Assembly (NCBI RefSeq): GCF_006175995.1 | Contig: NZ_VDMB01000015.1 | Coordinates: 1 to 64,000 of the forward strand | From: Desulfobotulus mexicanus | GTDB taxonomy: Bacteria > Desulfobacterota > Desulfobacteria > Desulfobacterales > ASO4-4 | Direction: 5' to 3' | Length of the DNA: 64,000 nucleotides | Shown: in pieces, positions 1 through 64,000 of the stretch | How positions within the stretch are numbered: the stretch's first letter is position 1 | Layout: the number at the start of each line of letters is the position of its first letter | The notes under the pieces: model-generated | Seen by the model: the letters and a program-made list of their open reading frames with translations, nothing else | What the model was told of the DNA's origin: nothing | Database searches by the model: none | Made by a program: the position numbers and the translations under genes

Positions 1-212
1 TTGCAGCGGTACTCAAAGTGACAGGATTAAACATCCTGAGGGCAACTGCGTTCAGAAATCGCCTCAAAAGGGTAAAAAGGGGAGGTGAGGGGGCAAACAC
101 CCTTAAATTTGCCCTTCATAAGGTTGTCAAAGAGCGCATTTTACATCTACCAGACTCGATTCATCAATTTGTAAGGATATTTTTGTCCCGGAACAATCTT
201 TTCAACTTTTCC

Positions 213-782
213 TCACAAAATATGGCTTGAGACTTTTTGCGAGTGCATCACAGTTAGTTCACCTATTATTTCATAACCAAGGGCTTCAAGTGGTTTTTTC
301 ATAGCCTCTATAGTAAAGCCCATATCTTCAATGGATTCTTGTTCACATATTGCAGCAACGATGGCTTTTCTATTCTGATTATCCAACTGGCTTGACCAAC
401 TTCTCGGACGATCATTTTCAAAATTATAGAAACAATAAAGCCGATCGATAAAGGCTTTCATCCAAGACGTGATATTATAATTATGGGTGGGTGATACCAG
501 CACTAAGCCCTTTGAGGAAAACAGTTTTGGATAAATCTGTGACATATCATCAACTAACCCGGTGCATATCTTGGTTTTTCTACATTTTTCACATCCGATA
601 CACCCCTTAAACTCCATATCTGTTAAATTGTAACAATCAGAAGGAGATCCTGCTTGATTAACCCCTGACATTATACTTTTAAGCAATATGTCAGAGTTCC
701 CATTCTTCCTGGGGCTTCCACTAAATCCAACTACTTTATTCTCTGGTATTTTATTTGTCAGAGTAATTAGTGATGATGACAT
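213..782 (-). CDS. iron-sulfur flavoprotein-like NAD(P)H-dependent FMN reductase
   Basis: A 189-residue flavodoxin-fold protein. The N-terminal GFSGSPRKNGNSD (about residues 19-31) is the FMN-phosphate loop of the NADPH-dependent FMN reductase family. About 35 residues later comes a compact cysteine cluster CIGCEKCRKTKIC (C-x2-C-x2-C-x5-C), as in iron-sulfur flavoproteins that bind a 4Fe-4S cluster. SPTHNYNITSWMKAFIDR matches the second flavin-contact region. The role is therefore probably electron transfer or quinone/O2 detoxification; the substrate is unknown. The start is supported by AGGAAAATAAAATC before the ATG. The gene is AT-rich like the rest of the left segment and sits just past an attC-like site, so it may be cassette cargo; no attC was recognised after its own stop codon. 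Confidence 0.8.
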   Translation of the reverse strand: MSSSLITLTNKIPENKVVGFSGSPRKNGNSDILLKSIMSGVNQAGSPSDCYNLTDMEFKGCIGCEKCRKTKICTGLVDDMSQIYPKLFSSKGLVLVSPTHNYNITSWMKAFIDRLYCFYNFENDRPRSWSSQLDNQNRKAIVAAICEQESIEDMGFTIEAMKKPLEALGYEIIGELTVMHSQKVSSHIL

Positions 783-904
783 GATTTTATTTTCCTGTAG
801 CTACTAAAAAGCTCATTTCCCGCTCGACGTAGATAAAAACACCTGAACCTTGTTATAAGATCTCAAGCAGCGGATTCTTTCTTGAGTGGTGTTTCGGTTT
901 TATT

Positions 905-975
905 AGTAACGCTACGCTCTGCGGCAAAATTGGAGCGCAACGGAAAATTTGTCCGACAGCAGCGTCTTGTTAGTA
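905..975 (-). other. attC-like integron recombination site (end of the ABC-3C cassette)
   Basis: Read on the minus strand, the site starts with TACTAACAAG and ends with GCGTTACTA, so the outer boxes are nearly complementary (TACTAAC against GTTACTA, one mismatch). The inner arms are CTGTCGGACAAATTTTCC and CCAATTTTGCCGCAG. These pair except for an unpaired T and A on the 5' arm, which is the extrahelical-base signature of folded attC sites. It lies 6 bp after the stop codon of the ABC-3C ATPase gene, the usual place for an attC. The R' box is imperfect against the GTTRRRY consensus. Confidence 0.62.
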
Positions 976-980
976 TTTAT

Positions 981-2672
981 TTATACGCCAAAAAACTTTT
1001 CATCTTCGTCAAGCAAAAGCACAATATCTTTCGATATTTTTCTATAAGTATCAATACCTATCTTGTCTGAGAGCATTGACAATATTTGTTGACCAGGAAG
1101 CCTTTGGGAGATTTCGAATATTTCGTCGATCTGATTCTTATCAATATCTTCGATGCTGTCATGAAAAACAAAACGAGGCCTACTAAGTGATAGCTCAGAG
1201 ACGGTATTAATATAAGCAAAATCAAACGCAATAACTTCGGCTTTCTTCTTTCCGCCCTCAGGATTCGTCACGGAATTCTTCATTTCGATAGTGCACATTC
1301 CGCTATCTTTATTAAAAGATAGGTCGACTTCATATTCATCGTCGTGAAGCCTCTTAGTGATTATTTTGAAGTGTCTATTGAACGTCTTTTCGAAAAAATA
1401 GACATTATCAATCTCTTTTAATATGGAATCTAATATCCGACTTAGATCATTTTCTGCTGACTGAAGATCAGATTTGGCTTTGGACTGTTGCTCCAATAAC
1501 CCTTCCAACTTTCCAAGTTCAACTTTTAATTCACCTAACCGCTTCAAGTTTCTCGTTACATTCTCCAGGCTTTCTTTCGAACGCATATCTGAGAAAACCT
1601 TAACTTTATCTCTTCTTATAGCATTAAGCTCAGCGACAAGTTCTTCCTTTTCTTTAAGGAGGTTAGGTATGTCGACTCCTAGAAATTGCTTCTTTTTTTC
1701 CACAAGATTATTGTGAAATTGAACAACATCCTCAAGGTCCCTTAATGCACCATCAATCGCGATTGCAGAAAACTCATAAATTGCTCTTAATTGATTAATT
1801 AAATATCCATCTTTATCTTTAGACAGTAGCTCAATTGTACGGTAGATGTTGTCAATCTTTCGCTCTGTTGATAAGAGGGCATTAGCAAATTTGTCTTCTT
1901 CCGCCTGTAGTTCGGAGAGCCTCTCAATAGGATTTGAATATTCCGGTGAATACTCAAATTTTAAAAGATTATCTTCCAACTCTTTTGCATCTACTCTGTA
2001 TTTTTTGATTTCATTTGATGGTTTTTGCTCTTTGACCATCGCATTTATAGACTGAGAATTTCTTTTTCTTCTGTTAACTAAGTTTGTAGCATCTCTCTTT
2101 TCTGTCAGGAGACCAGTGTCGTTGAACCCAAATAAATAAAGAAACAACTCACTGTAATCTTTTCCTCCAGAGTTTTTATCCAAAAACTTTGTCGTGCTTA
2201 GCATTCTGTGGCTGCTATTTCTTATAAATTTCGGCGTAACAGAACGAACAGAAGGTCTCCTTGTCAGGATGTGGAAAATTTTGTCTTGTATGAAAATTTC
2301 ATATTCTTTAGGTTCTGCCTTGACCCCGTCAATGAAATATACTTGATTCTCATCGTTGCCGATCGACAAGGACCTAGATATTTGATGAATTGTTCCTTTG
2401 CTGTCCAAAAATGAAAGTGACGCTACAACAGCGTTATTTGTGAATAAAGACTCAATTTCGTGATTTGGCTTCTTGAATTCCTCATCAATATAGATGCTTG
2501 ATATGCTTCCCAGCATCAAAAAATCCACCACTCGGGATAGTGTTGATTTGCCGACGCTATTTCCCGTCCTCCCAGAATTAGGCTTATTGGTAACTAGATT
2601 AAGTCCGTCGTGAAACTTTACTAATCTTTTAACTTTGCCATTTATTGTTACTTCAAGGTTGAGTAACTTCAT
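981..2672 (-). CDS. ABC-3C system SMC-like ATPase (DUF2326 family)
   Basis: A 563-residue P-loop ATPase of the SMC/RecN-like ABC class, called here as the motor of an ABC-three-component conflict system. The Walker A is GRTGNSVGKST (about residues 34-44), directly after a beta-rich start typical of DUF2326. A long charged helical middle (about 190-440) is probable coiled coil. The C-terminal ATPase half contains RPRFVFHDSIEDID (about 500), where FVFHD takes the Walker B/D-loop position. I chose the ATG at 2672 because the MKLLNLEV start matches the family and overlaps the upstream MC6 gene by 20 bp, implying translational coupling; an in-frame start at 2696 is less likely. It is the last gene of a four-gene minus-strand operon and AT-rich compared with the core genome. 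The family role in biological conflict comes from comparative genomics; the trigger and target are unknown. Confidence 0.85.
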   Translation of the reverse strand: MKLLNLEVTINGKVKRLVKFHDGLNLVTNKPNSGRTGNSVGKSTLSRVVDFLMLGSISSIYIDEEFKKPNHEIESLFTNNAVVASLSFLDSKGTIHQISRSLSIGNDENQVYFIDGVKAEPKEYEIFIQDKIFHILTRRPSVRSVTPKFIRNSSHRMLSTTKFLDKNSGGKDYSELFLYLFGFNDTGLLTEKRDATNLVNRRKRNSQSINAMVKEQKPSNEIKKYRVDAKELEDNLLKFEYSPEYSNPIERLSELQAEEDKFANALLSTERKIDNIYRTIELLSKDKDGYLINQLRAIYEFSAIAIDGALRDLEDVVQFHNNLVEKKKQFLGVDIPNLLKEKEELVAELNAIRRDKVKVFSDMRSKESLENVTRNLKRLGELKVELGKLEGLLEQQSKAKSDLQSAENDLSRILDSILKEIDNVYFFEKTFNRHFKIITKRLHDDEYEVDLSFNKDSGMCTIEMKNSVTNPEGGKKKAEVIAFDFAYINTVSELSLSRPRFVFHDSIEDIDKNQIDEIFEISQRLPGQQILSMLSDKIGIDTYRKISKDIVLLLDEDEKFFGV

Positions 2673-2886
2673 TAATATAGACCTCGTTACCATCAAAATT
2701 TATTGCATTAATAGCGAACAGCCAGTCAAGAGACAGGATGATGTGATCAAGTGATATCTCAAATTCAAGAGGGTAGGAAAAGAAAATGTATTCGATGCTC
2801 ACATTTTCTCTCATTAAGTTTTCGAGGATTTTTGCGCCAATAGTAACGACATTTATCTCTGGGTCACATCCCTTAATCGGAATCAT
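2653..2886 (-). CDS. ABC-3C system middle component, MC6-like
   Basis: A 77-residue protein between the effector-type gene (2-bp gap) and the ATPase gene (20-bp overlap). Its pattern fits the small middle component 6 of ABC-3C systems: a short N-terminal segment, a helix with GAKILENL (about 17-24), then a winged-helix-like end with IILSLDWLFAINAINFDGNEVY (quoted in part: LSLDWLFAINAI, about 51-62). Middle components are predicted adaptors linking the ABC ATPase to the C-terminal-domain effector. The family call rests on size, position and the D-W-L-F/L-x-x-I-x-A/G-I pattern, not on a search. Confidence 0.7.
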   Translation of the reverse strand: MIPIKGCDPEINVVTIGAKILENLMRENVSIEYIFFSYPLEFEISLDHIILSLDWLFAINAINFDGNEVYINEVTQP

Positions 2887-2887
2887 T

Positions 2888-3460
2888 TTACGGGTTCTCC
2901 ATTATGATGCATTCTATAAATGCATGTGCTACAACAACGTTGACGCCTAATTCAATATGTTCTTTATACTTTGGAGTATTATTTGATTCGAACGCAGTAT
3001 TTTTCAGTTTTTGTATAATAAAATCTAAGATGAACTCAGAGTTTTCGCGTACCTTTTCAAGTTCGATATCGCACGATAGGTATTCAATTTTCAGTGAATC
3101 CAAGGCAAGATAATAGAGATCGTTTAAATTTTGCAAGATTGTATCTTTTCCAAAAGCAATCAAACTATCAATTTCTTTATAAGCCTCTTCAATTTTGGAA
3201 GAGTAATCAAGATACTGCTTTATTATGTGGCTTTTAGAGATCAAATTATTGTATTTAATCTTTACGATAGTCTCTGACGACGGACGTCGCCTTATTAGTT
3301 TAAATTCAAAAGGCTTATTTGCTAGACTTTCTAGCAACTGATTAATGACTGAACTAACTTCATATTCTGGTGAACTTCCAATATATATGTTCCCAGCATT
3401 TTTTTCAACATTGATAGTCTTATTAGCAGACGAAGAACTTTTACTATTATCAGTGCTCAA
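2888..3460 (-). CDS. ABC-3C system effector component with C-terminal (CTD) domain
   Basis: A 190-residue protein. The C-terminal half ends with HIELGVNVVVAHAFIECIIMENP, whose core LGVNVVVAHAFIEC (about 172-185) matches the ABC-3C CTD signature; this domain is thought to couple effectors to the ABC/MC complex. The N-terminal 40 residues are polar and contain KNAGNIYIGS, resembling the C-terminus of the preceding 79-residue membrane protein. No nuclease or protease domain is fused to it, unlike many ABC-3C effectors, so the effector function may reside in the neighbouring membrane protein. The start is a TTG 10 bp after the upstream stop codon, with GAGG about 9 bp before it. Confidence 0.72.
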   Translation of the reverse strand: MSTDNSKSSSSANKTINVEKNAGNIYIGSSPEYEVSSVINQLLESLANKPFEFKLIRRRPSSETIVKIKYNNLISKSHIIKQYLDYSSKIEEAYKEIDSLIAFGKDTILQNLNDLYYLALDSLKIEYLSCDIELEKVRENSEFILDFIIQKLKNTAFESNNTPKYKEHIELGVNVVVAHAFIECIIMENP

Positions 3461-3470
3461 TACTTTGCCC

Positions 3471-3710
3471 TCACATGTTAATGTTCATGCCGCCAGAGTT
3501 GTGTTTTGTATACAGACTCTTTTCTCCATATTGCGCAACAGTATCTTGGCCATTATCAATACTAACTATATTTTCAAGCTTCTGCATCTTTAGCTTTAGT
3601 GACTTGTTTTCTCTTCTTTTTATAATTGAATATGCGGTGCTACCGACAGTGCAAAGCCAAGCAATACCTACACCAATATCTGATTTTAAAAAGTCTAGTA
3701 ATATATCCAT
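3471..3710 (-). CDS. small single-pass membrane protein of the ABC-3C operon
   Basis: A 79-residue protein and first gene of the ABC-3C operon. Residues about 13-30 (VGIAWLCTVGSTAYSII) form one transmembrane helix. A basic stretch RRENKSLKLK follows, then a short amphipathic segment and a C-terminal TKHNSGGMNINM. The tail resembles NAGNIYIGS at the start of the next protein, suggesting a shared interaction strand. It has no named domain. By position it is a candidate membrane-acting effector or anchor. It starts at the ATG at 3710, preceded by AAGGTAACCA. Confidence 0.65.
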   Translation of the reverse strand: MDILLDFLKSDIGVGIAWLCTVGSTAYSIIKRRENKSLKLKMQKLENIVSIDNGQDTVAQYGEKSLYTKHNSGGMNINM

Positions 3711-3777
3711 TTGGTTACCTTAAGTTATGAAATATGCATAGTTTTATAAAGCTAACGGGCCGGGGCTGACGTGGGAA

Positions 3778-3936
3778 ATCGTGGTGCTGACCGGCGCCGA
3801 GCGCCGATCAAGCAGACGCAGTCTGGTTTATCGGTGTGAGGTGTCCGGTCGAGTACCTTGTTCAGGCGCGTAGCGCCGGGGCAAGGTATTCGACGTAGTC
3901 AGCACCACGATTCACGGCGGCGCAGCCGCCGTGAAC
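3778..3936. repeat. 159-bp hairpin-rich direct repeat, copy 1
   Basis: Identical by eye over 159 bp to 4791-4949, in the same orientation. It contains a perfect 14-bp inverted repeat, ATCGTGGTGCTGAC at 3778-3791 and its complement at 3898-3911. Nested inside are near-complementary arms GTCGAGTACCTTG/CAAGGTATTCGAC and a GC hairpin CGGCGCCGAGCGCCG. A separate perfect palindrome TTCACGGCGGC/GCCGCCGTGAA lies at 3911-3935. On the minus strand the identity begins exactly at the GTT that closes the attC-like site, so it forms the 5' leader of the ABC-3C cassette. Confidence 0.9.
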
Positions 3937-3990
3937 GCCAGCCATCAGCGGCGCGCACCTTTGGCGCGTCCGCTGGATGGTTTTGTTATG
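3937..3990 (-). other. attC-like integron recombination site (end of the PIN cassette)
   Basis: On the minus strand it runs from CATAACAAAACC to GGCTGGC, with the closing GTT at 3934-3936. The 5' arm CCATCCAGCGGACGCGC pairs with the 3' arm GCGCGCCGCTGATGG, except for one unpaired C and one unpaired A on the 5' arm. On the folded bottom strand these are the extrahelical G and T typical of attC sites. The stop codon TAA of the PIN gene (3986-3988) lies inside the opening TAAC box, as is common in gene cassettes. Confidence 0.68.
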
Positions 3991-4762
3991 TGCTTATCTT
4001 TAGTTTTTCCGCCAAATCTTCTGGCGAGATTAACCGAAAACCATAATTGCTTTTTAGCCAGCCTAGATTTGACTCGCTAAATACCGATGTATCACCTGCC
4101 TTATGAGCATTGTCTCTAGAACAAAAGTAGTCGCCATTTACAGCAATATGACAAGCTACTGAATCACCGTCAGCCCATTCGGCAATGGCTTTAGCAATAT
4201 TTCCATTTTCGTGTTCTGGAGCTTTTTCAATGCCTCTTGTCCATTGGGAATCATATTTCTTTCCTAATGCCTGTATACGCGAGATGCCAGCCCCGTTTGA
4301 CTCTATTTCCCTGGCAACCTTGAAAACCATATCTTGATATGCTTTCAGGTCATTATGCTGGTAAAAATTTGATTCAATATCTGGATTTACTATGCCCCCA
4401 ATCCTTGGCAGTTTAATTATTTGGAACCCAATGGCTATAGCATCGTTTAGATGTTTTTCTAAGTAACTATTATTTCCCGGATGAGCAGACTTATCTGGTC
4501 CAATGGAAAAAGATACATTTATACCTTCTCCCTGATCTTGCTCTGAGATGTTTACTTTAGGTTTGTATTCAGAAAAAAACTCCTTCCGATCTTTTCTTTT
4601 TATGGCCTCAAGGGTAAACACTGTTTCACACAAAAATGGTGTACTTCTATTTTCGTCAATTGCTTTCCTAATTTGCTTAAAGCTCTCTATAGATGATTCA
4701 TTAGGAAAAGTGTCTGGTGAGGCAATTATTCGCCACACATTTGAATCGAACGTTATTTTCAT
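3986..4762 (-). CDS. PIN-like domain protein (putative ribonuclease)
   Basis: A 258-residue protein with the acidic pattern of PIN-fold nucleases. It opens with KITFDSNVWR (D6), has ETVFTLEAIKRK at about residue 50 and a C-terminal ADGDSVACHIAVNGDYFCSRD, where the two acidic positions and the strand-turn resemble the second half of a PIN active site. This suggests a metal-dependent RNase. The ATG at 4762 follows AAAAGGAAAAGGTG; an in-frame ATG at 4789 has no better ribosome site and is followed by a non-family extension. It is the only gene between two identical 159-bp repeats and ends in an attC-like site, so it is best read as a single-gene integron cassette. No antitoxin-like partner is adjacent. 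The PIN assignment is by motif pattern only. Confidence 0.6.
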   Translation of the reverse strand: MKITFDSNVWRIIASPDTFPNESSIESFKQIRKAIDENRSTPFLCETVFTLEAIKRKDRKEFFSEYKPKVNISEQDQGEGINVSFSIGPDKSAHPGNNSYLEKHLNDAIAIGFQIIKLPRIGGIVNPDIESNFYQHNDLKAYQDMVFKVAREIESNGAGISRIQALGKKYDSQWTRGIEKAPEHENGNIAKAIAEWADGDSVACHIAVNGDYFCSRDNAHKAGDTSVFSESNLGWLKSNYGFRLISPEDLAEKLKIST

Positions 4763-4790
4763 GGAGTACACCTTTTCCTTTTCACACATA

Positions 4791-4949
4791 ATCGTGGTGC
4801 TGACCGGCGCCGAGCGCCGATCAAGCAGACGCAGTCTGGTTTATCGGTGTGAGGTGTCCGGTCGAGTACCTTGTTCAGGCGCGTAGCGCCGGGGCAAGGT
4901 ATTCGACGTAGTCAGCACCACGATTCACGGCGGCGCAGCCGCCGTGAAC
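4791..4949. repeat. 159-bp hairpin-rich direct repeat, copy 2
   Basis: Exact duplicate of 3778-3936, including the 14-bp inverted repeats (4791-4804 and 4911-4924) and the adjacent GC palindrome. It precedes the PIN gene on the minus strand. Identity ends at GTGAAC (4944-4949), that is, at GTT on the minus strand. Beyond it (CAATAACTT) there is no attC-like arm, so this is the outer edge of the recognisable cassette cluster. Confidence 0.9.
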
Positions 4950-5332
4950 AAGTTATTGTGCAGATCTGTATAATCACCACTATTTTTAAAAATAAAGAGA
5001 ATAAAAAATCACCTAAAAATAATTTTTCTAACCACAGAATCCGCAATTTATCATGATAAGCAGAAAACCTGATATCTTCGATTTTTCAGTCCCCGCCTGA
5101 GTCCTTTTAAAAAATACTCACACCCAAGGCAACCAGAAATCATTCAATTTTTTTAAACCAGCTTTTCTTTCATGACAAGTATTTCTTTACCTCAAGGCAG
5201 ACTGCCAGCCATTTGACTTATTAAATCCTTTTTTCTGTCTGGTTTCTGAACAATCACCTGTGAAACAGTCATGGAGTTGAAAAATATGCATAAAAACAAA
5301 GTGCTGATCTGAAGTTTTCAGTTTTTTTCTTC
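4950..5332. other. AT-rich non-coding junction
   Basis: No open frame, attC or RNA gene was recognised. The stretch is strongly AT-rich and separates the cassette-like segment from the core gene set that starts with the cupin gene. No integrase gene is present on this side. Confidence 0.5.
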
Positions 5333-5650
5333 TCAGTAATGCACGGCCAGCCAGATGGTTTCCACATCCGGAGCCGTCCACTCCACCCTGTGTTCGGATC
5401 GGGCGGGAATAACCAGATAGTCCCCCGGCTCTAAAATCACCGTGGCTTCGGGATTTCTGAAACGTATCCCGGCCCGGCCCTGCACCACAAGAACAAATTC
5501 ATTTTTTTCCTGATCATACCAGAAGCCCTCGGGCGAGGCATGACCCTTGGACAGAATACGTTCAATCACAAGTCCCTGATGCCGGACAAGGGGCTCAAAA
5601 ACTTCTTTTTCCAGCTTATCAGGCAGATTGGCAAAGAGGGATTGTTTCAT
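5333..5650 (-). CDS. small cupin-domain protein
   Basis: A 105-residue single-domain beta-barrel (cupin_2-type). The second cupin motif is clear: LEPGDYLVIPARSEHRVEW at about 73-91, with the conserved P-G-D and the metal-position His. The first motif is present as WYDQEKNEFVLVVQGRAG but lacks the usual His-x-His, so metal binding is uncertain. Such proteins often act on small metabolites or as sensors; the substrate cannot be inferred. It stands alone, downstream of cydD and the element relic at 5690-5814. Confidence 0.75.
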   Translation of the reverse strand: MKQSLFANLPDKLEKEVFEPLVRHQGLVIERILSKGHASPEGFWYDQEKNEFVLVVQGRAGIRFRNPEATVILEPGDYLVIPARSEHRVEWTAPDVETIWLAVHY

Positions 5651-5689
5651 GGGTTTTTCCTTTTACAGATCATGGTCCAGCCGTATTCT

Positions 5690-5814
5690 AAGAAAAAAGG
5701 CAGCTTTTGGGATGCCGGATTAGGTCACGGTCAAACAGTCTGGGTCTTGCACTGGAACGAGGCCGCTGAAATTACAATGCTGGAATTTAAGGGTAAATAA
5801 TGCTGAATAATTAC
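5690..5814. mobile_element. relic of the GTAA-ended MITE family
   Basis: The right end TGCTGAATAATTAC (5801-5814) is identical to the right terminal repeat of the intact copies at 18525-18873 and 34827-35005. The inner part (TAGGTCACGGTCAAACAGTCTG) aligns with the conserved interior GCGTCACGGGCAAACAGCCTG; only 20-base fragments are quoted here. The left terminus is lost. It lies 10 bp past the cydD stop codon, where a cydC gene would normally be. Confidence 0.6.
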
Positions 5815-5824
5815 AGATCTTATT

Positions 5825-7534
5825 TTATAATATCTTCCCGGTCCGCACCATGCTTCCCTTATCCATGTGCACAAGAAAGTCCAGCCAGTCAAGCCCTTCC
5901 AGATGGTGGGTGGCAAGGATCAGGGTTTTTCCGCTGCTGATCCTGCCAAGTTCCATGCGCACGGCCTTTGCGGTTTCAGGGTCCAGATGGGCTCCCGGCT
6001 CATCCAGAATCCAGAGGGGCGCATCCTGAAGAATGGCCCTTGCCAGAGCCAGACGCTGAAGCTGCCCGCCGGAAAATCCCAGACCGCCTTCACCCATGGG
6101 ACTGTTCAAGCCCATGGGCAGGGCTTTTACAAAATCAAGGGCTCCGGCTTCACCTAAGACCCGCAGAAGTTCGGTATCCGGTGCATCGGGTCGGCCAAGG
6201 CGCAGGTTTTCCCCAAGGGTTCCGGAAAACCATTCCGGCTTCTGACCCAGCCAGGCAATCTTTTTTCGGAAGGTATCCGCATCCAGAGTCTCAAGGGGCT
6301 TGTCATCCACAAAAATCTGTCCCTGGGAAGGTCTGTCAAAGCCGAGAAGAAGGGTCAGTATGCTGCTTTTTCCTGCTCCGCTGGGCCCCACCAGACCCAC
6401 CCGCTGGCCTGCCTGAATGTGGAGATCCACATCCTTTATTACGGCATTTCTTCCATCGGGACGCCAGCTCAGTTTTTCCATGCGGATGGAAGGTGCTACT
6501 TCTGGCTGCCATTCAAGCTTACCGGAAACAGGGTGAAGGCTTGCGGTCTTCACAAGGGGAAGCAGGGAAGAAGCCGCTGCCATGGCCTGGGCCTTTGCAT
6601 GGTAATCTGCCCCCAGACGGCGCAGGGCCATATAGTATTCCGGAATAAGCAGCAGAATGAAAAGGCCGGAGAGCAGAGGAACCGGAACCGTCCCCCTGGC
6701 CCATGGCACATGGCCTAAGAGTCCCATGCCCAGATACACGGCCACCAGTGCGATGGACAAAGAGGCAAAAAGTTCCAGAACAGCAGAAGAAAGAAAGGCC
6801 AGCTTCAGTACGGAAAGGGTTTTCTTTTTGTAGCCTTCTGCAGCCAGACTCAGCTTTTCACGGGCCGGTTCCACGGCATTGAGCTGGCGCAGAACCGGGA
6901 GTCCCCGCAGAAGATCCCGTATGCGGCCTGCCAGAAGGGATAGGGCCTGAAACTGTTTTCGTCCGGCCCGGGCTGCCTCATTGCCCACCAGCACCATGAA
7001 AAAAGGAATGAGGGGGGCTGTCACCAGAAGGAGCAGGGCCACAAGGCGGCTGTGGGGCCATATTGCAAGAACAATGACAAGGGGAGTGACCACGGCCAGA
7101 ATTTTCTGGGGCAGATAGCGCACAATATAGTCATCCATGGCATCCACCTGCTCAAGAACCATGGCGGAAAGAACACCGTCTCCCGCAATACGGCTTCTGT
7201 GGGGACCTGCATCAGTAATTTTTTCCAGAAGTTCCCTTCGCAGACGGCGGCGAAGGTAAAGGCCTGCACGGAGTCCGAAGCCATCCTTTGCCGCAAGTAA
7301 AAGGGGCCTCAGTAGAAGGCAGAGTCCCAATAGCCAGAAGGACGTCTTGTCAAACCGGTTTTCTAAGGCCAGCCCCACCAGAAGATCCGCCAGAAAAAAA
7401 CACTGGAACACCATGGCAAGGGCGGCCATGCTTCCCGCAAGGGCTGATATGAAAAGCAGGCCCTGTACCCGTTTCACCTGAGCTTTCAGCCAGACCTCTG
7501 CATTGGCTTCCGTATCTTTGCTTATTTCCTTCAA
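5825..7534 (-). CDS. cydD: CydD-like thiol-reductant ABC exporter subunit
   Basis: A 569-residue fused membrane/ATPase ABC half-transporter. Six hydrophobic segments fill residues about 25-325. The nucleotide-binding domain has Walker A GLVGPSGAGKSS (380-391), signature GFSGGQLQRLA (486-496) and Walker B LWILDEP (507-513). RRRLRRELL and the GNEAA/RDLLRGL stretches match CydD, which with CydC exports glutathione or cysteine to the periplasm for cytochrome bd assembly. The start is a TTG at 7534. It is the last gene of a cpxR-cpxA-cydD minus-strand run, 42 bp after cpxA. No cydC partner is present in the window, and a MITE relic occupies the position just downstream. Confidence 0.82.
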   Translation of the reverse strand: MKEISKDTEANAEVWLKAQVKRVQGLLFISALAGSMAALAMVFQCFFLADLLVGLALENRFDKTSFWLLGLCLLLRPLLLAAKDGFGLRAGLYLRRRLRRELLEKITDAGPHRSRIAGDGVLSAMVLEQVDAMDDYIVRYLPQKILAVVTPLVIVLAIWPHSRLVALLLLVTAPLIPFFMVLVGNEAARAGRKQFQALSLLAGRIRDLLRGLPVLRQLNAVEPAREKLSLAAEGYKKKTLSVLKLAFLSSAVLELFASLSIALVAVYLGMGLLGHVPWARGTVPVPLLSGLFILLLIPEYYMALRRLGADYHAKAQAMAAASSLLPLVKTASLHPVSGKLEWQPEVAPSIRMEKLSWRPDGRNAVIKDVDLHIQAGQRVGLVGPSGAGKSSILTLLLGFDRPSQGQIFVDDKPLETLDADTFRKKIAWLGQKPEWFSGTLGENLRLGRPDAPDTELLRVLGEAGALDFVKALPMGLNSPMGEGGLGFSGGQLQRLALARAILQDAPLWILDEPGAHLDPETAKAVRMELGRISSGKTLILATHHLEGLDWLDFLVHMDKGSMVRTGKIL

Positions 7535-7576
7535 AAAAAGAGATCCTTTATTTTTTTATCTGAAAGTGCCTGTTCT

Positions 7577-8992
7577 TCAGCTTGATAATGCCGCCGGAGA
7601 ATCCCCTCCCTTTTTTAAGGGCAGGCGGATATTCACGGAAAAACCCTTTTCATGGTTGACGGCACGGATGCTTCCGCCATGACGACGTATGGCCTGTCCT
7701 GTGATGGCAAGGCCAAGGCCCACGCCGCCGGTGCGCCTGTCCCTGTCATCGTGAACCCTGTAAAAGGGCTCAAAAATCCGGGGAAGATCCTTTTCCGGCA
7801 CACCCGGTCCGGGGTCCGAGACCCGGAGTACAGCCTCATTTTCTTCCTCAATGGCCAGAAATACCTCTACTTCACCTTCCTCCGGTGTATATCTCAGGGC
7901 ATTGCGGATTACATTCTCCACAGCCCTGTGCAGAAGGGTGGGCGATCCTTCCAGCAGGATCTCTTCTGTTCCGGAAAATATGACGGAGCGTCTCTGGCCC
8001 TGGGCCTCAAAATCCGCATCCGCCACCACATCCATGACAAGGCGGGAAAAATTTATTTTCTCAAAGGGAAGATCTTCCCCGTTTCCTGAGCTTAGGCGGG
8101 CAAGGGTAAGGATTTCTCCTATCATGGTATTGAGGCGTTCCATCTCCATTTCCATGCGTCCCAGAGCCGCCGTATCCCCGCCGCCCTTGCGGGCCAGCTC
8201 CAGAGCCACTGCCATGCGGGCCAGAGGGGAGCGCAGTTCATGGGAAATATCCCTCAGCAGTCTGTCCCTTGAGTTCAGCAGATCTGCCATGCGGCCTGTC
8301 ATGGCATCAAAGTCTCTGGCAAGAAGTCCCAGTTCGTCCTTTCGGTTTCCCATATGCGGAGCCACCCTTACCGCAAGATTACCCGCAGCCACATTGCGGG
8401 TGGCGGAGCGCAGTCTTGCTATGGGACCTGTGATATGTCGGGCAATGGCCCAGCAGAGAATGACCGCAAGAAAAATGGAGCTCCAGAAGCGGATGCCCAG
8501 ATCTTTGGGAAAGCGGAACATGAGACGCTCGGCGTGGGGAGGGAGGGGAACAAGGGCCACCATGATCCAGATTTCTTCCCTGTGGGAAAAGCCGGTAAGT
8601 ATGAGGAGTTCGCTGCCCAGAACATCCACCCTTGCTGCCTTTTCTCCGGAAAGTTCCTGCAGAATATTCTGCACCTGCTCCGGCAGGGGATCTCCTGACA
8701 CGGAAAGATGGTCCGGATAAAGAAGCCAGGTTCTGGTACGCATTCTTTCCAGAAAGCGCTGCCTGTAGGAGAGATATCCCTCCATACCTTCATCCTTGAG
8801 CACGGCAGCGGCACCGTATCCGTAAAGTTCAACGGACTGCCTGAACATTTCCTGCCTTTCATGGCGCACCCTCTGGCGGTGTTCACTCCATGGTCCCTTG
8901 GATGCGGTGAAGGCCAGAATCACGGACAGTGCCATGCTGGCAAGGGTAAAGGCCAGAAATCCGAAGAAAAGTTTAATGAAAAGCCGGTGCAT
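7577..8992 (-). CDS. cpxA: CpxA-like envelope-stress sensor histidine kinase
   Basis: A 471-residue inner-membrane kinase. It has a membrane helix at about 8-30, a periplasmic sensor at 31-165, a second helix at about 168-186, HAMP at about 187-240, the phospho-acceptor DISHELRSPLARM with H251, an N-box ENVIRNALRY (359-368), and G boxes DPGPG and GGVGLGLAI (about 393-430). HELRSPLARM is the CpxA/RstB-type H-box. It starts 15 bp after cpxR and is presumably co-transcribed with it. A perfect CpxR box upstream of the pair supports the Cpx assignment over other OmpR-class systems. Confidence 0.85.
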   Translation of the reverse strand: MHRLFIKLFFGFLAFTLASMALSVILAFTASKGPWSEHRQRVRHERQEMFRQSVELYGYGAAAVLKDEGMEGYLSYRQRFLERMRTRTWLLYPDHLSVSGDPLPEQVQNILQELSGEKAARVDVLGSELLILTGFSHREEIWIMVALVPLPPHAERLMFRFPKDLGIRFWSSIFLAVILCWAIARHITGPIARLRSATRNVAAGNLAVRVAPHMGNRKDELGLLARDFDAMTGRMADLLNSRDRLLRDISHELRSPLARMAVALELARKGGGDTAALGRMEMEMERLNTMIGEILTLARLSSGNGEDLPFEKINFSRLVMDVVADADFEAQGQRRSVIFSGTEEILLEGSPTLLHRAVENVIRNALRYTPEEGEVEVFLAIEEENEAVLRVSDPGPGVPEKDLPRIFEPFYRVHDDRDRRTGGVGLGLAITGQAIRRHGGSIRAVNHEKGFSVNIRLPLKKGGDSPAALSS

Positions 8993-9007
8993 AAAAATTC
9001 CTGATCT

Positions 9008-9703
9008 TTATTCAGTGTAAAGATAACCCACTCCCCGTATGGCCCTGATACGCTCAACTCCGTCCGGTCTGGGGCCCAGCTTGCGCCGAAGGCTGCTGAC
9101 ATGGACATCCACACTGCGGTCGTAGTTGCCAAGGGGTCTTCCCAGTACTTCCTCGGAGAGCTGTTCCCGTTCCATGGTTTTGCCTGCATGGCTGAGAAAA
9201 AGGGTTAGAAAGTCAAATTCCACCATGGTCAGGCTGACGGGCTCGTCTCCCCGCAGTACCCGCCTGCTGCCCGGATACAGGCGTACATCTCCCAGTTCCA
9301 GAGGGCGGCTTTCTTCCCCGGTACCTGCTCCCTCGGACTCACGGTCGCTCCGGCGCAGCACCGCCCGGATTCTTGCCACAAGCTCTCTGGGGTTGAAGGG
9401 TTTTCCCAGATAATCATCCGCACCGATTTCAAGACCTATGATGCGATCCACCTCTTCGCCTCTGGCCGTGAGCATGATGACGGGAATAAGGCTTTTTTCC
9501 CTCAGTCTGCGCAGTACCTCCAGACCTCCCATGCCCGGCATCATCACATCCAGTACCACAAGATCCGCCTTGCCGCTCAGGGCTTTTTCCAGTCCTTTGG
9601 CCCCATCCTGTATTCCTTCCACGGAAAAACCTTCCGGCTCCATAAATTCGGCCAGAAGTGCCGTCAGCTCCCTGTCATCATCAATTACCAGAACATGCAG
9701 CAT
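9008..9703 (-). CDS. cpxR: CpxR-like OmpR-family response regulator
   Basis: A 231-residue response regulator from the ATG at 9703, which follows AAAAGGAGGAAATA. The receiver domain has the acidic pair IDDD (about 7), the phosphorylation Asp in LVVLDVMMPG (about 52), T in MLTARG and K in LGKPFNPREL. The C-terminal winged helix (about 130-230) ends in RSVDVHVSSLRRKLG and IRGVGYLY, as in OmpR/PhoB. It is first in the operon with cpxA, and its upstream region has GTAAA-N5-GTAAA, so autoregulation is likely. Confidence 0.88.
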   Translation of the reverse strand: MLHVLVIDDDRELTALLAEFMEPEGFSVEGIQDGAKGLEKALSGKADLVVLDVMMPGMGGLEVLRRLREKSLIPVIMLTARGEEVDRIIGLEIGADDYLGKPFNPRELVARIRAVLRRSDRESEGAGTGEESRPLELGDVRLYPGSRRVLRGDEPVSLTMVEFDFLTLFLSHAGKTMEREQLSEEVLGRPLGNYDRSVDVHVSSLRRKLGPRPDGVERIRAIRGVGYLYTE

Positions 9704-9750
9704 TATTTCCTCCTTTTTCATCATCATGCCAGAGCTTTGGCAATCTGCCC

Positions 9751-9765
9751 GTAAAAATTTGTAAA
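9751..9765 (+). promoter_or_regulatory. CpxR box upstream of cpxR
   Basis: GTAAAAATTTGTAAA is a perfect GTAAA-N5-GTAAA direct repeat, the enterobacterial CpxR consensus. It lies 48 bp upstream of the cpxR start codon. Confidence 0.7.
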
Positions 9766-9863
9766 GATCTGATTTGTAGAGGGTCTGGTTCCTGTGTCTC
9801 TGTCCGGAAGAGATGGCTGTTGTCAGGCAAAAATGACATTGAAGAGGTACTGTTTTTTTAAAG

Positions 9864-9898
9864 AAAAAAGGGAAAAACCGGAAATTCCGGTATTTCCC
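9864..9898 (-). terminator. Rho-independent terminator after hslO
   Basis: On the minus strand GGGAAATACCGG and CCGGTTTTTCCC form a 12-bp imperfect stem with a 5-base loop, followed by a run of six T. It closes the sigma/anti-sigma/hslO run. Confidence 0.65.
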
Positions 9899-9925
9899 CG
9901 AATAAATCAGGCAGCAGCATTTTTT

Positions 9926-10849
9926 TCAGGGTAAAAGCCCCTTCAGATCTTCCTGGGAGAAGGGATAGATGGAGCCGCAGTTATGGCAGGTGATTTCCAG
10001 GGGAAAGGGACCCTTTGCAAGGATATCCTTTTTGTCTTCTTCGGGCAGGCCCTTCAGGTAGAGACCCAGCTGATCCGCATTGCAGCGGCAGAAAAATTCC
10101 ACCCTCCTATGGTCAATAATTTTGGGATTCAGGGTGGCGAAGGTGTTCATGATCATATCTTCGGCTTTTTCTTTTCCGGAGAATGCCTCGCCGATGCCGG
10201 GCATGGAAGCCACAAGGGATTCAAGGGTGACAATTTCTTCTTCCGTGGCTCCGGGCATGGCCTGAAGCAGCAGGCCTCCTGCGCCTGTGACTTCTCCTTT
10301 GGCGTCAAAGTGAACACTTAAGGAGAGGGCCGTGGGTGTCTGTTCCGAGGTGGCGTAGTAATGGGCCACGTCCTGGGCAATATTGCCATAGGCAAGGGCC
10401 ACCTGACCGGTGAAGGGGTGGCGTGCCGTCTGGGTGTGGCGGGTGAGGGTCAGAAAACCTGCCCCGAAAAAAGGGGAAAGGTTAAAACTTTCCGGAGCTT
10501 TTTCTACGGGAATGGGATTTTTATGCAGGTAGCCCCGGATTTCGCCCAGGGCATTGGCTTCTGCGGACAGGCCGCCAATGGGTCCGGAGCAGGATATTTT
10601 AAGCTGTATGCGGTCTTCACCCTTAAGGGGCATGGCCATGAGGCCTGCGGCTATGTAAGCATGGCCTAAAGTCAGGGTTTCCAGAATACCCAGTTCATGG
10701 TTGGCCCGCATTTCATTGACAAGGCGGGTGGCATGGATGAGGCTGCCGCGGATGTGGCCATTGGCAAGTATAAAGATATGGGCCTTGTCCAGGGCGCTGG
10801 CACGGAGCTGTTCTTTGATGTCTGAACCAAAGGGCTTTTTTTTGATCAT
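9926..10849 (-). CDS. hslO: Hsp33 redox-regulated chaperone
   Basis: A 307-residue cytoplasmic holdase activated by oxidation. The N-terminal domain has the family sequences ANGHIRG (about 30-36) and LTLGHAYIAAGLMA. The C-terminal zinc switch has C254-x-C256 (FCRCNAD) and C288-x2-C291 (CHNCG), the four Hsp33 zinc ligands that form disulfides under oxidative stress. It follows the anti-sigma gene by 15 bp and has no strong Shine-Dalgarno of its own, so it is probably co-transcribed and coupled with the ECF sigma unit. Confidence 0.93.
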   Translation of the reverse strand: MIKKKPFGSDIKEQLRASALDKAHIFILANGHIRGSLIHATRLVNEMRANHELGILETLTLGHAYIAAGLMAMPLKGEDRIQLKISCSGPIGGLSAEANALGEIRGYLHKNPIPVEKAPESFNLSPFFGAGFLTLTRHTQTARHPFTGQVALAYGNIAQDVAHYYATSEQTPTALSLSVHFDAKGEVTGAGGLLLQAMPGATEEEIVTLESLVASMPGIGEAFSGKEKAEDMIMNTFATLNPKIIDHRRVEFFCRCNADQLGLYLKGLPEEDKKDILAKGPFPLEITCHNCGSIYPFSQEDLKGLLP

Positions 10850-10864
10850 GGTAAAAAACGGCTT

Positions 10865-11137
10865 TCAGGCTTGTCCCGGATTCTGGGACGCCGTGCTGGC
10901 AAGTTCCATCAGTTTCCGGGAGAGGTTTTCAGGTACAGGCCGGGTTCCCACCCGCTTACAGATGCGGACGCTCTGGGAAAGGGTGGTGAGGCAGACCCGG
11001 CACTTGGGACAGTTCTGCAGATGGTCTTCCAGCTCCCTGCGTTCATCTCCTTTCAGCTCTCCATCCACATAGGCGGAAAGGCGGTCAAACAGGGCAAGGC
11101 AGTGGGCGGGAATATCCGGAATTTCAGGAAGGCTCAT
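10865..11137 (-). CDS. zinc-finger anti-sigma factor (ZAS-type)
   Basis: A 90-residue soluble protein with a putative zinc-finger HC2 domain. HLQNCPKC (about 39-46) is the H-x3-C-x2-C core of ZAS anti-sigma factors, preceded by the typical LSAYVDGEL helix. There is no transmembrane helix, so it acts in the cytoplasm. It overlaps the ECF sigma gene by 14 bp, implying coupled synthesis. ZAS proteins often release their sigma on thiol oxidation, which fits the adjacent Hsp33; redox sensing here is an inference. Confidence 0.82.
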   Translation of the reverse strand: MSLPEIPDIPAHCLALFDRLSAYVDGELKGDERRELEDHLQNCPKCRVCLTTLSQSVRICKRVGTRPVPENLSRKLMELASTASQNPGQA

Positions 11138-11690
11138 GGCTGAAGTATCCTTTCAGGGTTTCCCGGATGGAAAAACGGGCTCTGTGCAGCCGGACCTTGA
11201 CATTGGCCTGGGAAATATCAAGAATCCGGGCAGTTTCTTCCGTGGAGAAATCCTCCATGTCCCGAAGGACCACCACAAGGCGGTATGTGGGAGGCAGTTC
11301 ATCAATGGCTGCCTTGATCCTTGCCCCCAGCTCTTCGTTAAGAAGCCTGTCCACGGGTTCTTTGGCCCACTGGGGCAGTTCTTCGGGTGCTTCGGCTGCA
11401 TCACCGGGAATCACATCTTCCAGGGAAAGTTCCCTTTCCGGCGCATATTTGGAACGCCGCCGCATCTTGATACAGACACTGACGGCGATTCTGTATACCC
11501 AGTTACGGAAAAGGCTTTCATGACGGAACCCGGACATATATCTGAAGATGTTTATAAAGGTTTCCTGAACCAGATCCTCTGCGTCCCGGCTGTCTTTGCA
11601 GATCCTCAGGCCGAAGTTGTACAGGCGGTCCTGATAGCGTAGCACCAGTTCCTCAAACAGCTCTTCACGGCCCTGATTGATGGCCTGCAC
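11124..11690 (-). CDS. ECF-family RNA polymerase sigma factor
   Basis: A 188-residue sigma-70 factor with only regions 2 and 4. Region 2 is FEELVLRYQDRLYNFGLRI plus DAEDLVQETFINIFR (about 12-50). Region 4 is AAIDELPPTYRLVVVLRDMEDFSTEETARIL with the recognition helix ISQANVKVRLHRAR (about 125-175). The stated start is a GTG at 11690. The frame stays open upstream with D-P-D-L-D-L directly before it, typical of ECF N-termini, but contains no ATG, GTG or TTG back to a stop. An ATC codon with GGGAG six bases before it is the only spaced candidate, so the true N-terminus may be about 19 residues longer. Confidence 0.85.
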   Translation of the reverse strand: MQAINQGREELFEELVLRYQDRLYNFGLRICKDSRDAEDLVQETFINIFRYMSGFRHESLFRNWVYRIAVSVCIKMRRRSKYAPERELSLEDVIPGDAAEAPEELPQWAKEPVDRLLNEELGARIKAAIDELPPTYRLVVVLRDMEDFSTEETARILDISQANVKVRLHRARFSIRETLKGYFSHEPS

Positions 11691-11784
11691 CAGATCAAGG
11701 TCCGGATCCTGTTTCCGGGGGGTGTTTTTCGTGTTCGTTCCGATGGTTTTCTCCCGTTCTTGTCAACTGACAAGAATCTTTCAG

Positions 11785-11874
11785 TCAGGTGGAAACGCCC
11801 AGTTTCGGCAGTATCCATGCCTGCAGAAGGTACCAGACGCCAATGATGGCCAGCAGAAAAAGAAGCTCTTTCAT
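11785..11874 (-). CDS. 29-residue single-helix membrane peptide
   Basis: A 90-bp frame with a near-ideal ribosome site (AAAAGGAGAACAAG before the ATG). The product starts MKELLFLLAIIGVWYLL, a single transmembrane helix, and ends QAWILPKLGVST. It is the first frame of the minus-strand run that continues into the ECF sigma gene about 95 bp later. Its composition and ribosome site argue that it is translated; no family or function can be assigned from sequence alone. Confidence 0.55.
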   Translation of the reverse strand: MKELLFLLAIIGVWYLLQAWILPKLGVST

Positions 11875-11907
11875 CTTGTTCTCCTTTTAAAGAATTGTAT
11901 TTTTAAA

Positions 11908-11930
11908 GTCCATGTTTTTTCATTATGGAC
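11908..11930. promoter_or_regulatory. inverted repeat in a divergent promoter region
   Basis: GTCCAT (11908-11913) and ATGGAC (11925-11930) are perfect complements 11 bp apart. They lie between the divergent small-peptide/sigma unit and the gene at 11952. This could be an operator or a small hairpin; nothing identifies the protein that would bind it. Confidence 0.3.
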
Positions 11931-11951
11931 ATCCAGTAGAAAGGAGCCCCC

Positions 11952-12842
11952 ATGCACCCTTCAGGTTACACAGCCCCTGTCTCAGGCAGGGGAGAGCAGA
12001 TGCTGAATTTTCTGAAACTCTATTTTCAGACGCCCCGGGCACTTGGCTCTGAAGTGGAAGCCTTTGCCGCAGACACCCTTGGATACGGGGATGCGGGCGC
12101 TGTTTCTTTGATCATGACTTCTGCCGGAGACGGAGATTCTGCCATGCTGAAGGATCTCTGGATCTTCCCGGACAAGACCCTCAGGCAGCAGCTTGCGGAT
12201 GTATGGAGGGGCAGGGGCTGGCAGGCTTCCGATATCCGCAATCTCCGTACTGTCCTCTGGCAGGAACAGCCTTTTGCCCGGCTGGAGACCAGTGAAGGGC
12301 AGGTTCTGGATATCCCTCTGAGTGTTGAAGAAATAGGATATTTTGTGGAAAGATTGTATCTTCACCGGAATATTGATCCGGAACTATGGGGAGAGATCCG
12401 TTCCCTGCATCCGGAATCCTTTGCCATGGAGGCTGTGCTGACCCTCTGGACTTCAGGTATGGATATCCTGCAAGGGCGGGCTGAGGCCCTGAAGAGACTG
12501 GTGGAAAAGGAAAAGGGCAGCCAGCATTTTTCTGAATTTTTTAATCTCATGGTGAAGGTTATGGCCGAAGCTCCCATGGATGCTTCCTGGCCTCTGCCCC
12601 TGCTCCATGCCCGGCGCAGGCTGGAGCAGAGGTTTTCCGGAGCAAAGCGTGTGGCTGCTGCGCTGGAGCGGGGAACCATTGAAACCCTGCTTCTTTCCGG
12701 AGACCGGGTGCTGGATGCGGATCCTGAAAAGGCGGCGCAGGAACTGAATCTTGCGGAAATGCTTCTCCACAGGCTCTGGCCCGGTGCCCTTCCATGGGAT
12801 TCGGGCGTGCAGAGCAGGGAGTTTGATTATGGGAACATTTGA
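11952..12842 (+). CDS. conserved-looking protein of unknown function
   Basis: A 296-residue soluble protein with no signal peptide or membrane helix. It has a mixed alpha/beta N-terminal half (VSLIMTSAGDGDSAMLKDLW at about 50-69) and a helical C-terminal half rich in Leu, Glu and Arg (about 165-280). I do not recognise a family. The ATG at 11952 follows AAAGGAGCCCCC; an alternative ATG at 12000 follows GGGGAGAGCAG and would give MLNFLKLYFQTP as the start. It converges with the ferredoxin gene and overlaps its 3' end by 16 bp. Base use is like that of the core genes. Confidence 0.7.
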   Translation: MHPSGYTAPVSGRGEQMLNFLKLYFQTPRALGSEVEAFAADTLGYGDAGAVSLIMTSAGDGDSAMLKDLWIFPDKTLRQQLADVWRGRGWQASDIRNLRTVLWQEQPFARLETSEGQVLDIPLSVEEIGYFVERLYLHRNIDPELWGEIRSLHPESFAMEAVLTLWTSGMDILQGRAEALKRLVEKEKGSQHFSEFFNLMVKVMAEAPMDASWPLPLLHARRRLEQRFSGAKRVAAALERGTIETLLLSGDRVLDADPEKAAQELNLAEMLLHRLWPGALPWDSGVQSREFDYGNI

Positions 12843-13543
12843 AAAGGAGGCTTCGGTGCTGTTTCCGGACGTCCCCGTTTTCCGCTGCGCTGGACAATGA
12901 TTTCTTCAAAGGTATCCTTTTTGCCGGAACGTTTGAGGGCTTCCTGAATCATGCGGGAGAGACCGGCACAGCAGGGTACTTCCATAATAGCCGCTGTGAT
13001 GGAGCCTATGTCCCCATGGGAAAAAATGGCAGCAAGTCTTTCTATGGTTTCCTCGGCATTGTCCAGCTTGGGACAGGTCATGAGAAGGGCTTTTCCCGGC
13101 AGCAGATCCCTGTGCAGATTCGGATCTGCAACGGCTGTGCAGTCTGCAAGAATTAGAAGGTCTGCATTCCGCAGGAAAGGCGCTGTGGGCGGAATGAGAC
13201 GCAGCTGCAAAGGCCACTGGGCAAGGGCTGAAGGAGACGGTTCACAGGAAGCCGTTGGCCGGGGGGGCAGGGCCATTACCTGAGTGGATGGGCAGCCCCG
13301 GCTTTTGAGGTGCTGGTGAACGGCCTCTTCGTCAAAGGGCTCGGTTTCTTTTTTAACAATGCGCAGGGCATCCTGGGGGCAGGCACCGATGCATGCGCCC
13401 AGTCCGTCACAGAGGGGATCCTGGATTACCTTTGCCTTGCCGTCCACTAGGGCAAGGGCACCTTCGGCGCAGGATGGAATGCAGAGGCCGCAGCCAACGC
13501 ATTTTTCTTCATCTATTTCTATCATGTCCCGTAAAATTTTCAT
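12827..13543 (-). CDS. 4Fe-4S ferredoxin-domain protein
   Basis: A 238-residue cytoplasmic protein. It starts with a dicluster ferredoxin fold: C15-x2-C18-x2-C21-x3-C25-P-like (CVGCGLCIPSC), then CDGLGACIGACP with C45, C51 and C55. The second motif has Leu at residue 48 where a ligand Cys is usual, so it may hold a 3Fe-4S cluster or recruit another ligand. The C-terminal 150 residues form an alpha/beta domain with further Cys residues (LLILADCTAVAD, MTCPKLDNAEE, EVPCCAGL). The ATG at 13543 follows AAAGGAGTACAAAA. It is divergent from a Crp/Fnr regulator and likely under its control; a link to nitrosative stress (HcpR-like) is possible but not shown. Confidence 0.8.
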   Translation of the reverse strand: MKILRDMIEIDEEKCVGCGLCIPSCAEGALALVDGKAKVIQDPLCDGLGACIGACPQDALRIVKKETEPFDEEAVHQHLKSRGCPSTQVMALPPRPTASCEPSPSALAQWPLQLRLIPPTAPFLRNADLLILADCTAVADPNLHRDLLPGKALLMTCPKLDNAEETIERLAAIFSHGDIGSITAAIMEVPCCAGLSRMIQEALKRSGKKDTFEEIIVQRSGKRGRPETAPKPPFQMFP

Positions 13544-13652
13544 TTTTGTACTCCTTTACTCCTTAAGGGCTGATGCTTTTCAGGGGTATGCCACTTTGGG
13601 CACCCTTTCTATATTTTATGATTAAGGATAAGGCAGAGGATAAAAAAATACA

Positions 13653-13666
13653 TTGATATGAATCAA
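13653..13666. promoter_or_regulatory. FNR-type palindrome in the ferredoxin/Crp-Fnr intergenic region
   Basis: TTGATATGAATCAA is a perfect TTGAT-N4-ATCAA box. It lies 12 bp before the start codon of the Crp/Fnr gene and overlaps its ribosome site region, a position fit for autorepression. It is also 110 bp upstream of the divergent ferredoxin gene. Confidence 0.65.
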
Positions 13667-13677
13667 GGAATAAAAAA

Positions 13678-14373
13678 ATGCAGACAGAAGATGTTTTAAA
13701 AAGTTTAAGGGATGCATCTCTTTTTTCAGATCTGGATGCTCCGAGTCTTGCCTCTCTGGCAGATATAGGAAGGTTGCGGGAAAGCCTTCGCGGGGAAATG
13801 CTGTTTCAGGAAGGGGATGGGGCTGAAGGTTTTTTTGTGCTGCTTTCCGGCAGGGTCAAGGTGTTTAAATCCACGGCCGAAGGCAAGGAAAAAATTCTGC
13901 ATATTCTGGGGCAGGGAGAACCCGTGGGAGAGGTGCCCATGTTTGCAGGTATCCCCTATCCAGCCAGTGCCCAGACCCTGGAGCAGAGCCAGCTTATTTT
14001 TCTGCCCAAAAAGGCTTTTGTGGAAAAGCTCGCAGACACGCCGGATCTGGCCCTTTCCATGCTGGCCGTGCTTTCCCGGCGGCTCAGGCTGTTTACCACC
14101 CAGATAGAACATCTGACCCTAAAGGAGGTTCCTGCCAGATTTGCGGCCTATCTCCAGACCCTTAGGGAGGAATCCGCAGGCAATGAGGCTTCTCTGGTTC
14201 TGCCCGTATCCAAGGCCCAGCTGGCCAGCCTGCTGGGAACCAGTCCGGAAACCCTTTCCAGAATTCTCTCCCGAATGGCTGCTGCTGGATATCTTGAGGT
14301 AAGGGGCAGCAGCATTGAAATCTGTGATCCCGAAGGGCTTGCCATGGTTGCTGAAGAGGGAAAGATGGAGTGA
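13678..14373 (+). CDS. Crp/Fnr-family transcriptional regulator
   Basis: A 231-residue regulator. The N-terminal cyclic-nucleotide-binding barrel spans about 10-125 (LFQEGDGAEGFFVLLSGRVK at about 41-60). The dimer helix is followed by a winged helix with SKAQLASLLGTSPETLSRILSRM (about 180-202); SPETLSR is the Fnr/Crp recognition helix. There is no N-terminal cysteine cluster as in Fnr, so the ligand is more likely haem, a nucleotide or another effector, as in HcpR/Dnr types. It is divergent from the ferredoxin gene with an FNR-like box between them, and is followed 27 bp later by MITE copy A. Confidence 0.85.
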   Translation: MQTEDVLKSLRDASLFSDLDAPSLASLADIGRLRESLRGEMLFQEGDGAEGFFVLLSGRVKVFKSTAEGKEKILHILGQGEPVGEVPMFAGIPYPASAQTLEQSQLIFLPKKAFVEKLADTPDLALSMLAVLSRRLRLFTTQIEHLTLKEVPARFAAYLQTLREESAGNEASLVLPVSKAQLASLLGTSPETLSRILSRMAAAGYLEVRGSSIEICDPEGLAMVAEEGKME

Positions 14374-14400
14374 GGTCTTAAAGATTCTTTTTAAAAAAAA

Positions 14401-14748
14401 GTAATTGTTCAGCACAGTTTTATTCCAAAATGCCAACACTGTAATTTCTTGGCTCAGCTCTATTGCAAGGCACACTGGCTGTTTGCAGGTGACGTTGCAA
14501 TCGTTTCGGATCAAAGCTTTGCAGGCCTGTGCGAAAGAAGCGGCAAACTGTCTGAGCCGACACAAAGGCAGCGTGTCCAAGCCTGCTATGGTAATAAAAA
14601 AGCTTATCCTGCCTGTGGCGGCGAGTTTTTGCCGGTTCCGCACAGGGCAAAAAGCTTCCGAATAAGATTGCGTCACGGGCAAACAGCTTGGGTGCCTGTG
14701 CATCTGTCTGACAGGTATGATACTTATAAAATTGTGCTGAACAATCAC
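14401..14748. mobile_element. MITE copy A (IS66-type ends)
   Basis: A 348-bp element. The left end GTAATTGTTCAGCAC is complementary to the right end GTGCTGAACAATCAC (one mismatch). The flanks AAAAAAAA and AAAAAATA match at 7 of 8 positions. The interior is about 85-90% similar by eye to copies B and C. No transposase is encoded. It lies between the Crp/Fnr gene and the acyl-CoA dehydrogenase gene (convergent). Confidence 0.8.
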
Positions 14749-14858
14749 AAAAAATAATAAGGTGCAGAGGGATAAACCCGCCTGCACCTTATTTGTTTAT
14801 ACTATCGGGTCAGAACCGGATTACGGTCCTGACCCTTTTAAATCAATAAAGCTTAGGA

Positions 14859-16679
14859 TTAACCCACAAAGGCTTCTTCGGGGATTTCCATGATGGCTCC
14901 GGTAAGGTTTTTAACGGAGTCCATTTTACCTATGGCGGTGGGCAGAAGCTGCTCATAGAAGTACTTGGCAGTAGCAAGCTGACCTTCGTAGAAGGGTACG
15001 TCTTTTTTCTTGGCACCTTCAACGGCTTTTTTGGCAACGGTTGCACGCTCGGCCCATGCCCATGCCATAACAAGGTCGCCAGCCACTTCAAGGAAGGGAG
15101 TAGCGGAAGCAAAGGCATCCAGTGCTTTTTCGCTCATGGCTGCGGCACCGATGGTCATGGTAACTTCACCCAGCTTGTTTATGGCAGCCTGCAGGCTGTC
15201 AGCAATTTTTTCAAGACCGGCTTCACGGGCTTTTGCAACGGTTGCATTGACTTCACCCATGAGATCCATGATGGGCTTGCCTTTGCGCATACCGAGTTTA
15301 CGACCAAGGAGGTCCATGGCCTGGATGCCGTTGGTGCCTTCATAGATGGCGGTGATTTTGGCATCACGGTAGTGCTGAGCCTGGGGATATTCTTCGATGA
15401 AGCCGTAACCACCGTAAATCTGAACACCGGTGGAAGCTACTTCAACGGCCTTGTCGGTGCAGTAGGACTTGGCAATGGGGGTCAGGATTTCAATGAGACC
15501 TTCCCACTTGGTTTTTTCTGCATCATCTGCCGTGGTGTGGGCTTTGTCAAAGCAGCTGTTCAGGTAGTATACAAGGAAGCGGCAGCCTTCCACATAGGCT
15601 TTCATGGACATAAGCATACGGCGTACATCGGGGTGCTGAATGATGGGTACACCGGTAAGGTCGCCTTCAAGAACGGCTTTCATCAGGTTGGGTCCCTGAA
15701 TACGCTCTTTGGCATACTGGATGGCGTTGCAGTAGGAGGCGGTGGCAAAACCAAGGCCCTGCATGGCCACACCCTGACGGGCTTCGTTCATCATGAGGAA
15801 CATGTACTTCATGCCCTTGTTGGGCTCACCGATCAGCTCACCGATGCAGTTGTCCTTGGAACCGAAGGCCAGGGTACAGGTGGCGTTGCCATGGATACCC
15901 ATTTTTTCTTCGATACCAACGGTATCAACGTCGTTGAATTCACCCATGGAGCCGTCATCGTTCACTCTGTACTTGGGAACAAGGAAGAGGGAAATACCCT
16001 TGGTGCCTGCGGGAGCGCCTTCGATGCGTGCAAGAACGGGGTGTACCATGTTTTCCACAAGGTCAGAGTCACCGCCTGAGATGAAGATCTTGTTGCCTTT
16101 GATCTTGTAGGTGCCGTCTCCCTGGGGAATGGCTACGGTTTCAAGGGCACCAACGTCGGAACCAGCTACGGCTTCTGTGAGGCACATGGTGCCGCCCCAT
16201 TTACCGGAGAAGATGTTTTTTACATAAAGCTGCTTCTGCTTTTCCGTACCAAAGGTGGCAAGGATGTTGCCGCAGCCGTGGGTCAGGCCGGGGTACATCA
16301 TGAAAGAGCAGTTGGCTGAGGTGAAGTATTCACCAGCAGCCATGGCCAGAAGGTGGGGCATGCCCTGACCACCGAATTCGGGATCATCGCACATGGCCAG
16401 CCACTGACCGTCGCAGAAGAGCTTGTAGGGCTTGTGGAATGAGGGCGGAACCTTTACCTGACCGTCTATCAGTTTTACGGCTTCGGGATGTCCATTTTCC
16501 TTGTCCGCCAGTTTGTTGGTGGGCAGGATTTCTTTGATGGCCAGATTTCTGGCTTCGGTAATGATCATGTCGCAGGTTTTTTTGTTGAAATCTGCAAACT
16601 TCTCATGCTTGCTGAAATCGCTTACACTGAAAACTTCGTGCAACAGAAAATCCTGATCTCTGCGTTCAATAAGTGGCAT
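14859..16679 (-). CDS. acyl-CoA dehydrogenase (long, ~600-residue type)
   Basis: A 606-residue FAD enzyme catalysing the first step of acyl-CoA beta-oxidation. The N-terminal and middle domains carry LTEAVAGSDVGALET (about 167-181) and KIKGNKIFISGGD (about 192-204), the FAD/substrate signature. The C-terminal ACAD helices contain the catalytic Glu in AIYEGTNGIQAMDL (E447). A further 120-residue C-terminal extension marks the long class also seen in DmdC/FadE-like enzymes. A strong ribosome site (AGGAGAGATGGGAA) precedes the ATG. It is transcribed alone. Together with the FadN-type protein and thiolase at 47.5-51.3 kb it could complete a beta-oxidation spiral; chain-length preference is unknown. 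Confidence 0.88.
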   Translation of the reverse strand: MPLIERRDQDFLLHEVFSVSDFSKHEKFADFNKKTCDMIITEARNLAIKEILPTNKLADKENGHPEAVKLIDGQVKVPPSFHKPYKLFCDGQWLAMCDDPEFGGQGMPHLLAMAAGEYFTSANCSFMMYPGLTHGCGNILATFGTEKQKQLYVKNIFSGKWGGTMCLTEAVAGSDVGALETVAIPQGDGTYKIKGNKIFISGGDSDLVENMVHPVLARIEGAPAGTKGISLFLVPKYRVNDDGSMGEFNDVDTVGIEEKMGIHGNATCTLAFGSKDNCIGELIGEPNKGMKYMFLMMNEARQGVAMQGLGFATASYCNAIQYAKERIQGPNLMKAVLEGDLTGVPIIQHPDVRRMLMSMKAYVEGCRFLVYYLNSCFDKAHTTADDAEKTKWEGLIEILTPIAKSYCTDKAVEVASTGVQIYGGYGFIEEYPQAQHYRDAKITAIYEGTNGIQAMDLLGRKLGMRKGKPIMDLMGEVNATVAKAREAGLEKIADSLQAAINKLGEVTMTIGAAAMSEKALDAFASATPFLEVAGDLVMAWAWAERATVAKKAVEGAKKKDVPFYEGQLATAKYFYEQLLPTAIGKMDSVKNLTGAIMEIPEEAFVG

Positions 16680-17163
16680 TTCCCATCTCTCCTTATTAAA
16701 TGTTTTGGTGAATCCTGAACCTTAATCCTTAATACAAAGTGGAAAAAAACATAAATGCGGACACAGCTGAAGCTGTGGTGAAAACATGATAAAAAAGTCT
16801 TGAGGCATGGAGCCTGAAAATCTTTTCTGTTTAAAGAGCAATCTCTGATCCTTACAGCTACAGGAACCTTTTGCCTTGTTCTTATACCCGGACACTAAAA
16901 CATTCACAATCCGGATGATTCTCAAATTCTGATCTTTTGCACGCATACTTTTAAATGCACAGGATGTCAATGGCATATGGGGAAAATTTGCATCCTTATC
17001 CAGTATGGAATCTTCTTTTTTCATTTTTTTTAAAAAAATTCAATCCTTGATTTTTAAAGCTTTTTCTTTTTTTCCAGGGCAGCAGGAAAAGGGTGTTCTT
17101 TCACAGCGCTTGTTTTTTGCTGCGAGTCCTGTTTTCTTTTGTGCTTTATGTTTTTTGCGGTTT
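16680..17163. other. AT-rich intergenic region upstream of the acyl-CoA dehydrogenase gene
   Basis: No gene was recognised in 484 bp. The frames present lack ribosome sites and family-like composition. A small hairpin CACAGCTGAAGCTGTG lies near 16760. The stretch 17020-17160 is very T-rich on the plus strand. It should hold the promoter of the acyl-CoA dehydrogenase gene and the end of the tatA transcript. Confidence 0.45.
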
Positions 17164-17352
17164 TTATTCAGCGTCTTTTTTGTTTTCCTGCTCGAGCTTT
17201 GTTTCGGAAAGGTTGTCCTTGCTGGAAGCCTGCTTGAAATTCTGTATGGCTTTGCCAAGTCCGGAGCCGATTTCCGGAAGCTTGGATGCTCCGAAGACTA
17301 CGAGCACAATTACAAGGATGATAATCAGTTCCGGTATGCCGATGCCAAACAT
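17164..17352 (-). CDS. tatA: Sec-independent translocase subunit TatA/TatE
   Basis: A 62-residue pore-forming component of the twin-arginine export system. It starts [21 protein letters not shown] (quoted in part: [18 protein letters not shown]), the TatA membrane helix with the conserved P-E-L. The hinge and amphipathic helix follow as [19 protein letters not shown], with the invariant F-G and L-P. The charged C-tail is short. No tatB or tatC is adjacent, as is common where tat genes are scattered. Confidence 0.92.
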
Positions 17353-17433
17353 GGCAACTCCTCAAGTCTATGGTTTTAAAACAGGATATTTTATTTTATC
17401 AAGGATAGGCAAATACCACCAAGTGCCGCGGTA

Positions 17434-17445
17434 TGTCAATTGACA
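17434..17445. promoter_or_regulatory. perfect palindrome TGTCAATTGACA upstream of moxR-like gene
   Basis: A 12-bp perfect palindrome between tatA and the MoxR-type gene. It resembles a dyad operator for a helix-turn-helix dimer; TTGACA within it could equally serve as a -35 element for the plus-strand operon. Function unknown. Confidence 0.3.
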
Positions 17446-17662
17446 AATGGTATTGTCAGCACAGGAAGGTCTTGACGGATGGCAGGGCTTTGCCCATTGT
17501 GGGGCGTATAAAAATGTTTTCCTCTGATGCGGACAGTGTTTTGTGTTTGCATCTGTCCGGGTACTGTGAAAAAAACGCAGGAGATTTTTTTTGATCAGAA
17601 AGTTTTTGAACTTTTCCCTGAAACGGGATGAAAAGCAAGGTAACGCCATAAGGAGATTCGGT

Positions 17663-18514
17663 ATGACGACAAATTCCGGTGTACAGTTTACCGGTGCCAA
17701 GCGCTATGTGCTGGATGATGAGCTGGCAAGTATTGTAAATATTTCCATGGCTCTGGAGATGCCTCTTCTGCTGAAGGGAGAGCCGGGAACGGGCAAGACC
17801 ATGCTGGCCCATGCCATTGCGGAAAGCCTTGGAATGCCCCTTACCATCCTCAATGTGAAGTCCAGCATGAAGCTCATTGAGGCTTTGTACCAGTATGATA
17901 CCCTGACCCGTCTCAATGACAGCCGTTTTGGTGATTCCAGCCGGAATGTGAGCAATATCAGGGAATATATCCGCATGGGCAAGATTGGTCAGGCCTTTAC
18001 TGCGGATAAAAGGGTAGTGCTCCTCATTGATGAGATAGACAAGGCAGATACGGATTTTCAGGATGACATGCTGGATGTTCTGGACCAGATGCAGTTTGAC
18101 ATCATTGAAGTGGATGAGACGGTGCAGGCAAAGCACAGGCCTGTTATTATCATTACATCCAATGCTAAAAAGGATCTTTCCGATCCCTTCCTCGGCCGCT
18201 GTAATTTTCATCATATTGCCTTTCCCGACCCTAAAATGATGCGCAGAATTATTGATGTGCATTTTCCCGTTATTGATAAAAAACTGGCGGAAAGTGCCAT
18301 TGATACCTTTTATAAGCTCAGGGAGCTGGATGGTATAGAAAAACGTCCTGCCACCCGTGAGCTGATCAACTGGATGCGTGCTCTGGATGCGGACCCGGAT
18401 TTCAAGGCTGCGGATCTTGTGAAGGGGCAGGTGCCTTTTCTGGGGGTTCTGTTCAAAAAAAGCCCGGACTATGAGCGGGTCACCCGCCTTGTCACCCGTC
18501 GCCGGGGGCTGTGA
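17663..18514 (+). CDS. MoxR-type AAA+ ATPase
   Basis: A 283-residue AAA+ chaperone-like ATPase. The Walker A is LLLKGEPGTGKTMLAHA (about 35-51), the Walker B LLIDEIDKAD (about 121-130), and sensor 1 lies in IIITSNAKKDLSDPFLGRC (about 163-181). MoxR proteins insert cofactors or remodel complexes together with VWA proteins. I chose the ATG at 17663 because it follows AAGGAGATTCGGT; an in-frame start at 17591 adds a non-family basic segment. The partner VWA gene lies downstream but is separated from it by a 349-bp MITE. Confidence 0.85.
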   Translation: MTTNSGVQFTGAKRYVLDDELASIVNISMALEMPLLLKGEPGTGKTMLAHAIAESLGMPLTILNVKSSMKLIEALYQYDTLTRLNDSRFGDSSRNVSNIREYIRMGKIGQAFTADKRVVLLIDEIDKADTDFQDDMLDVLDQMQFDIIEVDETVQAKHRPVIIITSNAKKDLSDPFLGRCNFHHIAFPDPKMMRRIIDVHFPVIDKKLAESAIDTFYKLRELDGIEKRPATRELINWMRALDADPDFKAADLVKGQVPFLGVLFKKSPDYERVTRLVTRRRGL

Positions 18515-18524
18515 TCATCTGATG

Positions 18525-18873
18525 GTAACTGTTCAGCATAGTTTATTCTGAACTGCCAATGCTGTAATTGCAACAGCTTTGTACTGTTGCAAGGCTCCGT
18601 GGCTATTTGTAAGTGACATTGCAATCGTTTCGGATCAGAGCTTTGCAGGCCTGTGCGAAAGAAGCGGCAAACTGTCTGAGCCGCCACAAAGGCAGCGCAC
18701 CAAGGCCTGCCATGGTAATCAAAAAGCTTATCCTGCCTGTGGCGGCGAGTTTTTGCCGCTTCCGCACAGGGCAAGAAGCTCCCGAATAAGATTGCGTCAC
18801 TGGCAAATAGCCTGGGGCCTCTGCGCATCTGTCTTGCAGGTATGGTATTTGGAAAACTGTGCTGAATAATTAC
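18525..18873. mobile_element. MITE copy B (IS66-type ends) between moxR and VWA genes
   Basis: A 349-bp element with ends GTAACTGTTCAGCATAGTTT and the complement of GTAATTATTCAGCACAGTTT. The flanking octamers are ATCTGATG and CTCTGATG (7 of 8 identical), a target-site duplication. It lies 10 bp past the moxR stop codon and 42 bp before the VWA start codon, in the same interior orientation as copies A and C. Confidence 0.85.
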
Positions 18874-18915
18874 CTCTGATGGAAGAATCTCCATAATTCC
18901 TGAAGGGAAATTTTC

Positions 18916-20109
18916 ATGTTTGTTGCGTTTTTTTATCTCTTGAAAAATATCGGAATCCCCGTGAGTCCCACGGCTTTTCTGACCCTTCACAGGGCCATGA
19001 CCATGGGGCTGATCCGTTCTCTGGATGATTTTTACATGGCTTCCCGGAGTATCCTCATAAAAAGTGAACGCTACTTTGATCTTTTTGATCAGGCCTTTGC
19101 CCATCATTTTGAAGGTGTGGAACTTTCCGTGGAAGAGGGCTTTGATATGGATGAAATCGCCAGAGCCCTGCTGGATGAATGGCTCAAGGATCCTAAGGAG
19201 ATAGCTAAAGCCCTTGGAATTGATGAAAAAAAGCTTGCAAATCTTTCGCCGGATGAACTCATCGAATATTTCAAGGAAAGGCTGAAGGATCAGACGGAAC
19301 GCCATGACGGGGGCAACCGCTGGATTGGTACAGGGGGAACATCGCCGGTGGGACATTCGGGGTATCATCCCGAAGGTATGCGTGTGGGTGGTGTTTCCCG
19401 GAACAAGTCTGCGGTGAAGGTGGCGGGTGAGCGCCGTTATAAGGATTATTCCGCCAGTGGTCCCCTGACCCAGTCCCAGGTGGGGGAAGCTTTGAAGCGG
19501 CTTCGGAACATGGTGCCCGAAGGGCCGAGGGATCAGGTGAATATCGATGCCACCCTGCGCCAGACCCTGAAGAACGGCGGTGAGATAGAGATTCAGTTTG
19601 ACCGCAGCCTCAGGGACCGGCTTAAGATCATGCTCTTTATTGATAATGGCGGCTGGTCCATGGATCCTTACGTGGATGTGGTGCAGACCCTTTTTGATTA
19701 TGCCAGATCCCAGTTCAAGGAGGTCCGCACCTTTTTTTTCCACAATACCATTTATGATACGGTCTGGGAGGATCCTTCCCGGTATAAAAAACCCGTCAAC
19801 CTTATTGATTTTGCCAGAAAAGATCCGGAAACAAGGCTCATTTTTGTGGGTGATGCCAGCATGGCCCCCTATGAGCTGATGGCCAGAAACGGGGCCATCC
19901 ACATGCAGTACCGCAGCGGCAGACCCAGCGTGGAAAATCTGCAGTTTCTTGCGGAAACCTTCTCCCGCAGTGTCTGGCTCAATCCTGTGAATCCACGCAT
20001 GTGGGGGTATACGGCGACCATCAATCTTATCAGTCAGGTCTTTCCCATGTTTCCCCTTTCTCTGGATGGCCTTGAAGAAGCTGTGACGGTTCTGATGCGG
20101 AAAAACTAA
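18916..20109 (+). CDS. CoxE-like VWA-domain protein
   Basis: A 397-residue protein of the VWA/CoxE type that pairs with MoxR ATPases. The N-terminal helical part (1-150) includes FFYLLKNIGIPVSPTAFL. A glycine-rich linker (about 130-160) follows, then a C-terminal VWA domain (about 235-395) with LFIDNGGWSMD at the metal-ion-dependent adhesion site. The canonical D-x-S-x-S there is D-x-G-x-x-S, so metal binding may be altered. FVGDASMAPYEL later supplies the second Asp loop. The ribosome site is weak (AAGGGAAATTTTC). Its natural partner is the MoxR-type ATPase upstream. Confidence 0.8.
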   Translation: MFVAFFYLLKNIGIPVSPTAFLTLHRAMTMGLIRSLDDFYMASRSILIKSERYFDLFDQAFAHHFEGVELSVEEGFDMDEIARALLDEWLKDPKEIAKALGIDEKKLANLSPDELIEYFKERLKDQTERHDGGNRWIGTGGTSPVGHSGYHPEGMRVGGVSRNKSAVKVAGERRYKDYSASGPLTQSQVGEALKRLRNMVPEGPRDQVNIDATLRQTLKNGGEIEIQFDRSLRDRLKIMLFIDNGGWSMDPYVDVVQTLFDYARSQFKEVRTFFFHNTIYDTVWEDPSRYKKPVNLIDFARKDPETRLIFVGDASMAPYELMARNGAIHMQYRSGRPSVENLQFLAETFSRSVWLNPVNPRMWGYTATINLISQVFPMFPLSLDGLEEAVTVLMRKN

Positions 20110-20187
20110 GGTGACTGTCCGACAGCGCACGCCTTGTTCTGGCGCTTTTCTCCCCCTGGACAAGAATTTTTTTATGGAACCCTCACC

Positions 20188-20241
20188 CCAGGGCAGGCCC
20201 CCGTGCCTGCCCTGGTTTTGGGCAACCATAGGAGGTTGCCC
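20188..20241. terminator. two back-to-back hairpins after the VWA gene
   Basis: The first is a perfect 11-bp stem CCAGGGCAGGC/GCCTGCCCTGG with a 6-base loop and four T (20188-20219), a plausible terminator. The second is GGGCAACC/GGTTGCCC with a 6-base loop followed by CCTAC (20220-20241), which looks like a REP-type palindrome. The rest of 20110-20403 holds no recognisable gene. Confidence 0.5.
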
Positions 20242-20403
20242 CTACAGAAAACCCATTAATGTTTCACGGTTGACCGCTTGGAGTATAACAGGCTTGATAA
20301 AAATTGTGAGTAAAGCCCAGCCCTTCGGGAGAGGGGCTCCGGCACGCAGACTATCAACCGGATTTGATTCAGGCAGAGGGGCATTCTGCCTGTTTCCCAC
20401 TTC

Positions 20404-21213
20404 TCACTCTTTAAGATCAGGGATTTCATCGGGTTTTACCCGGAAAAGCTCGCAGGTATTCTGAAAAACCGTTTCCGCCAGTTCTTCTTCGGAGGTTCTC
20501 CTTATGGCGGCAAGGGTTTTCAGAACCGTCGGCACAAAGGCGGGTTCGTTGCGTTTGTGCCGGTTGCGTTCCGGAGACGGGGTGAGGTAGGGGGCATCGG
20601 TTTCAATGAGGATGCCGTCATCGGGAAGCATGCGTACCATGCTCCTCAGCTCTTCTCCCCTCTGTTTGTGGGTAAGAATACCCGTAATGCCGATGTGAAG
20701 CCCCAGGTCCAGATAGCCTTTCATCTCTTCCAGATTTCCAGAAAAGCAGTGAACCACTCCGGAAAGACCGGAGGGAGCCATGTGTCTGAGCATGGAAAGA
20801 AGCTTGCCCCTGGAATCCCTTTCATGGAAAATAATGGGCAGTTTCAGGGCCAGTGCCGCATCAATCTGGGCTTCCAGCCATCTTTCCTGAACATCCATGG
20901 GGGCATGCATGCGGTTAAAGTCCAGACCGCACTCTCCCCAGGCCCGGACTTTGGGATTGCGGGCCAGGGAAGCCAGAACGCTGATGATACTGCCATTGCA
21001 GCTTTCGCTGTCGTGGGGGTGGATACCCACGCTGGCAAAAAGCCCGGGGTTGGCTTCGCTCAGGGCTACGGCGGCTCTGGATCTTTCAAGGCTGATGCCT
21101 GCAATCATCATGCACAGCACTCCGGACTCTCTGGCCCTCCGGAGCATGTCATCCCTGTCCTTTCCAAAGGCCCTTTCATCTTCTATATGGCAATGGCTGT
21201 CAAAAAAACGCAT
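20404..21213 (-). CDS. TatD-family metal-dependent DNase
   Basis: A 269-residue TIM-barrel hydrolase. The metal ligands appear in order: DSHCHIED near the N-terminus (H-x-H), GECGLDF (about 93), FHERDSRG (about 130), VVHCFSGN (about 152) and ETDAPYLTP (about 203-211). TatD enzymes act as 3'-5' exonucleases in DNA repair and D-aminoacyl or phosphoester hydrolysis. I chose the ATG at 21213 because the family begins M-x-F-x-D-S/T-H. It is divergent from nfnA. Confidence 0.88.
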   Translation of the reverse strand: MRFFDSHCHIEDERAFGKDRDDMLRRARESGVLCMMIAGISLERSRAAVALSEANPGLFASVGIHPHDSESCNGSIISVLASLARNPKVRAWGECGLDFNRMHAPMDVQERWLEAQIDAALALKLPIIFHERDSRGKLLSMLRHMAPSGLSGVVHCFSGNLEEMKGYLDLGLHIGITGILTHKQRGEELRSMVRMLPDDGILIETDAPYLTPSPERNRHKRNEPAFVPTVLKTLAAIRRTSEEELAETVFQNTCELFRVKPDEIPDLKE

Positions 21214-21302
21214 AGTATCCTCACTCTGTTCATAGGCTGGCACAGCTCAGGCGTGTGCCGTTTGGTCCATGGTTTTGTATCATTGCTTTGAAAGGAGATC
21301 AA

Positions 21303-21344
21303 ATGCCTGTTTGCGGATGGTTTGAAAGCCATTTTTTATGGTGA
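21303..21344 (+). CDS. possible 13-residue leader peptide upstream of nfnA
   Basis: A 14-codon frame MPVCGWFESHFLW behind a strong Shine-Dalgarno (AAAGGAGATCAA) in the nfnA leader, 100 bp upstream of nfnA. The ribosome site is better than chance would suggest, but length and composition give no proof of translation. Confidence 0.25.
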   Translation: MPVCGWFESHFLW

Positions 21345-21445
21345 GGGGTCTGCAACAGATGATTGGTTCTTCTTTCCTTAAGCTTGCTTTCCAAGGATTC
21401 TACGTTTATGTAGTAATCGGTCAAAAAAATATATAAGGAGGAAGC

Positions 21446-22285
21446 ATGTTCAAGATAGTAAAACGGGAAGAACTTGTGGCATCTTCGGTAACTCTCCATG
21501 AGATCCATGCGCCAAGGGTTGCCCGCAAAGCAAAGCCCGGTCAGTTTCTTATTCTAAAAGCTACGGAAACCGGTGAACGTATCCCTCTGACCATGGCGGA
21601 TACGGATGCCGAAGCAGGTACGGTTACGGTTATTTTCATGGTGGTGGGTAAATCCACAGCCCTTTTTGCTTCTTTGAAGGAAGGGGATGCATACGCAGAT
21701 CTCATCGGTCCTCTGGGCCGTGCCACGGATATTGAAAAAGTTGGGCATGTGGTCTGTATTGGCGGCGGAACAGGCATTGCCGTTTTGCATCCCATTGCCA
21801 GAGCCATGAAGCAGGCGGGTAATCGCCTCACCACCATCCTTGGTGCCAGAAGTGCGGATTTCATGATCCTTAAAGATCGGATGTCAGCCCTTGCGGATAC
21901 CTTCCTGCCCATGAGTGATGATGGATCTGTGGGGAAAAAAGGCTTTGTTACCGAGGCACTGAAGGAAGTGCTGGAGCAGGATAAGCCGGATATGGTTGTG
22001 GCCATTGGCCCTGTGCCCATGATGAAGGCCGTAAGTGAAATGACCCGTCCCTATGGAATCCATACTCTGGTCAGCCTCAATCCCATCATGATAGATGGCA
22101 CGGGTATGTGCGGTGGGTGCAGGGTGAGTGTTGGAGACAAGGTGAAGTTCGCCTGTGTGGATGGTCCTGAGTTTGACGGCCATGCCGTTGATTTTGATGG
22201 CCTTGCCCAGCGTCTAAATGCTTACAGGGAAGAGGAAAATGCCGCCATGGAGGATCATAAATGTCGCATGGAGACGGCCCCATAG
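21446..22285 (+). CDS. nfnA: NADH-dependent ferredoxin:NADP oxidoreductase subunit alpha
   Basis: A 279-residue FAD/NAD- and 2Fe-2S-binding subunit of the electron-bifurcating transhydrogenase that couples NADPH, NAD and ferredoxin. It has a FAD-binding barrel (about 1-95, KPGQFLILKA and RIPLTMAD), an NAD domain with VVCIGGGTGIAVLHP (about 102-116), and the 2Fe-2S cysteines GMCGGCRVSVG...FACVDGPEFDGH (C222, C225, C237). AAGGAGGAAGC precedes the ATG. The beta subunit follows, but a degenerate MITE separates the two genes. Confidence 0.88.
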   Translation: MFKIVKREELVASSVTLHEIHAPRVARKAKPGQFLILKATETGERIPLTMADTDAEAGTVTVIFMVVGKSTALFASLKEGDAYADLIGPLGRATDIEKVGHVVCIGGGTGIAVLHPIARAMKQAGNRLTTILGARSADFMILKDRMSALADTFLPMSDDGSVGKKGFVTEALKEVLEQDKPDMVVAIGPVPMMKAVSEMTRPYGIHTLVSLNPIMIDGTGMCGGCRVSVGDKVKFACVDGPEFDGHAVDFDGLAQRLNAYREEENAAMEDHKCRMETAP

Positions 22286-22600
22286 CTGATTGAAATACTA
22301 ACGCTGTAATGTCAGTAGCTTCGTACGCATGCACAAGGTACCTTGGCTGTTTGCAAGTGACATTGCAATCGTTTCGGATCAGAGTTTTGAAGGCCTGTGC
22401 GAAAGAAGCGGCAAACTGTCTGAGCCGCCACAAAGGCAGCGTGTCCAAGCCTGCTATGGTAATCAAAAAGCGTATCCTGCCTGTGGTGGTGAGTTTTTGC
22501 CGCTTCCGCACAGGGCAAGAAGCTCCCGAAAAAGATTGCGTCACGGGCAAACAGCCTGGGTGCCTGTGCATCAGCCTGAGTGATATGGGCTTTAGCAAGC
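22286..22600. mobile_element. MITE copy C, both ends degenerate, between nfnA and nfnB
   Basis: The interior (for example TTGCAATCGTTTCGGATCAG and GCGGCAAACTGTCTGAGCCG) is nearly identical to copies A and B. Neither terminal inverted repeat survives and no target duplication can be seen. It begins directly after the nfnA stop codon. The spacing to nfnB is therefore over 430 bp rather than the usual few bases. Confidence 0.75.
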
Positions 22601-22720
22601 GAAAATGGAACTTACAGCTACCTTCACTGGAAGAATTTACTTTACGTCATCATACCGCAAGGCGGTTCACAGGCTTTTGGCATCTGCTATGATGATGCAA
22701 AAAAAAGCCGGAGGAGAATC

Positions 22721-24124
22721 ATGCAGGAAAAGGATAAGAAAAAAAAGGAAAGACTTCCCATGCCGGAGCAGGCAGCGGATGTCCGCCGTCATAATTTTCT
22801 TGAAGTACCTCTGGGATACACGGAAGAGATGGCAAGGGAAGAGGCCTCCCGTTGTATTCAGTGTAAAAATCCTCAGTGTGTTCAGGGATGCCCCGTGGCC
22901 GTACCCATTCCCGAATTCATCAAAGCCATAGCAGAGGATCGTTTTGCCGAAGGTATTCGTACCATCTGGGAGAAAAATGCCCTTCCTGCGGTCTGTGGCA
23001 GGGTGTGCCCCCAGGAAAGCCAGTGTGAGGGCTTGTGTATCCTTGCCAAAAAAGGCAGCCCTGTGGCCATAGGTAACCTTGAGAGGTTTCTGGCGGATTG
23101 GGAGCGGCAGAATGGCGATGGTTCCCTGCCTGAAAAAACGGCATCCACGGGGAAAAAGGTGGCTGTGGTGGGCAGTGGCCCTGCAGGCCTTACCGTGGCA
23201 GGCGATCTGGTTCTTAAAGGTCATGATGTTACCCTTTTTGAAGCCTTTCATAAGCCCGGCGGCGTTCTGATTTATGGTATTCCTGAGTTCCGCCTGCCCA
23301 AGGCCATTGTGGAGTCTGAAGTGCAGACTCTGGAAAAGCTCGGCGTCAATCTTGTCTGCAATACCGTTGTCGGGCGGGCTGTGGATGTGAAGGAACTCTT
23401 TGAAGAGGGCTTTGATGCGGTTTTTGTGGGTGTGGGAGCAGGTCTGCCCAGCTTCATGAACATCCCCGGAGAAAATCTCATCGGAGTTTATTCGGCCAAT
23501 GAATATCTGACCCGTGCCAATCTCATGAAAGCCTATGATCCTGCCTATGATACCCCCATGGTTGTGGGCCGTAATGTGGTGGTGGTCGGTGGCGGCAATG
23601 TGGCCATGGATGCGGCCCGCACTGCCCTGCGCATGGGTGCAGAGTCCGTAAAAATCGTTTATCGCAGATCCAGAGAGGAAATGCCCGCCCGTCTTGAGGA
23701 ATCCCACCATGCGGAGGAAGAGGGTGTGGAATTCATGCTCCTCACCAACCCCCTTCGTTTTGACGGGGATGAGAAAGGGAAACTTAAAACCGTTACCTGC
23801 AAGCGCATGGAGCTTGGTGAACCCGATGCCTCGGGCCGCAGAAGGCCGGTGCCCGTTGAGGGCTCGGATTTCACCATGGACTGTGACCTTGCCATCATTG
23901 CCGTAGGCTCAGGGGCCAACCCTCTGCTCACCAGCTCGGAACCGGAGATTCTCCTGAACCGCTGGGGAAACATTGATGCGGATCCTGAAAACGGCAAGAC
24001 CACTATGCGGGGTGTATGGGCTGGTGGAGATATAGTCACCGGTGCAGCTACAGTGATCCTTGCCATGGGGGCGGGCAGAAAAGCGGCAGACAGCATGCAT
24101 GATTACCTGATGCGAGGCTGGTGA
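22721..24124 (+). CDS. nfnB: NADH-dependent ferredoxin:NADP oxidoreductase subunit beta (GltD-like)
   Basis: A 467-residue flavoprotein related to the glutamate synthase small subunit. The N-terminal half has two 4Fe-4S motifs: CIQCKNPQCVQGCP (about 45-58) and CGRVCPQESQCEGLC (about 92-106). The first FAD dinucleotide fold is VAVVGSGPAGLTVAGDL (about 143-159) and the NADP fold VVVVGGGNVAMDAARTA (about 284-300). The GWAGGD-like end is GVWAGGDIVTGAATVILAMG. The ATG at 22721 follows GGAGGAGAATC. With NfnA it forms the bifurcating transhydrogenase. It overlaps the next gene by 4 bp. Confidence 0.88.
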   Translation: MQEKDKKKKERLPMPEQAADVRRHNFLEVPLGYTEEMAREEASRCIQCKNPQCVQGCPVAVPIPEFIKAIAEDRFAEGIRTIWEKNALPAVCGRVCPQESQCEGLCILAKKGSPVAIGNLERFLADWERQNGDGSLPEKTASTGKKVAVVGSGPAGLTVAGDLVLKGHDVTLFEAFHKPGGVLIYGIPEFRLPKAIVESEVQTLEKLGVNLVCNTVVGRAVDVKELFEEGFDAVFVGVGAGLPSFMNIPGENLIGVYSANEYLTRANLMKAYDPAYDTPMVVGRNVVVVGGGNVAMDAARTALRMGAESVKIVYRRSREEMPARLEESHHAEEEGVEFMLLTNPLRFDGDEKGKLKTVTCKRMELGEPDASGRRRPVPVEGSDFTMDCDLAIIAVGSGANPLLTSSEPEILLNRWGNIDADPENGKTTMRGVWAGGDIVTGAATVILAMGAGRKAADSMHDYLMRGW

Positions 24125-24675
24125 AGGTGATGGAACAGGCTTTCAGGGAAATTGTTTTTGAAACAGTTCTGGGGCCTGTTGCTCTTTTTTGTGACTCCGA
24201 AGAAAAATGGCTGAAAAAACTTGTTTTTGTGGCAGAAGAAGGGGGCAGGATGTTTTCTTTTTCATCAAAAGTCCCTCTGCTGAAGGAGGCAAAAAAACAG
24301 CTTCTGGATTATCTTGCAGGCAAATGCACTCATTTTGACCTGCCTCTTCTGCCGGAAGGAAGCCCTTTTCAGCAGAGGGTATGGGAAGCGCTTTTGACCA
24401 TTCCTTACGGAGAAACACGGTCTTATAAAGATATTGCTCTGGCTCTGGGGCAGCCCGGAGCTTCCCGTGCAGTGGGCAATGCCAATGGCAGAAACCCTTT
24501 GCCCCTTTTTATTCCATGTCACAGGGTCATTGCCTCAGATGGCAGCCCCGGGGGTTATAGGAGCGGACTTTTTAGAAAAGGTTTTCTTCTGGATCTGGAA
24601 GCCGGATCAAGGAGCCTGAGGACGGTAGGTATTGCCACAGTTGAGAGGAAAACAAGAGCGGGCTATGCGGTTTAA
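24121..24675 (+). CDS. ogt: methylated-DNA--protein-cysteine S-methyltransferase
   Basis: A 184-residue suicide repair enzyme for O6-alkylguanine. The active site PCHRVIASDG (Cys at about 136) and the helix-turn-helix region RVWEALLTIPYGETRSYKDIA (quoted in part: TIPYGETRSYKDIA) are intact. GGYRSGLFRKGFLLDLE completes the active-site lobe. Translation may start at the GTG at 24121, overlapping the nfnB stop codon, or at the ATG at 24130. It ends in a strong hairpin. Confidence 0.9.
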   Translation: MKVMEQAFREIVFETVLGPVALFCDSEEKWLKKLVFVAEEGGRMFSFSSKVPLLKEAKKQLLDYLAGKCTHFDLPLLPEGSPFQQRVWEALLTIPYGETRSYKDIALALGQPGASRAVGNANGRNPLPLFIPCHRVIASDGSPGGYRSGLFRKGFLLDLEAGSRSLRTVGIATVERKTRAGYAV

Positions 24676-24690
24676 TGCATAGCCCGCTCT
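24655..24690. terminator. bidirectional terminator
   Basis: A perfect 14-bp stem AGAGCGGGCTATGC/GCATAGCCCGCTCT with an 8-base loop containing the ogt stop codon. T/A runs on both sides allow it to serve ogt and the convergent cNMP-domain gene. Confidence 0.85.
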
Positions 24691-24720
24691 TTGTTACAGA
24701 GCAAAGTTCAGGCCTGTTCT

Positions 24721-25215
24721 TTAGGGGGAAGAATCTTCTTTCTGCAGGGCATAAATATCCGGATGGGTGGCTATGGATCTTATAAACTGCTGGGTTCGCT
24801 GGGCAAGTCGGTCCTGAATAATGGTCACAGTGGCCCGCATCATTTTATAGCCTATGGTATTGTCCTTTTCAAAAAGATTCATGAGGCCTGCGCCATTTAT
24901 CATAATGAGCTCTGTACTGCCGGCACTTACGGCATCAAGGCTGTAGCCTGTATTTCCCAGTATGGCGGTGAGGCCGAAGGCAGCCCCCGGTTTCAGTGTT
25001 CCGACGGTAACGGTCATGGATTTATGAAGATATTCCTCCATAAGAACGAGGCCGGATTGAACCATAAAAAAGGTTTCAGCAGTATCTTCTTTTTTGTAAA
25101 TGGTTTGGCCTTCTTCAAAGTGTACTTCATGACATAGGGGTATTATTTTTTCCAGTTCTTCGTGGGTCAGCTTTTCCAGTATGGGGTAATTTTTTAGGAT
25201 TTCACTTGTAATCAT
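24721..25215 (-). CDS. stand-alone cyclic-nucleotide-binding-domain protein
   Basis: A 164-residue protein formed almost entirely by a Crp-type beta-barrel (about 15-125), with FEEGQTIYKKEDTAETFFMVQSG (quoted in part: EEGQTIYKKEDTAETFF) and GAAFGLTAILGNTGYSLDAVSAG. It ends in a dimer-like helix but has no winged-helix DNA-binding domain, so it is not a classical Crp regulator. It may sense a nucleotide and act through protein contact. Downstream on the same strand is nothing; the Mrp operon lies upstream and could be co-transcribed (89-bp gap). Confidence 0.75.
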   Translation of the reverse strand: MITSEILKNYPILEKLTHEELEKIIPLCHEVHFEEGQTIYKKEDTAETFFMVQSGLVLMEEYLHKSMTVTVGTLKPGAAFGLTAILGNTGYSLDAVSAGSTELIMINGAGLMNLFEKDNTIGYKMMRATVTIIQDRLAQRTQQFIRSIATHPDIYALQKEDSSP

Positions 25216-25304
25216 TCAAGGCTTCCTTTCGTGGAAGGTAAATTCCGTTGCCAGTTTGCTGCAGCCTTTCTTCAGCTGGAAGGGCGGCTTGCAGCAAGGG
25301 TGGA

Positions 25305-27098
25305 TCAGCCTGCGAAAAAGAAAAGGATTATAAGTAAAAAAACCACAGCAGCAGCGCCCAGGCCAAGGGGTGTTGTGCCAGTGCTGTACATTGATTTGAC
25401 TTTTTTTTCTGTTTTTTTATCCGTAAAGGGCCGCAGCGGGGCCAAGGTCAGTATCAGGGGGATGTTTTTGGCAAAAGCCGCCAGTTTAGGTGTCAGTTTT
25501 TCAGCAACCAGCTTTTCAGTGTTTTCATTGAGCCTGTTAAGGCTGTGGTCCATTATTGTATAAAATGCGCTGCTGCCTGCAATGAAGGCGATATCTGTAT
25601 CTGCTGGTTTGATTGCTGGTTTTTCCGTGGATTTGTCTTTTTTCTTAGCAGCCTTCACCATGAGAACAAAAAGCCATACCCCCACAGCCATTACGAGGAG
25701 CTGTTTGCCAAGATGTTTGAGGGTATAGGGGGTGTAGTCCATTGTATGGGGAAGTATGCGGTAAAGGGCATCGGGGAAAAAACCCAGATAAAAGGACATT
25801 AGAGCTGTGAGACCCATGGCAATGAGCATACAGGCAGGGGCTTCTTTTGCAGATGGTTCACTGGGCGTGTCTTTGCCTCCAAACCAGATGTAGTAAGGAA
25901 GTTTCAGTCCTACGGAAATCCAGGTGCCAAGACTGGACAGAAGAAGCATGATCCAGAGAATGTTTCTTCCTGAATAGTCTGCTGCTGAAAGGATGATATC
26001 TTTGGAAATGAATCCTGAGGTCAGGGGCGCTGCGGATATGGAAATGCCTCCCACAATTGTGAATGCAAGAGTCAGCGGCATGAGTTTGCTTAGGCCGCCC
26101 AGCTCCTTGATTTTTACACTGCCTGCCATCTGGAGTACAGCTCCTGCCCCCATAAACAGCAGAGTTTTGTATATGACATTGGTATAGGCGTGGGCTACGG
26201 CACCGTTGATGGCAAGGGTGGTGCCAATGCCTACGGCGCAAACCATATATCCTATCTGGCAGACAATGTGATAGGCCAGAATCCGTCGTGCATCCGTAGT
26301 TATCAGGGCGTATATGACACCATATACGGCCATGAAGGCGCCGATGATGGCAAGAATGTCAAATCCGGGAAAGGCCCGACAGAGAACATATACAGCAGTT
26401 TTTGTTGTAAAGGCACTTAAGAATACCGCCCCTGTAACCGTTGCTTCAGGGTATGCATCCGGAAGCCAGGCATGGAGGGGAGGAGCGGCGGCATTGACTA
26501 GAAATCCTGCCATTATGAGATATTCGGCAAGTCCTGCCTGATCCGGATGAAAACGGGTAAAGGAAAGATCTCCACCCGTGGCCTGGTAGTGGATAATAAT
26601 GCCAGCCAGAAGAATAAGCCCACCTGCAACGTGCATGAGTATGTAGTGAAAAGCTGCATCATAGGCTGTTTTGTTTTTTCTGGCAAGGATGAGAAAGGTA
26701 GAGGCGACAGCCATTATTTCCCAGAAGATGTAAAGGGAAAGCAGATCACCGGCAAAGGTGACCCCCAGCGCACCACCTGCATAGAAAAGGGCTGATATAT
26801 GCTGCACATTATCCTGCAGCTTAAGTGCATACATGACGCTTAAAAAGCATATAATGGCAAAGATGATTCCAAAGGGTCTGGCAAGACTGTCCATGCGACC
26901 GAAAATAAGGTCAAAATCCATGAACTTAAGTGTCCAGTGTATGCCATCGGGCGTATTGAGAATAACGGCAAGGGCAAGCAGGGGCAGAAGCAGCATCCAG
27001 AAAGATCTGACACTTCTGGACATGAGCGGGATGAACAGAGCACCACCGATTAGAATAAGCGCAGGGGGAATGCCGCTGCCGAATAGGGTCTGGTACAT
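25305..27098 (-). CDS. Mrp-type antiporter large subunit (MrpD/NuoL-like), third copy
   Basis: A 597-residue membrane protein with about 14 transmembrane helices of the proton-conducting antiporter/complex I family. It contains FWEIMAVAST (conserved Glu), the TM7-8 sequence APPLHAWLPDAYPEATVTGAVF (quoted in part: PPLHAWLPDAYPEATV) and the conserved Lys in AFTTKTAVYVL. A C-terminal hydrophilic tail (about 480-560) and a last helix extend it relative to the other two copies. It is the last gene of the nine-gene mrp operon. Confidence 0.82.
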   Translation of the reverse strand: MYQTLFGSGIPPALILIGGALFIPLMSRSVRSFWMLLLPLLALAVILNTPDGIHWTLKFMDFDLIFGRMDSLARPFGIIFAIICFLSVMYALKLQDNVQHISALFYAGGALGVTFAGDLLSLYIFWEIMAVASTFLILARKNKTAYDAAFHYILMHVAGGLILLAGIIIHYQATGGDLSFTRFHPDQAGLAEYLIMAGFLVNAAAPPLHAWLPDAYPEATVTGAVFLSAFTTKTAVYVLCRAFPGFDILAIIGAFMAVYGVIYALITTDARRILAYHIVCQIGYMVCAVGIGTTLAINGAVAHAYTNVIYKTLLFMGAGAVLQMAGSVKIKELGGLSKLMPLTLAFTIVGGISISAAPLTSGFISKDIILSAADYSGRNILWIMLLLSSLGTWISVGLKLPYYIWFGGKDTPSEPSAKEAPACMLIAMGLTALMSFYLGFFPDALYRILPHTMDYTPYTLKHLGKQLLVMAVGVWLFVLMVKAAKKKDKSTEKPAIKPADTDIAFIAGSSAFYTIMDHSLNRLNENTEKLVAEKLTPKLAAFAKNIPLILTLAPLRPFTDKKTEKKVKSMYSTGTTPLGLGAAAVVFLLIILFFFAG

Positions 27099-27161
27099 GG
27101 GAGAACTCCTGTGCTTTATGTCATTGACATGGACTCATGATAGAATAAGTTTCATCCATTG

Positions 27162-28643
27162 CTAGCCGCCCATTATCTGCGTGACGGCAAGCTGGGTCAG
27201 CCTGAAAAAAGGCTGTGGATAAAAGAACAGGACAATGCAGCCTATGGCTGTGATGCTCAGCGGATAAAGACACCAGGGAGGTGACTCCTTGATACCTTCA
27301 TCTTTGTATAAATCCTCTTCCGGTGGGCAGAAAAAGGCATTGTAGACAATGGGCAGAAAATAGGCTGCATTGAGAATGGAGCTTACCAGCAGCACCACTA
27401 AAAATGCGATCTGTCCGGATTCCAGGGTACCGATGACCAGATACCACTTGGAAAGAAAGCCACCTGTGGGTGGCAGGCCTATTACGGAAAGGGCTCCGAT
27501 GAAAAAGGCTGCCATGGTAATGGGCATGCGCCTGCCTATACCCTTCATCTGGCTTATGTATTTTTTTCCTGAGGCAACAAAAATAGCACCTGCACAGAAA
27601 AAGAGGGTTATTTTTCCAAATGCATGCATGGTGATATGCATCATGGCACCTTGAAGGGCTGCAGGGGTTAGCAGGGCTACGCCTAATATAATGTAGGAGA
27701 GCTGGCCCACCGTGGAAAAGGCCAGTCGTCTTTTAAGCTCATTCTGGCTCAAGGCCATCAGTGAGGAAACCAGTATGGTTATGCTGGCAAGTATAGCAAT
27801 TATGGTGCCAATGCCAGCATCGGAAAGGGGGCTGGTGCCAAGGGTCCCGGTGAGAGCCCGGAATACGCAGAAAACCCCCACCTTTACAACAGCAACTGCG
27901 TGGAGCAGTGCGCTGACAGGCGTGGGTGCCACCATGGCTACGGGGAGCCAGGAGTGAAGGGGCATGATACCTGCCTTGGCAAAGCCGAAGGTAAGCATCA
28001 GGGCCAGTACCAGCAGGGTGCTTTTGCCGGTCTCAGGGGAAAGAACTCCCCCTGCGGTGAAGTCCAGAGTTCCGGCCTGGACATAGACATAAAGCATCGC
28101 CGGGAATGCCAGAAGTACAGATGCGCCGAGAAGATAGGCTATATATTTTCTGCCTGATACCCTTCCTTCATGATCCTGGTTATGGGCAACAAGGGGGTAG
28201 GTGGCAAAGCTCAGCATCTCATAGAAAAGATACATGGTTAAGAGGTTGGCTGAGAAGGCAACACCTATGGTGGCGGAAAGAGAGATGGCAAAAAAGCTGA
28301 AGTAACGGGTCTGGCTGTGTTCGTCAAGGCCCCTCATATAACCAATGGAGTAAGCGGAGGTTACTATCCAGAGGGAAGATGAGACCAGAGCGAAAAGCAT
28401 ACCAAAGGCATCCACCCTGAGGGCTATGGGTACGCCGGGAATTACTTCGGCAATGGTGAAATGTATGGTTCCACCCTGAAGGATGAAGGGAGCCATGGAA
28501 ATAACGAGGCCAAATTTTATAAAGGCGGCTGCAAAAGTCCAGGCCTCTCTGGCATTTATATTTTTGCTGGATACAATGGCCGGGACGACTGCCAGCGACA
28601 CCAGAAGTGCAAGGAGAGGCGTTATGCTGTATAAGGTTTCCAT
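27162..28643 (-). CDS. Mrp-type antiporter large subunit (MrpD-like), second copy
   Basis: A 493-residue, about 14-helix antiporter subunit. LFYEMLSFATYPLVAHNQ carries the TM5 Glu. PLHSWLPVAMVAPTPVSALL and HAVAVVKVGVF give the TM7-8 Lys pathway; APTPVSALLHA is the typical MrpA/MrpD signature. FSTVGQLSYIILG matches the family. It starts 2 bp after the upstream MrpD-like gene. With its two paralogues it would form the ion-translocating core for Na+(or K+)/H+ exchange. Confidence 0.85.
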   Translation of the reverse strand: METLYSITPLLALLVSLAVVPAIVSSKNINAREAWTFAAAFIKFGLVISMAPFILQGGTIHFTIAEVIPGVPIALRVDAFGMLFALVSSSLWIVTSAYSIGYMRGLDEHSQTRYFSFFAISLSATIGVAFSANLLTMYLFYEMLSFATYPLVAHNQDHEGRVSGRKYIAYLLGASVLLAFPAMLYVYVQAGTLDFTAGGVLSPETGKSTLLVLALMLTFGFAKAGIMPLHSWLPVAMVAPTPVSALLHAVAVVKVGVFCVFRALTGTLGTSPLSDAGIGTIIAILASITILVSSLMALSQNELKRRLAFSTVGQLSYIILGVALLTPAALQGAMMHITMHAFGKITLFFCAGAIFVASGKKYISQMKGIGRRMPITMAAFFIGALSVIGLPPTGGFLSKWYLVIGTLESGQIAFLVVLLVSSILNAAYFLPIVYNAFFCPPEEDLYKDEGIKESPPWCLYPLSITAIGCIVLFFYPQPFFRLTQLAVTQIMGG

Positions 28644-28645
28644 AT

Positions 28646-30196
28646 TCAGAGTACCTGTCCGGGAATCGTCGGGTTAATAAAAAGGTTTACAATGCCTCCT
28701 GTTAAAAAGCCCAGTGCCAGGAGGGTCAGTGCCACAATAATAAGGGGGATTACCATGGATAAACGAGCTTCAGCCATTGCAAGGACGGGAGGTCCGTGGT
28801 GACCATGATCCCTGTTGTCATGTTCTTTGGAGTAGTGGTCGCAGGTGTCGTCCGGTGTTTCAAAGAAAGCAATTTCAAAAACTTTGAAAAATAGAATGGC
28901 GTTGATTATGCTGGCGGAAAGCAGGGCGACTACAAAACCCCAGTGCCCGGCTTCGATACCGCCTGATATGAGATACCATTTGCTGAAAAAACCGCAGGTG
29001 GGTGGAATGCCTATGATTGCAAGGCCGGCAATGACCAGTGCTCCCATGGAAAAGGGCATGGTCTGGAAGAGCCCCTTGAGATCTGAGAAGGCATCTGCAC
29101 CTTTTTTTGCACGTATGTTGGCGGCTACCATGAATACGCAGAGGGTCATGGCGGCATCATTGACAATGTGGAGCATGGCTCCTGTCATGCCAGCCCTGTT
29201 ACCCAGCCAGAAGCCACCCACCATATAAGCGACTTCAACAATAATGATGTAGGTGAGCATTCTTTTGAAGCTTTTCTGGGCAAGGGCCATGAAGGCACCC
29301 GCAAAGATACCGATGGTGGCAAGCCAGACCATGGCGTCGGCAATTATTCCCGTTTCAAAGGCCAGAGAAAGCGGGAAAACTGACAGAACAAGCCTGATCA
29401 TGATGTAGATGCTGACCTTGGTTGTCAGGGCTGCCATAACATTGGTGGTGGCATCCGGAGCGTAGGTGTAGGCATTGGGAAGCCAGCCATGAACCGGGAA
29501 TGCTGCCATTTTAGCCAAAACACCTGTGATGCAGAGGGCAAAGGCCATGGTGATGGTTGGGTTGGGTCCCATATCCTGAAGGATGATGGCAATATCCGTC
29601 ATGTTCAGGGAACCTGTGGCAATGTAGATGTAGGCTACACCCATGAGGTAAAAACTTGCCCCTATGGTGCCCATCAGGAGATAGTTCAGTGCAGCAAAGG
29701 GTGCCCGGTTGTGTCCCATACCTATAAGTGCATAGGCAGAAAGGGATGCAATTTCCAGAAGAACATAAAGATTGAATAAATCCTCTGTTGCAACCATGCC
29801 TGCAAGGCCGGATACAAAGAACACATAAAGTGCATACCAGGCAGGGGTCTTTTCGGCAAAATCCTTTTCAGCCTTTGTCTTTGATGCCACAAGATTGATA
29901 AGGGCTACGGCCATTATGGTTACAAGGATAATGGCACTGAAGGTGTCGATGCGGTAGGCGATACCAAAGGGGGGTATCCATCCTGCCATATGATAAACCA
30001 GAATTTCGCCCTTTGCCGTTGTGATGAGCATATGCACTGCGGCAGCAAGACCTGAAACAAGGCCAATGAGGGCAAGGGGAAAGGCCCATTTACGGTTGGC
30101 CCATCCGGCGGCAGCCGAGGCCATACCCCAGAGAAAGGGGGCCATGACAACAAGGACGGGAGAATGTTGACTGAATTCCATCATAATCGGATCCAT
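28646..30196 (-). CDS. Mrp-type antiporter large subunit (MrpD-like), first copy
   Basis: A 516-residue, about 14-helix subunit. YVLLEIASLSAYALIGMG has the TM5 Glu. PVHGWLPNAYTYAPDATTNV and ALTTKVSIYIMIR have the TM7-8 signature with Lys. A His/Asp-rich cytoplasmic loop near the C-terminus (TCDHYSKEHDNRDHGHHG, about 455-472) is unusual and may bind metal. It follows mrpC by 31 bp in the same operon. Confidence 0.85.
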   Translation of the reverse strand: MDPIMMEFSQHSPVLVVMAPFLWGMASAAAGWANRKWAFPLALIGLVSGLAAAVHMLITTAKGEILVYHMAGWIPPFGIAYRIDTFSAIILVTIMAVALINLVASKTKAEKDFAEKTPAWYALYVFFVSGLAGMVATEDLFNLYVLLEIASLSAYALIGMGHNRAPFAALNYLLMGTIGASFYLMGVAYIYIATGSLNMTDIAIILQDMGPNPTITMAFALCITGVLAKMAAFPVHGWLPNAYTYAPDATTNVMAALTTKVSIYIMIRLVLSVFPLSLAFETGIIADAMVWLATIGIFAGAFMALAQKSFKRMLTYIIIVEVAYMVGGFWLGNRAGMTGAMLHIVNDAAMTLCVFMVAANIRAKKGADAFSDLKGLFQTMPFSMGALVIAGLAIIGIPPTCGFFSKWYLISGGIEAGHWGFVVALLSASIINAILFFKVFEIAFFETPDDTCDHYSKEHDNRDHGHHGPPVLAMAEARLSMVIPLIIVALTLLALGFLTGGIVNLFINPTIPGQVL

Positions 30197-30227
30197 ATGC
30201 GCTGAAAAGCGCTTTTAAGGTGCCGCT

Positions 30228-30611
30228 TCAGTGGGACTGAATGACACGGTTAATTTCATCTTCCTCGAGGGTACCGTATATTCTATAGACCTTTACAGTC
30301 AGAGTCAGGGCTACGCCCAGGGTTGCCACGGCAACTACAATGGCCGTAAGCATGAGAACATGGGGCAGGGGGTTCAGGTACATTACAGGGTCAATGGCTC
30401 CCTTGCTTTCCTCCATAAGAATGGGCAGGGTGGCATCATGCTTGAAGGATGCGGATATAAAAAAAAGGATGATGGATGTTTGAAAAATAAACAGTCCGAT
30501 AATCTTTTTCACAAGGTTTGTTTTGGAAATCATGGCGTACATTCCAAGAAAGAAAAGGAAGATACAGCCCCAGTAGTTGTATTTTCCGACAAAATAGGCA
30601 ACAGCGTCCAT
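30228..30611 (-). CDS. mrpC: Mrp antiporter subunit C
   Basis: A 127-residue NuoK-like subunit with three helices. It includes IFLFFLGMYAMISKTNLVKKIIGLFIFQTS, quoted in part as MISKTNLVKKIIGLFIFQTS, the MnhC/NuoK pattern. The C-terminal LPHVLMLTAIVVAVATLGVA matches NuoK's Glu-free MrpC form. It sits between the MrpB-like and MrpD-like genes, the order seen in Mrp operons. Confidence 0.85.
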   Translation of the reverse strand: MDAVAYFVGKYNYWGCIFLFFLGMYAMISKTNLVKKIIGLFIFQTSIILFFISASFKHDATLPILMEESKGAIDPVMYLNPLPHVLMLTAIVVAVATLGVALTLTVKVYRIYGTLEEDEINRVIQSH

Positions 30612-30613
30612 TT

Positions 30614-31450
30614 TCAGAGTCCCTCGTCCTGCTGTCCTGCGGAAGACAGGTTGTAGTAGATCCAGACCATAACGGCCATGACTGCCATAGTCACTCCGAT
30701 TTCCACAATAAGAATGCTGTGGGACCGTGCCATGACTGCATCGCTCAGGAGGAAAGGAGCCAGAATCTCATAATTGAGATAATCCATGCCAAGAAGAAGA
30801 CATATAAGGCCGGTACCTGCGAATATGGCCACTCCGATGATGGACCAGAGGGCGGCTGTGCGTTCGCTCATGCGCTGGATGGATGTTTTCAGGTTGTGGC
30901 TGATGGCCAGCAGAATTATTGTGGCTCCAAGAACAACACCTGCCTGAAATCCGCCTCCGGGACTGTAATGACCATGGGCCAGCACATAGAGGGAATATAT
31001 CTGAAGAAAAGGAATGAGACAGCGGCATGTGGTTCTTATTATCGGGTCATAGGGTGTCCATAGTGCGTCTATGGGCCTGAATGCTTTGGAATCCTCGCGG
31101 GGGAGCTTTCCTTTTTCATCAATTCGAATAGTTGCGCCTGTTGGAATATGTCTGTAGTAGTGCGGTCCGCCTTTTCTGCCCTTGCCCCTTGAGCGGAGCA
31201 GAAAAAAGCATGCCAGTCCGGCAGCGAGAACAACAGCTGCCTCAAACATGGTGTCATAAGAGCGATAGTCAGCCAGCACTACGGCCACCATGTTGGGAGC
31301 ATTGGTATGCGCATAGGCATTTTCAATAAAAAAAGGGGACAGGTGCGCACTGGCAGGTGATTCAGGATCTCCCCACATGGGCAGATAGTGTGCGTTTATT
31401 AAGAGGATTCCGCCAGCAAAAACACAAAGTATAAGGGCTAGTTTTTTCAA
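30614..31450 (-). CDS. mrpB: Mrp antiporter MbhE-MnhB fusion subunit
   Basis: A 278-residue protein. The N-terminal part is a helix-loop-helix with RSYDTMFEAAVVLAAGLACFF (quoted in part: SYDTMFEAAVVLAAGLACFF), like MbhE of membrane-bound hydrogenases. The C-terminal part (about 130-270) is the MnhB domain with YVLAHGHYSPGGGFQAGVVL, the invariant H-x-P-G-G-G-F-Q motif. The start is a TTG that overlaps the previous stop codon (TTGA). This two-part arrangement is common in Mrp operons of anaerobes. Confidence 0.82.
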   Translation of the reverse strand: MKKLALILCVFAGGILLINAHYLPMWGDPESPASAHLSPFFIENAYAHTNAPNMVAVVLADYRSYDTMFEAAVVLAAGLACFFLLRSRGKGRKGGPHYYRHIPTGATIRIDEKGKLPREDSKAFRPIDALWTPYDPIIRTTCRCLIPFLQIYSLYVLAHGHYSPGGGFQAGVVLGATIILLAISHNLKTSIQRMSERTAALWSIIGVAIFAGTGLICLLLGMDYLNYEILAPFLLSDAVMARSHSILIVEIGVTMAVMAVMVWIYYNLSSAGQQDEGL

Positions 31451-31689
31451 TCTTTGGTCCTCCTTGTGGTCTGGAAAACCGTTGCAACAAAAAAGACTGT
31501 ACTGACACCGGCCCCTACGGTTGCTTCGGTAAAGGCCACATCCACAGCCCCCATGACGGCCAGCAGCAGGCAGATTAGAAAGCTGTATGCACTGGTAACA
31601 ATGGCGGCTGCCATGAGATCCTTCACTGTAAGGGCTCCAATGGCGCAGAAGATAATAAGGGTGAAGACTATGATATCAAGGGTGATCAT
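31447..31689 (-). CDS. Mrp antiporter DUF4040 (MbhD-like) subunit
   Basis: An 80-residue three-helix protein matching the DUF4040/MbhD segment that is part of MrpA in canonical operons: VKDLMAAAIVTSAYSFLIC and VDVAFTEATVGAGVSTVFFV, with the conserved A-x-T-E-A-x-V-G-A-G. The ATG at 31689 overlaps the mrpG stop codon by 4 bp (ATGA), so translation is coupled. Confidence 0.82.
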   Translation of the reverse strand: MITLDIIVFTLIIFCAIGALTVKDLMAAAIVTSAYSFLICLLLAVMGAVDVAFTEATVGAGVSTVFFVATVFQTTRRTKD

Positions 31690-32027
31690 GGGCTTTTCCC
31701 TCCGTCGTGGCGGGTCCATGGTTTCATCCCCGCCCGTCTGCCGGCATCTGCTATGGCGTGGGTGGCTGTGGGGCTGGTAATAAAGACAAAAACGGCAATG
31801 AGAATAATTTTCAGGCTTGTGATGATGCCGTGCATGTCAGGGTGCTGCGACAGTACATAGAGTAGGGCAGCTCCCAGCAGGCATACAAGGGCTGTGGTAT
31901 CCAGAAGGCTGGCTGCATGAAGCCTTGTATAGAAGTCCGGCATGCGCAGAATGCCCAAAGCACCTCCCAGAACAAAGATGCAGCCCGCTATCAGGAGCAG
32001 GGCAATGAGAATGTCAAAAATAATCAT
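31686..32027 (-). CDS. mrpG: Mrp antiporter subunit G
   Basis: A 113-residue three-helix MnhG protein. GALGILRMPDFYTRLHAASLLDT (quoted in part: LRMPDFYTRLHAASLLDT) is the diagnostic L-R-x-P-D-x-Y-x-R-L-H-A motif. The end FITSPTATHAIADAGRRAG also fits the family. It starts 5 bp after mrpF. Confidence 0.9.
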   Translation of the reverse strand: MIIFDILIALLLIAGCIFVLGGALGILRMPDFYTRLHAASLLDTTALVCLLGAALLYVLSQHPDMHGIITSLKIILIAVFVFITSPTATHAIADAGRRAGMKPWTRHDGGKSP

Positions 32028-32032
32028 GGTCC

Positions 32033-32347
32033 TTATCCTTTGTCCGGGTTTTGTGAAGGGGGCGCTGGATCCTCGTGCAATCCCCGTCTTTTCTGAAAAT
32101 AGCGGGAGGCAGCCAGTACGGCAATGAAGTTGAGCATGGCGTAGGCCAGGGCAATGTCCACAAGCATGTCCACCCGCTGATACATGACACCAATGATGAT
32201 CAGAAGAGGGGTGGTTTTTGATCCGATGGCATTGACGCCGATGATGTGGTCAAGGCTTGTTGGCCCCCGTACGGCACGGTAAAGACCCGCAGCCATTGCC
32301 ATGGCTATAAAGATGGCTGCAGTATTGAAAAGGGTGTCTATGAACAT
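32033..32347 (-). CDS. mrpF: Mrp antiporter subunit F
   Basis: A 104-residue three-helix MnhF protein. RAVRGPTSLDHIIGVNAIG has the family's R-G-P-x-x-x-D-R/H-x-x-x-x-D/N pattern and DIALAYAMLNFIAVLAASRY the last helix. It starts 2 bp after mrpE. Confidence 0.88.
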   Translation of the reverse strand: MFIDTLFNTAAIFIAMAMAAGLYRAVRGPTSLDHIIGVNAIGSKTTPLLIIIGVMYQRVDMLVDIALAYAMLNFIAVLAASRYFQKRRGLHEDPAPPSQNPDKG

Positions 32348-32349
32348 GT

Positions 32350-32868
32350 TTATTCTCCAAAGGTCCGGGCGATGCGTTGCTCCATTTCACCGGGCAGGGA
32401 CTCACTTGATTGTCTGTCCAGGGCGTGGACGGTGAACCTGCCAGAGGATGCAATGGAAAGGGTTATGGTTCCCGGTGTCAGGGTAATGGAATTGCCGAAG
32501 GTCACCTTCCCGGTCTCATTTTGTATCCGGGTCTGGAAGCGGATGATATGGGGGTTTATTTTTTCTTTGAGATCAGGATGAAACACCAGTTTAAGAACGT
32601 GGATGCCTGACAGGAGAATCTGCCAGAGGAGCCAGCCGATGTATAAGAAGAAGCGGTACCAGAGGGCAGGACTGTGTCCTTTCAGGCCATTGGGGAAAAG
32701 CAGATCATGGGAAAACCAAGCCACAAGGGCTGAGGAAATGGCACCCAGTCCCAGATGAAAAAGATCGAACATCCCGGAAAGAAGCATCCATGTCAGCATT
32801 AGGACGCACCATGTGAGTAGCAGGGCGGGGCCTTTGCTGGGTTTGGGGGGGCTGTCTGTGGGTATCAC
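32350..32868 (-). CDS. mrpE: Mrp antiporter subunit E
   Basis: A 172-residue MnhE protein, first gene of the mrp operon. Two N-terminal helices (WCVLMLTWMLLSGMFDLFHL, about 20-39) are followed by a third and a C-terminal soluble part with NSITLTPGTITLSI, the conserved MrpE motif, and FTVHALD. The start is a GTG at 32868 preceded by AAGGAGGGACAAG, a near-perfect ribosome site. Confidence 0.88.
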   Translation of the reverse strand: MIPTDSPPKPSKGPALLLTWCVLMLTWMLLSGMFDLFHLGLGAISSALVAWFSHDLLFPNGLKGHSPALWYRFFLYIGWLLWQILLSGIHVLKLVFHPDLKEKINPHIIRFQTRIQNETGKVTFGNSITLTPGTITLSIASSGRFTVHALDRQSSESLPGEMEQRIARTFGE

Positions 32869-33266
32869 CTTGTCCCTCCTTGAAACTAGGGTTGATATTG
32901 CATTTTAGTATGGAATGAAACATTTTGAAACTATAGATTTTGACTCTTTTGGTGCCCAAGTGATAAAATCATAAAAAAGCTATCCCAAGGATTTTTGAAA
33001 TTCAACTTTTTTCGGACTGACCAGAAAAAAAAATCTGTTTTTTGGATGTTAGTCACGAGTATTGTCTTGAAAAGCAAGTGGTTATGTTTTTGTCTTAAAA
33101 CGTTTCATAATGTTTTTGGTGAAGTTTTGAAGAAATAAGTTTCTGTTATGCACTAAGAAAAATATCTGGACTTGACCCTTCGGGTCTGAAAGGATATATG
33201 CAAAAAATATAGGTAGATGAGAAAGGCTTACCCCTTGTTACCCCTAAAATTGTGTATGGAGGCATG
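32869..33266. promoter_or_regulatory. divergent promoter region between mrp and peptide-transporter operons
   Basis: An AT-rich 398-bp region without a gene. It must hold the promoters of both divergent operons. A small hairpin GACCCTTCGGGTC lies at about 33175. No sigma-54, Fnr or riboswitch signature was seen. Confidence 0.45.
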
Positions 33267-34823
33267 ATGAAAAAGATTGGTTTAACCATTATATGCACCC
33301 TGGCCCTGGTCTGTTTCGGTGCGGGTTCTTTATTTGCAAAGGAAATAAAACTGGCTTTTGACTCGGATCCGGTGTCCCTGGATCCCCACATGCAGCTTTC
33401 CGGTGGTATGCTGATGTATTCCCATCAGGTCTTTGATCCTCTGGTTCGCTGGACCCAGGAAATGGAGTATGAGCCCCGTCTTGCGGAAAAATGGGAACGT
33501 ATTGATGATCTTACCATGCGTTTTCATCTGCGCAAAGGGGTAAAATTTCATTCAGGAAATCCCTTTACTGCCAAAGACGTGGCCTGGACCATGAACCGGC
33601 TCAAGGAAAGTCAGGATTTTCGGGGTTTGTTTGAGGCCTTTGTGGAAGCCCGTCCTGTAGATGATCATACGGTGGACCTTATCACGGACCGGCCCTATGG
33701 TCTGGTCTTAAGCCTTGCCACCTATATTTTCCCCATGGACAGTGTTTTTTACACAGGCACCGATGCGCAGGGGCAGTCCAAAGGGCTTATTAACAAGACC
33801 GGCCCCAGTTTTGCCAATGTCAATGCTTCGGGTACAGGCCCCTTCATGGTAACTGCCCGTCAGCACGGGGTCCGTACGGTTTTTGATCGTTTTGAAGGAT
33901 ACTGGGATAAAAATTCTCCGGGAAATGTTTCCCGGATGATTCTGACCCCCATACGTAATGATGCTACCCGTGTGGCTGCCCTGCTTTCCGGAGATGTGGA
34001 CTTTATTGTTCCCGTGCCTCCCCAGGATCAGGACCGGATTGAGCGTCATAATGATGTGAAGCTTGTCACCATGTCAGGTACCCGCATTATCATGCTGCAG
34101 ATGAACCAGAAGCGCAGGCCTGAATTCCAGGATGCAAGGGTCAGGCAGGCCATTGTCTATGCGGTGAACAACAAGGGCATTGTGGACCGCATCATGCGGG
34201 GGCGTGCCACGGTGGCTGGGCAGCAGAGCCCCAAAGGTTATTCCGGTTATAATGAAAAACTGGTTCCCCGTTATGATCTGGACAAGGCCCGGAAGCTGAT
34301 GAAGGAAGCCGGTTATGAAAAGGGCTTTGAAGTTACCATGATAGCCCCCAATGATCGCTATGTTAATGATGCCCGAATTGCAGAAGCCATTGTGCCCATG
34401 CTGGCCCGTATCAATATAAGGGTGAATCTCCAGACCATGCCCAAGGCCCAGTACTGGGATGAATTTGATGCCCAGGTGGCGGATATTCAGCTCATCGGAT
34501 GGCATTCAGATACGGAAGACTCCGGTAACTTTACGGAGTACCTTGCCATGTGTCCCAATGTTGAAACTGGCTATGGTCAGTACAACTCCGGCAATTATTG
34601 CAACCCGAAGGTGGATGCGCTGACCCTGGCCTGTCAGACGGAAACGGACATGGAAAAGCGCAATGCCATGCTTAGGGAAATCGAGCAGATTCTTTATGAT
34701 GATGCGGCCTTTGTTCCTTTGCACTGGCAGGATCTTTCCTGGGCTGCCAGAAAAAATCTTGAAATTGAAAAGATTGTGAATGTACAGGATTTCCCCTATT
34801 TCGGGGATCTTGTGGTTAAATAA
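33267..34823 (+). CDS. peptide/nickel-type ABC transporter substrate-binding protein
   Basis: A 518-residue periplasmic binding protein of family 5 (DppA/OppA). The signal peptide is MKKIGLTIICTLALVCFGAG with cleavage near SLFA-KE. Family sequences are DSDPVSLDPHMQLSGG near the mature N-terminus, LRKGVKFHSGNPFTAKDVAWT (quoted in part: RKGVKFHSGNPFTAKDV, about 95) and VRQAIVYAVNNKGIVDRI (about 295). I chose the ATG at 33267, 4 bp past GGAGG. The ligand cannot be stated. The stop codon lies inside the 8-bp target duplication of MITE copy D. Confidence 0.9.
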   Translation: MKKIGLTIICTLALVCFGAGSLFAKEIKLAFDSDPVSLDPHMQLSGGMLMYSHQVFDPLVRWTQEMEYEPRLAEKWERIDDLTMRFHLRKGVKFHSGNPFTAKDVAWTMNRLKESQDFRGLFEAFVEARPVDDHTVDLITDRPYGLVLSLATYIFPMDSVFYTGTDAQGQSKGLINKTGPSFANVNASGTGPFMVTARQHGVRTVFDRFEGYWDKNSPGNVSRMILTPIRNDATRVAALLSGDVDFIVPVPPQDQDRIERHNDVKLVTMSGTRIIMLQMNQKRRPEFQDARVRQAIVYAVNNKGIVDRIMRGRATVAGQQSPKGYSGYNEKLVPRYDLDKARKLMKEAGYEKGFEVTMIAPNDRYVNDARIAEAIVPMLARINIRVNLQTMPKAQYWDEFDAQVADIQLIGWHSDTEDSGNFTEYLAMCPNVETGYGQYNSGNYCNPKVDALTLACQTETDMEKRNAMLREIEQILYDDAAFVPLHWQDLSWAARKNLEIEKIVNVQDFPYFGDLVVK

Positions 34824-34826
34824 AAA

Positions 34827-35005
34827 GTAACTGTTCAGCACAGTTTTCCAAGTACCATGCTTGCAAGACAGATGCACAGGCCTTCAAAGCTCTGATCCGA
34901 AACGATTGCAATGTCACTTGCAAATAGCCACGGAGCCTTGCAACAGTACGAAGCTGCTGCAACTACAGCCTTGGTAGTTTGGAATAAACTGTGCTGAATA
35001 ATTAC
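34827..35005. mobile_element. MITE copy D, internally deleted, within the peptide-transporter operon
   Basis: A 179-bp element with ends GTAACTGTTCAGCACAGTTT and the complement of GTAATTATTCAGCACAGTTT. It is flanked by a perfect 8-bp duplication AATAAAAA (34819-34826 and 35006-35013). It lacks about 170 bp of the interior present in copy B and is in the opposite orientation to copies A-C. Confidence 0.9.
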
Positions 35006-35238
35006 AATAAAAAGGCTTTCGGCAAGGCACATGGAAGGAGGCCTGTTCTTTTTCCTGTGTCTTTGTTTTTTTCAGCACTCAAACCGGATAAACGGATCTT
35101 CACCGGGCGGTCTTATCCATTTTGAGGGCCGTAAAAAACGGACTGAACATCTTTGCATTTTTGTGTTATGTTTTTATGTTTTTCGTCCGGATAGTGTCCG
35201 GGCGGTGGTATGAACCCCTAAGCCTTCAGGTTGTTTTC

Positions 35239-36213
35239 ATGTTTGCATTCCTTGTGCGCCGGATCAGTCAGGCGGTGTTTGTCATGCTGGTGATCAGTCT
35301 TCTGGGTTTTTCAATCCGGCATCAGATTGGAGATCCTGTTAGGGATCTGGTGGGCGTCAGTGTCTCCGTTGCAGAACGTGAGGCCCTGCGGGATGAACTG
35401 GGCCTGAATGATCCATTTCATGTACAGTATCTCCGTTTTTTAAAGGGTATTCTTAAAGGAGATCTGGGCCAGTCCTTTTTCTTTAAAAAACCAGCACTGG
35501 ATGTGATTCTGGCCAAGATGCCCGCCACGCTGGAGCTTGTATTCTGCGCCGGGGTGATTATCGTGGTTTTTTCCATTCCTCTGGGTATGTATGCCGCCAT
35601 ACGGCCCAGAAGTTTTTTCTCAAGAATCATCATGGGTGGCAGTATTGTGGGGGTTTCCATACCTGTTTTCCTTACTGCTATCCTTCTGATCTATCTTTTC
35701 TCCGTGATTCTGGGCTGGCTGCCCTCATACGGGCGGGGGGATCTGGTCATGGTGGGTGGCTGGCAGACGGGTATGCTTACCGTAGATGGCTGGTTGCACC
35801 TTATTTTGCCCTCCATTGCCCTTTCTTCCATTATGCTGCCCCTTTTCATCCGTCTGATCCGTTCGGAAATGATGGAAGTACTTGAAACGGAATATATCAA
35901 GTTTGCCCATGCCAAGGGGCTTTCGAAGATCAGGGTGTGGCTGGTGCATGGTTTCAGAAATACCCTGCTTCCCGTTATTACCGTGGGGGGGGTGCAGATC
36001 GGCACCATGATTGCCTTTACCATTCTCACGGAAACGGTATTTCAGTGGCATGGCATGGGTTTTATGTTTCTGGAGGCGGTGCAGCGTGCGGACACCTCTC
36101 TTCTGGTGGCCTACCTTATGGTGGTGGGCTTTCTCTTTGTGGTGGTGAATACCCTGGTGGATATTCTCTACGGTATTGTTAACCCCAAGGTTCGGGTATC
36201 AGGCAGGCAATAA
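35239..36213 (+). CDS. peptide ABC transporter permease (DppB-like)
   Basis: A 324-residue inner-membrane permease with six helices. The N-terminal RRISQAVFVMLVISLLGFSI and GDPVRDL are typical of DppB. The EAA loop is EYIKFAHAKGLSKIRVWLVH (about 217-236), followed by NTLLPVITVGGVQ. I chose the ATG at 35239, where the family-like sequence begins; its ribosome site is weak. The gene is 415 bp from the binding-protein gene, partly because of MITE copy D. Confidence 0.88.
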   Translation: MFAFLVRRISQAVFVMLVISLLGFSIRHQIGDPVRDLVGVSVSVAEREALRDELGLNDPFHVQYLRFLKGILKGDLGQSFFFKKPALDVILAKMPATLELVFCAGVIIVVFSIPLGMYAAIRPRSFFSRIIMGGSIVGVSIPVFLTAILLIYLFSVILGWLPSYGRGDLVMVGGWQTGMLTVDGWLHLILPSIALSSIMLPLFIRLIRSEMMEVLETEYIKFAHAKGLSKIRVWLVHGFRNTLLPVITVGGVQIGTMIAFTILTETVFQWHGMGFMFLEAVQRADTSLLVAYLMVVGFLFVVVNTLVDILYGIVNPKVRVSGRQ

Positions 36214-37131
36214 ATGACACGCTGGCAGGCATTCAAAGATTCCTATTTTCTATACAGTTTCAAAAGAGACAAGGTGGCGGTAACAAGTTTTGTTATCTTT
36301 TTGCTGCTTCTGGTGATGGCTTTTTCCGCACCCTGGACAGCCCCCCACAATCCCTATGACACAGCCACCATAGACATCATGGATTCCAACCTTCCTCCGG
36401 CCTGGATGGATGAAGGAGAAACCAGATTTGTTCTGGGAACGGATATTCAGGGCAGGGATCTGCTTTCCACCATGATGTACGGCATGCGGGTGTCCATTCT
36501 CATCGGGCTGGGTGCTGTGGTGTTGCAGGCAGTGCTGGGGATCTTCATCGGCCTTGTGGCGGGTTATGCGGGAGGAAGGGTGGATGCCTTTCTCATGCGC
36601 CTTGCGGATGTGCAGCTCTCCTTTTCCACCCTCATGGTTGCCATTTTCATATCTGCAATATTCCAGACGGCCTTTGGTGCCGGACGCTATGAGCAGATGG
36701 CCGTACCAATTCTGATCCTTGTGATCGGTCTTGCGGAGTGGCCCCAGTATGCCAGAACCGTGCGGGCTTCTGTGCTGGGGGAAAAGGGAAAGGAGTATGT
36801 GGAGGCGGCCCGTGTGATCGGTCTTCCTTCCATGCGTATCATGTTTCGGCATATTCTTCCCAATACCCTGTCTCCGGTGCTGGTTATTTCCACGGTACAG
36901 GTGGCCAATGCCGTAATGAGTGAGGCGGCCCTTTCCTTTCTGGGGCTGGGGATGCCCGTGACCCGTCCTTCCTTAGGCTCCCTCATCAATTCCGGTTTTG
37001 AGTACATTTTTTCCGGATCCTGGTGGATTACCCTGTTTCCGGGTTTTTTGCTGGTGCTGCTGGTGCTGGTGATCAATCTTTTGGGGGACTGGTTGCGTGA
37101 TGTGCTTAACCCCAAGCTTTACAAGGGATAG
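36214..37131 (+). CDS. peptide ABC transporter permease (DppC-like)
   Basis: A 305-residue six-helix permease. The N-terminal cytoplasmic stretch and first helix are followed by LGTDIQGRDLLSTMMYGMRV (about 73-92), the DppC/OppC L-G-T-D-x-x-G-R-D motif. The EAA loop is EYVEAARVIGLPSMRIMFRH. It begins directly after the dppB-like stop codon. Confidence 0.9.
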   Translation: MTRWQAFKDSYFLYSFKRDKVAVTSFVIFLLLLVMAFSAPWTAPHNPYDTATIDIMDSNLPPAWMDEGETRFVLGTDIQGRDLLSTMMYGMRVSILIGLGAVVLQAVLGIFIGLVAGYAGGRVDAFLMRLADVQLSFSTLMVAIFISAIFQTAFGAGRYEQMAVPILILVIGLAEWPQYARTVRASVLGEKGKEYVEAARVIGLPSMRIMFRHILPNTLSPVLVISTVQVANAVMSEAALSFLGLGMPVTRPSLGSLINSGFEYIFSGSWWITLFPGFLLVLLVLVINLLGDWLRDVLNPKLYKG

Positions 37132-37136
37132 TCTTT

Positions 37137-38105
37137 ATGAATCATCTGCTTGAAATCAGGGAGCTTGAGGTGCGTTTTGCCCTGCGTTCCGGAGATCTGA
37201 CCGCCATTAACCGCATTGGCTTTATCCTTGAAAAGGGTGAGCGAATGGGGCTTGTGGGAGAATCCGGGGCGGGAAAGTCCGTGACGGGTTTTTCCATTTT
37301 AAATCTCATCAGCAAGCCGGGTTACATTGCCGGAGGAAGTATTCTTTTCCGGGGAAGGGATCTGGCGGCTTTTACGCCTGAGGAGATGCGTTCAGTTCGG
37401 GGAAACCGCATCAGCATGATTTTTCAGGATCCCATGATGACCCTGAATCCTGTCATGACCATCGGGGATCAGATGACAGAAGGTCTCATGGCCCACAGAA
37501 AGATTTCCCGTGCTTCCGCAGAAGCCCTTGCCGTGGAGAAGCTGCAGGCCGTGCACATACCTTCCCCAGAAGCCCGGCTGCGTCAGTATCCCCATGAGTT
37601 TTCAGGGGGCATGCGTCAGCGCATCGTTATTGCCATTGCCCTCCTCACGGACCCGGATCTCATCATTGCTGATGAACCCACCACGGCTCTGGATGTGACC
37701 ATTCAGGCTGAAATCATGGATCTTCTTCTGGAGCTTTGTACCCTGAAGGATATGGCCATGATTCTCATTACCCATGATCTGGGGGTGGTGAGTCAGGTGA
37801 CGGAAAAGATTGCCGTAATGTATGCGGGCAGAATCGTGGAAACAGGCTCTACGGAAAATATTGTGGCCAGACCCCAGCATCCCTATACTCAGGGTCTTAT
37901 CCGGGCTTTACCCGGCAGCAGGGAACCCGGCAGCAGGTTGTATCAGATTCCCGGATCCATGCCCAATCTTTCTGCAATTCCAAAGGGATGTGCCTTTAAT
38001 CCCCGTTGTGAAAGGGCAGAGGAAATCTGTCGTCAGGAAGTGCCTGAGCTTTTGAAGAGGGGCGCTTTTCAGCGGCTGGTGGCCTGTCATATGGTGGGTG
38101 TGTGA
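37137..38105 (+). CDS. peptide ABC transporter ATPase (DppD-like)
   Basis: A 322-residue cytoplasmic ATPase. Walker A GLVGESGAGKSVTG (about 38-51), Q-loop MIFQDPMMTLNPVM, signature EFSGGMRQRIVIA (about 154-166), Walker B DLIIADEPTTALD (about 176-188). The C-terminal oligopeptide domain has CAFNPRCERAEEIC, a cysteine motif that in some relatives binds a 4Fe-4S cluster. It is five bases from the upstream permease. Confidence 0.9.
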   Translation: MNHLLEIRELEVRFALRSGDLTAINRIGFILEKGERMGLVGESGAGKSVTGFSILNLISKPGYIAGGSILFRGRDLAAFTPEEMRSVRGNRISMIFQDPMMTLNPVMTIGDQMTEGLMAHRKISRASAEALAVEKLQAVHIPSPEARLRQYPHEFSGGMRQRIVIAIALLTDPDLIIADEPTTALDVTIQAEIMDLLLELCTLKDMAMILITHDLGVVSQVTEKIAVMYAGRIVETGSTENIVARPQHPYTQGLIRALPGSREPGSRLYQIPGSMPNLSAIPKGCAFNPRCERAEEICRQEVPELLKRGAFQRLVACHMVGV

Positions 38106-38155
38106 CCTTGTTTTTTATTGTTATGATGCTGTCTATATGAAGGAAGGAAGAACTC

Positions 38156-39178
38156 ATGCTTGAAAAATCAGCCCTTGTGACCCTGAACAAGGTGGTCAAG
38201 CATTTTGATATATCCGGTGGATTTCTGGAACAGCTTCGTTTCAAGGGGTTTCGTCCCCGGCTGGAACAGAAAAAAGTGCATGCCATCAATGATGTGAGCC
38301 TTGCCATAGAGCCGGGAGAGATCCTGAGCGTTGTGGGAGAATCAGGCTGCGGAAAGTCCACTCTGGCCCGTACGGTTATGGGGCTTTATGCTCCTGATTC
38401 CGGGGAAATCTACTATGAAAATACCCGCATCGATACCCTGGACAGCTCGCAGATGCTGGTACACCGTAAAAAAATGCAGATGATTTTTCAGGACCCTTAC
38501 GCATCCCTGAACCCCCGCATGACGGTACGGCAGACCCTTGAAGAGCCTTTGCGTTTTCATCAACCCTCCATCTCCGAGGGTGAGGTGAAGGACAGGGTGG
38601 CAGAAGTGATGGAGCAGGTGGGGGTGAATCCTGTGTGGGGTGAGCGTTATCCCCATGAGTTTTCCGGGGGACAGCGTCAGCGGGTTTCCATTGCACGGGC
38701 CCTGATGGTGGATCCTGAGTTCATTGTGGCGGACGAACCCATATCCGCTCTGGACGTGTCCATTCAGGCGCAGATTCTGAATCTTCTCATGGAGGCCAGA
38801 GAGCAGCGGGGTCTGACCTATATGATTATTACCCATGACCTTTCCGTGGTGGCCCATGTGTCCACCCGGGTGGCGGTGATGTATCTGGGAACACTTTGTG
38901 AGGTGGCTCCGGCGGCCAATCTTTTTGAAACGGCAAAGCATCCTTATACAAGGGCGCTTCTTTCCGCCATTCCGAAGCTGGGTCAGAAAAAACCCCAGCA
39001 TATCAAGCTTAAGGGAGAAGTCCCAACCCCCATTCTTTTGCCTTCGGGCTGTGTTTTCCATGGCCGCTGTCTTTATGCCAATGAGCGCTGCCGCAGGGAA
39101 GTTCCCCGGCTTCTGGCTTTAAGTTCAGGTGTGCAGGTGGCCTGTCATGGCGTGGAGGAAGGAAGGGTGCTGGACTGA
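38156..39178 (+). CDS. peptide ABC transporter ATPase (DppF-like)
   Basis: A 340-residue second ATPase. Walker A SVVGESGCGKSTLART (about 59-74), MIFQDPYASLNPRMTV, signature EFSGGQRQRVSIA, Walker B EFIVADEPISALD. The C-terminal CVFHGRCLYANERC matches the DppF oligopeptide domain. It ends the operon and overlaps the convergent corC-like gene by 34 bp. Confidence 0.9.
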   Translation: MLEKSALVTLNKVVKHFDISGGFLEQLRFKGFRPRLEQKKVHAINDVSLAIEPGEILSVVGESGCGKSTLARTVMGLYAPDSGEIYYENTRIDTLDSSQMLVHRKKMQMIFQDPYASLNPRMTVRQTLEEPLRFHQPSISEGEVKDRVAEVMEQVGVNPVWGERYPHEFSGGQRQRVSIARALMVDPEFIVADEPISALDVSIQAQILNLLMEAREQRGLTYMIITHDLSVVAHVSTRVAVMYLGTLCEVAPAANLFETAKHPYTRALLSAIPKLGQKKPQHIKLKGEVPTPILLPSGCVFHGRCLYANERCRREVPRLLALSSGVQVACHGVEEGRVLD

Positions 39179-40425
39179 TCTTCTTCTTCCGCTGCGGCCA
39201 TACCGGGAGGCGCATATTTGACCCGCAGCTTCAGAATGCGGTTGCCGTCCATGGTCATGACGCTGATCATGTAGGAAGCCACCACAAAGGTCTGGTCTTC
39301 GCTGGGGATACGGCCGATGTGGTGCAGGAGAAAGCCTGAAAGGGTATCGTAGTCCGGGGATTCGGGCAGGGTTTCGGGTATTACCCTGTTCACATCCTCC
39401 ACAGGGATTTTACCCAGAATCACCCACTCTTTTTCAGCCACTTCCTTTATCAGAACTTCGTCCTTGTCCGATTCATCGGAAATTTCTCCTACAATCTCTT
39501 CCAGAACATCTTCCAGGGTTACAAGACCGCAAACTCCGCCGTACTCATCCACCACAATGGCCATGTGCTGTTTTCTGGCCTTGAACTGGGTCAGCAGGGT
39601 ATCGATTTTTTTGGACTCAGGGATGAAATAGGGTTTGCGCATGATTTCCCTGAAATCCGGCAGCCGGCCATGGGTGGTCTGAAAGCGGAATATGTCGCCC
39701 ACGTGCATGACTCCTACCACTTCGTCAAGGCTGCCCTCGATGAGGGGGACGCGGGAAAAACCCGATGCCAGAATAGCCGGAAGATCAGGTTTTTCTTCCA
39801 GATCCGCCACAAACATATCCCTTCTGGGTGTCATGATGTTGTAGGCAGGTATATCATCGAAATCAAAAATATTGCGTATAAATTCTTTTTCCTCTTCCTT
39901 GATTTCACCCTCTTCTTCGCCTACCTCCACAATGGAAATGAGTTCTTCTTCGGTGATGGTGGGCAGGCGCTGCAGCCGTCCTGTGAGCAGGGGTACAAAA
40001 TCCAGAAGAAAAATCAAAGGGTAACAGATAAAGGAAAACCAGCGAATGGGAAAGATTACCAGGCGGGCAATGAGAAGATTGTTCTGGGTGGCCAGGGATT
40101 TGGGTATGATTTCCCCGAAGATCAGCAGCATCAGGGTCATGATACCGGTGACTATACCGATGGCATTGCTTTCAAACTGCTGGATGGCAAGGGCTGTGGC
40201 AATGGCCGAACCTCCAACGTTGACAAGGTTGTTGCCGATGAGGATTGTTGCCAGCAGGCGGTGGGGCCTGCTTTTCATTTCAAGGATCAGTTTGTCGGCT
40301 CGCCCCCCTTCCTTGGCCATGTGATGGGCTCTGGCCCTGGAAATGGAAAAAAGGGCTGTTTCCGAGCTGGAAAAAAAACCTGAAAGCAAAAGACAGATAA
40401 AAAGAAGTATGAGATGGAAAGTCAT
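39145..40425 (-). CDS. CNNM/CorC-HlyC-type transporter
   Basis: A 426-residue membrane protein of the DUF21-CBS-CorC_HlyC family, linked to Mg2+/Co2+ export. The DUF21 membrane part (1-170) includes GFFSSSETALFSISRAR (about 15-31). Two CBS domains follow (about 195-320, with TPRRDMFVADLEEK and VDEYGGVCGLVTLEDVLEE). The C-terminal CorC_HlyC domain has YDTLSGFLLHHIGRIP. I chose the ATG at 40425, where the membrane helix begins. It overlaps the end of the DppF-like gene on the opposite strand. Confidence 0.85.
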   Translation of the reverse strand: MTFHLILLFICLLLSGFFSSSETALFSISRARAHHMAKEGGRADKLILEMKSRPHRLLATILIGNNLVNVGGSAIATALAIQQFESNAIGIVTGIMTLMLLIFGEIIPKSLATQNNLLIARLVIFPIRWFSFICYPLIFLLDFVPLLTGRLQRLPTITEEELISIVEVGEEEGEIKEEEKEFIRNIFDFDDIPAYNIMTPRRDMFVADLEEKPDLPAILASGFSRVPLIEGSLDEVVGVMHVGDIFRFQTTHGRLPDFREIMRKPYFIPESKKIDTLLTQFKARKQHMAIVVDEYGGVCGLVTLEDVLEEIVGEISDESDKDEVLIKEVAEKEWVILGKIPVEDVNRVIPETLPESPDYDTLSGFLLHHIGRIPSEDQTFVVASYMISVMTMDGNRILKLRVKYAPPGMAAAEEEDQSSTLPSSTP

Positions 40426-40941
40426 GGGTCGGATCACCGTCAGTAGCGGAGATCACAGCCTCCTTTCGGATTTGTGTTTGGTCTGTATGCTAAAAAGTTT
40501 CTGGTATGGGGAGTTCATTCCAAGGGCAAGAATATCATGATTGAATTTAATTCTCTTATGTTTTGTCAATTCTGCTTTAAAAGGTCTTTTTTTATTAATG
40601 TCAATAATAAATCCTTCATCGGGATACTGCAAGTGAGTTCCCGTAAAAAAGAAATCAGATGATAAGTTTGACGCAGTCATTATTTTACGGGCAGCTGCCC
40701 TGCCCGTAGATTCTGAGAGGTTTACATGAGACCCTCGTTTCGGAAATAGAGAGTATTGTTTTATTCGCTGGTAACGCAGCCGTGTTAGGGTTTTTGTCAT
40801 AAAGCAAGGTCTGCAGTTAAACAGAATGGTTCAAGCTGACGAATGAACCTTGTTTTGTGCGCTGCAATGGGTTAGGATCTGCAAATGCCTTTTTGTGGAA
40901 AAGGGCATTTACTATAAACCGTTGAATATTATAGGTGGATT
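40426..40941. other. intergenic region with two hairpins
   Basis: No gene was recognised in 516 bp; a 115-codon frame on the minus strand has no ribosome site or family-like features. TACGGGCAG/CTGCCCGTA forms a perfect 9-bp stem at 40686-40708. AAATGCCTTT/AAAGGGCATTT forms an imperfect stem near 40884-40910, about 35 bp before the next gene, where it could act as an attenuator or insulator. Confidence 0.45.
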
Positions 40942-41322
40942 ATGCTTTCGGTACATGCGGATGCAAAAAATAATCGTTTGTACATTGTCATCGGAGTTCT
41001 GGAATCCCATGAAGAGATTCATGGCCTTCTGGATGAGGTGGAAGCCATATTGCCTGCCTTGTCTCCCGGATTTTCCTGCATAACGGATCTCCGGGAGTAT
41101 CGGCGCATTGGAGATGCCGGAGAAGAACTAATTTTTCAGGTGCAGAAGGTGCTGAAGGATGCAGGCATTGCAAGGGCTGTGAGGGTGGAGAGGCGACAGG
41201 CACTTCCCGAGCACGTGCAGTTCGAGGCTGGGAGTCTTGAGGCTGGCTACCCCACCCATCTCGTTAGGACCATGGAGGAGGCGGACAGCCTTCTGGAACG
41301 ACTGGAAGCGGTTTCGGCCTGA
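40942..41322 (+). CDS. small protein of unknown function, paralogue of 46785-47204
   Basis: A 126-residue soluble alpha/beta protein without signal or membrane helix. It shares an arrangement with the protein at 46785-47204: K-x-N-R-L-Y-I near the N-terminus, GFSCITDLREY against GFTILSDLRNF in the middle, VQKVLKDAGI against VQQKLKKLGA, and a C-terminal EEAD motif. I recognise no named family; the fold pattern (strand, helix, strand with D-L-R) is reminiscent of STAS/SpoIIAA-like proteins. It is preceded by GGTGGATT before the ATG and followed by MITE copy E. Confidence 0.65.
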   Translation: MLSVHADAKNNRLYIVIGVLESHEEIHGLLDEVEAILPALSPGFSCITDLREYRRIGDAGEELIFQVQKVLKDAGIARAVRVERRQALPEHVQFEAGSLEAGYPTHLVRTMEEADSLLERLEAVSA

Positions 41323-41349
41323 GACCCTCCCTTAAAGCTTGTGGTCTTT

Positions 41350-41715
41350 GTAATCGTTCAGCACAATTTTCTAACTTCATTACCTGTCAGGCAGATGCAC
41401 AGGCACCAAAAGCTATTTGCCCGTGACGCACTTATTCTTAGAGCTGCTTTCCCTGTGCGGAAGCGGCAAAAACTCCCCGCCACAGGCAGGATGAACACGC
41501 TGTATTTGTTGCGACTCAGACAGTTTGCTGCTTCTATTAGCACTCCGGCACTCAAGCTTGCAAAAGCCCATTGTTTTCATCGCAGGCTTTGGGTTTATGG
41601 CTTGAGTGTCGGAATCCGAAACCATTGCAACGTCACTTGCAAATAGCCAGGATGCCTTGCAACAGTACGAAGCTGCTGTAATTACAGCCATGACTGGTAT
41701 GGAGCTGTGGTTTTG
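41350..41715. mobile_element. MITE copy E with a nested palindromic insertion
   Basis: The left end GTAATCGTTCAGCACAATTT is recognisable; the right end has decayed. The interior aligns with copies B and D in the D orientation. It carries about 65 extra bp bounded by CCGGCACTCAAGC (41545-41557) and GCTTGAGTGTCGG (41600-41612), which are inverted repeats with one mismatch and are absent from the other copies. Confidence 0.7.
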
Positions 41716-41729
41716 ATTTGTTTTTGCAA

Positions 41730-42908
41730 TTAAGGCTTGTGAAGATTTATAAGCTCTGTTTTTCCTGTAAAAAGTTGCATGGGAAGGCCTCCATGCTGGA
41801 AATTTGTTCGCTGAAGGCGGGAAAATTCCGGAGGGATTCCCTGTTCTCCGGGTATAAGAATGCCCGTATGCCATCCCTGCCATTTTTTCTGAAGGTGATC
41901 TGCCAGCCGCCGGTTTAAAATACCGGCTTCTTTTTTTGTGCCCATGCGCAGCCCGTAGGGAGGGTTTAGCATGATGAGTCCCGGTTCTCCCTGCGGTGGC
42001 TCTATGGAGAAAAAGTCCGCTTTCTGTATCTGAATGTTTTGAAAAAATGAATGTTGCAGACAGATTTCTTTGAAGTCCGTCAGAACCTTTTCCTGTACAT
42101 CACTGGCAAAAATCGGAGCAGATATTTGCTGGACCTGCTCTTCTTCCCATACAGAGGGTGCCACGAGAAAGGCAGGCCAGTTTTCCCAGGCAAAATTTCT
42201 GAAGCTGCCCGGTGCAACGGCAGAGGCCATTAGGGCGGCTTCCATGGAAAAGGTGCCTGATCCGCACATGGGATCAACCAATGTAACTTCCGGTGTATAT
42301 CCGGATGCCATGAGGATGGCTGCCGCAAGGTTTTCCCTGAGGGGGGCTTTGCTTCCTGATGTTTTCAGGCCCCTTAGATATAAAAGGGGGCCGGAGCTGT
42401 CTACGGAAAGGGTGAAGCGGTCCTTTTCTCCCCGGACGTAAAGTCCCGGAACGGGTTTTCCCTGGGCACAGGGGGCTCCGGATTCTCCGTATTTTTTTGC
42501 TGAAAGCAGATCCCTGATTCTCTGGGCAATGGCATCGCTGTGATAAAGTCGGCATTTGTGGCAGAGAACACGGATTTGGGGAATTGGGCCTTCGGGAAAG
42601 TAGAGGTGCCATGGAATTTCTGCCAGATTTTTTTGAAAGCCTTTAAAATCTGTGGCCGTAAATCTGGCCATACGCATGAGAATTCTGGAAGCTGTCCTGA
42701 GTCGGCGGTTGGCTTCCGGGGCAAAGGTAAGGGGGGCCTGTAACAGGATGCCCCCTTTTTCTGTTTTCATGGGGCCTGTATCCGGAAAAAGTGTCTGAAT
42801 TTCCTGTTCACACTCCTTTTCAAATCCGGGAGGGCATATAACGAAAAACTCCTGTTTTTTTTCAAGGAGCTGCCTGCGTATCTGCTTATGAAGACGGGTT
42901 CTGCGCAT
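41730..42908 (-). CDS. THUMP-domain class I SAM-dependent RNA methyltransferase
   Basis: A 392-residue enzyme of the RlmL-N/YcbY/Trm14 group that makes N2-methylguanine in RNA. An N-terminal ferredoxin-like/THUMP part (about 20-165, FFVICPPGFEKECEQEIQ at the start) precedes a Rossmann domain with motif I VDPMCGSGTFSMEAALMA (about 218-235) and motif IV MLNPPYGLRMG (about 313-323), the N-P-P-Y catalytic motif for base amino groups. Its start overlaps the preceding EamA gene by 23 bp. The exact RNA target is not determinable. Confidence 0.85.
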   Translation of the reverse strand: MRRTRLHKQIRRQLLEKKQEFFVICPPGFEKECEQEIQTLFPDTGPMKTEKGGILLQAPLTFAPEANRRLRTASRILMRMARFTATDFKGFQKNLAEIPWHLYFPEGPIPQIRVLCHKCRLYHSDAIAQRIRDLLSAKKYGESGAPCAQGKPVPGLYVRGEKDRFTLSVDSSGPLLYLRGLKTSGSKAPLRENLAAAILMASGYTPEVTLVDPMCGSGTFSMEAALMASAVAPGSFRNFAWENWPAFLVAPSVWEEEQVQQISAPIFASDVQEKVLTDFKEICLQHSFFQNIQIQKADFFSIEPPQGEPGLIMLNPPYGLRMGTKKEAGILNRRLADHLQKKWQGWHTGILIPGEQGIPPEFSRLQRTNFQHGGLPMQLFTGKTELINLHKP

Positions 42909-43815
42909 GGTATGAAAGATTCCTTTTGTCCGGAAGCTGCAGAAGAATTACAGCGGTGATTACCAGTATGGCTCCGGAAAGTTGCAGGGTATTGAAGATT
43001 TCGGCCAGTAGAAAAAAGCAGAGGATACCTGCGAAAACAGGCTCCAGGGTGCCGGTGATACTGGCCGGGGATGCGCCGATGATGCGGACGCCGTAAAGGT
43101 AAAGAAAAAAAGGCAGGGCCGTTCCAAAGCAGCCAATGGCCAGAGCCAGAGCCCAGGTTGGGATGTCGTTGCCAAGGGCAGTAAACCCTGAGAATGGAGG
43201 CCGAAGAATATTCCAGAGGATGGCTGCAATGAGCATGGCGTAAAATACAACGGTTTCCGGGCCTTCCTCTTTCATTCTGGCTTCTCCGGCCAGGGAGTAG
43301 ATGGCAAAGGTCAGGGCTGCGCCTAGACCTGCAAGGATTCCGATACCGCTCATGGCCTTGAAATTCATGGATGCCAGATCCAGCACCAGGGCAGAACCGG
43401 CGACGGCGGCGCAGAGGGCCATGATAACACGGGAGGACGGGTGTTTTTGTTGAAACAGCACCTGCCAGATGACAATGAGGACAGGTGCAAGATATTGCAG
43501 CAGGATGGCTGCGGCCACCTGAATGCGGCTGATGGCCAGAAGATATGTGGCCTGCATGGCCGCCATACCGAAAACTCCCAGAAAAAGATATTGGGGAAGC
43601 TTTTTTATGGGAATTAGCATTTTCTCAGGAGACCTGAAAAGCAGAAAGACGGCGATACAGAAAACAGCCACGGTCAGCCGGATCTGTACCAGGTCAAAGG
43701 GGGAGAGGCCTGCATTGAAAAGATATTTGGCAAAGGAGCCTGAAGCTGCCCAGAGAAGAGCTGCAGTGATAACGGCAGTAAAGCCAGAAAAAATTGAAGC
43801 TTTTGTCTTGGTCAT
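42886..43815 (-). CDS. EamA/DMT-family metabolite exporter
   Basis: A 309-residue membrane protein with ten helices in two EamA repeats. The first repeat has LLWAASGSFAKYLFNAGLSP and VAAAILLQYLAPVLIVIW; the second has IIGASPASITGTLEPVFAGI, the usual A-S-x-x-x-x-x-E-P motif. The substrate is unknown, possibly an amino acid or small metabolite. I chose the ATG at 43815; an open frame upstream lacks family features. It is translationally linked to the RNA methyltransferase gene. Confidence 0.83.
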   Translation of the reverse strand: MTKTKASIFSGFTAVITAALLWAASGSFAKYLFNAGLSPFDLVQIRLTVAVFCIAVFLLFRSPEKMLIPIKKLPQYLFLGVFGMAAMQATYLLAISRIQVAAAILLQYLAPVLIVIWQVLFQQKHPSSRVIMALCAAVAGSALVLDLASMNFKAMSGIGILAGLGAALTFAIYSLAGEARMKEEGPETVVFYAMLIAAILWNILRPPFSGFTALGNDIPTWALALAIGCFGTALPFFLYLYGVRIIGASPASITGTLEPVFAGILCFFLLAEIFNTLQLSGAILVITAVILLQLPDKRNLSYHAQNPSS

Positions 43816-44024
43816 ATCTGATTTTTTTCCGGTACTTTTTATGTGTTGTAAAAAACAGCCTGCGGATGTTTTGTCCGGCTGCCGCATTTTTTGAAAAAAC
43901 ACTCTGTGGCAGAGGCCTTTATCCGGTTGAATCATAAATGCGAACAGAAAGACACAGATTTTTTCTTTTTCAATTTATGCCAATCTGTGTTTATCTTCTT
44001 CTCCTGTTCTGATGGCTGATCTTT

Positions 44025-45854
44025 ATGACTTTTTTGACAGGGTACATCATTTTGTCTCTTTTATCTGTTTTCAATAAAAAAATATATGGACACCGACTGC
44101 TCTCTGGTTTTGCAGGCCTGTTTATCCTGATGATGCTCCTGGCTGTTCCCGCCCTGGCATTTGACTGGCATCCTGAGTCCGGCAGTGCCATTGACTGGGG
44201 ACCTGTGCTTCTGGGGCTTTTTGGGGGGATTGCTTTTTTTCTTTACGGCATGGAACTGATGAGTGAGGGCATGAAGCGGGTGGCAGGCTCCCGCATGCGG
44301 GAAGGGCTGGCAAGCCTGACCCGAAGCCCTTTTCGGGCACTGGGTGTCGGAGCCTTCGTCACCATGATGGTCCAGTCCTCCAGTGCCACCAGCGTGATGC
44401 TTGTCGGACTGGTGCAGTCGGAGCTGATGCGTTTTCCCCAGACCCTTGGGGTGATTCTGGGTTCAGGCATTGGTTCCACTGTCACGGCCCAGCTTATTGC
44501 CTTCAAGGTGACGGATTATGCCCTGATCATGGTAGGGCTGGGTTTTCTCCTTAAACTGCTGGGCCGGGGTGAAAAGGCAAGGGATTTCGGCCGTATTCTT
44601 CTGGGGTTCGGTGTGCTTTTTTATGGCATGAAGCTGATGAGTGACGCCATGGTTCCTTTGCGCTCCGATCCGGGAACCATTGCCTTTCTTCAAAGCCTTT
44701 CCCAGCCCGTTCTGGGAATTCTTGCGGGTATTGCGGTGACGGCCCTGATCCAGAGCAGCGGGGCCATTGTGGGTATCCTCATCGTCCTTGGAGAGCAGGG
44801 GCTGGTTGGTCTTGATGCTGCAGTGCCCATTATCCTTGGCTCCAATATTGGGACCTGTGTTACGGCCATCCTTGCGGGGCTTGCCGGGGGCAGGGAGGCC
44901 AAGCGTGTGGCTGCAGCCCATGCGGTGTTCAAGATTGCAGGTGTACTGGTCTGCCTGCCTTTTCTGGCTGGTTTTGGCTCTCTGGTGGAGTCTGCCGGGG
45001 GAGGAATGGCCCGGCAGGTTGCTAATATTCATACCTTTTTCAATGTGGGGCTGGCCCTGATTTTTCTGCCCTTCACCGCTTTTTTTGCCCGTTTCATAGA
45101 ATGGATTGTGCCGGAAAAGAAAGAAAAGGATCTTCTGCCTGCCTTCACAAGCCCGCTGGAGAATGCAAAGATTGTTTCTCCGGATGTGGCCGTGGAAATG
45201 GCACGCCATGAGATTGCGAGGATGGCTGGTCTTCTGGAGATTATGGTAAGGGATGCGGGTATTCTTTTTGTGGCAAGAAAACCAAGGAAGGACAGTGAAT
45301 ATCCCCGTCTGAGTCTTTTGGAGGGTCTTGTTTTCCGGGAAAAGGAGCTGGACTATCTTGATAAGGTGACAGGGGACTTTCTGTTCCGTATTGGCAGGGA
45401 GGCTGTGACCGGAACCCAGACCCAGACAATCTATGCCATGATTTCCATCACACGGGATCTGGAGAGTATCGGAGATCTGATGGAGAGGAATGTGGCACCT
45501 CTGCTGGAAAAGAAACAGGCCCTTTTAAAAAATTTTTCCGATGAGGGCAGGGAAGAGCTGGAAATTTATCATACCAAGGTACTTAAGCAACTGCGTCTTC
45601 TGAGGGAGGCTTTTACGGAACAGGATCGGGAGAAGGCCGCAAAGATTATGGGCAAGGAGAGGAAATACCTGGATCTGGAGCTGCAGTACCGTATACGACA
45701 TCTGAACCGCATCATGTGCCAGCGGGTGGAGTCCGTGGAAACCCATGAGCTGCATATGGAGCTTATGAATCTTATGACTCAGGTGATCGTATATACTTCC
45801 AATATTGCCAAAACCTATCTTTCTGCAGTTAGTGATCGTGAGGCTTCTTCCTAG
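44025..45854 (+). CDS. Na/Pi-cotransporter family protein with PhoU-like domain
   Basis: A 609-residue membrane protein. After an N-terminal hydrophobic segment come two inverted PNaS repeats with TMMVQSSSATSVMLVG (about 111-126) and TALIQSSGAIVGILIV (about 238-253), the Q-S-S-S-A-T phosphate/sodium motif. GSGIGSTVTAQ and GSNIGTCVTA are the paired repeats. A PhoU-like helical C-terminus (about 390-600) has SITRDLESIGDLMERN. It takes up phosphate with sodium or regulates such flux. The first 25-30 residues may be over-extended, since the ATG at 44025 lacks a clear ribosome site. Confidence 0.85.
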   Translation: MTFLTGYIILSLLSVFNKKIYGHRLLSGFAGLFILMMLLAVPALAFDWHPESGSAIDWGPVLLGLFGGIAFFLYGMELMSEGMKRVAGSRMREGLASLTRSPFRALGVGAFVTMMVQSSSATSVMLVGLVQSELMRFPQTLGVILGSGIGSTVTAQLIAFKVTDYALIMVGLGFLLKLLGRGEKARDFGRILLGFGVLFYGMKLMSDAMVPLRSDPGTIAFLQSLSQPVLGILAGIAVTALIQSSGAIVGILIVLGEQGLVGLDAAVPIILGSNIGTCVTAILAGLAGGREAKRVAAAHAVFKIAGVLVCLPFLAGFGSLVESAGGGMARQVANIHTFFNVGLALIFLPFTAFFARFIEWIVPEKKEKDLLPAFTSPLENAKIVSPDVAVEMARHEIARMAGLLEIMVRDAGILFVARKPRKDSEYPRLSLLEGLVFREKELDYLDKVTGDFLFRIGREAVTGTQTQTIYAMISITRDLESIGDLMERNVAPLLEKKQALLKNFSDEGREELEIYHTKVLKQLRLLREAFTEQDREKAAKIMGKERKYLDLELQYRIRHLNRIMCQRVESVETHELHMELMNLMTQVIVYTSNIAKTYLSAVSDREASS

Positions 45855-46094
45855 CCTGTAGGTTTTTTCCTTCTTTTTTGAAGAAAAAGGGTGTGCTAAT
45901 GAATGACTGATCAGCAGGCCCTTGTCAGGTTTGAGTATAGGTTTTCAAGGCTCTGATCCGAAAAGACAGTTGTCTTACCTGTAAGCAGGCAGTGAGTTTT
46001 ACAAAAGAACTGAGAAACTGGAGTTTTGAAGAAAAATGATGAGTCTTGCATATATTGAATGGTTATACAGAATTTTATAAATAAAGGAGGTTTC

Positions 46095-46604
46095 ATGAGT
46101 GGAGTGAATAAGGTCATTTTGATTGGCAATCTGGGGGCGGATCCTGCCATACGTTATTTTCAGGATGGAACTGCAGTGTGTAATTTTAACATGGCCACCA
46201 CGGAAAATTGGACGGACAGGCAGAGCGGTGAGAAAAAGGATAAAACCGAGTGGCACAGAATTGTTGCTTTCCGGCGGCTTGCGGAAATCTGCGGGCAGTA
46301 TCTCCGTAAAGGCTCCAAGGTGTATGTAGAAGGAAAGCTGCAGACCCGAAGCTATGAAAAGGATGGTCAGACCCGCTATATTACTGAAATTGTAGCATCG
46401 GAGATGCGAATGCTGGACTCTTCCCGGAGCGGGCAGGGGCAGAGTCAGGGGGGAGGGGACTATGCTGGCTCATCGTCCCAGGGCGGATATGCAGGTCCTT
46501 CACAGGCTGCTCCGGCATTTGCCAGTCCATCCCAGCCGGGGAATGCCTATGAGGGTGGTGGAAACTTCTCGGCCGGACCTCCCGATGATGACATACCGTT
46601 TTAG
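46095..46604 (+). CDS. ssb: single-stranded DNA-binding protein
   Basis: A 169-residue SSB. The OB fold (about 1-110) begins [20 protein letters not shown] and contains [21 protein letters not shown] (quoted in part: [20 protein letters not shown]) and [20 protein letters not shown] flexible Gly/Ser/Gln-rich linker leads to the acidic tip DDDIPF, which recruits repair proteins. The ATG at 46095 follows AAAGGAGGTTTC. A possible MITE fragment lies just upstream near 45940. Confidence 0.95.
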
Positions 46605-46784
46605 GTATCCGTATGATAAACAAGGTTTTTTTTAAATTGTAGCTTGATTTTTTTGCAAGAGAGGGTATGACAGAAGCACACAAAGTTTTTTAACCTTCTT
46701 ATTATGCGGGGGGCGTATATAAGAAGGTTCTGGAGTTTATCAAAAGACCGGCAAAAGCCGGGCAGATGTCCAGGGGTGAGAAGT

Positions 46785-47204
46785 ATGTCGAATACAGTCA
46801 TGGCGGATAAATCAAGGAATCGTCTGTATATCCGTTACGGGGAAATGACCATCGAGCAGTATTTTCAGTTTACCGGGGAAATTATAAAAGAAGCGGGTAA
46901 ACTGGAACAGGGTTTTACTATTTTGTCTGATCTGCGGAATTTTTCTCTGCCTAAAGGAGAAAATCCCATACAGGCGAATATCCGTGAGATCACTGAGGTA
47001 CAGCAGAAGCTGAAAAAACTGGGGGCCAGTGAGATTATCCGTGTTGTGGATCCTCAGGTATGGTTGTTCATGGCCATGGGTGAGGCAGAAAAGAGTGCCG
47101 GATATGAAGCCTTTATCTTTGATGATTATGAAGAGGCGGATGCAGCCCTGGATGACATGACAGAAGACATTCATTCTGAGAATGGGAGAACCGTAACGTC
47201 CTGA
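46785..47204 (+). CDS. small protein of unknown function, paralogue of 40942-41322
   Basis: A 139-residue acidic soluble protein. It aligns with the 126-residue protein at 40942-41322 through SRNRLYIRYGEM, GFTILSDLRNF, VQQKLKKLGASE and a C-terminal YEEADAALDDM. I recognise no named family. The ATG at 46785 follows GGGGTGAGAAGT. It follows ssb by 180 bp and may be transcribed alone. Confidence 0.65.
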   Translation: MSNTVMADKSRNRLYIRYGEMTIEQYFQFTGEIIKEAGKLEQGFTILSDLRNFSLPKGENPIQANIREITEVQQKLKKLGASEIIRVVDPQVWLFMAMGEAEKSAGYEAFIFDDYEEADAALDDMTEDIHSENGRTVTS

Positions 47205-47530
47205 TACCTTATTTTTAGGTTTCCGGACGTTTTTTATGCCTTGAATTCTGGTTGTTCGGGTGTGGGTGCTTCGTGAATGACGAATCATCTTCCCTGTTAT
47301 ATAGCTTATCATATTTACAGTCTTATCCGGGATGTGGCGCATGCTTGTCTGTAAAGGGCTAAAAGAGCTTGAAATTTTTTGAGATTTTTTTGCCTTTGGC
47401 TTTGTTTTAACAGGGGCTAAAATCCCTTGACATACAAACAAAGTTTTTGATATTGCAGTGGGTCATATTTCAGGCAGTCGAATTAGGTTGGGTTTGCTTG
47501 CTTGTCAATTATTATATTCAGGAGGTAATC
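47205..47530 (+). promoter_or_regulatory. leader and probable sigma-70 promoter of the fadN-like gene
   Basis: TTGACA at 47427-47432 and TATTGC at 47451-47456 are 18 bp apart, a plausible vegetative promoter about 70 bp before the start codon. The rest of the 326-bp gap shows no gene. Confidence 0.45.
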
Positions 47531-49942
47531 ATGAGTAGAAAAATCAGAAAGGCCGCTGTTATCGGTTCCGGTATCATGGGTGGCGGTATCGCCGCTCTGC
47601 TGGCCGCCGCAGGAGCCGATGTTTACCTGTACGACATCGTTCCCTTTGACCTGAAGGACGAAGAAAAAAATGATCCTGCGGCCAGAAACCGCATTGTAGA
47701 AGCCGGTATGAAAGGTGCCCTCAGCGCCAAGCCTGCCCTTTTCTACACCAAAAAGGATGCTGCACGTATCCAGACCTGTAACCTGACTGACGATTTTGAT
47801 AAGCTCGGTGAGTGCGACTGGATCTGTGAAGTTGTCGTGGAAAACCTCAAAATCAAGCAGGATCTTTTTGAGCGCATTGATAAGGTAATGAAGCCCGGCG
47901 CCATCATTTCCTCCAATACCTCCGGTATTCCCCTTTCAAAAATTTCCGAAGGCCGCTCTGCTGAATTCAAAAAGAACTTCCTTGGTACCCATTTCTTCAA
48001 CCCTGTACGTTACATGCACCTCCTTGAACTTATTCCCGGTGCTGAAACCAGCCAGGAAGTTCTTGACTTTATTGCCCATTACGGCGAAGTAAGTCTGGGT
48101 AAAGGGATTGTATGGGCCAAAGATACTCCTAACTTCATCGGTAACCGTATTGGTATTCAGGGTATCGGCGTTGTTATGCAGAAGGTTGCACAGGATGGTA
48201 TCACCATCGCTGAAGCCGATGCACTCTTCGGACCTGCCATGGGTCGTCCCAGAAGCGCCATTTTCGGTACCGCCGACCTTGTGGGCATGGATACCATGGT
48301 CCATGTTGCGGATAACTCCTACAACCTCTGCCCCGAAGATGAAATGCGTGAAACTGTTGCCGTTCCCCAGTATGTCAAAGACATGGTGGCTTCCGGCAAG
48401 CTTGGCGACAAAACCAAGCAGGGTTTCTATAAAAAAGGTAAAACCCCCGAAGGCAAGCGTTTCAAGCAGCAGATTGATCCTGCCACCGGTGAATACATTG
48501 ATATTGCCAAGCCTGAATTTGACTGCCTTGTAGCGGCAAAGGCTAAAGATACCCTTGCTGAAAAAATTGCCACCGTAGTATGGGGCGAAGACAAGGGTGC
48601 CAAATTTGTATGGAGCTGCACCGCTTCTCAGCTGACCTACTGTGCCAACCGCATTCCAGAAATTGCCGACAGCCTTGTTGAAATCGACAATGCCATGAAG
48701 TGGGGCTATGGCTGGGAAGTTGGTCCCTTTGAAGCATGGGATGCCATTGGCGTTAAAAAATCCGTAGAGCGTATGAAGGCCGAAGGGCTGCCCGTATCTG
48801 TCAAAGTAGAAGAAATGCTCGCTAAGGGTAATGAAACCTTCTACAAGATGGATTCCGGTAAACTCTTCTACTATGACTTTGCTTCTGCCACCTACAAGGA
48901 AGTTCCTGCCAATGAAGCTGCCATCAGTCTGGCTGCTGTCAAAGCAGACAACAAGGTTGTAAAAACCTGTCCTTCTGCCAGCCTTGTTGACCTTGGTGAT
49001 GGTGTTTTCTGTGTGGAATTCCACACCAAGATGAATGCCCTGAACAAGGAAATCATCGAATTCATGGGCGAGTCCATGGATTATGTTGATGCCAATGGCG
49101 TTGGTGTTGTTATTGGTAATCAGGCAGGCGGTATGCCCGGTGCATTCTCAGCCGGTGCCGACCTTTCCTTTGTTTCCAAACTGGCCCATGACAAAGCTTA
49201 CAGCGAAATCGAAAGCTTTTTGGCCATGGCCCATGCCGGTCTTCAGCGTGCCACCTATGCCAAGTTCCCCGTGGTTGCTGCTCCCTATGGCATGGCTCTG
49301 GGCGGTGGTTGTGAAACCTGCCTCAGTGCGGACAAGATCGTTGCCCATGCAGATCTTTACATGGGTCTGGTTGAAATCGGCGTTGGTCTTCTTCCCGCCG
49401 GTGGTGGCTGTCTCAACCTGTACAAGAAAATGATCGATTCCCTTCCCGGCGGTACTGCCAAAGAAGTTGATCTGACCAAATTCTTCATCAACACCTTCAT
49501 GGCCATTGCTATGGCCAAAGTTTCCATGAGCGCCGATGGTGCCGTGGCCAACGGTCATATGCATCCATGGAAAGACCGCATTGTTATGAACCGCGATCTT
49601 CTCATCGGTGAAGCCAAAAAAGAAGTTCTCTCCATGGTTTCTTCCGGTTACAAAGCTCCCCAGCAGAAGAAACTTCGTGTTGTGGGTGTTGAAGGTCAGG
49701 GTATGGTTACTGCTGAGATTTCCAATATGCTTAACGGCGGTTTCCTCAGCGAGCATGATGCTTTCCTTGCCAAGCGCATTGCCTTTGTTATCTCCGGTGG
49801 TAATGTCAAAATAGGTACGGAAGTTGCCGAAGAAACCATTCTCAAGCTTGAGCGTGACGCCTTCGTTGATTTCTGCAAGGAAGAAAAAACCGTTGCCCGT
49901 ATCGATCACATGTTGAAAACCGGCAAGCCCCTGCGTAACTAA
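47531..49942 (+). CDS. 3-hydroxyacyl-CoA dehydrogenase/enoyl-CoA hydratase (FadN-type)
   Basis: An 803-residue bifunctional beta-oxidation enzyme. The N-terminal NAD domain has AAVIGSGIMGGGIAALLAAAG (quoted in part: VIGSGIMGGGIAALLAAAG, about 8-26) and the 3HCDH signature GTHFFNPVRYMHLLELIPG (about 153-171). A second 3HCDH C-domain is at about 330-430. The C-terminal crotonase-like domain (about 500-700) has GMALGGGCETCLSADKIV with the oxyanion-hole glycines. Dehydrogenase-first order distinguishes it from FadB. GGAGGTAATC precedes the ATG. Codon use is strongly biased (GCC, GGT, AAG), suggesting high expression. Thiolase follows. Confidence 0.9.
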   Translation: MSRKIRKAAVIGSGIMGGGIAALLAAAGADVYLYDIVPFDLKDEEKNDPAARNRIVEAGMKGALSAKPALFYTKKDAARIQTCNLTDDFDKLGECDWICEVVVENLKIKQDLFERIDKVMKPGAIISSNTSGIPLSKISEGRSAEFKKNFLGTHFFNPVRYMHLLELIPGAETSQEVLDFIAHYGEVSLGKGIVWAKDTPNFIGNRIGIQGIGVVMQKVAQDGITIAEADALFGPAMGRPRSAIFGTADLVGMDTMVHVADNSYNLCPEDEMRETVAVPQYVKDMVASGKLGDKTKQGFYKKGKTPEGKRFKQQIDPATGEYIDIAKPEFDCLVAAKAKDTLAEKIATVVWGEDKGAKFVWSCTASQLTYCANRIPEIADSLVEIDNAMKWGYGWEVGPFEAWDAIGVKKSVERMKAEGLPVSVKVEEMLAKGNETFYKMDSGKLFYYDFASATYKEVPANEAAISLAAVKADNKVVKTCPSASLVDLGDGVFCVEFHTKMNALNKEIIEFMGESMDYVDANGVGVVIGNQAGGMPGAFSAGADLSFVSKLAHDKAYSEIESFLAMAHAGLQRATYAKFPVVAAPYGMALGGGCETCLSADKIVAHADLYMGLVEIGVGLLPAGGGCLNLYKKMIDSLPGGTAKEVDLTKFFINTFMAIAMAKVSMSADGAVANGHMHPWKDRIVMNRDLLIGEAKKEVLSMVSSGYKAPQQKKLRVVGVEGQGMVTAEISNMLNGGFLSEHDAFLAKRIAFVISGGNVKIGTEVAEETILKLERDAFVDFCKEEKTVARIDHMLKTGKPLRN

Positions 49943-50070
49943 AATAGGCTGAGCGGAGATCCTTATCCTTGACAGATCGGGATTTTCGTTCGGTTACCAG
50001 AATATTATGGGCTGTTTACTTATAACCGGTGATTATATTTGTTAAGTTTTCTTCTTGAAGGAGGAATACA

Positions 50071-51255
50071 ATGAGAGATGCATATATCGTATCGTCCGTA
50101 AGGACTCCTGGCTGCAAGAACCGTCGGGGTGGTTTCCGTGAAACCCGTCCTGAGAATCTGCTTTCCCATGCAATGAAGTCATGTGTGGAAAGAGTGGGTG
50201 TTGATCCTAAGGAAATTGATGACTGCATGATCGGCTGCTCCTTCCCCGAAGGTGAGCAGGGTCTTAATGTCGGTCGTGTTGCCGCCCGTATGGCGGGTTT
50301 CCCCAACGAAGTTTCAGGAGCCACGGTTAACCGTTTCTGCTCTTCCGGACTGGAAGCTATTGCCCTTGCTTCCCTGCGCGTAGGTGCCGGCTGGTCCGAA
50401 ATGACCATGGGTGGTGGTATCGAGTCCATGACCTATGTTCCCATGGGTGGCTACTCTCCCCGTCCCCATCCTGAGTTTGCCAAAACCAATTCCGAAGCCT
50501 ATATCAATATGGGTTTAACTGCTGAGAACGTAGCTGCATGGTACAAGATTTCCCGTCAGGAAATGGACGAGTTTGCAGCCAATACCCATGCCAAGGCTGC
50601 TGCTGCCCAGAAGGCTGGCTGGTTCAAGGAAATCGTTCCCACGCCTGCTACCTACTATGTGCCCCAGGCTGACGGAAGCTACGCCATCGAAACCAAGATG
50701 ATCACCGAAGATGATGGTGTTCGTGAAGGTACCACTGCTGAAGGTATTGGCCGTCTGGGGTCCCCTTTCAAGGCTGGCGGTATTGTAACAGCAGCCAACT
50801 CTTCCCAGACCACCGACGGTGCGGCCGCTACCCTGATCGCATCCAAGGAAGCCTGTGACCGTCTCGGCCTGAAGCCCATCGCCAAGATGATCGCCTATGC
50901 TGTAGCTGGCTGCAAGTCCGAAGAAATGGGTATTGGTCCCATCTATGCCATTCCCAAGGCCCTTGCTCAGGTTGGTCTGAAGCTTGAAGATATTGATATC
51001 TTTGAAATCAACGAAGCCTTTGCTTCCCAGGCTATCTACTGCTGCAAGCACCTCGGTATGTGGGGAACCCCCATGATGGACAAGGTGAATGTGGGCGGTG
51101 GTGCCATCGCTCTGGGTCATCCTCTGGGATGCACCGGTGCCAAGCTGACCGCTACCATGATTTCCCACCTGCAGCGTACCGGTGGTAAGTATGGTATCGT
51201 TTCCATGTGTATCGGTGGCGGTATGGGTGCTGCTGGTATCTTTGAAATGGTTTAA
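50071..51255 (+). CDS. acetyl-CoA acyltransferase (thiolase)
   Basis: A 394-residue thiolase cleaving 3-ketoacyl-CoA. The acyl-accepting Cys is in VNRFCSSGLEAIA (about residue 91). The second active-site signatures are FEINEAFASQ (about 310-319) and GGGAIALGHPLGCTGAK (about 340-356) with catalytic His and Cys. The end CIGGGMGAAGIFE is typical. It lies 128 bp after the FadN-type gene with its own strong ribosome site (AAGGAGGAATACA) and is followed by terminators. Confidence 0.93.
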   Translation: MRDAYIVSSVRTPGCKNRRGGFRETRPENLLSHAMKSCVERVGVDPKEIDDCMIGCSFPEGEQGLNVGRVAARMAGFPNEVSGATVNRFCSSGLEAIALASLRVGAGWSEMTMGGGIESMTYVPMGGYSPRPHPEFAKTNSEAYINMGLTAENVAAWYKISRQEMDEFAANTHAKAAAAQKAGWFKEIVPTPATYYVPQADGSYAIETKMITEDDGVREGTTAEGIGRLGSPFKAGGIVTAANSSQTTDGAAATLIASKEACDRLGLKPIAKMIAYAVAGCKSEEMGIGPIYAIPKALAQVGLKLEDIDIFEINEAFASQAIYCCKHLGMWGTPMMDKVNVGGGAIALGHPLGCTGAKLTATMISHLQRTGGKYGIVSMCIGGGMGAAGIFEMV

Positions 51256-51264
51256 AAAGTAAAA

Positions 51265-51340
51265 GGGGCGGCCTGTACCGCCCCGGACACTTTGTTTTTT
51301 TAAGGGATACTCCTCTTTTCCGGGGGGTGTCCCTTTTTTT
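51265..51340 (+). terminator. tandem terminators after the thiolase gene
   Basis: The first stem is GGGGCGG/CCGCCCC with a 6-base loop (51265-51284), followed by TTTGTTTTTTT. The second is AAGGGATAC/GTGTCCCTT (51302-51335, one G-T pair) followed by a T run. Confidence 0.75.
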
Positions 51341-51348
51341 GTATGTGC

Positions 51349-51435
51349 TAATTATTCAGCATGTTTTATCCTGAAAAAATATTCTTTAATTTCAGAATAA
51401 AATATGGTGAATGATCATGTTTGCTGAATAAATAT
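51349..51435. mobile_element. short relic with GTAA-MITE-like ends
   Basis: TAATTATTCAGCATGTTTTA on the left and TGCTGAATAAATAT on the right resemble the two ends of the MITE family, with only about 50 bp between them and none of the conserved interior. It lies in the thiolase/gdhA gap. Confidence 0.4.
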
Positions 51436-51497
51436 AAAAAAACAGTGTGGAAAACTGTACAAGATAATTCAAAAATGTTAGATTCCGCAGCTGTTAA

Positions 51498-52925
<1,428 letters not shown>

Positions 52926-52991
52926 TAAGGTGTAAAATCAGAACGATTCTTCCATCGTTTCAGGGACCATGGGGTTTTAGATTTTTTATTT

Positions 52992-53037
52992 AAAAAGATC
53001 CACATCCGCTTTTAAGGCCGGGTGTGGATCTTTTTTT
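52992..53037 (+). terminator. Rho-independent terminator after gdhA
   Basis: AAAAAGATCCACA and TGTGGATCTTTTT form a 13-bp stem ending in a seven-T run. Confidence 0.85.
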
Positions 53038-53138
53038 ATGGCCTTTTATGTGGGACAGAAAGCTTGCCATAAATCGGAATTCGTGCAAGGTCAGGTCGGT
53101 AGCTACAGTTTTTTCTTTGCCTGATCTTTAAAAAGTAC

Positions 53139-53177
53139 AAAAATGTTGTTGCCCCAGGCTGTGTTTATAACATTTTT
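53139..53177. promoter_or_regulatory. inverted repeat upstream of the glnD sigma-54 promoter
   Basis: AAAAATGTT (53139-53147) and AACATTTTT (53169-53177) are perfect complements 21 bp apart. They are centred about 100 bp upstream of the -24/-12 element, the usual place for an enhancer-binding-protein site. A role for the NifA-like activator is only a guess. Confidence 0.35.
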
Positions 53178-53259
53178 GAAACAATAAAAATAAATACCAG
53201 CCAGGTTTTTATGTGTGTATTCCCATTTATAATAATGCCTTATTGGTATTGTGTTTTTG

Positions 53260-53275
53260 TGGCATGCAGTTTGCT
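53260..53275 (+). promoter_or_regulatory. sigma-54 promoter upstream of glnD
   Basis: TGGCATGCAGTTTGCT matches TGGCAYR-N4-TTGCW, with GG and GC exactly 10 bp apart. It sits 28 bp before the glnD start codon, giving a short leader that keeps the ribosome site. Confidence 0.75.
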
Positions 53276-53302
53276 TTTATAGTTTGACAGAAAGGTGATG
53301 CG

Positions 53303-55930
53303 ATGATGACAAATTTACAGACCCATAAAAAATCTTCAGCAATACAGGTTCTGAAGGAGAAGCGCAGTCAGCTGATTCAGGAATATCTGGACGGCAGGGC
53401 TGAAGATTTTCTTGTTCGTCATGCAGCCCTTATTGATTCTTATTTTCGGGAGAGTTTTACCCTCAGCGATGTGGGCCCCCTCATGGACATTGCAAGAAAT
53501 CCTTATGCTATCATTGCTCTGGGTGGTTATGGCCGGATGGAGCAGTGCGTTCATTCAGATGTGGATATTCTTTTTCTCTTTGAAAAGGAAGTTCCGCCAT
53601 CAGCTGAGGCTCTGATTCAGGAAGTGATTTATCCGCTGTGGGATATCGGTCTGGAAGTGGGGCATGCCACCCGCGCCATTTCCGAGTGTCTGCACCTTGC
53701 CAGCCAGGATCTGGAAGTGCTGACCGCCGTGCTGGATGCTCGTTTTGTATGTGGAATGTCCCCCCTTTTTATGACGCTGATGGAAAAACTCAGGGCCCGT
53801 TTTGTACAGTCCCATCCCAAAAAAATAATGGGTTGGCTGGTGGAAGGAAATCGGAAACGGCATGAGCAGTTTGGGGATTCAACCCATCTTCTGGAGCCCA
53901 ACCTGAAACTGGGGCAGGGCGGCTTGAGGGATTACCATACCATGCTCTGGCTGGGACGGGTCCGGTTTGGTCTGAAAGAGCCAAGAGATCTGGAATATAA
54001 CGGTTATCTTTCATGGGAAGAATTTCATAATCTGAAAAAAGCGCTGGCCTTTATTTGGCAGGTGCGTAACCACCTGCATTATCTGACGGGCAGAAAATGT
54101 GATCAGCTTTATTTTGAACATCAGATGCAGTTGGCCGAAACTCTTGGTTTTATTCCGGGTGACGGCATGACTTCTGTGGAGCGTTTTCTCGGAGCCCTGC
54201 ATCAGGAAATGGATTTTATCAAGCAGCACCTGCTCATGCTTCTGGATGAAGCCGGTCATGAGCAGAAACTTGGATTTAAAAGAAGGTACAGAAAAACGAC
54301 AAAGGTCCCAGGTCTTATTATTCATAAAGGAATGCTGGGCTTTGATGATATCAAGAGTGTTTTGAAAAACCCGGAGCTTCTGGTGGCGGTTTTTCAGGAA
54401 AGCGGTTCTAAAAAGCTGCCCCTTTCCGCAGAAGCCAAACGAATTGTCCGGGAGATGGGTTACCTTGTGGATGATGCCTTCCGCAGTCGCAGGGATGTTT
54501 TGAAAATGTTTGAAAAAATTCTTGCAACGCCTTCCTTTGCCTACCACCCCCTAAACGAGATGCAGGCTACAGGTATTCTTATTCGTCTGATTCCTGAATT
54601 TGATGCTATAACATGCCGCATTCAATATAATAAATATCACTTATACCCTGTGGCTAAACATTCCCTGAGAACGGTTCAGGCCGTGGCTGATTTTTCTCTG
54701 GCCCCGGTAAAAAAGCCCCATGGTCAGGATGCCCTTTACCATGAAACCTTTGGTGAGATTAAAAACAGACGTCTGCTTTTCTGGGGTGCCATGCTCCATG
54801 ATATTGGCAAAGGTGTTTCCACAAATGATCACAGCAGTGAGGGTGCTGGCCTGACCCGGACCATTCTGGCACGTTTCGGTATGCGTTCGGATTATGCTGA
54901 TACGGTTATCTTTCTTGTACAGGAGCATCTTTTTCTCATTAAGGCTGCTACCCGCAGGGATGTCAATGACGAAGAGACCATTACCGCCTGTGCAATGAAA
55001 ATCCGGGATCCTGAGCGCCTGCGCATGCTTTTTCTGCTGACCGTTGCGGACTCGCTTTCCACAGGTCCCAAGGCATGGAGCGAATGGACGGCCACTTTGC
55101 TCACAAGTCTCTACTTCAGGGTTTTGAAGATGCTTGAAAAGGGAGAGCTTGCAGAAGAGGAGGCCATTGAACGCATAGAGGAAAAGCAGGGACGGATACT
55201 TGAAGAAGTAGACCCTGCAGAGCTGGAAGTGATGGAAAGGCTGATAGCAGGCATGCCGCCCGCCTATCTGCTGGAACTTTCCGTTGTAGATATCCGGACC
55301 CATATGCGCCTTGCCCTGCAGAGAAAGGATGTCCCCTTTGCCTGGCATGTGGAGCGTTGCCCGCAGGCTGATCTGCGGCGGGTACTAATCCATGCCGATG
55401 ACAAGCCCGGCTTTTTTTCAAGAGCAGCAGGTGCTTTTACCCTGAACCGGATTGAGATTCTGGATGCCCGTATTTACGGCTGGAAGGATGGGGCAGCTGC
55501 CAATCTTTTCATACTCAAACCGCCACCGGACCAGATTTTTGAAGAAGAAGCCTGGGAAAAAACCCGCAGGGATCTTGAAGATCTTCTCAGTGGTAAAATT
55601 GAGATAGGCACCATTATAGCCAAGGCTCCTTTTGCCCCTTCCCGGAAAGGCATGGTTCTGGAGCCGCCCCATATCCGCATTGATAATGAAAGTTCAAGCT
55701 TCTACACCATAGTAGAAGTGCATACCTATGATTTTCCCGGACTGCTTTTTCGTCTGACCAGTGCCCTTTTCCGGTGCCGGCTGGATGTGAAGAGTGCCAA
55801 AATAGCCACTAAGGTGGATCAGGTGGTGGATGTCTTTTATGTACGGGATTTTGATGGTGAAAAGATGGATTCCCCGGAGCAGGAAGCCCTGATCCGGCAG
55901 ACGGTGCGCAACGTCCTGCCAGAGGCCTGA
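53303..55930 (+). CDS. glnD: bifunctional PII uridylyltransferase/uridylyl-removing enzyme
   Basis: An 875-residue nitrogen sensor that uridylylates PII at low glutamine and reverses this at high glutamine. The nucleotidyltransferase domain has IIALGGYGRMEQCVHSDVDI (about 70-89; G-G and D-x-D). The HD hydrolase domain has WGAMLHDIGKGVSTNDH (about 493-509). Two C-terminal ACT domains follow (about 690-770 and 795-870, with VLIHADDKPGFFSRAAG and VEVHTYDFPGLLFRLTSAL). All catalytic motifs are intact and the length is normal. A sigma-54 promoter lies upstream and amtB, glnB, glnA follow. Confidence 0.95.
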   Translation: MMTNLQTHKKSSAIQVLKEKRSQLIQEYLDGRAEDFLVRHAALIDSYFRESFTLSDVGPLMDIARNPYAIIALGGYGRMEQCVHSDVDILFLFEKEVPPSAEALIQEVIYPLWDIGLEVGHATRAISECLHLASQDLEVLTAVLDARFVCGMSPLFMTLMEKLRARFVQSHPKKIMGWLVEGNRKRHEQFGDSTHLLEPNLKLGQGGLRDYHTMLWLGRVRFGLKEPRDLEYNGYLSWEEFHNLKKALAFIWQVRNHLHYLTGRKCDQLYFEHQMQLAETLGFIPGDGMTSVERFLGALHQEMDFIKQHLLMLLDEAGHEQKLGFKRRYRKTTKVPGLIIHKGMLGFDDIKSVLKNPELLVAVFQESGSKKLPLSAEAKRIVREMGYLVDDAFRSRRDVLKMFEKILATPSFAYHPLNEMQATGILIRLIPEFDAITCRIQYNKYHLYPVAKHSLRTVQAVADFSLAPVKKPHGQDALYHETFGEIKNRRLLFWGAMLHDIGKGVSTNDHSSEGAGLTRTILARFGMRSDYADTVIFLVQEHLFLIKAATRRDVNDEETITACAMKIRDPERLRMLFLLTVADSLSTGPKAWSEWTATLLTSLYFRVLKMLEKGELAEEEAIERIEEKQGRILEEVDPAELEVMERLIAGMPPAYLLELSVVDIRTHMRLALQRKDVPFAWHVERCPQADLRRVLIHADDKPGFFSRAAGAFTLNRIEILDARIYGWKDGAAANLFILKPPPDQIFEEEAWEKTRRDLEDLLSGKIEIGTIIAKAPFAPSRKGMVLEPPHIRIDNESSSFYTIVEVHTYDFPGLLFRLTSALFRCRLDVKSAKIATKVDQVVDVFYVRDFDGEKMDSPEQEALIRQTVRNVLPEA

Positions 55931-56068
55931 ATTAAGTCTCCGGAATCCGTTATGTATGACAGAAGGCAGAGCAGTAGAAAAATGCTTTTTTCGGTTTTTT
56001 ATCCGGCCGGTCAAAAAACCGAAGAAAGCCACTGCAGCTTTGTTGAAACCTTAAAAGGAGAAGGATCA

Positions 56069-57283
56069 ATGGATACCGGAGATACCGCTTTCATGCTTGT
56101 GGCAGCCGCCCTTGTGATGTTTATGACCCCCGGACTGGCCCTGTTTTATGGTGGGCTGGTGCGCTCTCGAAACGTTTTATCTACCATTTTGCAGAGTTTC
56201 ATCTGCCTTGGCATGGTAACGCTCATATGGGTGACCTATGGTTACACCCTGGCCTTTGGAACGGATGTGGGTGGCCTTATCGGTAATTTTGAATATCTTT
56301 TTCTGAACGGTGTGGGAACGGAGCCTGGACCTTATTCCGACACGATTCCCCATCTTCTTTTCGTGGCATTTCAGCTGATGTTCGCTGTTATCACAGCGGC
56401 ACTGATTACAGGTGCCTTTGCTGAGCGTATTAAGTTTTCTGCCTTTCTTGTATTCACCTTTTTCTGGACAAGCTTAATATATCTTCCCGTATGCCACTGG
56501 GTATGGGGAGGAGGTTGGATAGAAGCACATGGTGCTCTCGATTTTGCAGGTGGTACGGTGATTCATATCAATTCTGCAGTAGCTGCTCTGGCAGCAGCCA
56601 TTGTCATTGGTCCCCGTAAGGGATGGGGAAAGGAAGCCATGCCGCCCCATAATGTTTCCATGACAGTACTTGGTGCTGGTATTCTCTGGCTTGGCTGGTT
56701 CGGATTCAATGCAGGAAGCGCCCTTGCTGCAGACGGCATTGCTGTGAATGCCCTTATGACCACACAGGTTGCTGCAGGTTCTGCTGCTTTCTCATGGATG
56801 CTTTATGAATGGAAAGTCCATGGAAAGCCCACAGCTCTGGGTGCCGCCTCCGGTGCTGTAGCAGGTCTTGTGGCCATTACTCCTGCTGCCGGTTTTGTAA
56901 GCCCCATGGCTGCCATTGCCATAGGTCTTGTGGCAGGTGTTATATGTTGCATGGCCATTCGTCTGAAGGCCCGGTTCGGTTATGATGATGCCCTGGACGT
57001 TGTAGCCATACATGGTGTGGGTGGTTTATGGGGAGCCCTTGCTACCGGGCTTTTTGCCTCCCTTGCCATCAATCCAGACGGAGCCAATGGTCTTTTTTAC
57101 GGAAACCCGGGGCAGCTTGGTATACAGCTCATCGATTCCCTTGCAGTGATTGCGTTTTCTCTGATAGGTTCTTTAATTATCCTGAAGCTGATTGATCGCT
57201 TTATAGGCCTGCGTGTCAGTGAGGAAGAGGAAATCCAGGGACTGGATCTCTCCCAGCACAGCGAGGTCGGATATACCCTCTGA
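56069..57283 (+). CDS. amtB: ammonium transporter
   Basis: A 404-residue Amt/Rh channel with eleven helices. It begins with MTPGLALFYGGLVRSRNVLS (about 20-39, the Amt signature). Pore residues appear in HWVWGGGWI and in the twin-His positions GGTVIHINSAVAALAAA (about 160) and DVVAIHGVGGLWGALATG (about 312). I chose the ATG at 56069, which follows AAAAGGAGAAGGATCA; an upstream in-frame start has no such site. It is immediately followed by its usual regulator gene glnB. Confidence 0.93.
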   Translation: MDTGDTAFMLVAAALVMFMTPGLALFYGGLVRSRNVLSTILQSFICLGMVTLIWVTYGYTLAFGTDVGGLIGNFEYLFLNGVGTEPGPYSDTIPHLLFVAFQLMFAVITAALITGAFAERIKFSAFLVFTFFWTSLIYLPVCHWVWGGGWIEAHGALDFAGGTVIHINSAVAALAAAIVIGPRKGWGKEAMPPHNVSMTVLGAGILWLGWFGFNAGSALAADGIAVNALMTTQVAAGSAAFSWMLYEWKVHGKPTALGAASGAVAGLVAITPAAGFVSPMAAIAIGLVAGVICCMAIRLKARFGYDDALDVVAIHGVGGLWGALATGLFASLAINPDGANGLFYGNPGQLGIQLIDSLAVIAFSLIGSLIILKLIDRFIGLRVSEEEEIQGLDLSQHSEVGYTL

Positions 57284-57357
57284 TCCTTATGTCTCCCTGA
57301 CCCAGTTTTTGGGAAAGGGAGCAATCGGAGAAACCTACTTTTCATAAAAAAATTTGA

Positions 57358-57711
<354 letters not shown>

Positions 57712-57882
57712 AAATGCCGGAAACTGGCGGAACTTAAAGGTTCTGCAGTATATGGCAGTATTGAAAAGTAAATAAGGATCAGAAGAAAAAATGCCGGATG
57801 ATTCCGGTACAGGCCTGAAAAATGGCCTTATCCGACCCCCATGTAACATGAGCCTTGATACAGGTTCAAAAGGAGAATGATG

Positions 57883-59295
57883 ATGACCCCAAAAGACGTT
57901 CTGGCCTTTGCCAAGGAAAACAATGCAAGAGTGGTTGATATCAGGTTTATGGATTTTCCAGGAACCTGGCAGCACTGTTCCTTCCCCATAGGTGAGCTGG
58001 ATGAATCAAGCTTTGAAAATGGATTTGGTTTTGATGGTTCCTCCATCCGCGGATGGCAGTCCATTGATGCCTCGGACATGCTGGTGATTCCCGATGCAAA
58101 AACTGCAAAGATGGATCCCTTTTTCAAGCATCCCACACTGGTACTCATCGGCAATATTGCCGATCCCATCACCAAGGAGCCTTACAGCAGAGACCCAAGG
58201 CATATTGCCACCAAGGCGGAGGCCTATCTGAAATCCACGGGCATAGGTGATACCTGTTTTATAGGGCCTGAGCCTGAGTTTTTCATCTTTGATGATATCC
58301 GCTATGAGTCTTCCCAGCATTCTTCCTTTTATCGCATCGATTCCAAGGAAGCCACCTGGAATACCGGAAAGGATGAAGGGCCCAACCTTGGTTATAAGCC
58401 CCGGCCCAAGGAAGGCTATTTCCCCCTGCCTCCCATGGACAAATTCCAGGATCTGCGCTCTGAAATGATGCTGACCTTAGAAGATATTGGCATTGCCATG
58501 GAGTGTCAGCACCATGAGGTGGCCACGGCCGGTCAGGCGGAAATTGATATGCGCTTCAAGCCCCTTCTGGAAATGGGGGATCAGCTGGTATGGTTTAAGT
58601 ATGTGCTGAAAAACGTGGCTTACAGAAACGGGCACACCGTTACCTTTATGCCTAAGCCTCTTTTCGGTGATAATGGTTCTGGTATGCACATTCATGCATC
58701 TTTCTGGAAGGATGGTAAGCCCCTTTTTGCGGGTAATCTCTATGCTGGTCTTTCCCAGGAAGCACTCTGGGCCATTGGTGGCATCATGAAGCATGCCCGT
58801 GCCCTCTGCGCCTTTACCAATCCCACCACCAACTCTTATAAACGTCTGGTGCCGGGTTTTGAGGCTCCTATTAATATTGCCTATTCAGGCCGTAACCGTT
58901 CCGCAGCCATCCGTATTCCCATTGGCGTGGACTCTCCCAAGGCCAAGCGCATTGAGTTCCGCACCCCCGATCCTTCCAGTAACGGATATCTTGCCTTTTC
59001 CGCCATCATGATGGCCATGATTGACGGGATTCAGAACAAGATGGATCCGGGCGATCCCATGGATAAAAACATCTATGACCTTCCGCCCGAAGAACTGGCA
59101 AACATTCCCAGTGCGCCGGGCAGCCTGGAAGAAGCCCTCAACGCTCTGAAGGAAGATCATGCCTTCCTTTTGAAAGGCGATGTCTTTACAGAGGATGTTA
59201 TAAGCAAATGGATTGAGTACAAGATGGAAAAAGAGGTGACAGAGGTGCGGCGCAGGCCCCATCCCCATGAGTTTCAGCTTTACTATGATATCTAA
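57883..59295 (+). CDS. glnA: glutamine synthetase, type I
   Basis: A 470-residue GSI enzyme. The beta-grasp domain has [20 protein letters not shown] (about 48-67). The catalytic domain has [10 protein letters not shown] (metal Glu), [21 protein letters not shown] (quoted in part: [18 protein letters not shown]), the ATP motif [17 protein letters not shown] and [31 protein letters not shown] carries the adenylylation Tyr of GSI-beta enzymes, so regulation by a GlnE-type enzyme is possible, though none is in the window. Three successive ATG codons occur at 57877-57885; the third is best spaced from AAAGGAG. Confidence 0.95.
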
Positions 59296-59366
59296 GCGCT
59301 TGCTGTAGTTACAGGGGGCAGAGGCAGGGAACCTGAATTTATGGGTTCCCTGTTTTTTATATTCTT

Positions 59367-60923
59367 TTATCTGTATTCTCTGTAATCAATGTCATAGGCC
59401 TTGGCCTTGTAGGAAAACTTGCGAACGGTGGTCTGCAGCAGGCTGGCCGCCTGGCAGACATTGCCCCGGGTGTTTTTAAGGGCATCCACCAGCATGTCTT
59501 TTTCCAGTTTGGCAACGGCCTCTTCCAGGGAATGGGCCGGCAGACTGCCCGTTTCCAGACCAGTCTGCAGGGTGGGGGGCAGATGGTAGGTATGAATTAC
59601 CCCTTCCTCGCAGAGCAGAACAGCCCTTTCAATGCAGTTTTCCAGTTCCCGCACGTTTCCCGGCCAGTGGTATCCCATCATCATGTCAATGGAAGGAGTG
59701 GAAAAGCGTTTGATGTCCTTTTCATTCTCCCTTGCATATTTTTCAAGGAAAAAGTCCGCCAGTAAAAGGATATCGGTTTTGCGTTCCCGCAGGGGCGGCA
59801 TGTAAATGGGAAAAACATTGAGGCGGTAATAGAGATCACCGCGGAAGTTTTCCTCTTCAACGGCTTTTTCAAGGTTTCTGTTGGTGGCGGCCACCACCCG
59901 CACATCCACCTTGATGGTTTTGTGCCCCCCCACCCGCTCAAACTCCCTCTCCTGAAGTACACGCAGCAGTCTGACCTGTACATCCGGGGATACGGAGCCC
60001 ATTTCATCGAGGAAGATGGTTCCTTTGTGGGCCAGTTCGAATTTACCTTTTTTCTGGCTGATGGCACCTGTGAAAGCTCCTTTTTCATGGCCGAAAAGCT
60101 CGCTTTCAATGAGATTTTCCGGCAGAGCCGCACAATTGATTTTGACAAAGGGCTGGTTGGCCCGGTTTGAATTGTAGTGAATGGAGTTGGCCACAAGCTC
60201 CTTGCCTGTGCCGGATTCTCCCCGTATCAATACCGTAGCCGTGCTGCGGGAAACCTGGGAGATCATCTGATAGACTTCCCGCATCTTGTTGGAGTTGCCC
60301 ACAATATTGGTAAATCTGTATTTTTTTTCCAGCTCTTCCTGCAGTCTGCGGTTTTCTGCCTTCAGCCTTTCCTTTTCCATCTGTATGCGTTCAAGATTGC
60401 TTACGTGGCGGGCCAGCATGGTGGCGATAACAGAAAGGAGCTGCATGCCCCGCTGCAGATCAAAGTCTTCCTGATAAGGCCGGTCTGTGCTTAAGGCACC
60501 CATGACATGATCGCCCTCTTTGATGGGCACACAGATGAAGGAATAATCTTCATCATTCTTCCGGACGGATGTACGGTTAAGAAAGCTGGCTTCCTGGGAT
60601 ATGCGTTCAATGGCAATGGGCTTACCCTCTTTAATGACAGAGCCTGTAACCCCTTCGCCCAGCTTGTAAATCCCTTTGGCCATGGCTCCCTTGCTCATCC
60701 CGTGGGCCACCTCAATGCGGATTTCTCCGGTGACGGGGTTGAGAAGGGTAATGGTACCCCTTTGCATGTTGCCATGGTTGGCAAGAATATCCATGACAGT
60801 ATAAAGGGATTTTTTTAAATCCATATGTTCGCCAAGGGCTTTGGATATCTCGTAGAGCAGGGTGACATCCGCAATGCTGTCTGTGATGATGGCAGGGCTG
60901 TCATGCTGTGTTTTTCTCTGCAT
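59367..60923 (-). CDS. NifA-like sigma-54-dependent activator
   Basis: A 518-residue enhancer-binding protein. The N-terminal GAF domain (about 20-175) is followed by a coiled linker, the AAA+ domain with Walker [18 protein letters not shown] (about 234-250), [13 protein letters not shown] (sigma-54 contact loop, about 271-283), Walker [10 protein letters not shown] (about 300) and [20 protein letters not shown]. The C-terminal Fis-type helix-turn-helix is [19 protein letters not shown]. The GAF-AAA-HTH order and the linker are those of NifA. It is convergent with glnA and is the obvious candidate to activate the sigma-54 promoter at glnD, but no nif genes are in the window. Confidence 0.85.
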
Positions 60924-61184
60924 GGGAAACTCCTCGGGTGATCATGATTTTCAAGCCTGCTCTATGTAGACAAGTAAAGGTTTAAATGCAACAAATTTGT
61001 ATCTTAACGAATATAAAAAAGCATTTTGGTTTTGTCTTCATACCTTTTGTGCAGAATCTGGGAACTTGATTCTTTTTAAAGTACCATTTAAGTTAGCTTT
61101 TATATGATCGTTTAGCTTGTATTCTGTTTTTTTTATGAACAGGATGTGTGTGGATCGCTTTTTAATTTTTTCAAGGAGGTTTCT

Positions 61185-62444
61185 ATGTCAAAAAAATGTT
61201 GCCTTTCTTATTTCTTTGGGATTTTCCTTGTCATGGGGGGGCTTTCCTCTGCCCATGCGGAGACTTTCCAGAAAGAGGTGATCTTCAGCCCCATGCTGGG
61301 GGTGCATGAATTCCATAGCGATCAGGATCTGGATACGGGTTTCAGTCTTGGGGCAGGTCTGGGATACCGTTTTGACCCCCGCTGGATGGCGGAAGTCATG
61401 GTACATGGTTCAAAAACCGAACATAAGAATACGGATGTGGATACCAAGGCATTGCATGTTTCCGCCAATGCTCTGCATATTTTCCGTCCGGATAAGTCTT
61501 TCCGTCCCTATGGTGCTGCAGGTATGGGGATTCTTTCCACAGATCCTGAAGGAGGAAAAGCTGAGAGAGCTTTTGCTCTGAACGCAGGCGGTGGATTTTT
61601 TGTGGATATAGTAAAGGATTTGGCGTTCCGCATGGATTTCCGCGGAGTTCTGCCTCCGGATGGTATGGACTGGAATCTGGCTGCCCATGCCGGTCTTGCA
61701 TGGACCTTTGGACGCACTTCTTCGGTAGTTCCTATTCTTACGCCACCAAAGCCCCTTGATTCCGATGGCGATGGTGTGCCGGATACTCTGGACCGTTGTC
61801 CGGATACACCTGCTGGAGTTCCTGTGGATCAATGGGGATGTCCTCTGGACAGTGATGGCGATGGTGTGCCTGATTATCGCGACCGTTGTCCGGATACACC
61901 TGCTGGAGTTCCTGTGGATCAGTGGGGATGTCCTCTTGACAGTGATGGCGATGGTGTGCCGGATTACCGGGACCGTTGTCCGGACACACCTGCTGGAGTT
62001 CCTGTGGATCAATGGGGATGTCCCATAGACAGTGACGGTGATGGTGTGCCTGACCATTTGGATCATTGTCCCGGAACCCCTGCCGGTGCAAGGGTTAATG
62101 AACGGGGATGCTGGGAGATTCAGGGTCTTACCTTTGGTACGGCAAGCAATGTCATTGATTCTCAATACCATGGCATTCTGGATGAAGTCGTGACTGTTCT
62201 TCGCCGGAATCCGGATTTAAAAATTGAAGTGTCCGGATATACGGACAGTCGGGGTGCCGATGCCTATAACCGTCGCCTTTCACGGGAGAGAGCCTCTGCG
62301 GTTAGGGATTATTTTGTCAGCAAGGGGATTGATATCGGGCGGCTTCAGGTGGTAGGGCACGGGCCTGATAATCCCATTGCAGATAATGATACGCCTGAAG
62401 GTCGTGCCATGAACCGTCGGGTGGAGCTGGTGCCTGTTCCCTGA
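61185..62444 (+). CDS. OmpA-family outer-membrane protein with TSP3 repeats
   Basis: A 419-residue envelope protein. The signal peptide is cut near SSAHA-ET (about residue 24). A beta-barrel of OmpA type spans about 30-185 (FSLGAGLGYRFDPRWMAEVM at about 47-66, ending LAWTFGR). Four thrombospondin type-3 calcium-binding repeats of about 30 residues follow (each DSDGDGVPDxxDRCPDTPAG, about 190-310). The C-terminal OmpA peptidoglycan-binding domain (about 315-419) has VSGYTDSRGADAYNRRLSRE and ends NRRVELV. The ATG at 61185 follows CAAGGAGGTTTCT. The architecture matches OprF-like porins. Confidence 0.9.
   Translation: MSKKCCLSYFFGIFLVMGGLSSAHAETFQKEVIFSPMLGVHEFHSDQDLDTGFSLGAGLGYRFDPRWMAEVMVHGSKTEHKNTDVDTKALHVSANALHIFRPDKSFRPYGAAGMGILSTDPEGGKAERAFALNAGGGFFVDIVKDLAFRMDFRGVLPPDGMDWNLAAHAGLAWTFGRTSSVVPILTPPKPLDSDGDGVPDTLDRCPDTPAGVPVDQWGCPLDSDGDGVPDYRDRCPDTPAGVPVDQWGCPLDSDGDGVPDYRDRCPDTPAGVPVDQWGCPIDSDGDGVPDHLDHCPGTPAGARVNERGCWEIQGLTFGTASNVIDSQYHGILDEVVTVLRRNPDLKIEVSGYTDSRGADAYNRRLSRERASAVRDYFVSKGIDIGRLQVVGHGPDNPIADNDTPEGRAMNRRVELVPVP
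61755..62114 (+). repeat. four tandem 90-bp TSP3-coding repeats
   Basis: A period of 90 bp (30 codons) is visible four times. The first three are almost identical at the DNA level (CGTTGTCCGGATACACCTGC recurs), while the fourth has diverged. This points to recent expansion by slippage or unequal exchange inside the OmpA-family gene. Confidence 0.85.
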
Positions 62445-62472
62445 TTGTTTGAATAGATTTTCAAGATGAATG

Positions 62473-62518
62473 TCCCTGTCCGAAAAGGCTTTAAAGCTTT
62501 CCGGGCAGGGATTTTTTT
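62473..62518 (+). terminator. Rho-independent terminator after the OmpA-family gene
   Basis: TCCCTGTCCG and CGGGCAGGGA form a 10-bp stem with one G-T pair, followed by seven T. Confidence 0.75.
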
Positions 62519-62634
62519 AGTTTGTACAGACAGAGGCGGAGCAGGGAGGCGTCAGGTCTTTGGGCTTTACCACTGGCAGGGCTTTAAAAATACGGATCTG
62601 CAGGGAGCTGCTTTTTTGACAGGTAAAGACGGGT

Positions 62635-63171
62635 TTATGGCGTTGGGGGAGGAAAAATCTGCCGGATGCGGCAGAGAAGATCATCCATGGAAAGGCCGTC
62701 GCAGGCAATTTCCGCATCTGCCCATTTTTTGTAAAGGGGTATGCGTTCATTAAAAAGTGCTTCAAGGCTTTGGCCCGGCATCCTTGCAACCCCCCTTTCA
62801 TCGAGATTGCCAAGGCGTTTTTCAAGCTCTGGCAGGGAAAGTGCAAGGTGAAGAATCAGGCCCTGAGAGGCAAGATTTTCCATGGCCTTCTCGCTGTAGA
62901 TGACGCTGCCTCCTGTGGCAATGACGGTGTGGGAAACCTTAAGGGCTGCCACATGACGGGCTTCGATTTCTTTGAATGCGTTTAAGCCATTTTCTTCTAT
63001 GATTTCAGAAAGTCTCTTTTTTTCATGGGACTGGATGACAAGGTCTGTGTCCAGAAAATCCATGCCAAGGATTTTGGCGGCAAGAACCCCTAAGGTGCTT
63101 TTGCCTGCTCCGGGCATGCCGGTGAGGATGAGGTTGGTTTTGGCTGGTTGTGGTGAGGGTGCTGTTTTCAT
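62635..63171 (-). CDS. aroK: shikimate kinase
   Basis: A 178-residue P-loop kinase making shikimate 3-phosphate for aromatic amino acids. The Walker A is GMPGAGKSTLG (about 18-28). LDTDLVIQSH has the D-x-D metal/substrate pair. FKEIEARHV matches the family's F-R-x-x-E with Lys in place of Arg. VIATGGSVIYSE is the substrate Gly loop, and RGVARMPGQSLEALFNERIPLYK the lid region (fragments quoted). The Lys at the F-R-x-E position is a small deviation. Confidence 0.85.
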   Translation of the reverse strand: MKTAPSPQPAKTNLILTGMPGAGKSTLGVLAAKILGMDFLDTDLVIQSHEKKRLSEIIEENGLNAFKEIEARHVAALKVSHTVIATGGSVIYSEKAMENLASQGLILHLALSLPELEKRLGNLDERGVARMPGQSLEALFNERIPLYKKWADAEIACDGLSMDDLLCRIRQIFPPPTP

Positions 63172-63626
63172 TTGGAAAGCCCTTTGTCTGCTGTGCTGAA
63201 GGGAGGTGTTTTTTTATGAAGGATGCAATATAGATTAAAGGTGCAGAAAGCTCAATCCGATATGAACATTTATTCGGGTGTTGTGTTTGATTGGTATGGA
63301 AGATGGATCTGTTTTGTAGCGTTACTAATTATACTCTGCGTAGTTATTTTTGATACACTGGACTTTATTAAAATATCAAGTGAACGCAGCAAGTAAGTAT
63401 TGCTCCAATTTTCAAATGTTGCACGGATAGCTTCTGAGTAACTTAAATTTAGTTCTTTTAATTCAAAGGCTTAAAAAATGACCAGTGATCCATCACTGAT
63501 CAAAATGAGTTTGAATTCGGCAACAAGTTACTCTGTGACAAGACGTCCTAACAGGGCGTGAGTTGCTTTTATAACTTGACAATGTCTTAAAGGGGTTTTT
63601 CTTTCTTTTTGAAATGGGAGGTTGTT
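63172..63626. other. AT-rich intergenic region with a palindrome
   Basis: No gene was recognised in 455 bp. CAGTGAT-CC-ATCACTG (63483-63498) is a perfect palindrome that could be an operator for the following gene. TTGACA at about 63577 is a possible -35. Base composition shifts to AT-rich from about 63200. Confidence 0.4.
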
Positions 63627-64000
63627 ATGAAAAAAATGGTGTTAGGTTGTTTGATGGGATTAATGCTCATTTTTTGGAGTTTTTCTCTTTATGCAAGTAA
63701 TATTTTGGGGACTCCATTTCAATTAGATATCCAGGCTGAGATAACAGGACCCCATGTGACTATGACAGAGAATGGGAAGTTGAATTTTGGTAAAATACTG
63801 CCTCACCATACTACTGAGGGTGGTTATAAAATAGATGTTAGCTCATCAGTAAAAAATTTGCCTAATCCTTCATCTATGATTCATGGAGTCACCAATTTTA
63901 CGGGAGGTACTGTAGGTTCTAATCCTATAATCGTCGTAGATGCCTCTGCACGTCAACATGGTGGCTTTATTTTAACGAGTACTCAGGGTGATATTAATGT
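63627..64000 (+). CDS. secreted DUF4402-like protein, 3' end beyond the window
   Basis: The frame starts at the ATG at 63627 behind GGGAGGTTGTT and stays open to the edge (124 codons seen). The first 24 residues are a signal peptide (MKKMVLGCLMGLMLIFWSFS, cleavage near LYA-SN). The mature part is strand-rich with ENGKLNFGKILPHHTTEGGY and a later HGGFILTSTQGD. This fits the DUF4402 pattern L-x-F-G-x-x-x-P...G-x-F-x-(V/L)-x-G of fimbria-like secreted proteins. It is much more AT-rich than its neighbours, suggesting transfer. The family call is tentative. Confidence 0.55.
   Translation, partial: MKKMVLGCLMGLMLIFWSFSLYASNILGTPFQLDIQAEITGPHVTMTENGKLNFGKILPHHTTEGGYKIDVSSSVKNLPNPSSMIHGVTNFTGGTVGSNPIIVVDASARQHGGFILTSTQGDIN

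What the first reader, a model, noticed from the sequence alone, without database searches (positions are those of the whole stretch)
3778..4949. Identical 159-bp structured leaders on two adjacent cassettes
3778-3936 and 4791-4949 are identical by eye and each starts, on the coding strand, at the cassette GTT. They contain a perfect 14-bp inverted repeat enclosing a nested hairpin, plus a GC palindrome. Sequence identity here while the genes and outer flanks differ implies recent duplication, or an element that targets the cassette junction.
Basis: seen in the sequence. Interest (0 to 1): 0.65.

Follow-up and report, generated by a model that had tools for sequence, protein, structure and literature searches.

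The report
Gene-free hairpin unit in integron arrays
A 160-letter piece of DNA that carries no gene and folds into a branched hairpin sits at the joints where bacteria insert borrowed genes; it occurs in many sulphate-reducing bacteria and looks like a minimal hitch-hiker on their gene-capture system.

Summary
In detail: 3777-3936 and 4790-4949 are identical over 160 bp. It is not a leader belonging to the two genes. The genome holds four full copies and two short ones; 161 non-redundant copies were collected, most from Desulfobacterota and their relatives. Most copies sit between the G and the TT of an integron crossover, behind an attC or attI-like site, with one orientation, and are followed by the TT of the next cassette. 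Near-identical copies with unrelated flanks on both sides occur in nine genomes, so the unit itself moved. The fold is conserved by compensatory changes with almost no G-T pairs, which points to folded DNA rather than RNA. Its hairpins read as the R and L boxes of one attC whose cassette body has shrunk to three bases. I propose an ORF-less mini-cassette made almost wholly of its own recombination hairpin and moved by the integron integrase. Against this, its core is usually ATT instead of GTT, the spacer that should be unpaired is paired, and 18 of 51 carrier genomes showed no integrase at the threshold used. Movement by integrase is inferred, not shown. ORF-less cassettes are known; this attC-only architecture is a new variant.

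The parts
4790..4949 (-). Element copy 1, array-first position; unit TT...A = 4948 down to 4792, followed by the TT (4791-4790) of the next cassette
   Evidence: 100% identical repeat; R1 hit 4790-4948, 175.7 bits
3777..3936 (-). Element copy 2, behind the attC of the 267-aa cassette
   Evidence: R1 hit 3777-3935, 175.7 bits
4924..4948 (-). Hairpin A of copy 1 (TTCACGGCGGC-TGC-GCCGCCGTGAA): R' start of the unit paired with its R''; the 3-base loop is all that is left of a cassette body (copy 2: 3911-3935)
   Evidence: sequence; helix 1 of A4 99.3% paired, 4 of 11 pairs with double changes
4790..4804 (-). P1 3' arm of copy 1 (GTCAGCACCACGATT): L'/R' side and right boundary A|TT (copy 2: 3777-3791)
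   Evidence: sequence; helix 2 98.9% paired
4911..4925 (-). P1 5' arm of copy 1 (AATCGTGGTGCTGAC): R''/L'' side (copy 2: 3898-3912)
   Evidence: sequence
4861..4907 (-). P2 hairpin of copy 1, branching from the R''-L'' arm, where attC sites carry extrahelical bases (copy 2: 3848-3894)
4805..4860 (-). P3 of copy 1, variable terminal structure; replaced by other hairpins in some relatives (copy 2: 3792-3847)
4947..4973 (-). attI-like site without a neighbouring intI; element copy 1 sits in its G|TT
   Evidence: pattern hit with 0 mismatches; comparison of seven sites
3936..3991 (-). attC of the 267-aa cassette (CACATAAC ... GGCTGGCG|TT); its R'' CACATAAC is complementary to the cassette start GTTATGTG, of which TTATGTG is found directly behind element copy 1
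   Evidence: sequence; R'/R'' test
3986..4789 (-). 267-aa ORF of the first gene cassette, no Pfam family at E<=0.01
3742..3776 (-). Remnant between element copy 2 and the next GTTAGC box: looks like the end of an attC, no ORF
   Evidence: sequence, read by eye

Best explanation
The repeat is an ORF-less integron mini-cassette of about 157 nt. It consists almost entirely of one folded recombination site: hairpin A is the paired R box, P1 is the L box with its spacer paired, P2 branches where attC sites have extrahelical bases, and P3 is a variable terminal structure. As a circle its ends (CCACGA + TTCACGG) would close hairpin A and P1 into one continuous rod. It enters the G|TT of attI-like and attC sites, most likely through the integron integrase acting on the folded single strand, and leaves G-TT-element-A-TT-next cassette. 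It carries no gene and probably persists as a hitch-hiker. SHOWN: the usual boundaries, the orientation, the conserved DNA-like fold, near-identical copies at unrelated sites. INFERRED: that IntI is the enzyme, that a circle is the intermediate, that it is selfish.
For: Boundaries: left base G|TTC in 124 of 161 copies (6 had no left flank), right end GATT in 116 of 161 (9 had no right flank). attC arms in 63 of 113 non-attI flanks against 3 of 777 control sites, plus 32 attI-like flanks. Orientation: attC on the left in 63 of 145, on the right and reversed in 1-2 of 147, a background level. Next-cassette test: 13 of 72 right flanks have the matching R'' 8-mer within 1.5 kb, shuffled mean 1.2, maximum 5 of 200 shuffles. 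Mobility: in 9 genomes at least one pair of copies 97% or more identical has flanks only 15-47% alike over 40 nt on both sides. Filled/empty left junction: contigs C11 and C39 are 91% identical over the 150 nt up to TTTTG|TT, one with a short element, the other with a cassette directly. attC likeness: the L'-box core starts 13-14 nt before the crossover in 65 of 113 host attC flanks, and the element's GGTCA at -14 in 74 of 80. Intact G244 copies and one G368 copy have canonical AAC...G|TT at the right end. Fold: 195 double-change cells, shuffled mean 58.6 and 0 of 500 shuffles as high, 12-21 when partners are slid; 35 G-T against 2471 Watson-Crick of 2594 cells. The one IntI over cut-off in the own genome lies 3.2 kb from one copy.
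Against: Core triplet is ATT/AAT instead of GTT/AAC in most copies. The spacer between R and L boxes is paired; in VCR2/1 pairing it cut recombination 27-fold, and together with loss of the extrahelical bases 85,000-fold (PMC2727003, passages). 33 of 51 carrier genomes have IntI at E<=1e-70 against 153 of 338 others; odds ratio 2.2, one-sided p 0.007: enriched but not required. No empty site for both flanks at once was found in the fetched loci. Eleven copies have A|TTC on the left, and the C12 copy and window copy 2 have three Ts at the right junction, which simple insertion into GTT does not predict. With seven matching bases after TT the next-cassette test no longer exceeds chance (1 of 72 within 1.5 kb, shuffled maximum 2). 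A strict attC was found within 2.5 kb downstream for only 30 of 122 copies (the detector also misses 50 of 113 left flanks). Some copies (L121, L123, L125, L135, L184) lie at sites without a recognisable attC.
Confidence: 0.6

Rival explanations
1. A MITE-like non-autonomous element moved in trans by another recombinase (for example a DEDD or serine enzyme with a TT crossover core) that recognises cassette junctions.
For: Element is flanked by TT on both sides in most copies; 18 of 51 carriers show no IntI at the threshold used; paired spacer and ATT core are poor for IntI (PMC2727003, passages). [quoted passage not shown]
Against: Targets share little sequence besides the crossover, and both attI-like and attC sites are used, which fits structure recognition by IntI better than a sequence-guided enzyme. 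No terminal inverted repeats; no longer relative with room for an ORF inside the unit was seen in the fetched loci. L'-box spacing equals that of host attCs. No search for a shared second recombinase was made.
Confidence: 0.2
2. A structured regulatory RNA (5' leader, insulator or small RNA) kept because it controls the cassette behind it.
For: Strong conserved fold; sense orientation upstream of the next cassette; most tested Vibrio gene-less cassettes drive downstream expression (PMC11014356, passages).
Against: G-T cells are 35 of 2594, low for an RNA helix (general expectation recalled, no control run); no Rfam match above gathering score in window 1-9000; no promoter-like hit on the minus strand inside either copy; cassettes without it exist, including those at 4 of 7 attI-like sites of this genome.
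Confidence: 0.12
3. Ordinary dispersed repeat or local duplication with no link to integrons.
For: A few copies lie at sites without a recognisable attC (L121, L123, L125, L135, L184).
Against: attC/attI association, orientation and G|TT boundary in most copies.
Confidence: 0.03

Closest known systems
ORF-less / gene-less / non-coding integron cassettes (Vibrio: PMC11014356, PMC1382264; oral metagenome: PMC6557892)
   Same: No gene; multi-copy families in arrays (45 copies of one non-coding family in V. vulnificus CMCP6, passage); selfishness was raised there as one possibility
   Different: Here there is practically no body outside the recombination hairpin, the family spans many genera of a phylum, no promoter-like site was seen on the sense strand, core is mostly ATT
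attC recombination sites, VCR type (PMC2727003)
   Same: R''-L''...L'-R' layout, L' box 13-14 nt from the crossover as in host attCs, extra material on the R''-L'' arm, large variable terminal structure
   Different: Spacer paired, extrahelical bases replaced by a whole hairpin (P2), R stem 11 bp, AAT/ATT core in most copies
IS1111-attC insertion sequences (ISKpn4, ISPst6; PMC11187229)
   Different: Those carry a transposase and a seekRNA; this unit has no ORF and also uses attI-like sites
MITEs and REP elements (general knowledge)
   Same: Short, gene-free, palindromic, multi-copy, dependent on a helper
   Different: No terminal inverted repeats; mostly confined to integron crossovers

Membership tests
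Integron cassette | Inserted at the G|TT crossover of attI or attC | tested here: met
   124 of 161 G|TTC; 32 attI-like flanks and 63 of the other 113 with attC arms
Integron cassette | One orientation relative to the array | tested here: met
   63 of 145 forward, 1-2 of 147 reversed
Integron cassette | Moves as a unit with exact ends | tested here: met
   9 genomes with near-identical copies and unrelated flanks; exceptions at single bases
Integron cassette | Excision and insertion by IntI | not testable with these tools
   Only co-occurrence: 33 of 51 against 153 of 338 genomes
attC site | AAC/GTT in R''/R' | tested here: not met
   GATT right end in 116 of 161 copies; canonical in intact G244 copies and one G368 copy
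attC site | Unpaired central spacer between R and L boxes | tested here: not met
   P1 paired throughout
attC site | Extrahelical bases on the R''-L'' arm | tested here: inconclusive
   T-N-C plus the P2 hairpin protrude from that arm instead of single bases
attC site | L'-R' geometry | tested here: met
   L' core at -14 in 74 of 80, host attCs -13/-14 in 65 of 113
ORF-less cassette | No ORF of 70 aa or more | tested here: met
   The unit is about 157 nt; no ORF lies within it (one plus-strand 112-aa ORF runs into copy 1)
ORF-less cassette | Promoter activity | not testable with these tools
   Consensus scan shows none on the minus strand in the element, weak evidence
MITE | Terminal inverted repeats | tested here: not met
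   The two ends are not inverted copies; inverted repeats are internal
Rfam RNA family | Match above gathering score | tested here: not met
   window 1-9000

The most novel reading that the evidence does not exclude
A phylum-wide parasite of integrons: a gene-free DNA hairpin that spreads by imitating an attC, although it breaks two rules of attC function (GTT core, unpaired spacer). It would be the integron counterpart of MITEs and would show that some integron integrases, or a helper, recombine paired sites with an ATT core.
Probability: 0.35. Interest if true: 0.78.

Novelty: new variant of a known kind. Interest (0 to 1): 0.62.

Why it matters
Integrons are known as gene-capture devices. 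A widespread unit reduced to the recombination site alone would show that cassettes can be purely selfish, would offer a natural set of variants (paired spacer, ATT or GTT core, with or without the P2 branch) to test what integron integrases need, and could explain contig breaks and misread 'leaders' in arrays of sulphate reducers.

Tried and rejected
Rfam search of window 1-9000: three hits far below gathering score, judged chance. Plasmid, phage and viral collections: no match. Search for relatives of the 267-aa cassette protein in viral contigs: none. In one search, 133 of 194 genomes have a match at E<=1, but most are short chance matches; 15, the own one included, have E<1e-10. A first attC test by forced folding and a second by folding alone separated flanks from controls only weakly (98 of 145 against 105 of 261 at threshold 14; 53 of 113 against 81 of 519 at 14) and were replaced by a strict arm detector. 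The attI pattern was written after looking at the flanks, so the 32 is not an independent test; the motif list was also written after looking. Empty sites by joined flanks, in the fetched loci only: 28 hits, which are the copies themselves or the same contig fetched twice, except one at 75.6% that reaches 14 nt into the right flank. Longer versions, in the fetched loci only: none; right-half matches on L025, L026 and L059 lack the left half. Short forms: 19 of 161 copies are exactly 57 nt; their sequence fits deletion between two CAGCACC repeats, so they were not counted as independent evidence of movement. Dropped rows: 104 of 156 matches and 82 of 135 were kept; the rest are opposite-strand echoes of a kept copy plus a few partial right-half matches; 186 were merged to 161. 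One search was given 80 of the 82 stretches (L230, L231 were not given); 7 of the 80 had no model match, among them L153 (Brachyspira) and L185 (Actinomycetota). The next-cassette test used only copies. The mobility test used only copies of at least 100 nt whose locus I had assigned to a genome. Of the 50 non-redundant copies seven irregular ones (L112, L117, L122, L136, L141, L159, L208) were left out of A4 by eye, L049 was replaced by the window copy, and seven divergent copies were added; the omission raises the pairing percentages somewhat. MAG contigs labelled Victivallales, Flavobacteriales, Planctomycetota (L171, L209, L221) carry full copies, but misbinning was not excluded, so no claim of spread between phyla is made.

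Full report
Observation. The two stretches are identical over 160 bp, 3777-3936 and 4790-4949, on the minus strand of a cassette array that, read by eye, runs from about 4973 down to below 900. Each copy has an 11-bp hairpin (A), then a 15-bp stem (P1) that encloses two further hairpins (P2, P3). The RNA fold has z = -8.3, the DNA fold of the surrounding 271 nt z = -9.2.

Copies. The own genome (3.83 Mb, 69 contigs) has four full copies, three of them 100% identical, and two short forms that keep hairpin A and P1 only. Among 194 related genomes 15, the own one included, have a BLAST match at E<1e-10; full-length matches run from 73% to 98% identity outside the own genome. A covariance model built from 16 copies finds it in 51 of 389 genomes of the order at E<=0.01 (at most seven candidates per genome were scored, so copy numbers are lower bounds) and in 14 of 395 genomes drawn from the phylum at E<=1e-6, the own genome included. 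A pattern scan of named genomes gave 82 stretches, mostly labelled Desulfobacter, Desulfobacula, Desulfogranum, Desulfobulbus, Desulforhopalus, Desulfocicer or other deltaproteobacterial names. Contig lengths shared between (93,385; 195,387) suggest that the window's order is that of Desulfobacter and Desulfocicer. No match in plasmids, phages or viral contigs.

Site. After merging there are 161 non-redundant copies. The base before TTC is G in 124, A in 11. For two of the four own full copies the DNA behind the element is exactly the start of a cassette whose own attC begins with the complement (window copy 1: TTATGTG / CACATAAC; C3: TTAGCGC / GGCGCTAAC). The C12 copy fits too (TTCGGTC / GACCGAAC) but with one extra T; window copy 2 has no such partner and also three Ts. 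Formally, 13 of 72 distinct right flanks have such an 8-mer partner within 1.5 kb, against a mean of 1.2 and a maximum of 5 in 200 shuffles; with 9-mers it is 7 against at most 4, with 10-mers 1 against at most 2. On the left, 32 of 145 flanks are attI-like, and 63 of the remaining 113 have attC arms of 9 bp or more, against 3 of 777 control sites. Many of the other 50 look like attC to the eye but fail the strict rule; a few do not (L121, L123, L125, L135, L184). The attC is on the left in 63 of 145 and on the right, reversed, in 1-2 of 147; a strict attC within 2.5 kb downstream was found for 30 of 122. So the element usually lies between the G and the TT of an existing junction: G|TT...A|TT.

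Movement. In nine genomes there are copies at least 97% identical with both flanks unrelated. In the own genome seven attI-like sites are known, six from a pattern and one, read by eye, beside the only integrase over the family cut-off. Three carry an element (C15 full, C11 and C12 short), four have other sequence directly at the crossover. C11 and C39 are 91% alike over 150 nt up to the crossover, one filled and one empty. No case with both flanks empty was found in the fetched loci.

Fold and what it means. On 50 diverse copies (A4, selection described under Tried and rejected) 96.6% of cells pair, 20 of 53 pairs show double changes in 195 cells, 0 of 500 shuffles reach this, and sliding the partners leaves 12-21 such cells. 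Double changes far outnumber G-T cells: 35 of 2594, one spurious pair left out. That pattern suggests pairing of DNA strands, by selection or by repair of cruciforms, rather than an RNA. P3 is replaced by other hairpins in several relatives.

Reading as an attC. Hairpin A pairs the first 11 nt of the unit with the 11 nt before P1: in cassette terms, R' with R'', with three bases between them where a gene would be. P1 then carries the L boxes. The L' core GGTCA starts 14 nt before the crossover in 74 of the 80 copies where it was found; host attC flanks have their core at -13 or -14 in 65 of 113. P2 protrudes from the R''-L'' arm, where attC sites carry extrahelical bases, and P3 takes the place of the variable terminal structure. 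In most copies the core is AAT...A|TT, in intact G244 copies and one G368 copy AAC...G|TT, and in L110, L112, L149 the neighbouring pair is lost on both sides: both sides change together. If the ends are joined, the junction CCACGATTCACGG is the exact reverse complement of the internal hairpin A/P1 boundary, so a single-stranded circle would be one continuous rod.

What does not fit. The classical attC rules demand GTT/AAC and an unpaired central spacer; in VCR2/1 pairing of the spacer cost 27-fold, and 85,000-fold when the extrahelical bases were also removed (PMC2727003, passages). Another paper states that IntI1 needs only 5'-GNT-3' (PMC10127599, passages); the element's circle would have G-A-T-T, but the observed ends point to a crossover after the A, not after the G. 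IntI is enriched among carriers but not seen at the threshold used in 18 of 51, some of them incomplete genomes, others listed as complete (G322). Hence integrase-driven movement stays an inference at 0.6.

Known relatives. ORF-less cassettes are established: non-coding Vibrio cassettes form large paralogous families and were discussed as possibly selfish (PMC1382264, passages); most of 29 tested ones act as promoters (PMC11014356, passages). Ten full-text searches of the open library listed no paper whose title or abstract start names an attC-only cassette or such an element in Desulfobacterota; only listings and passages were seen, and subscription papers are not held. I therefore call it a new variant of a known kind.

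Noticed in passing
window 4947-4973; G000 contigs C3, C11, C12, C13, C19, C39: Seven attI-like sites on seven contigs of one genome with a single integron integrase over the cut-off; some pairs are alike over 150 nt upstream (C11/C39 91%, C15/C12 77%, C13/C19 73%). Several array starts may be served by one integrase in trans.
   Followed up: partly
window 981-3710: Gene set inside the array resembling an ABC-three-component defence system: MC6 (PF20293, above cut-off), CTD10 (below cut-off), a 571-aa protein matching PADLOC PDC-M68B, apparently one multi-gene cassette.
   Followed up: partly
L123 3281, 13343, 14164 (minus): Three degenerate 118-nt copies in one genome with similar left flanks that are not an attC: perhaps a second dispersal route or a later duplication.
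   Followed up: no
30 short copies, e.g. L047 12766, L128 3369 and 7589: Short forms of 51-69 nt; 19 copies are exactly 57 nt, fitting deletion between CAGCACC repeats in P2 and P1. Two identical ones lie at different sites of one genome (L128, G251).
   Followed up: partly
L044 5458, 8500, 13857: In one genome (G128) nearly the same attI-like sequence plus a full or short element recurs three times within 9 kb, each before a different sequence.
   Followed up: no
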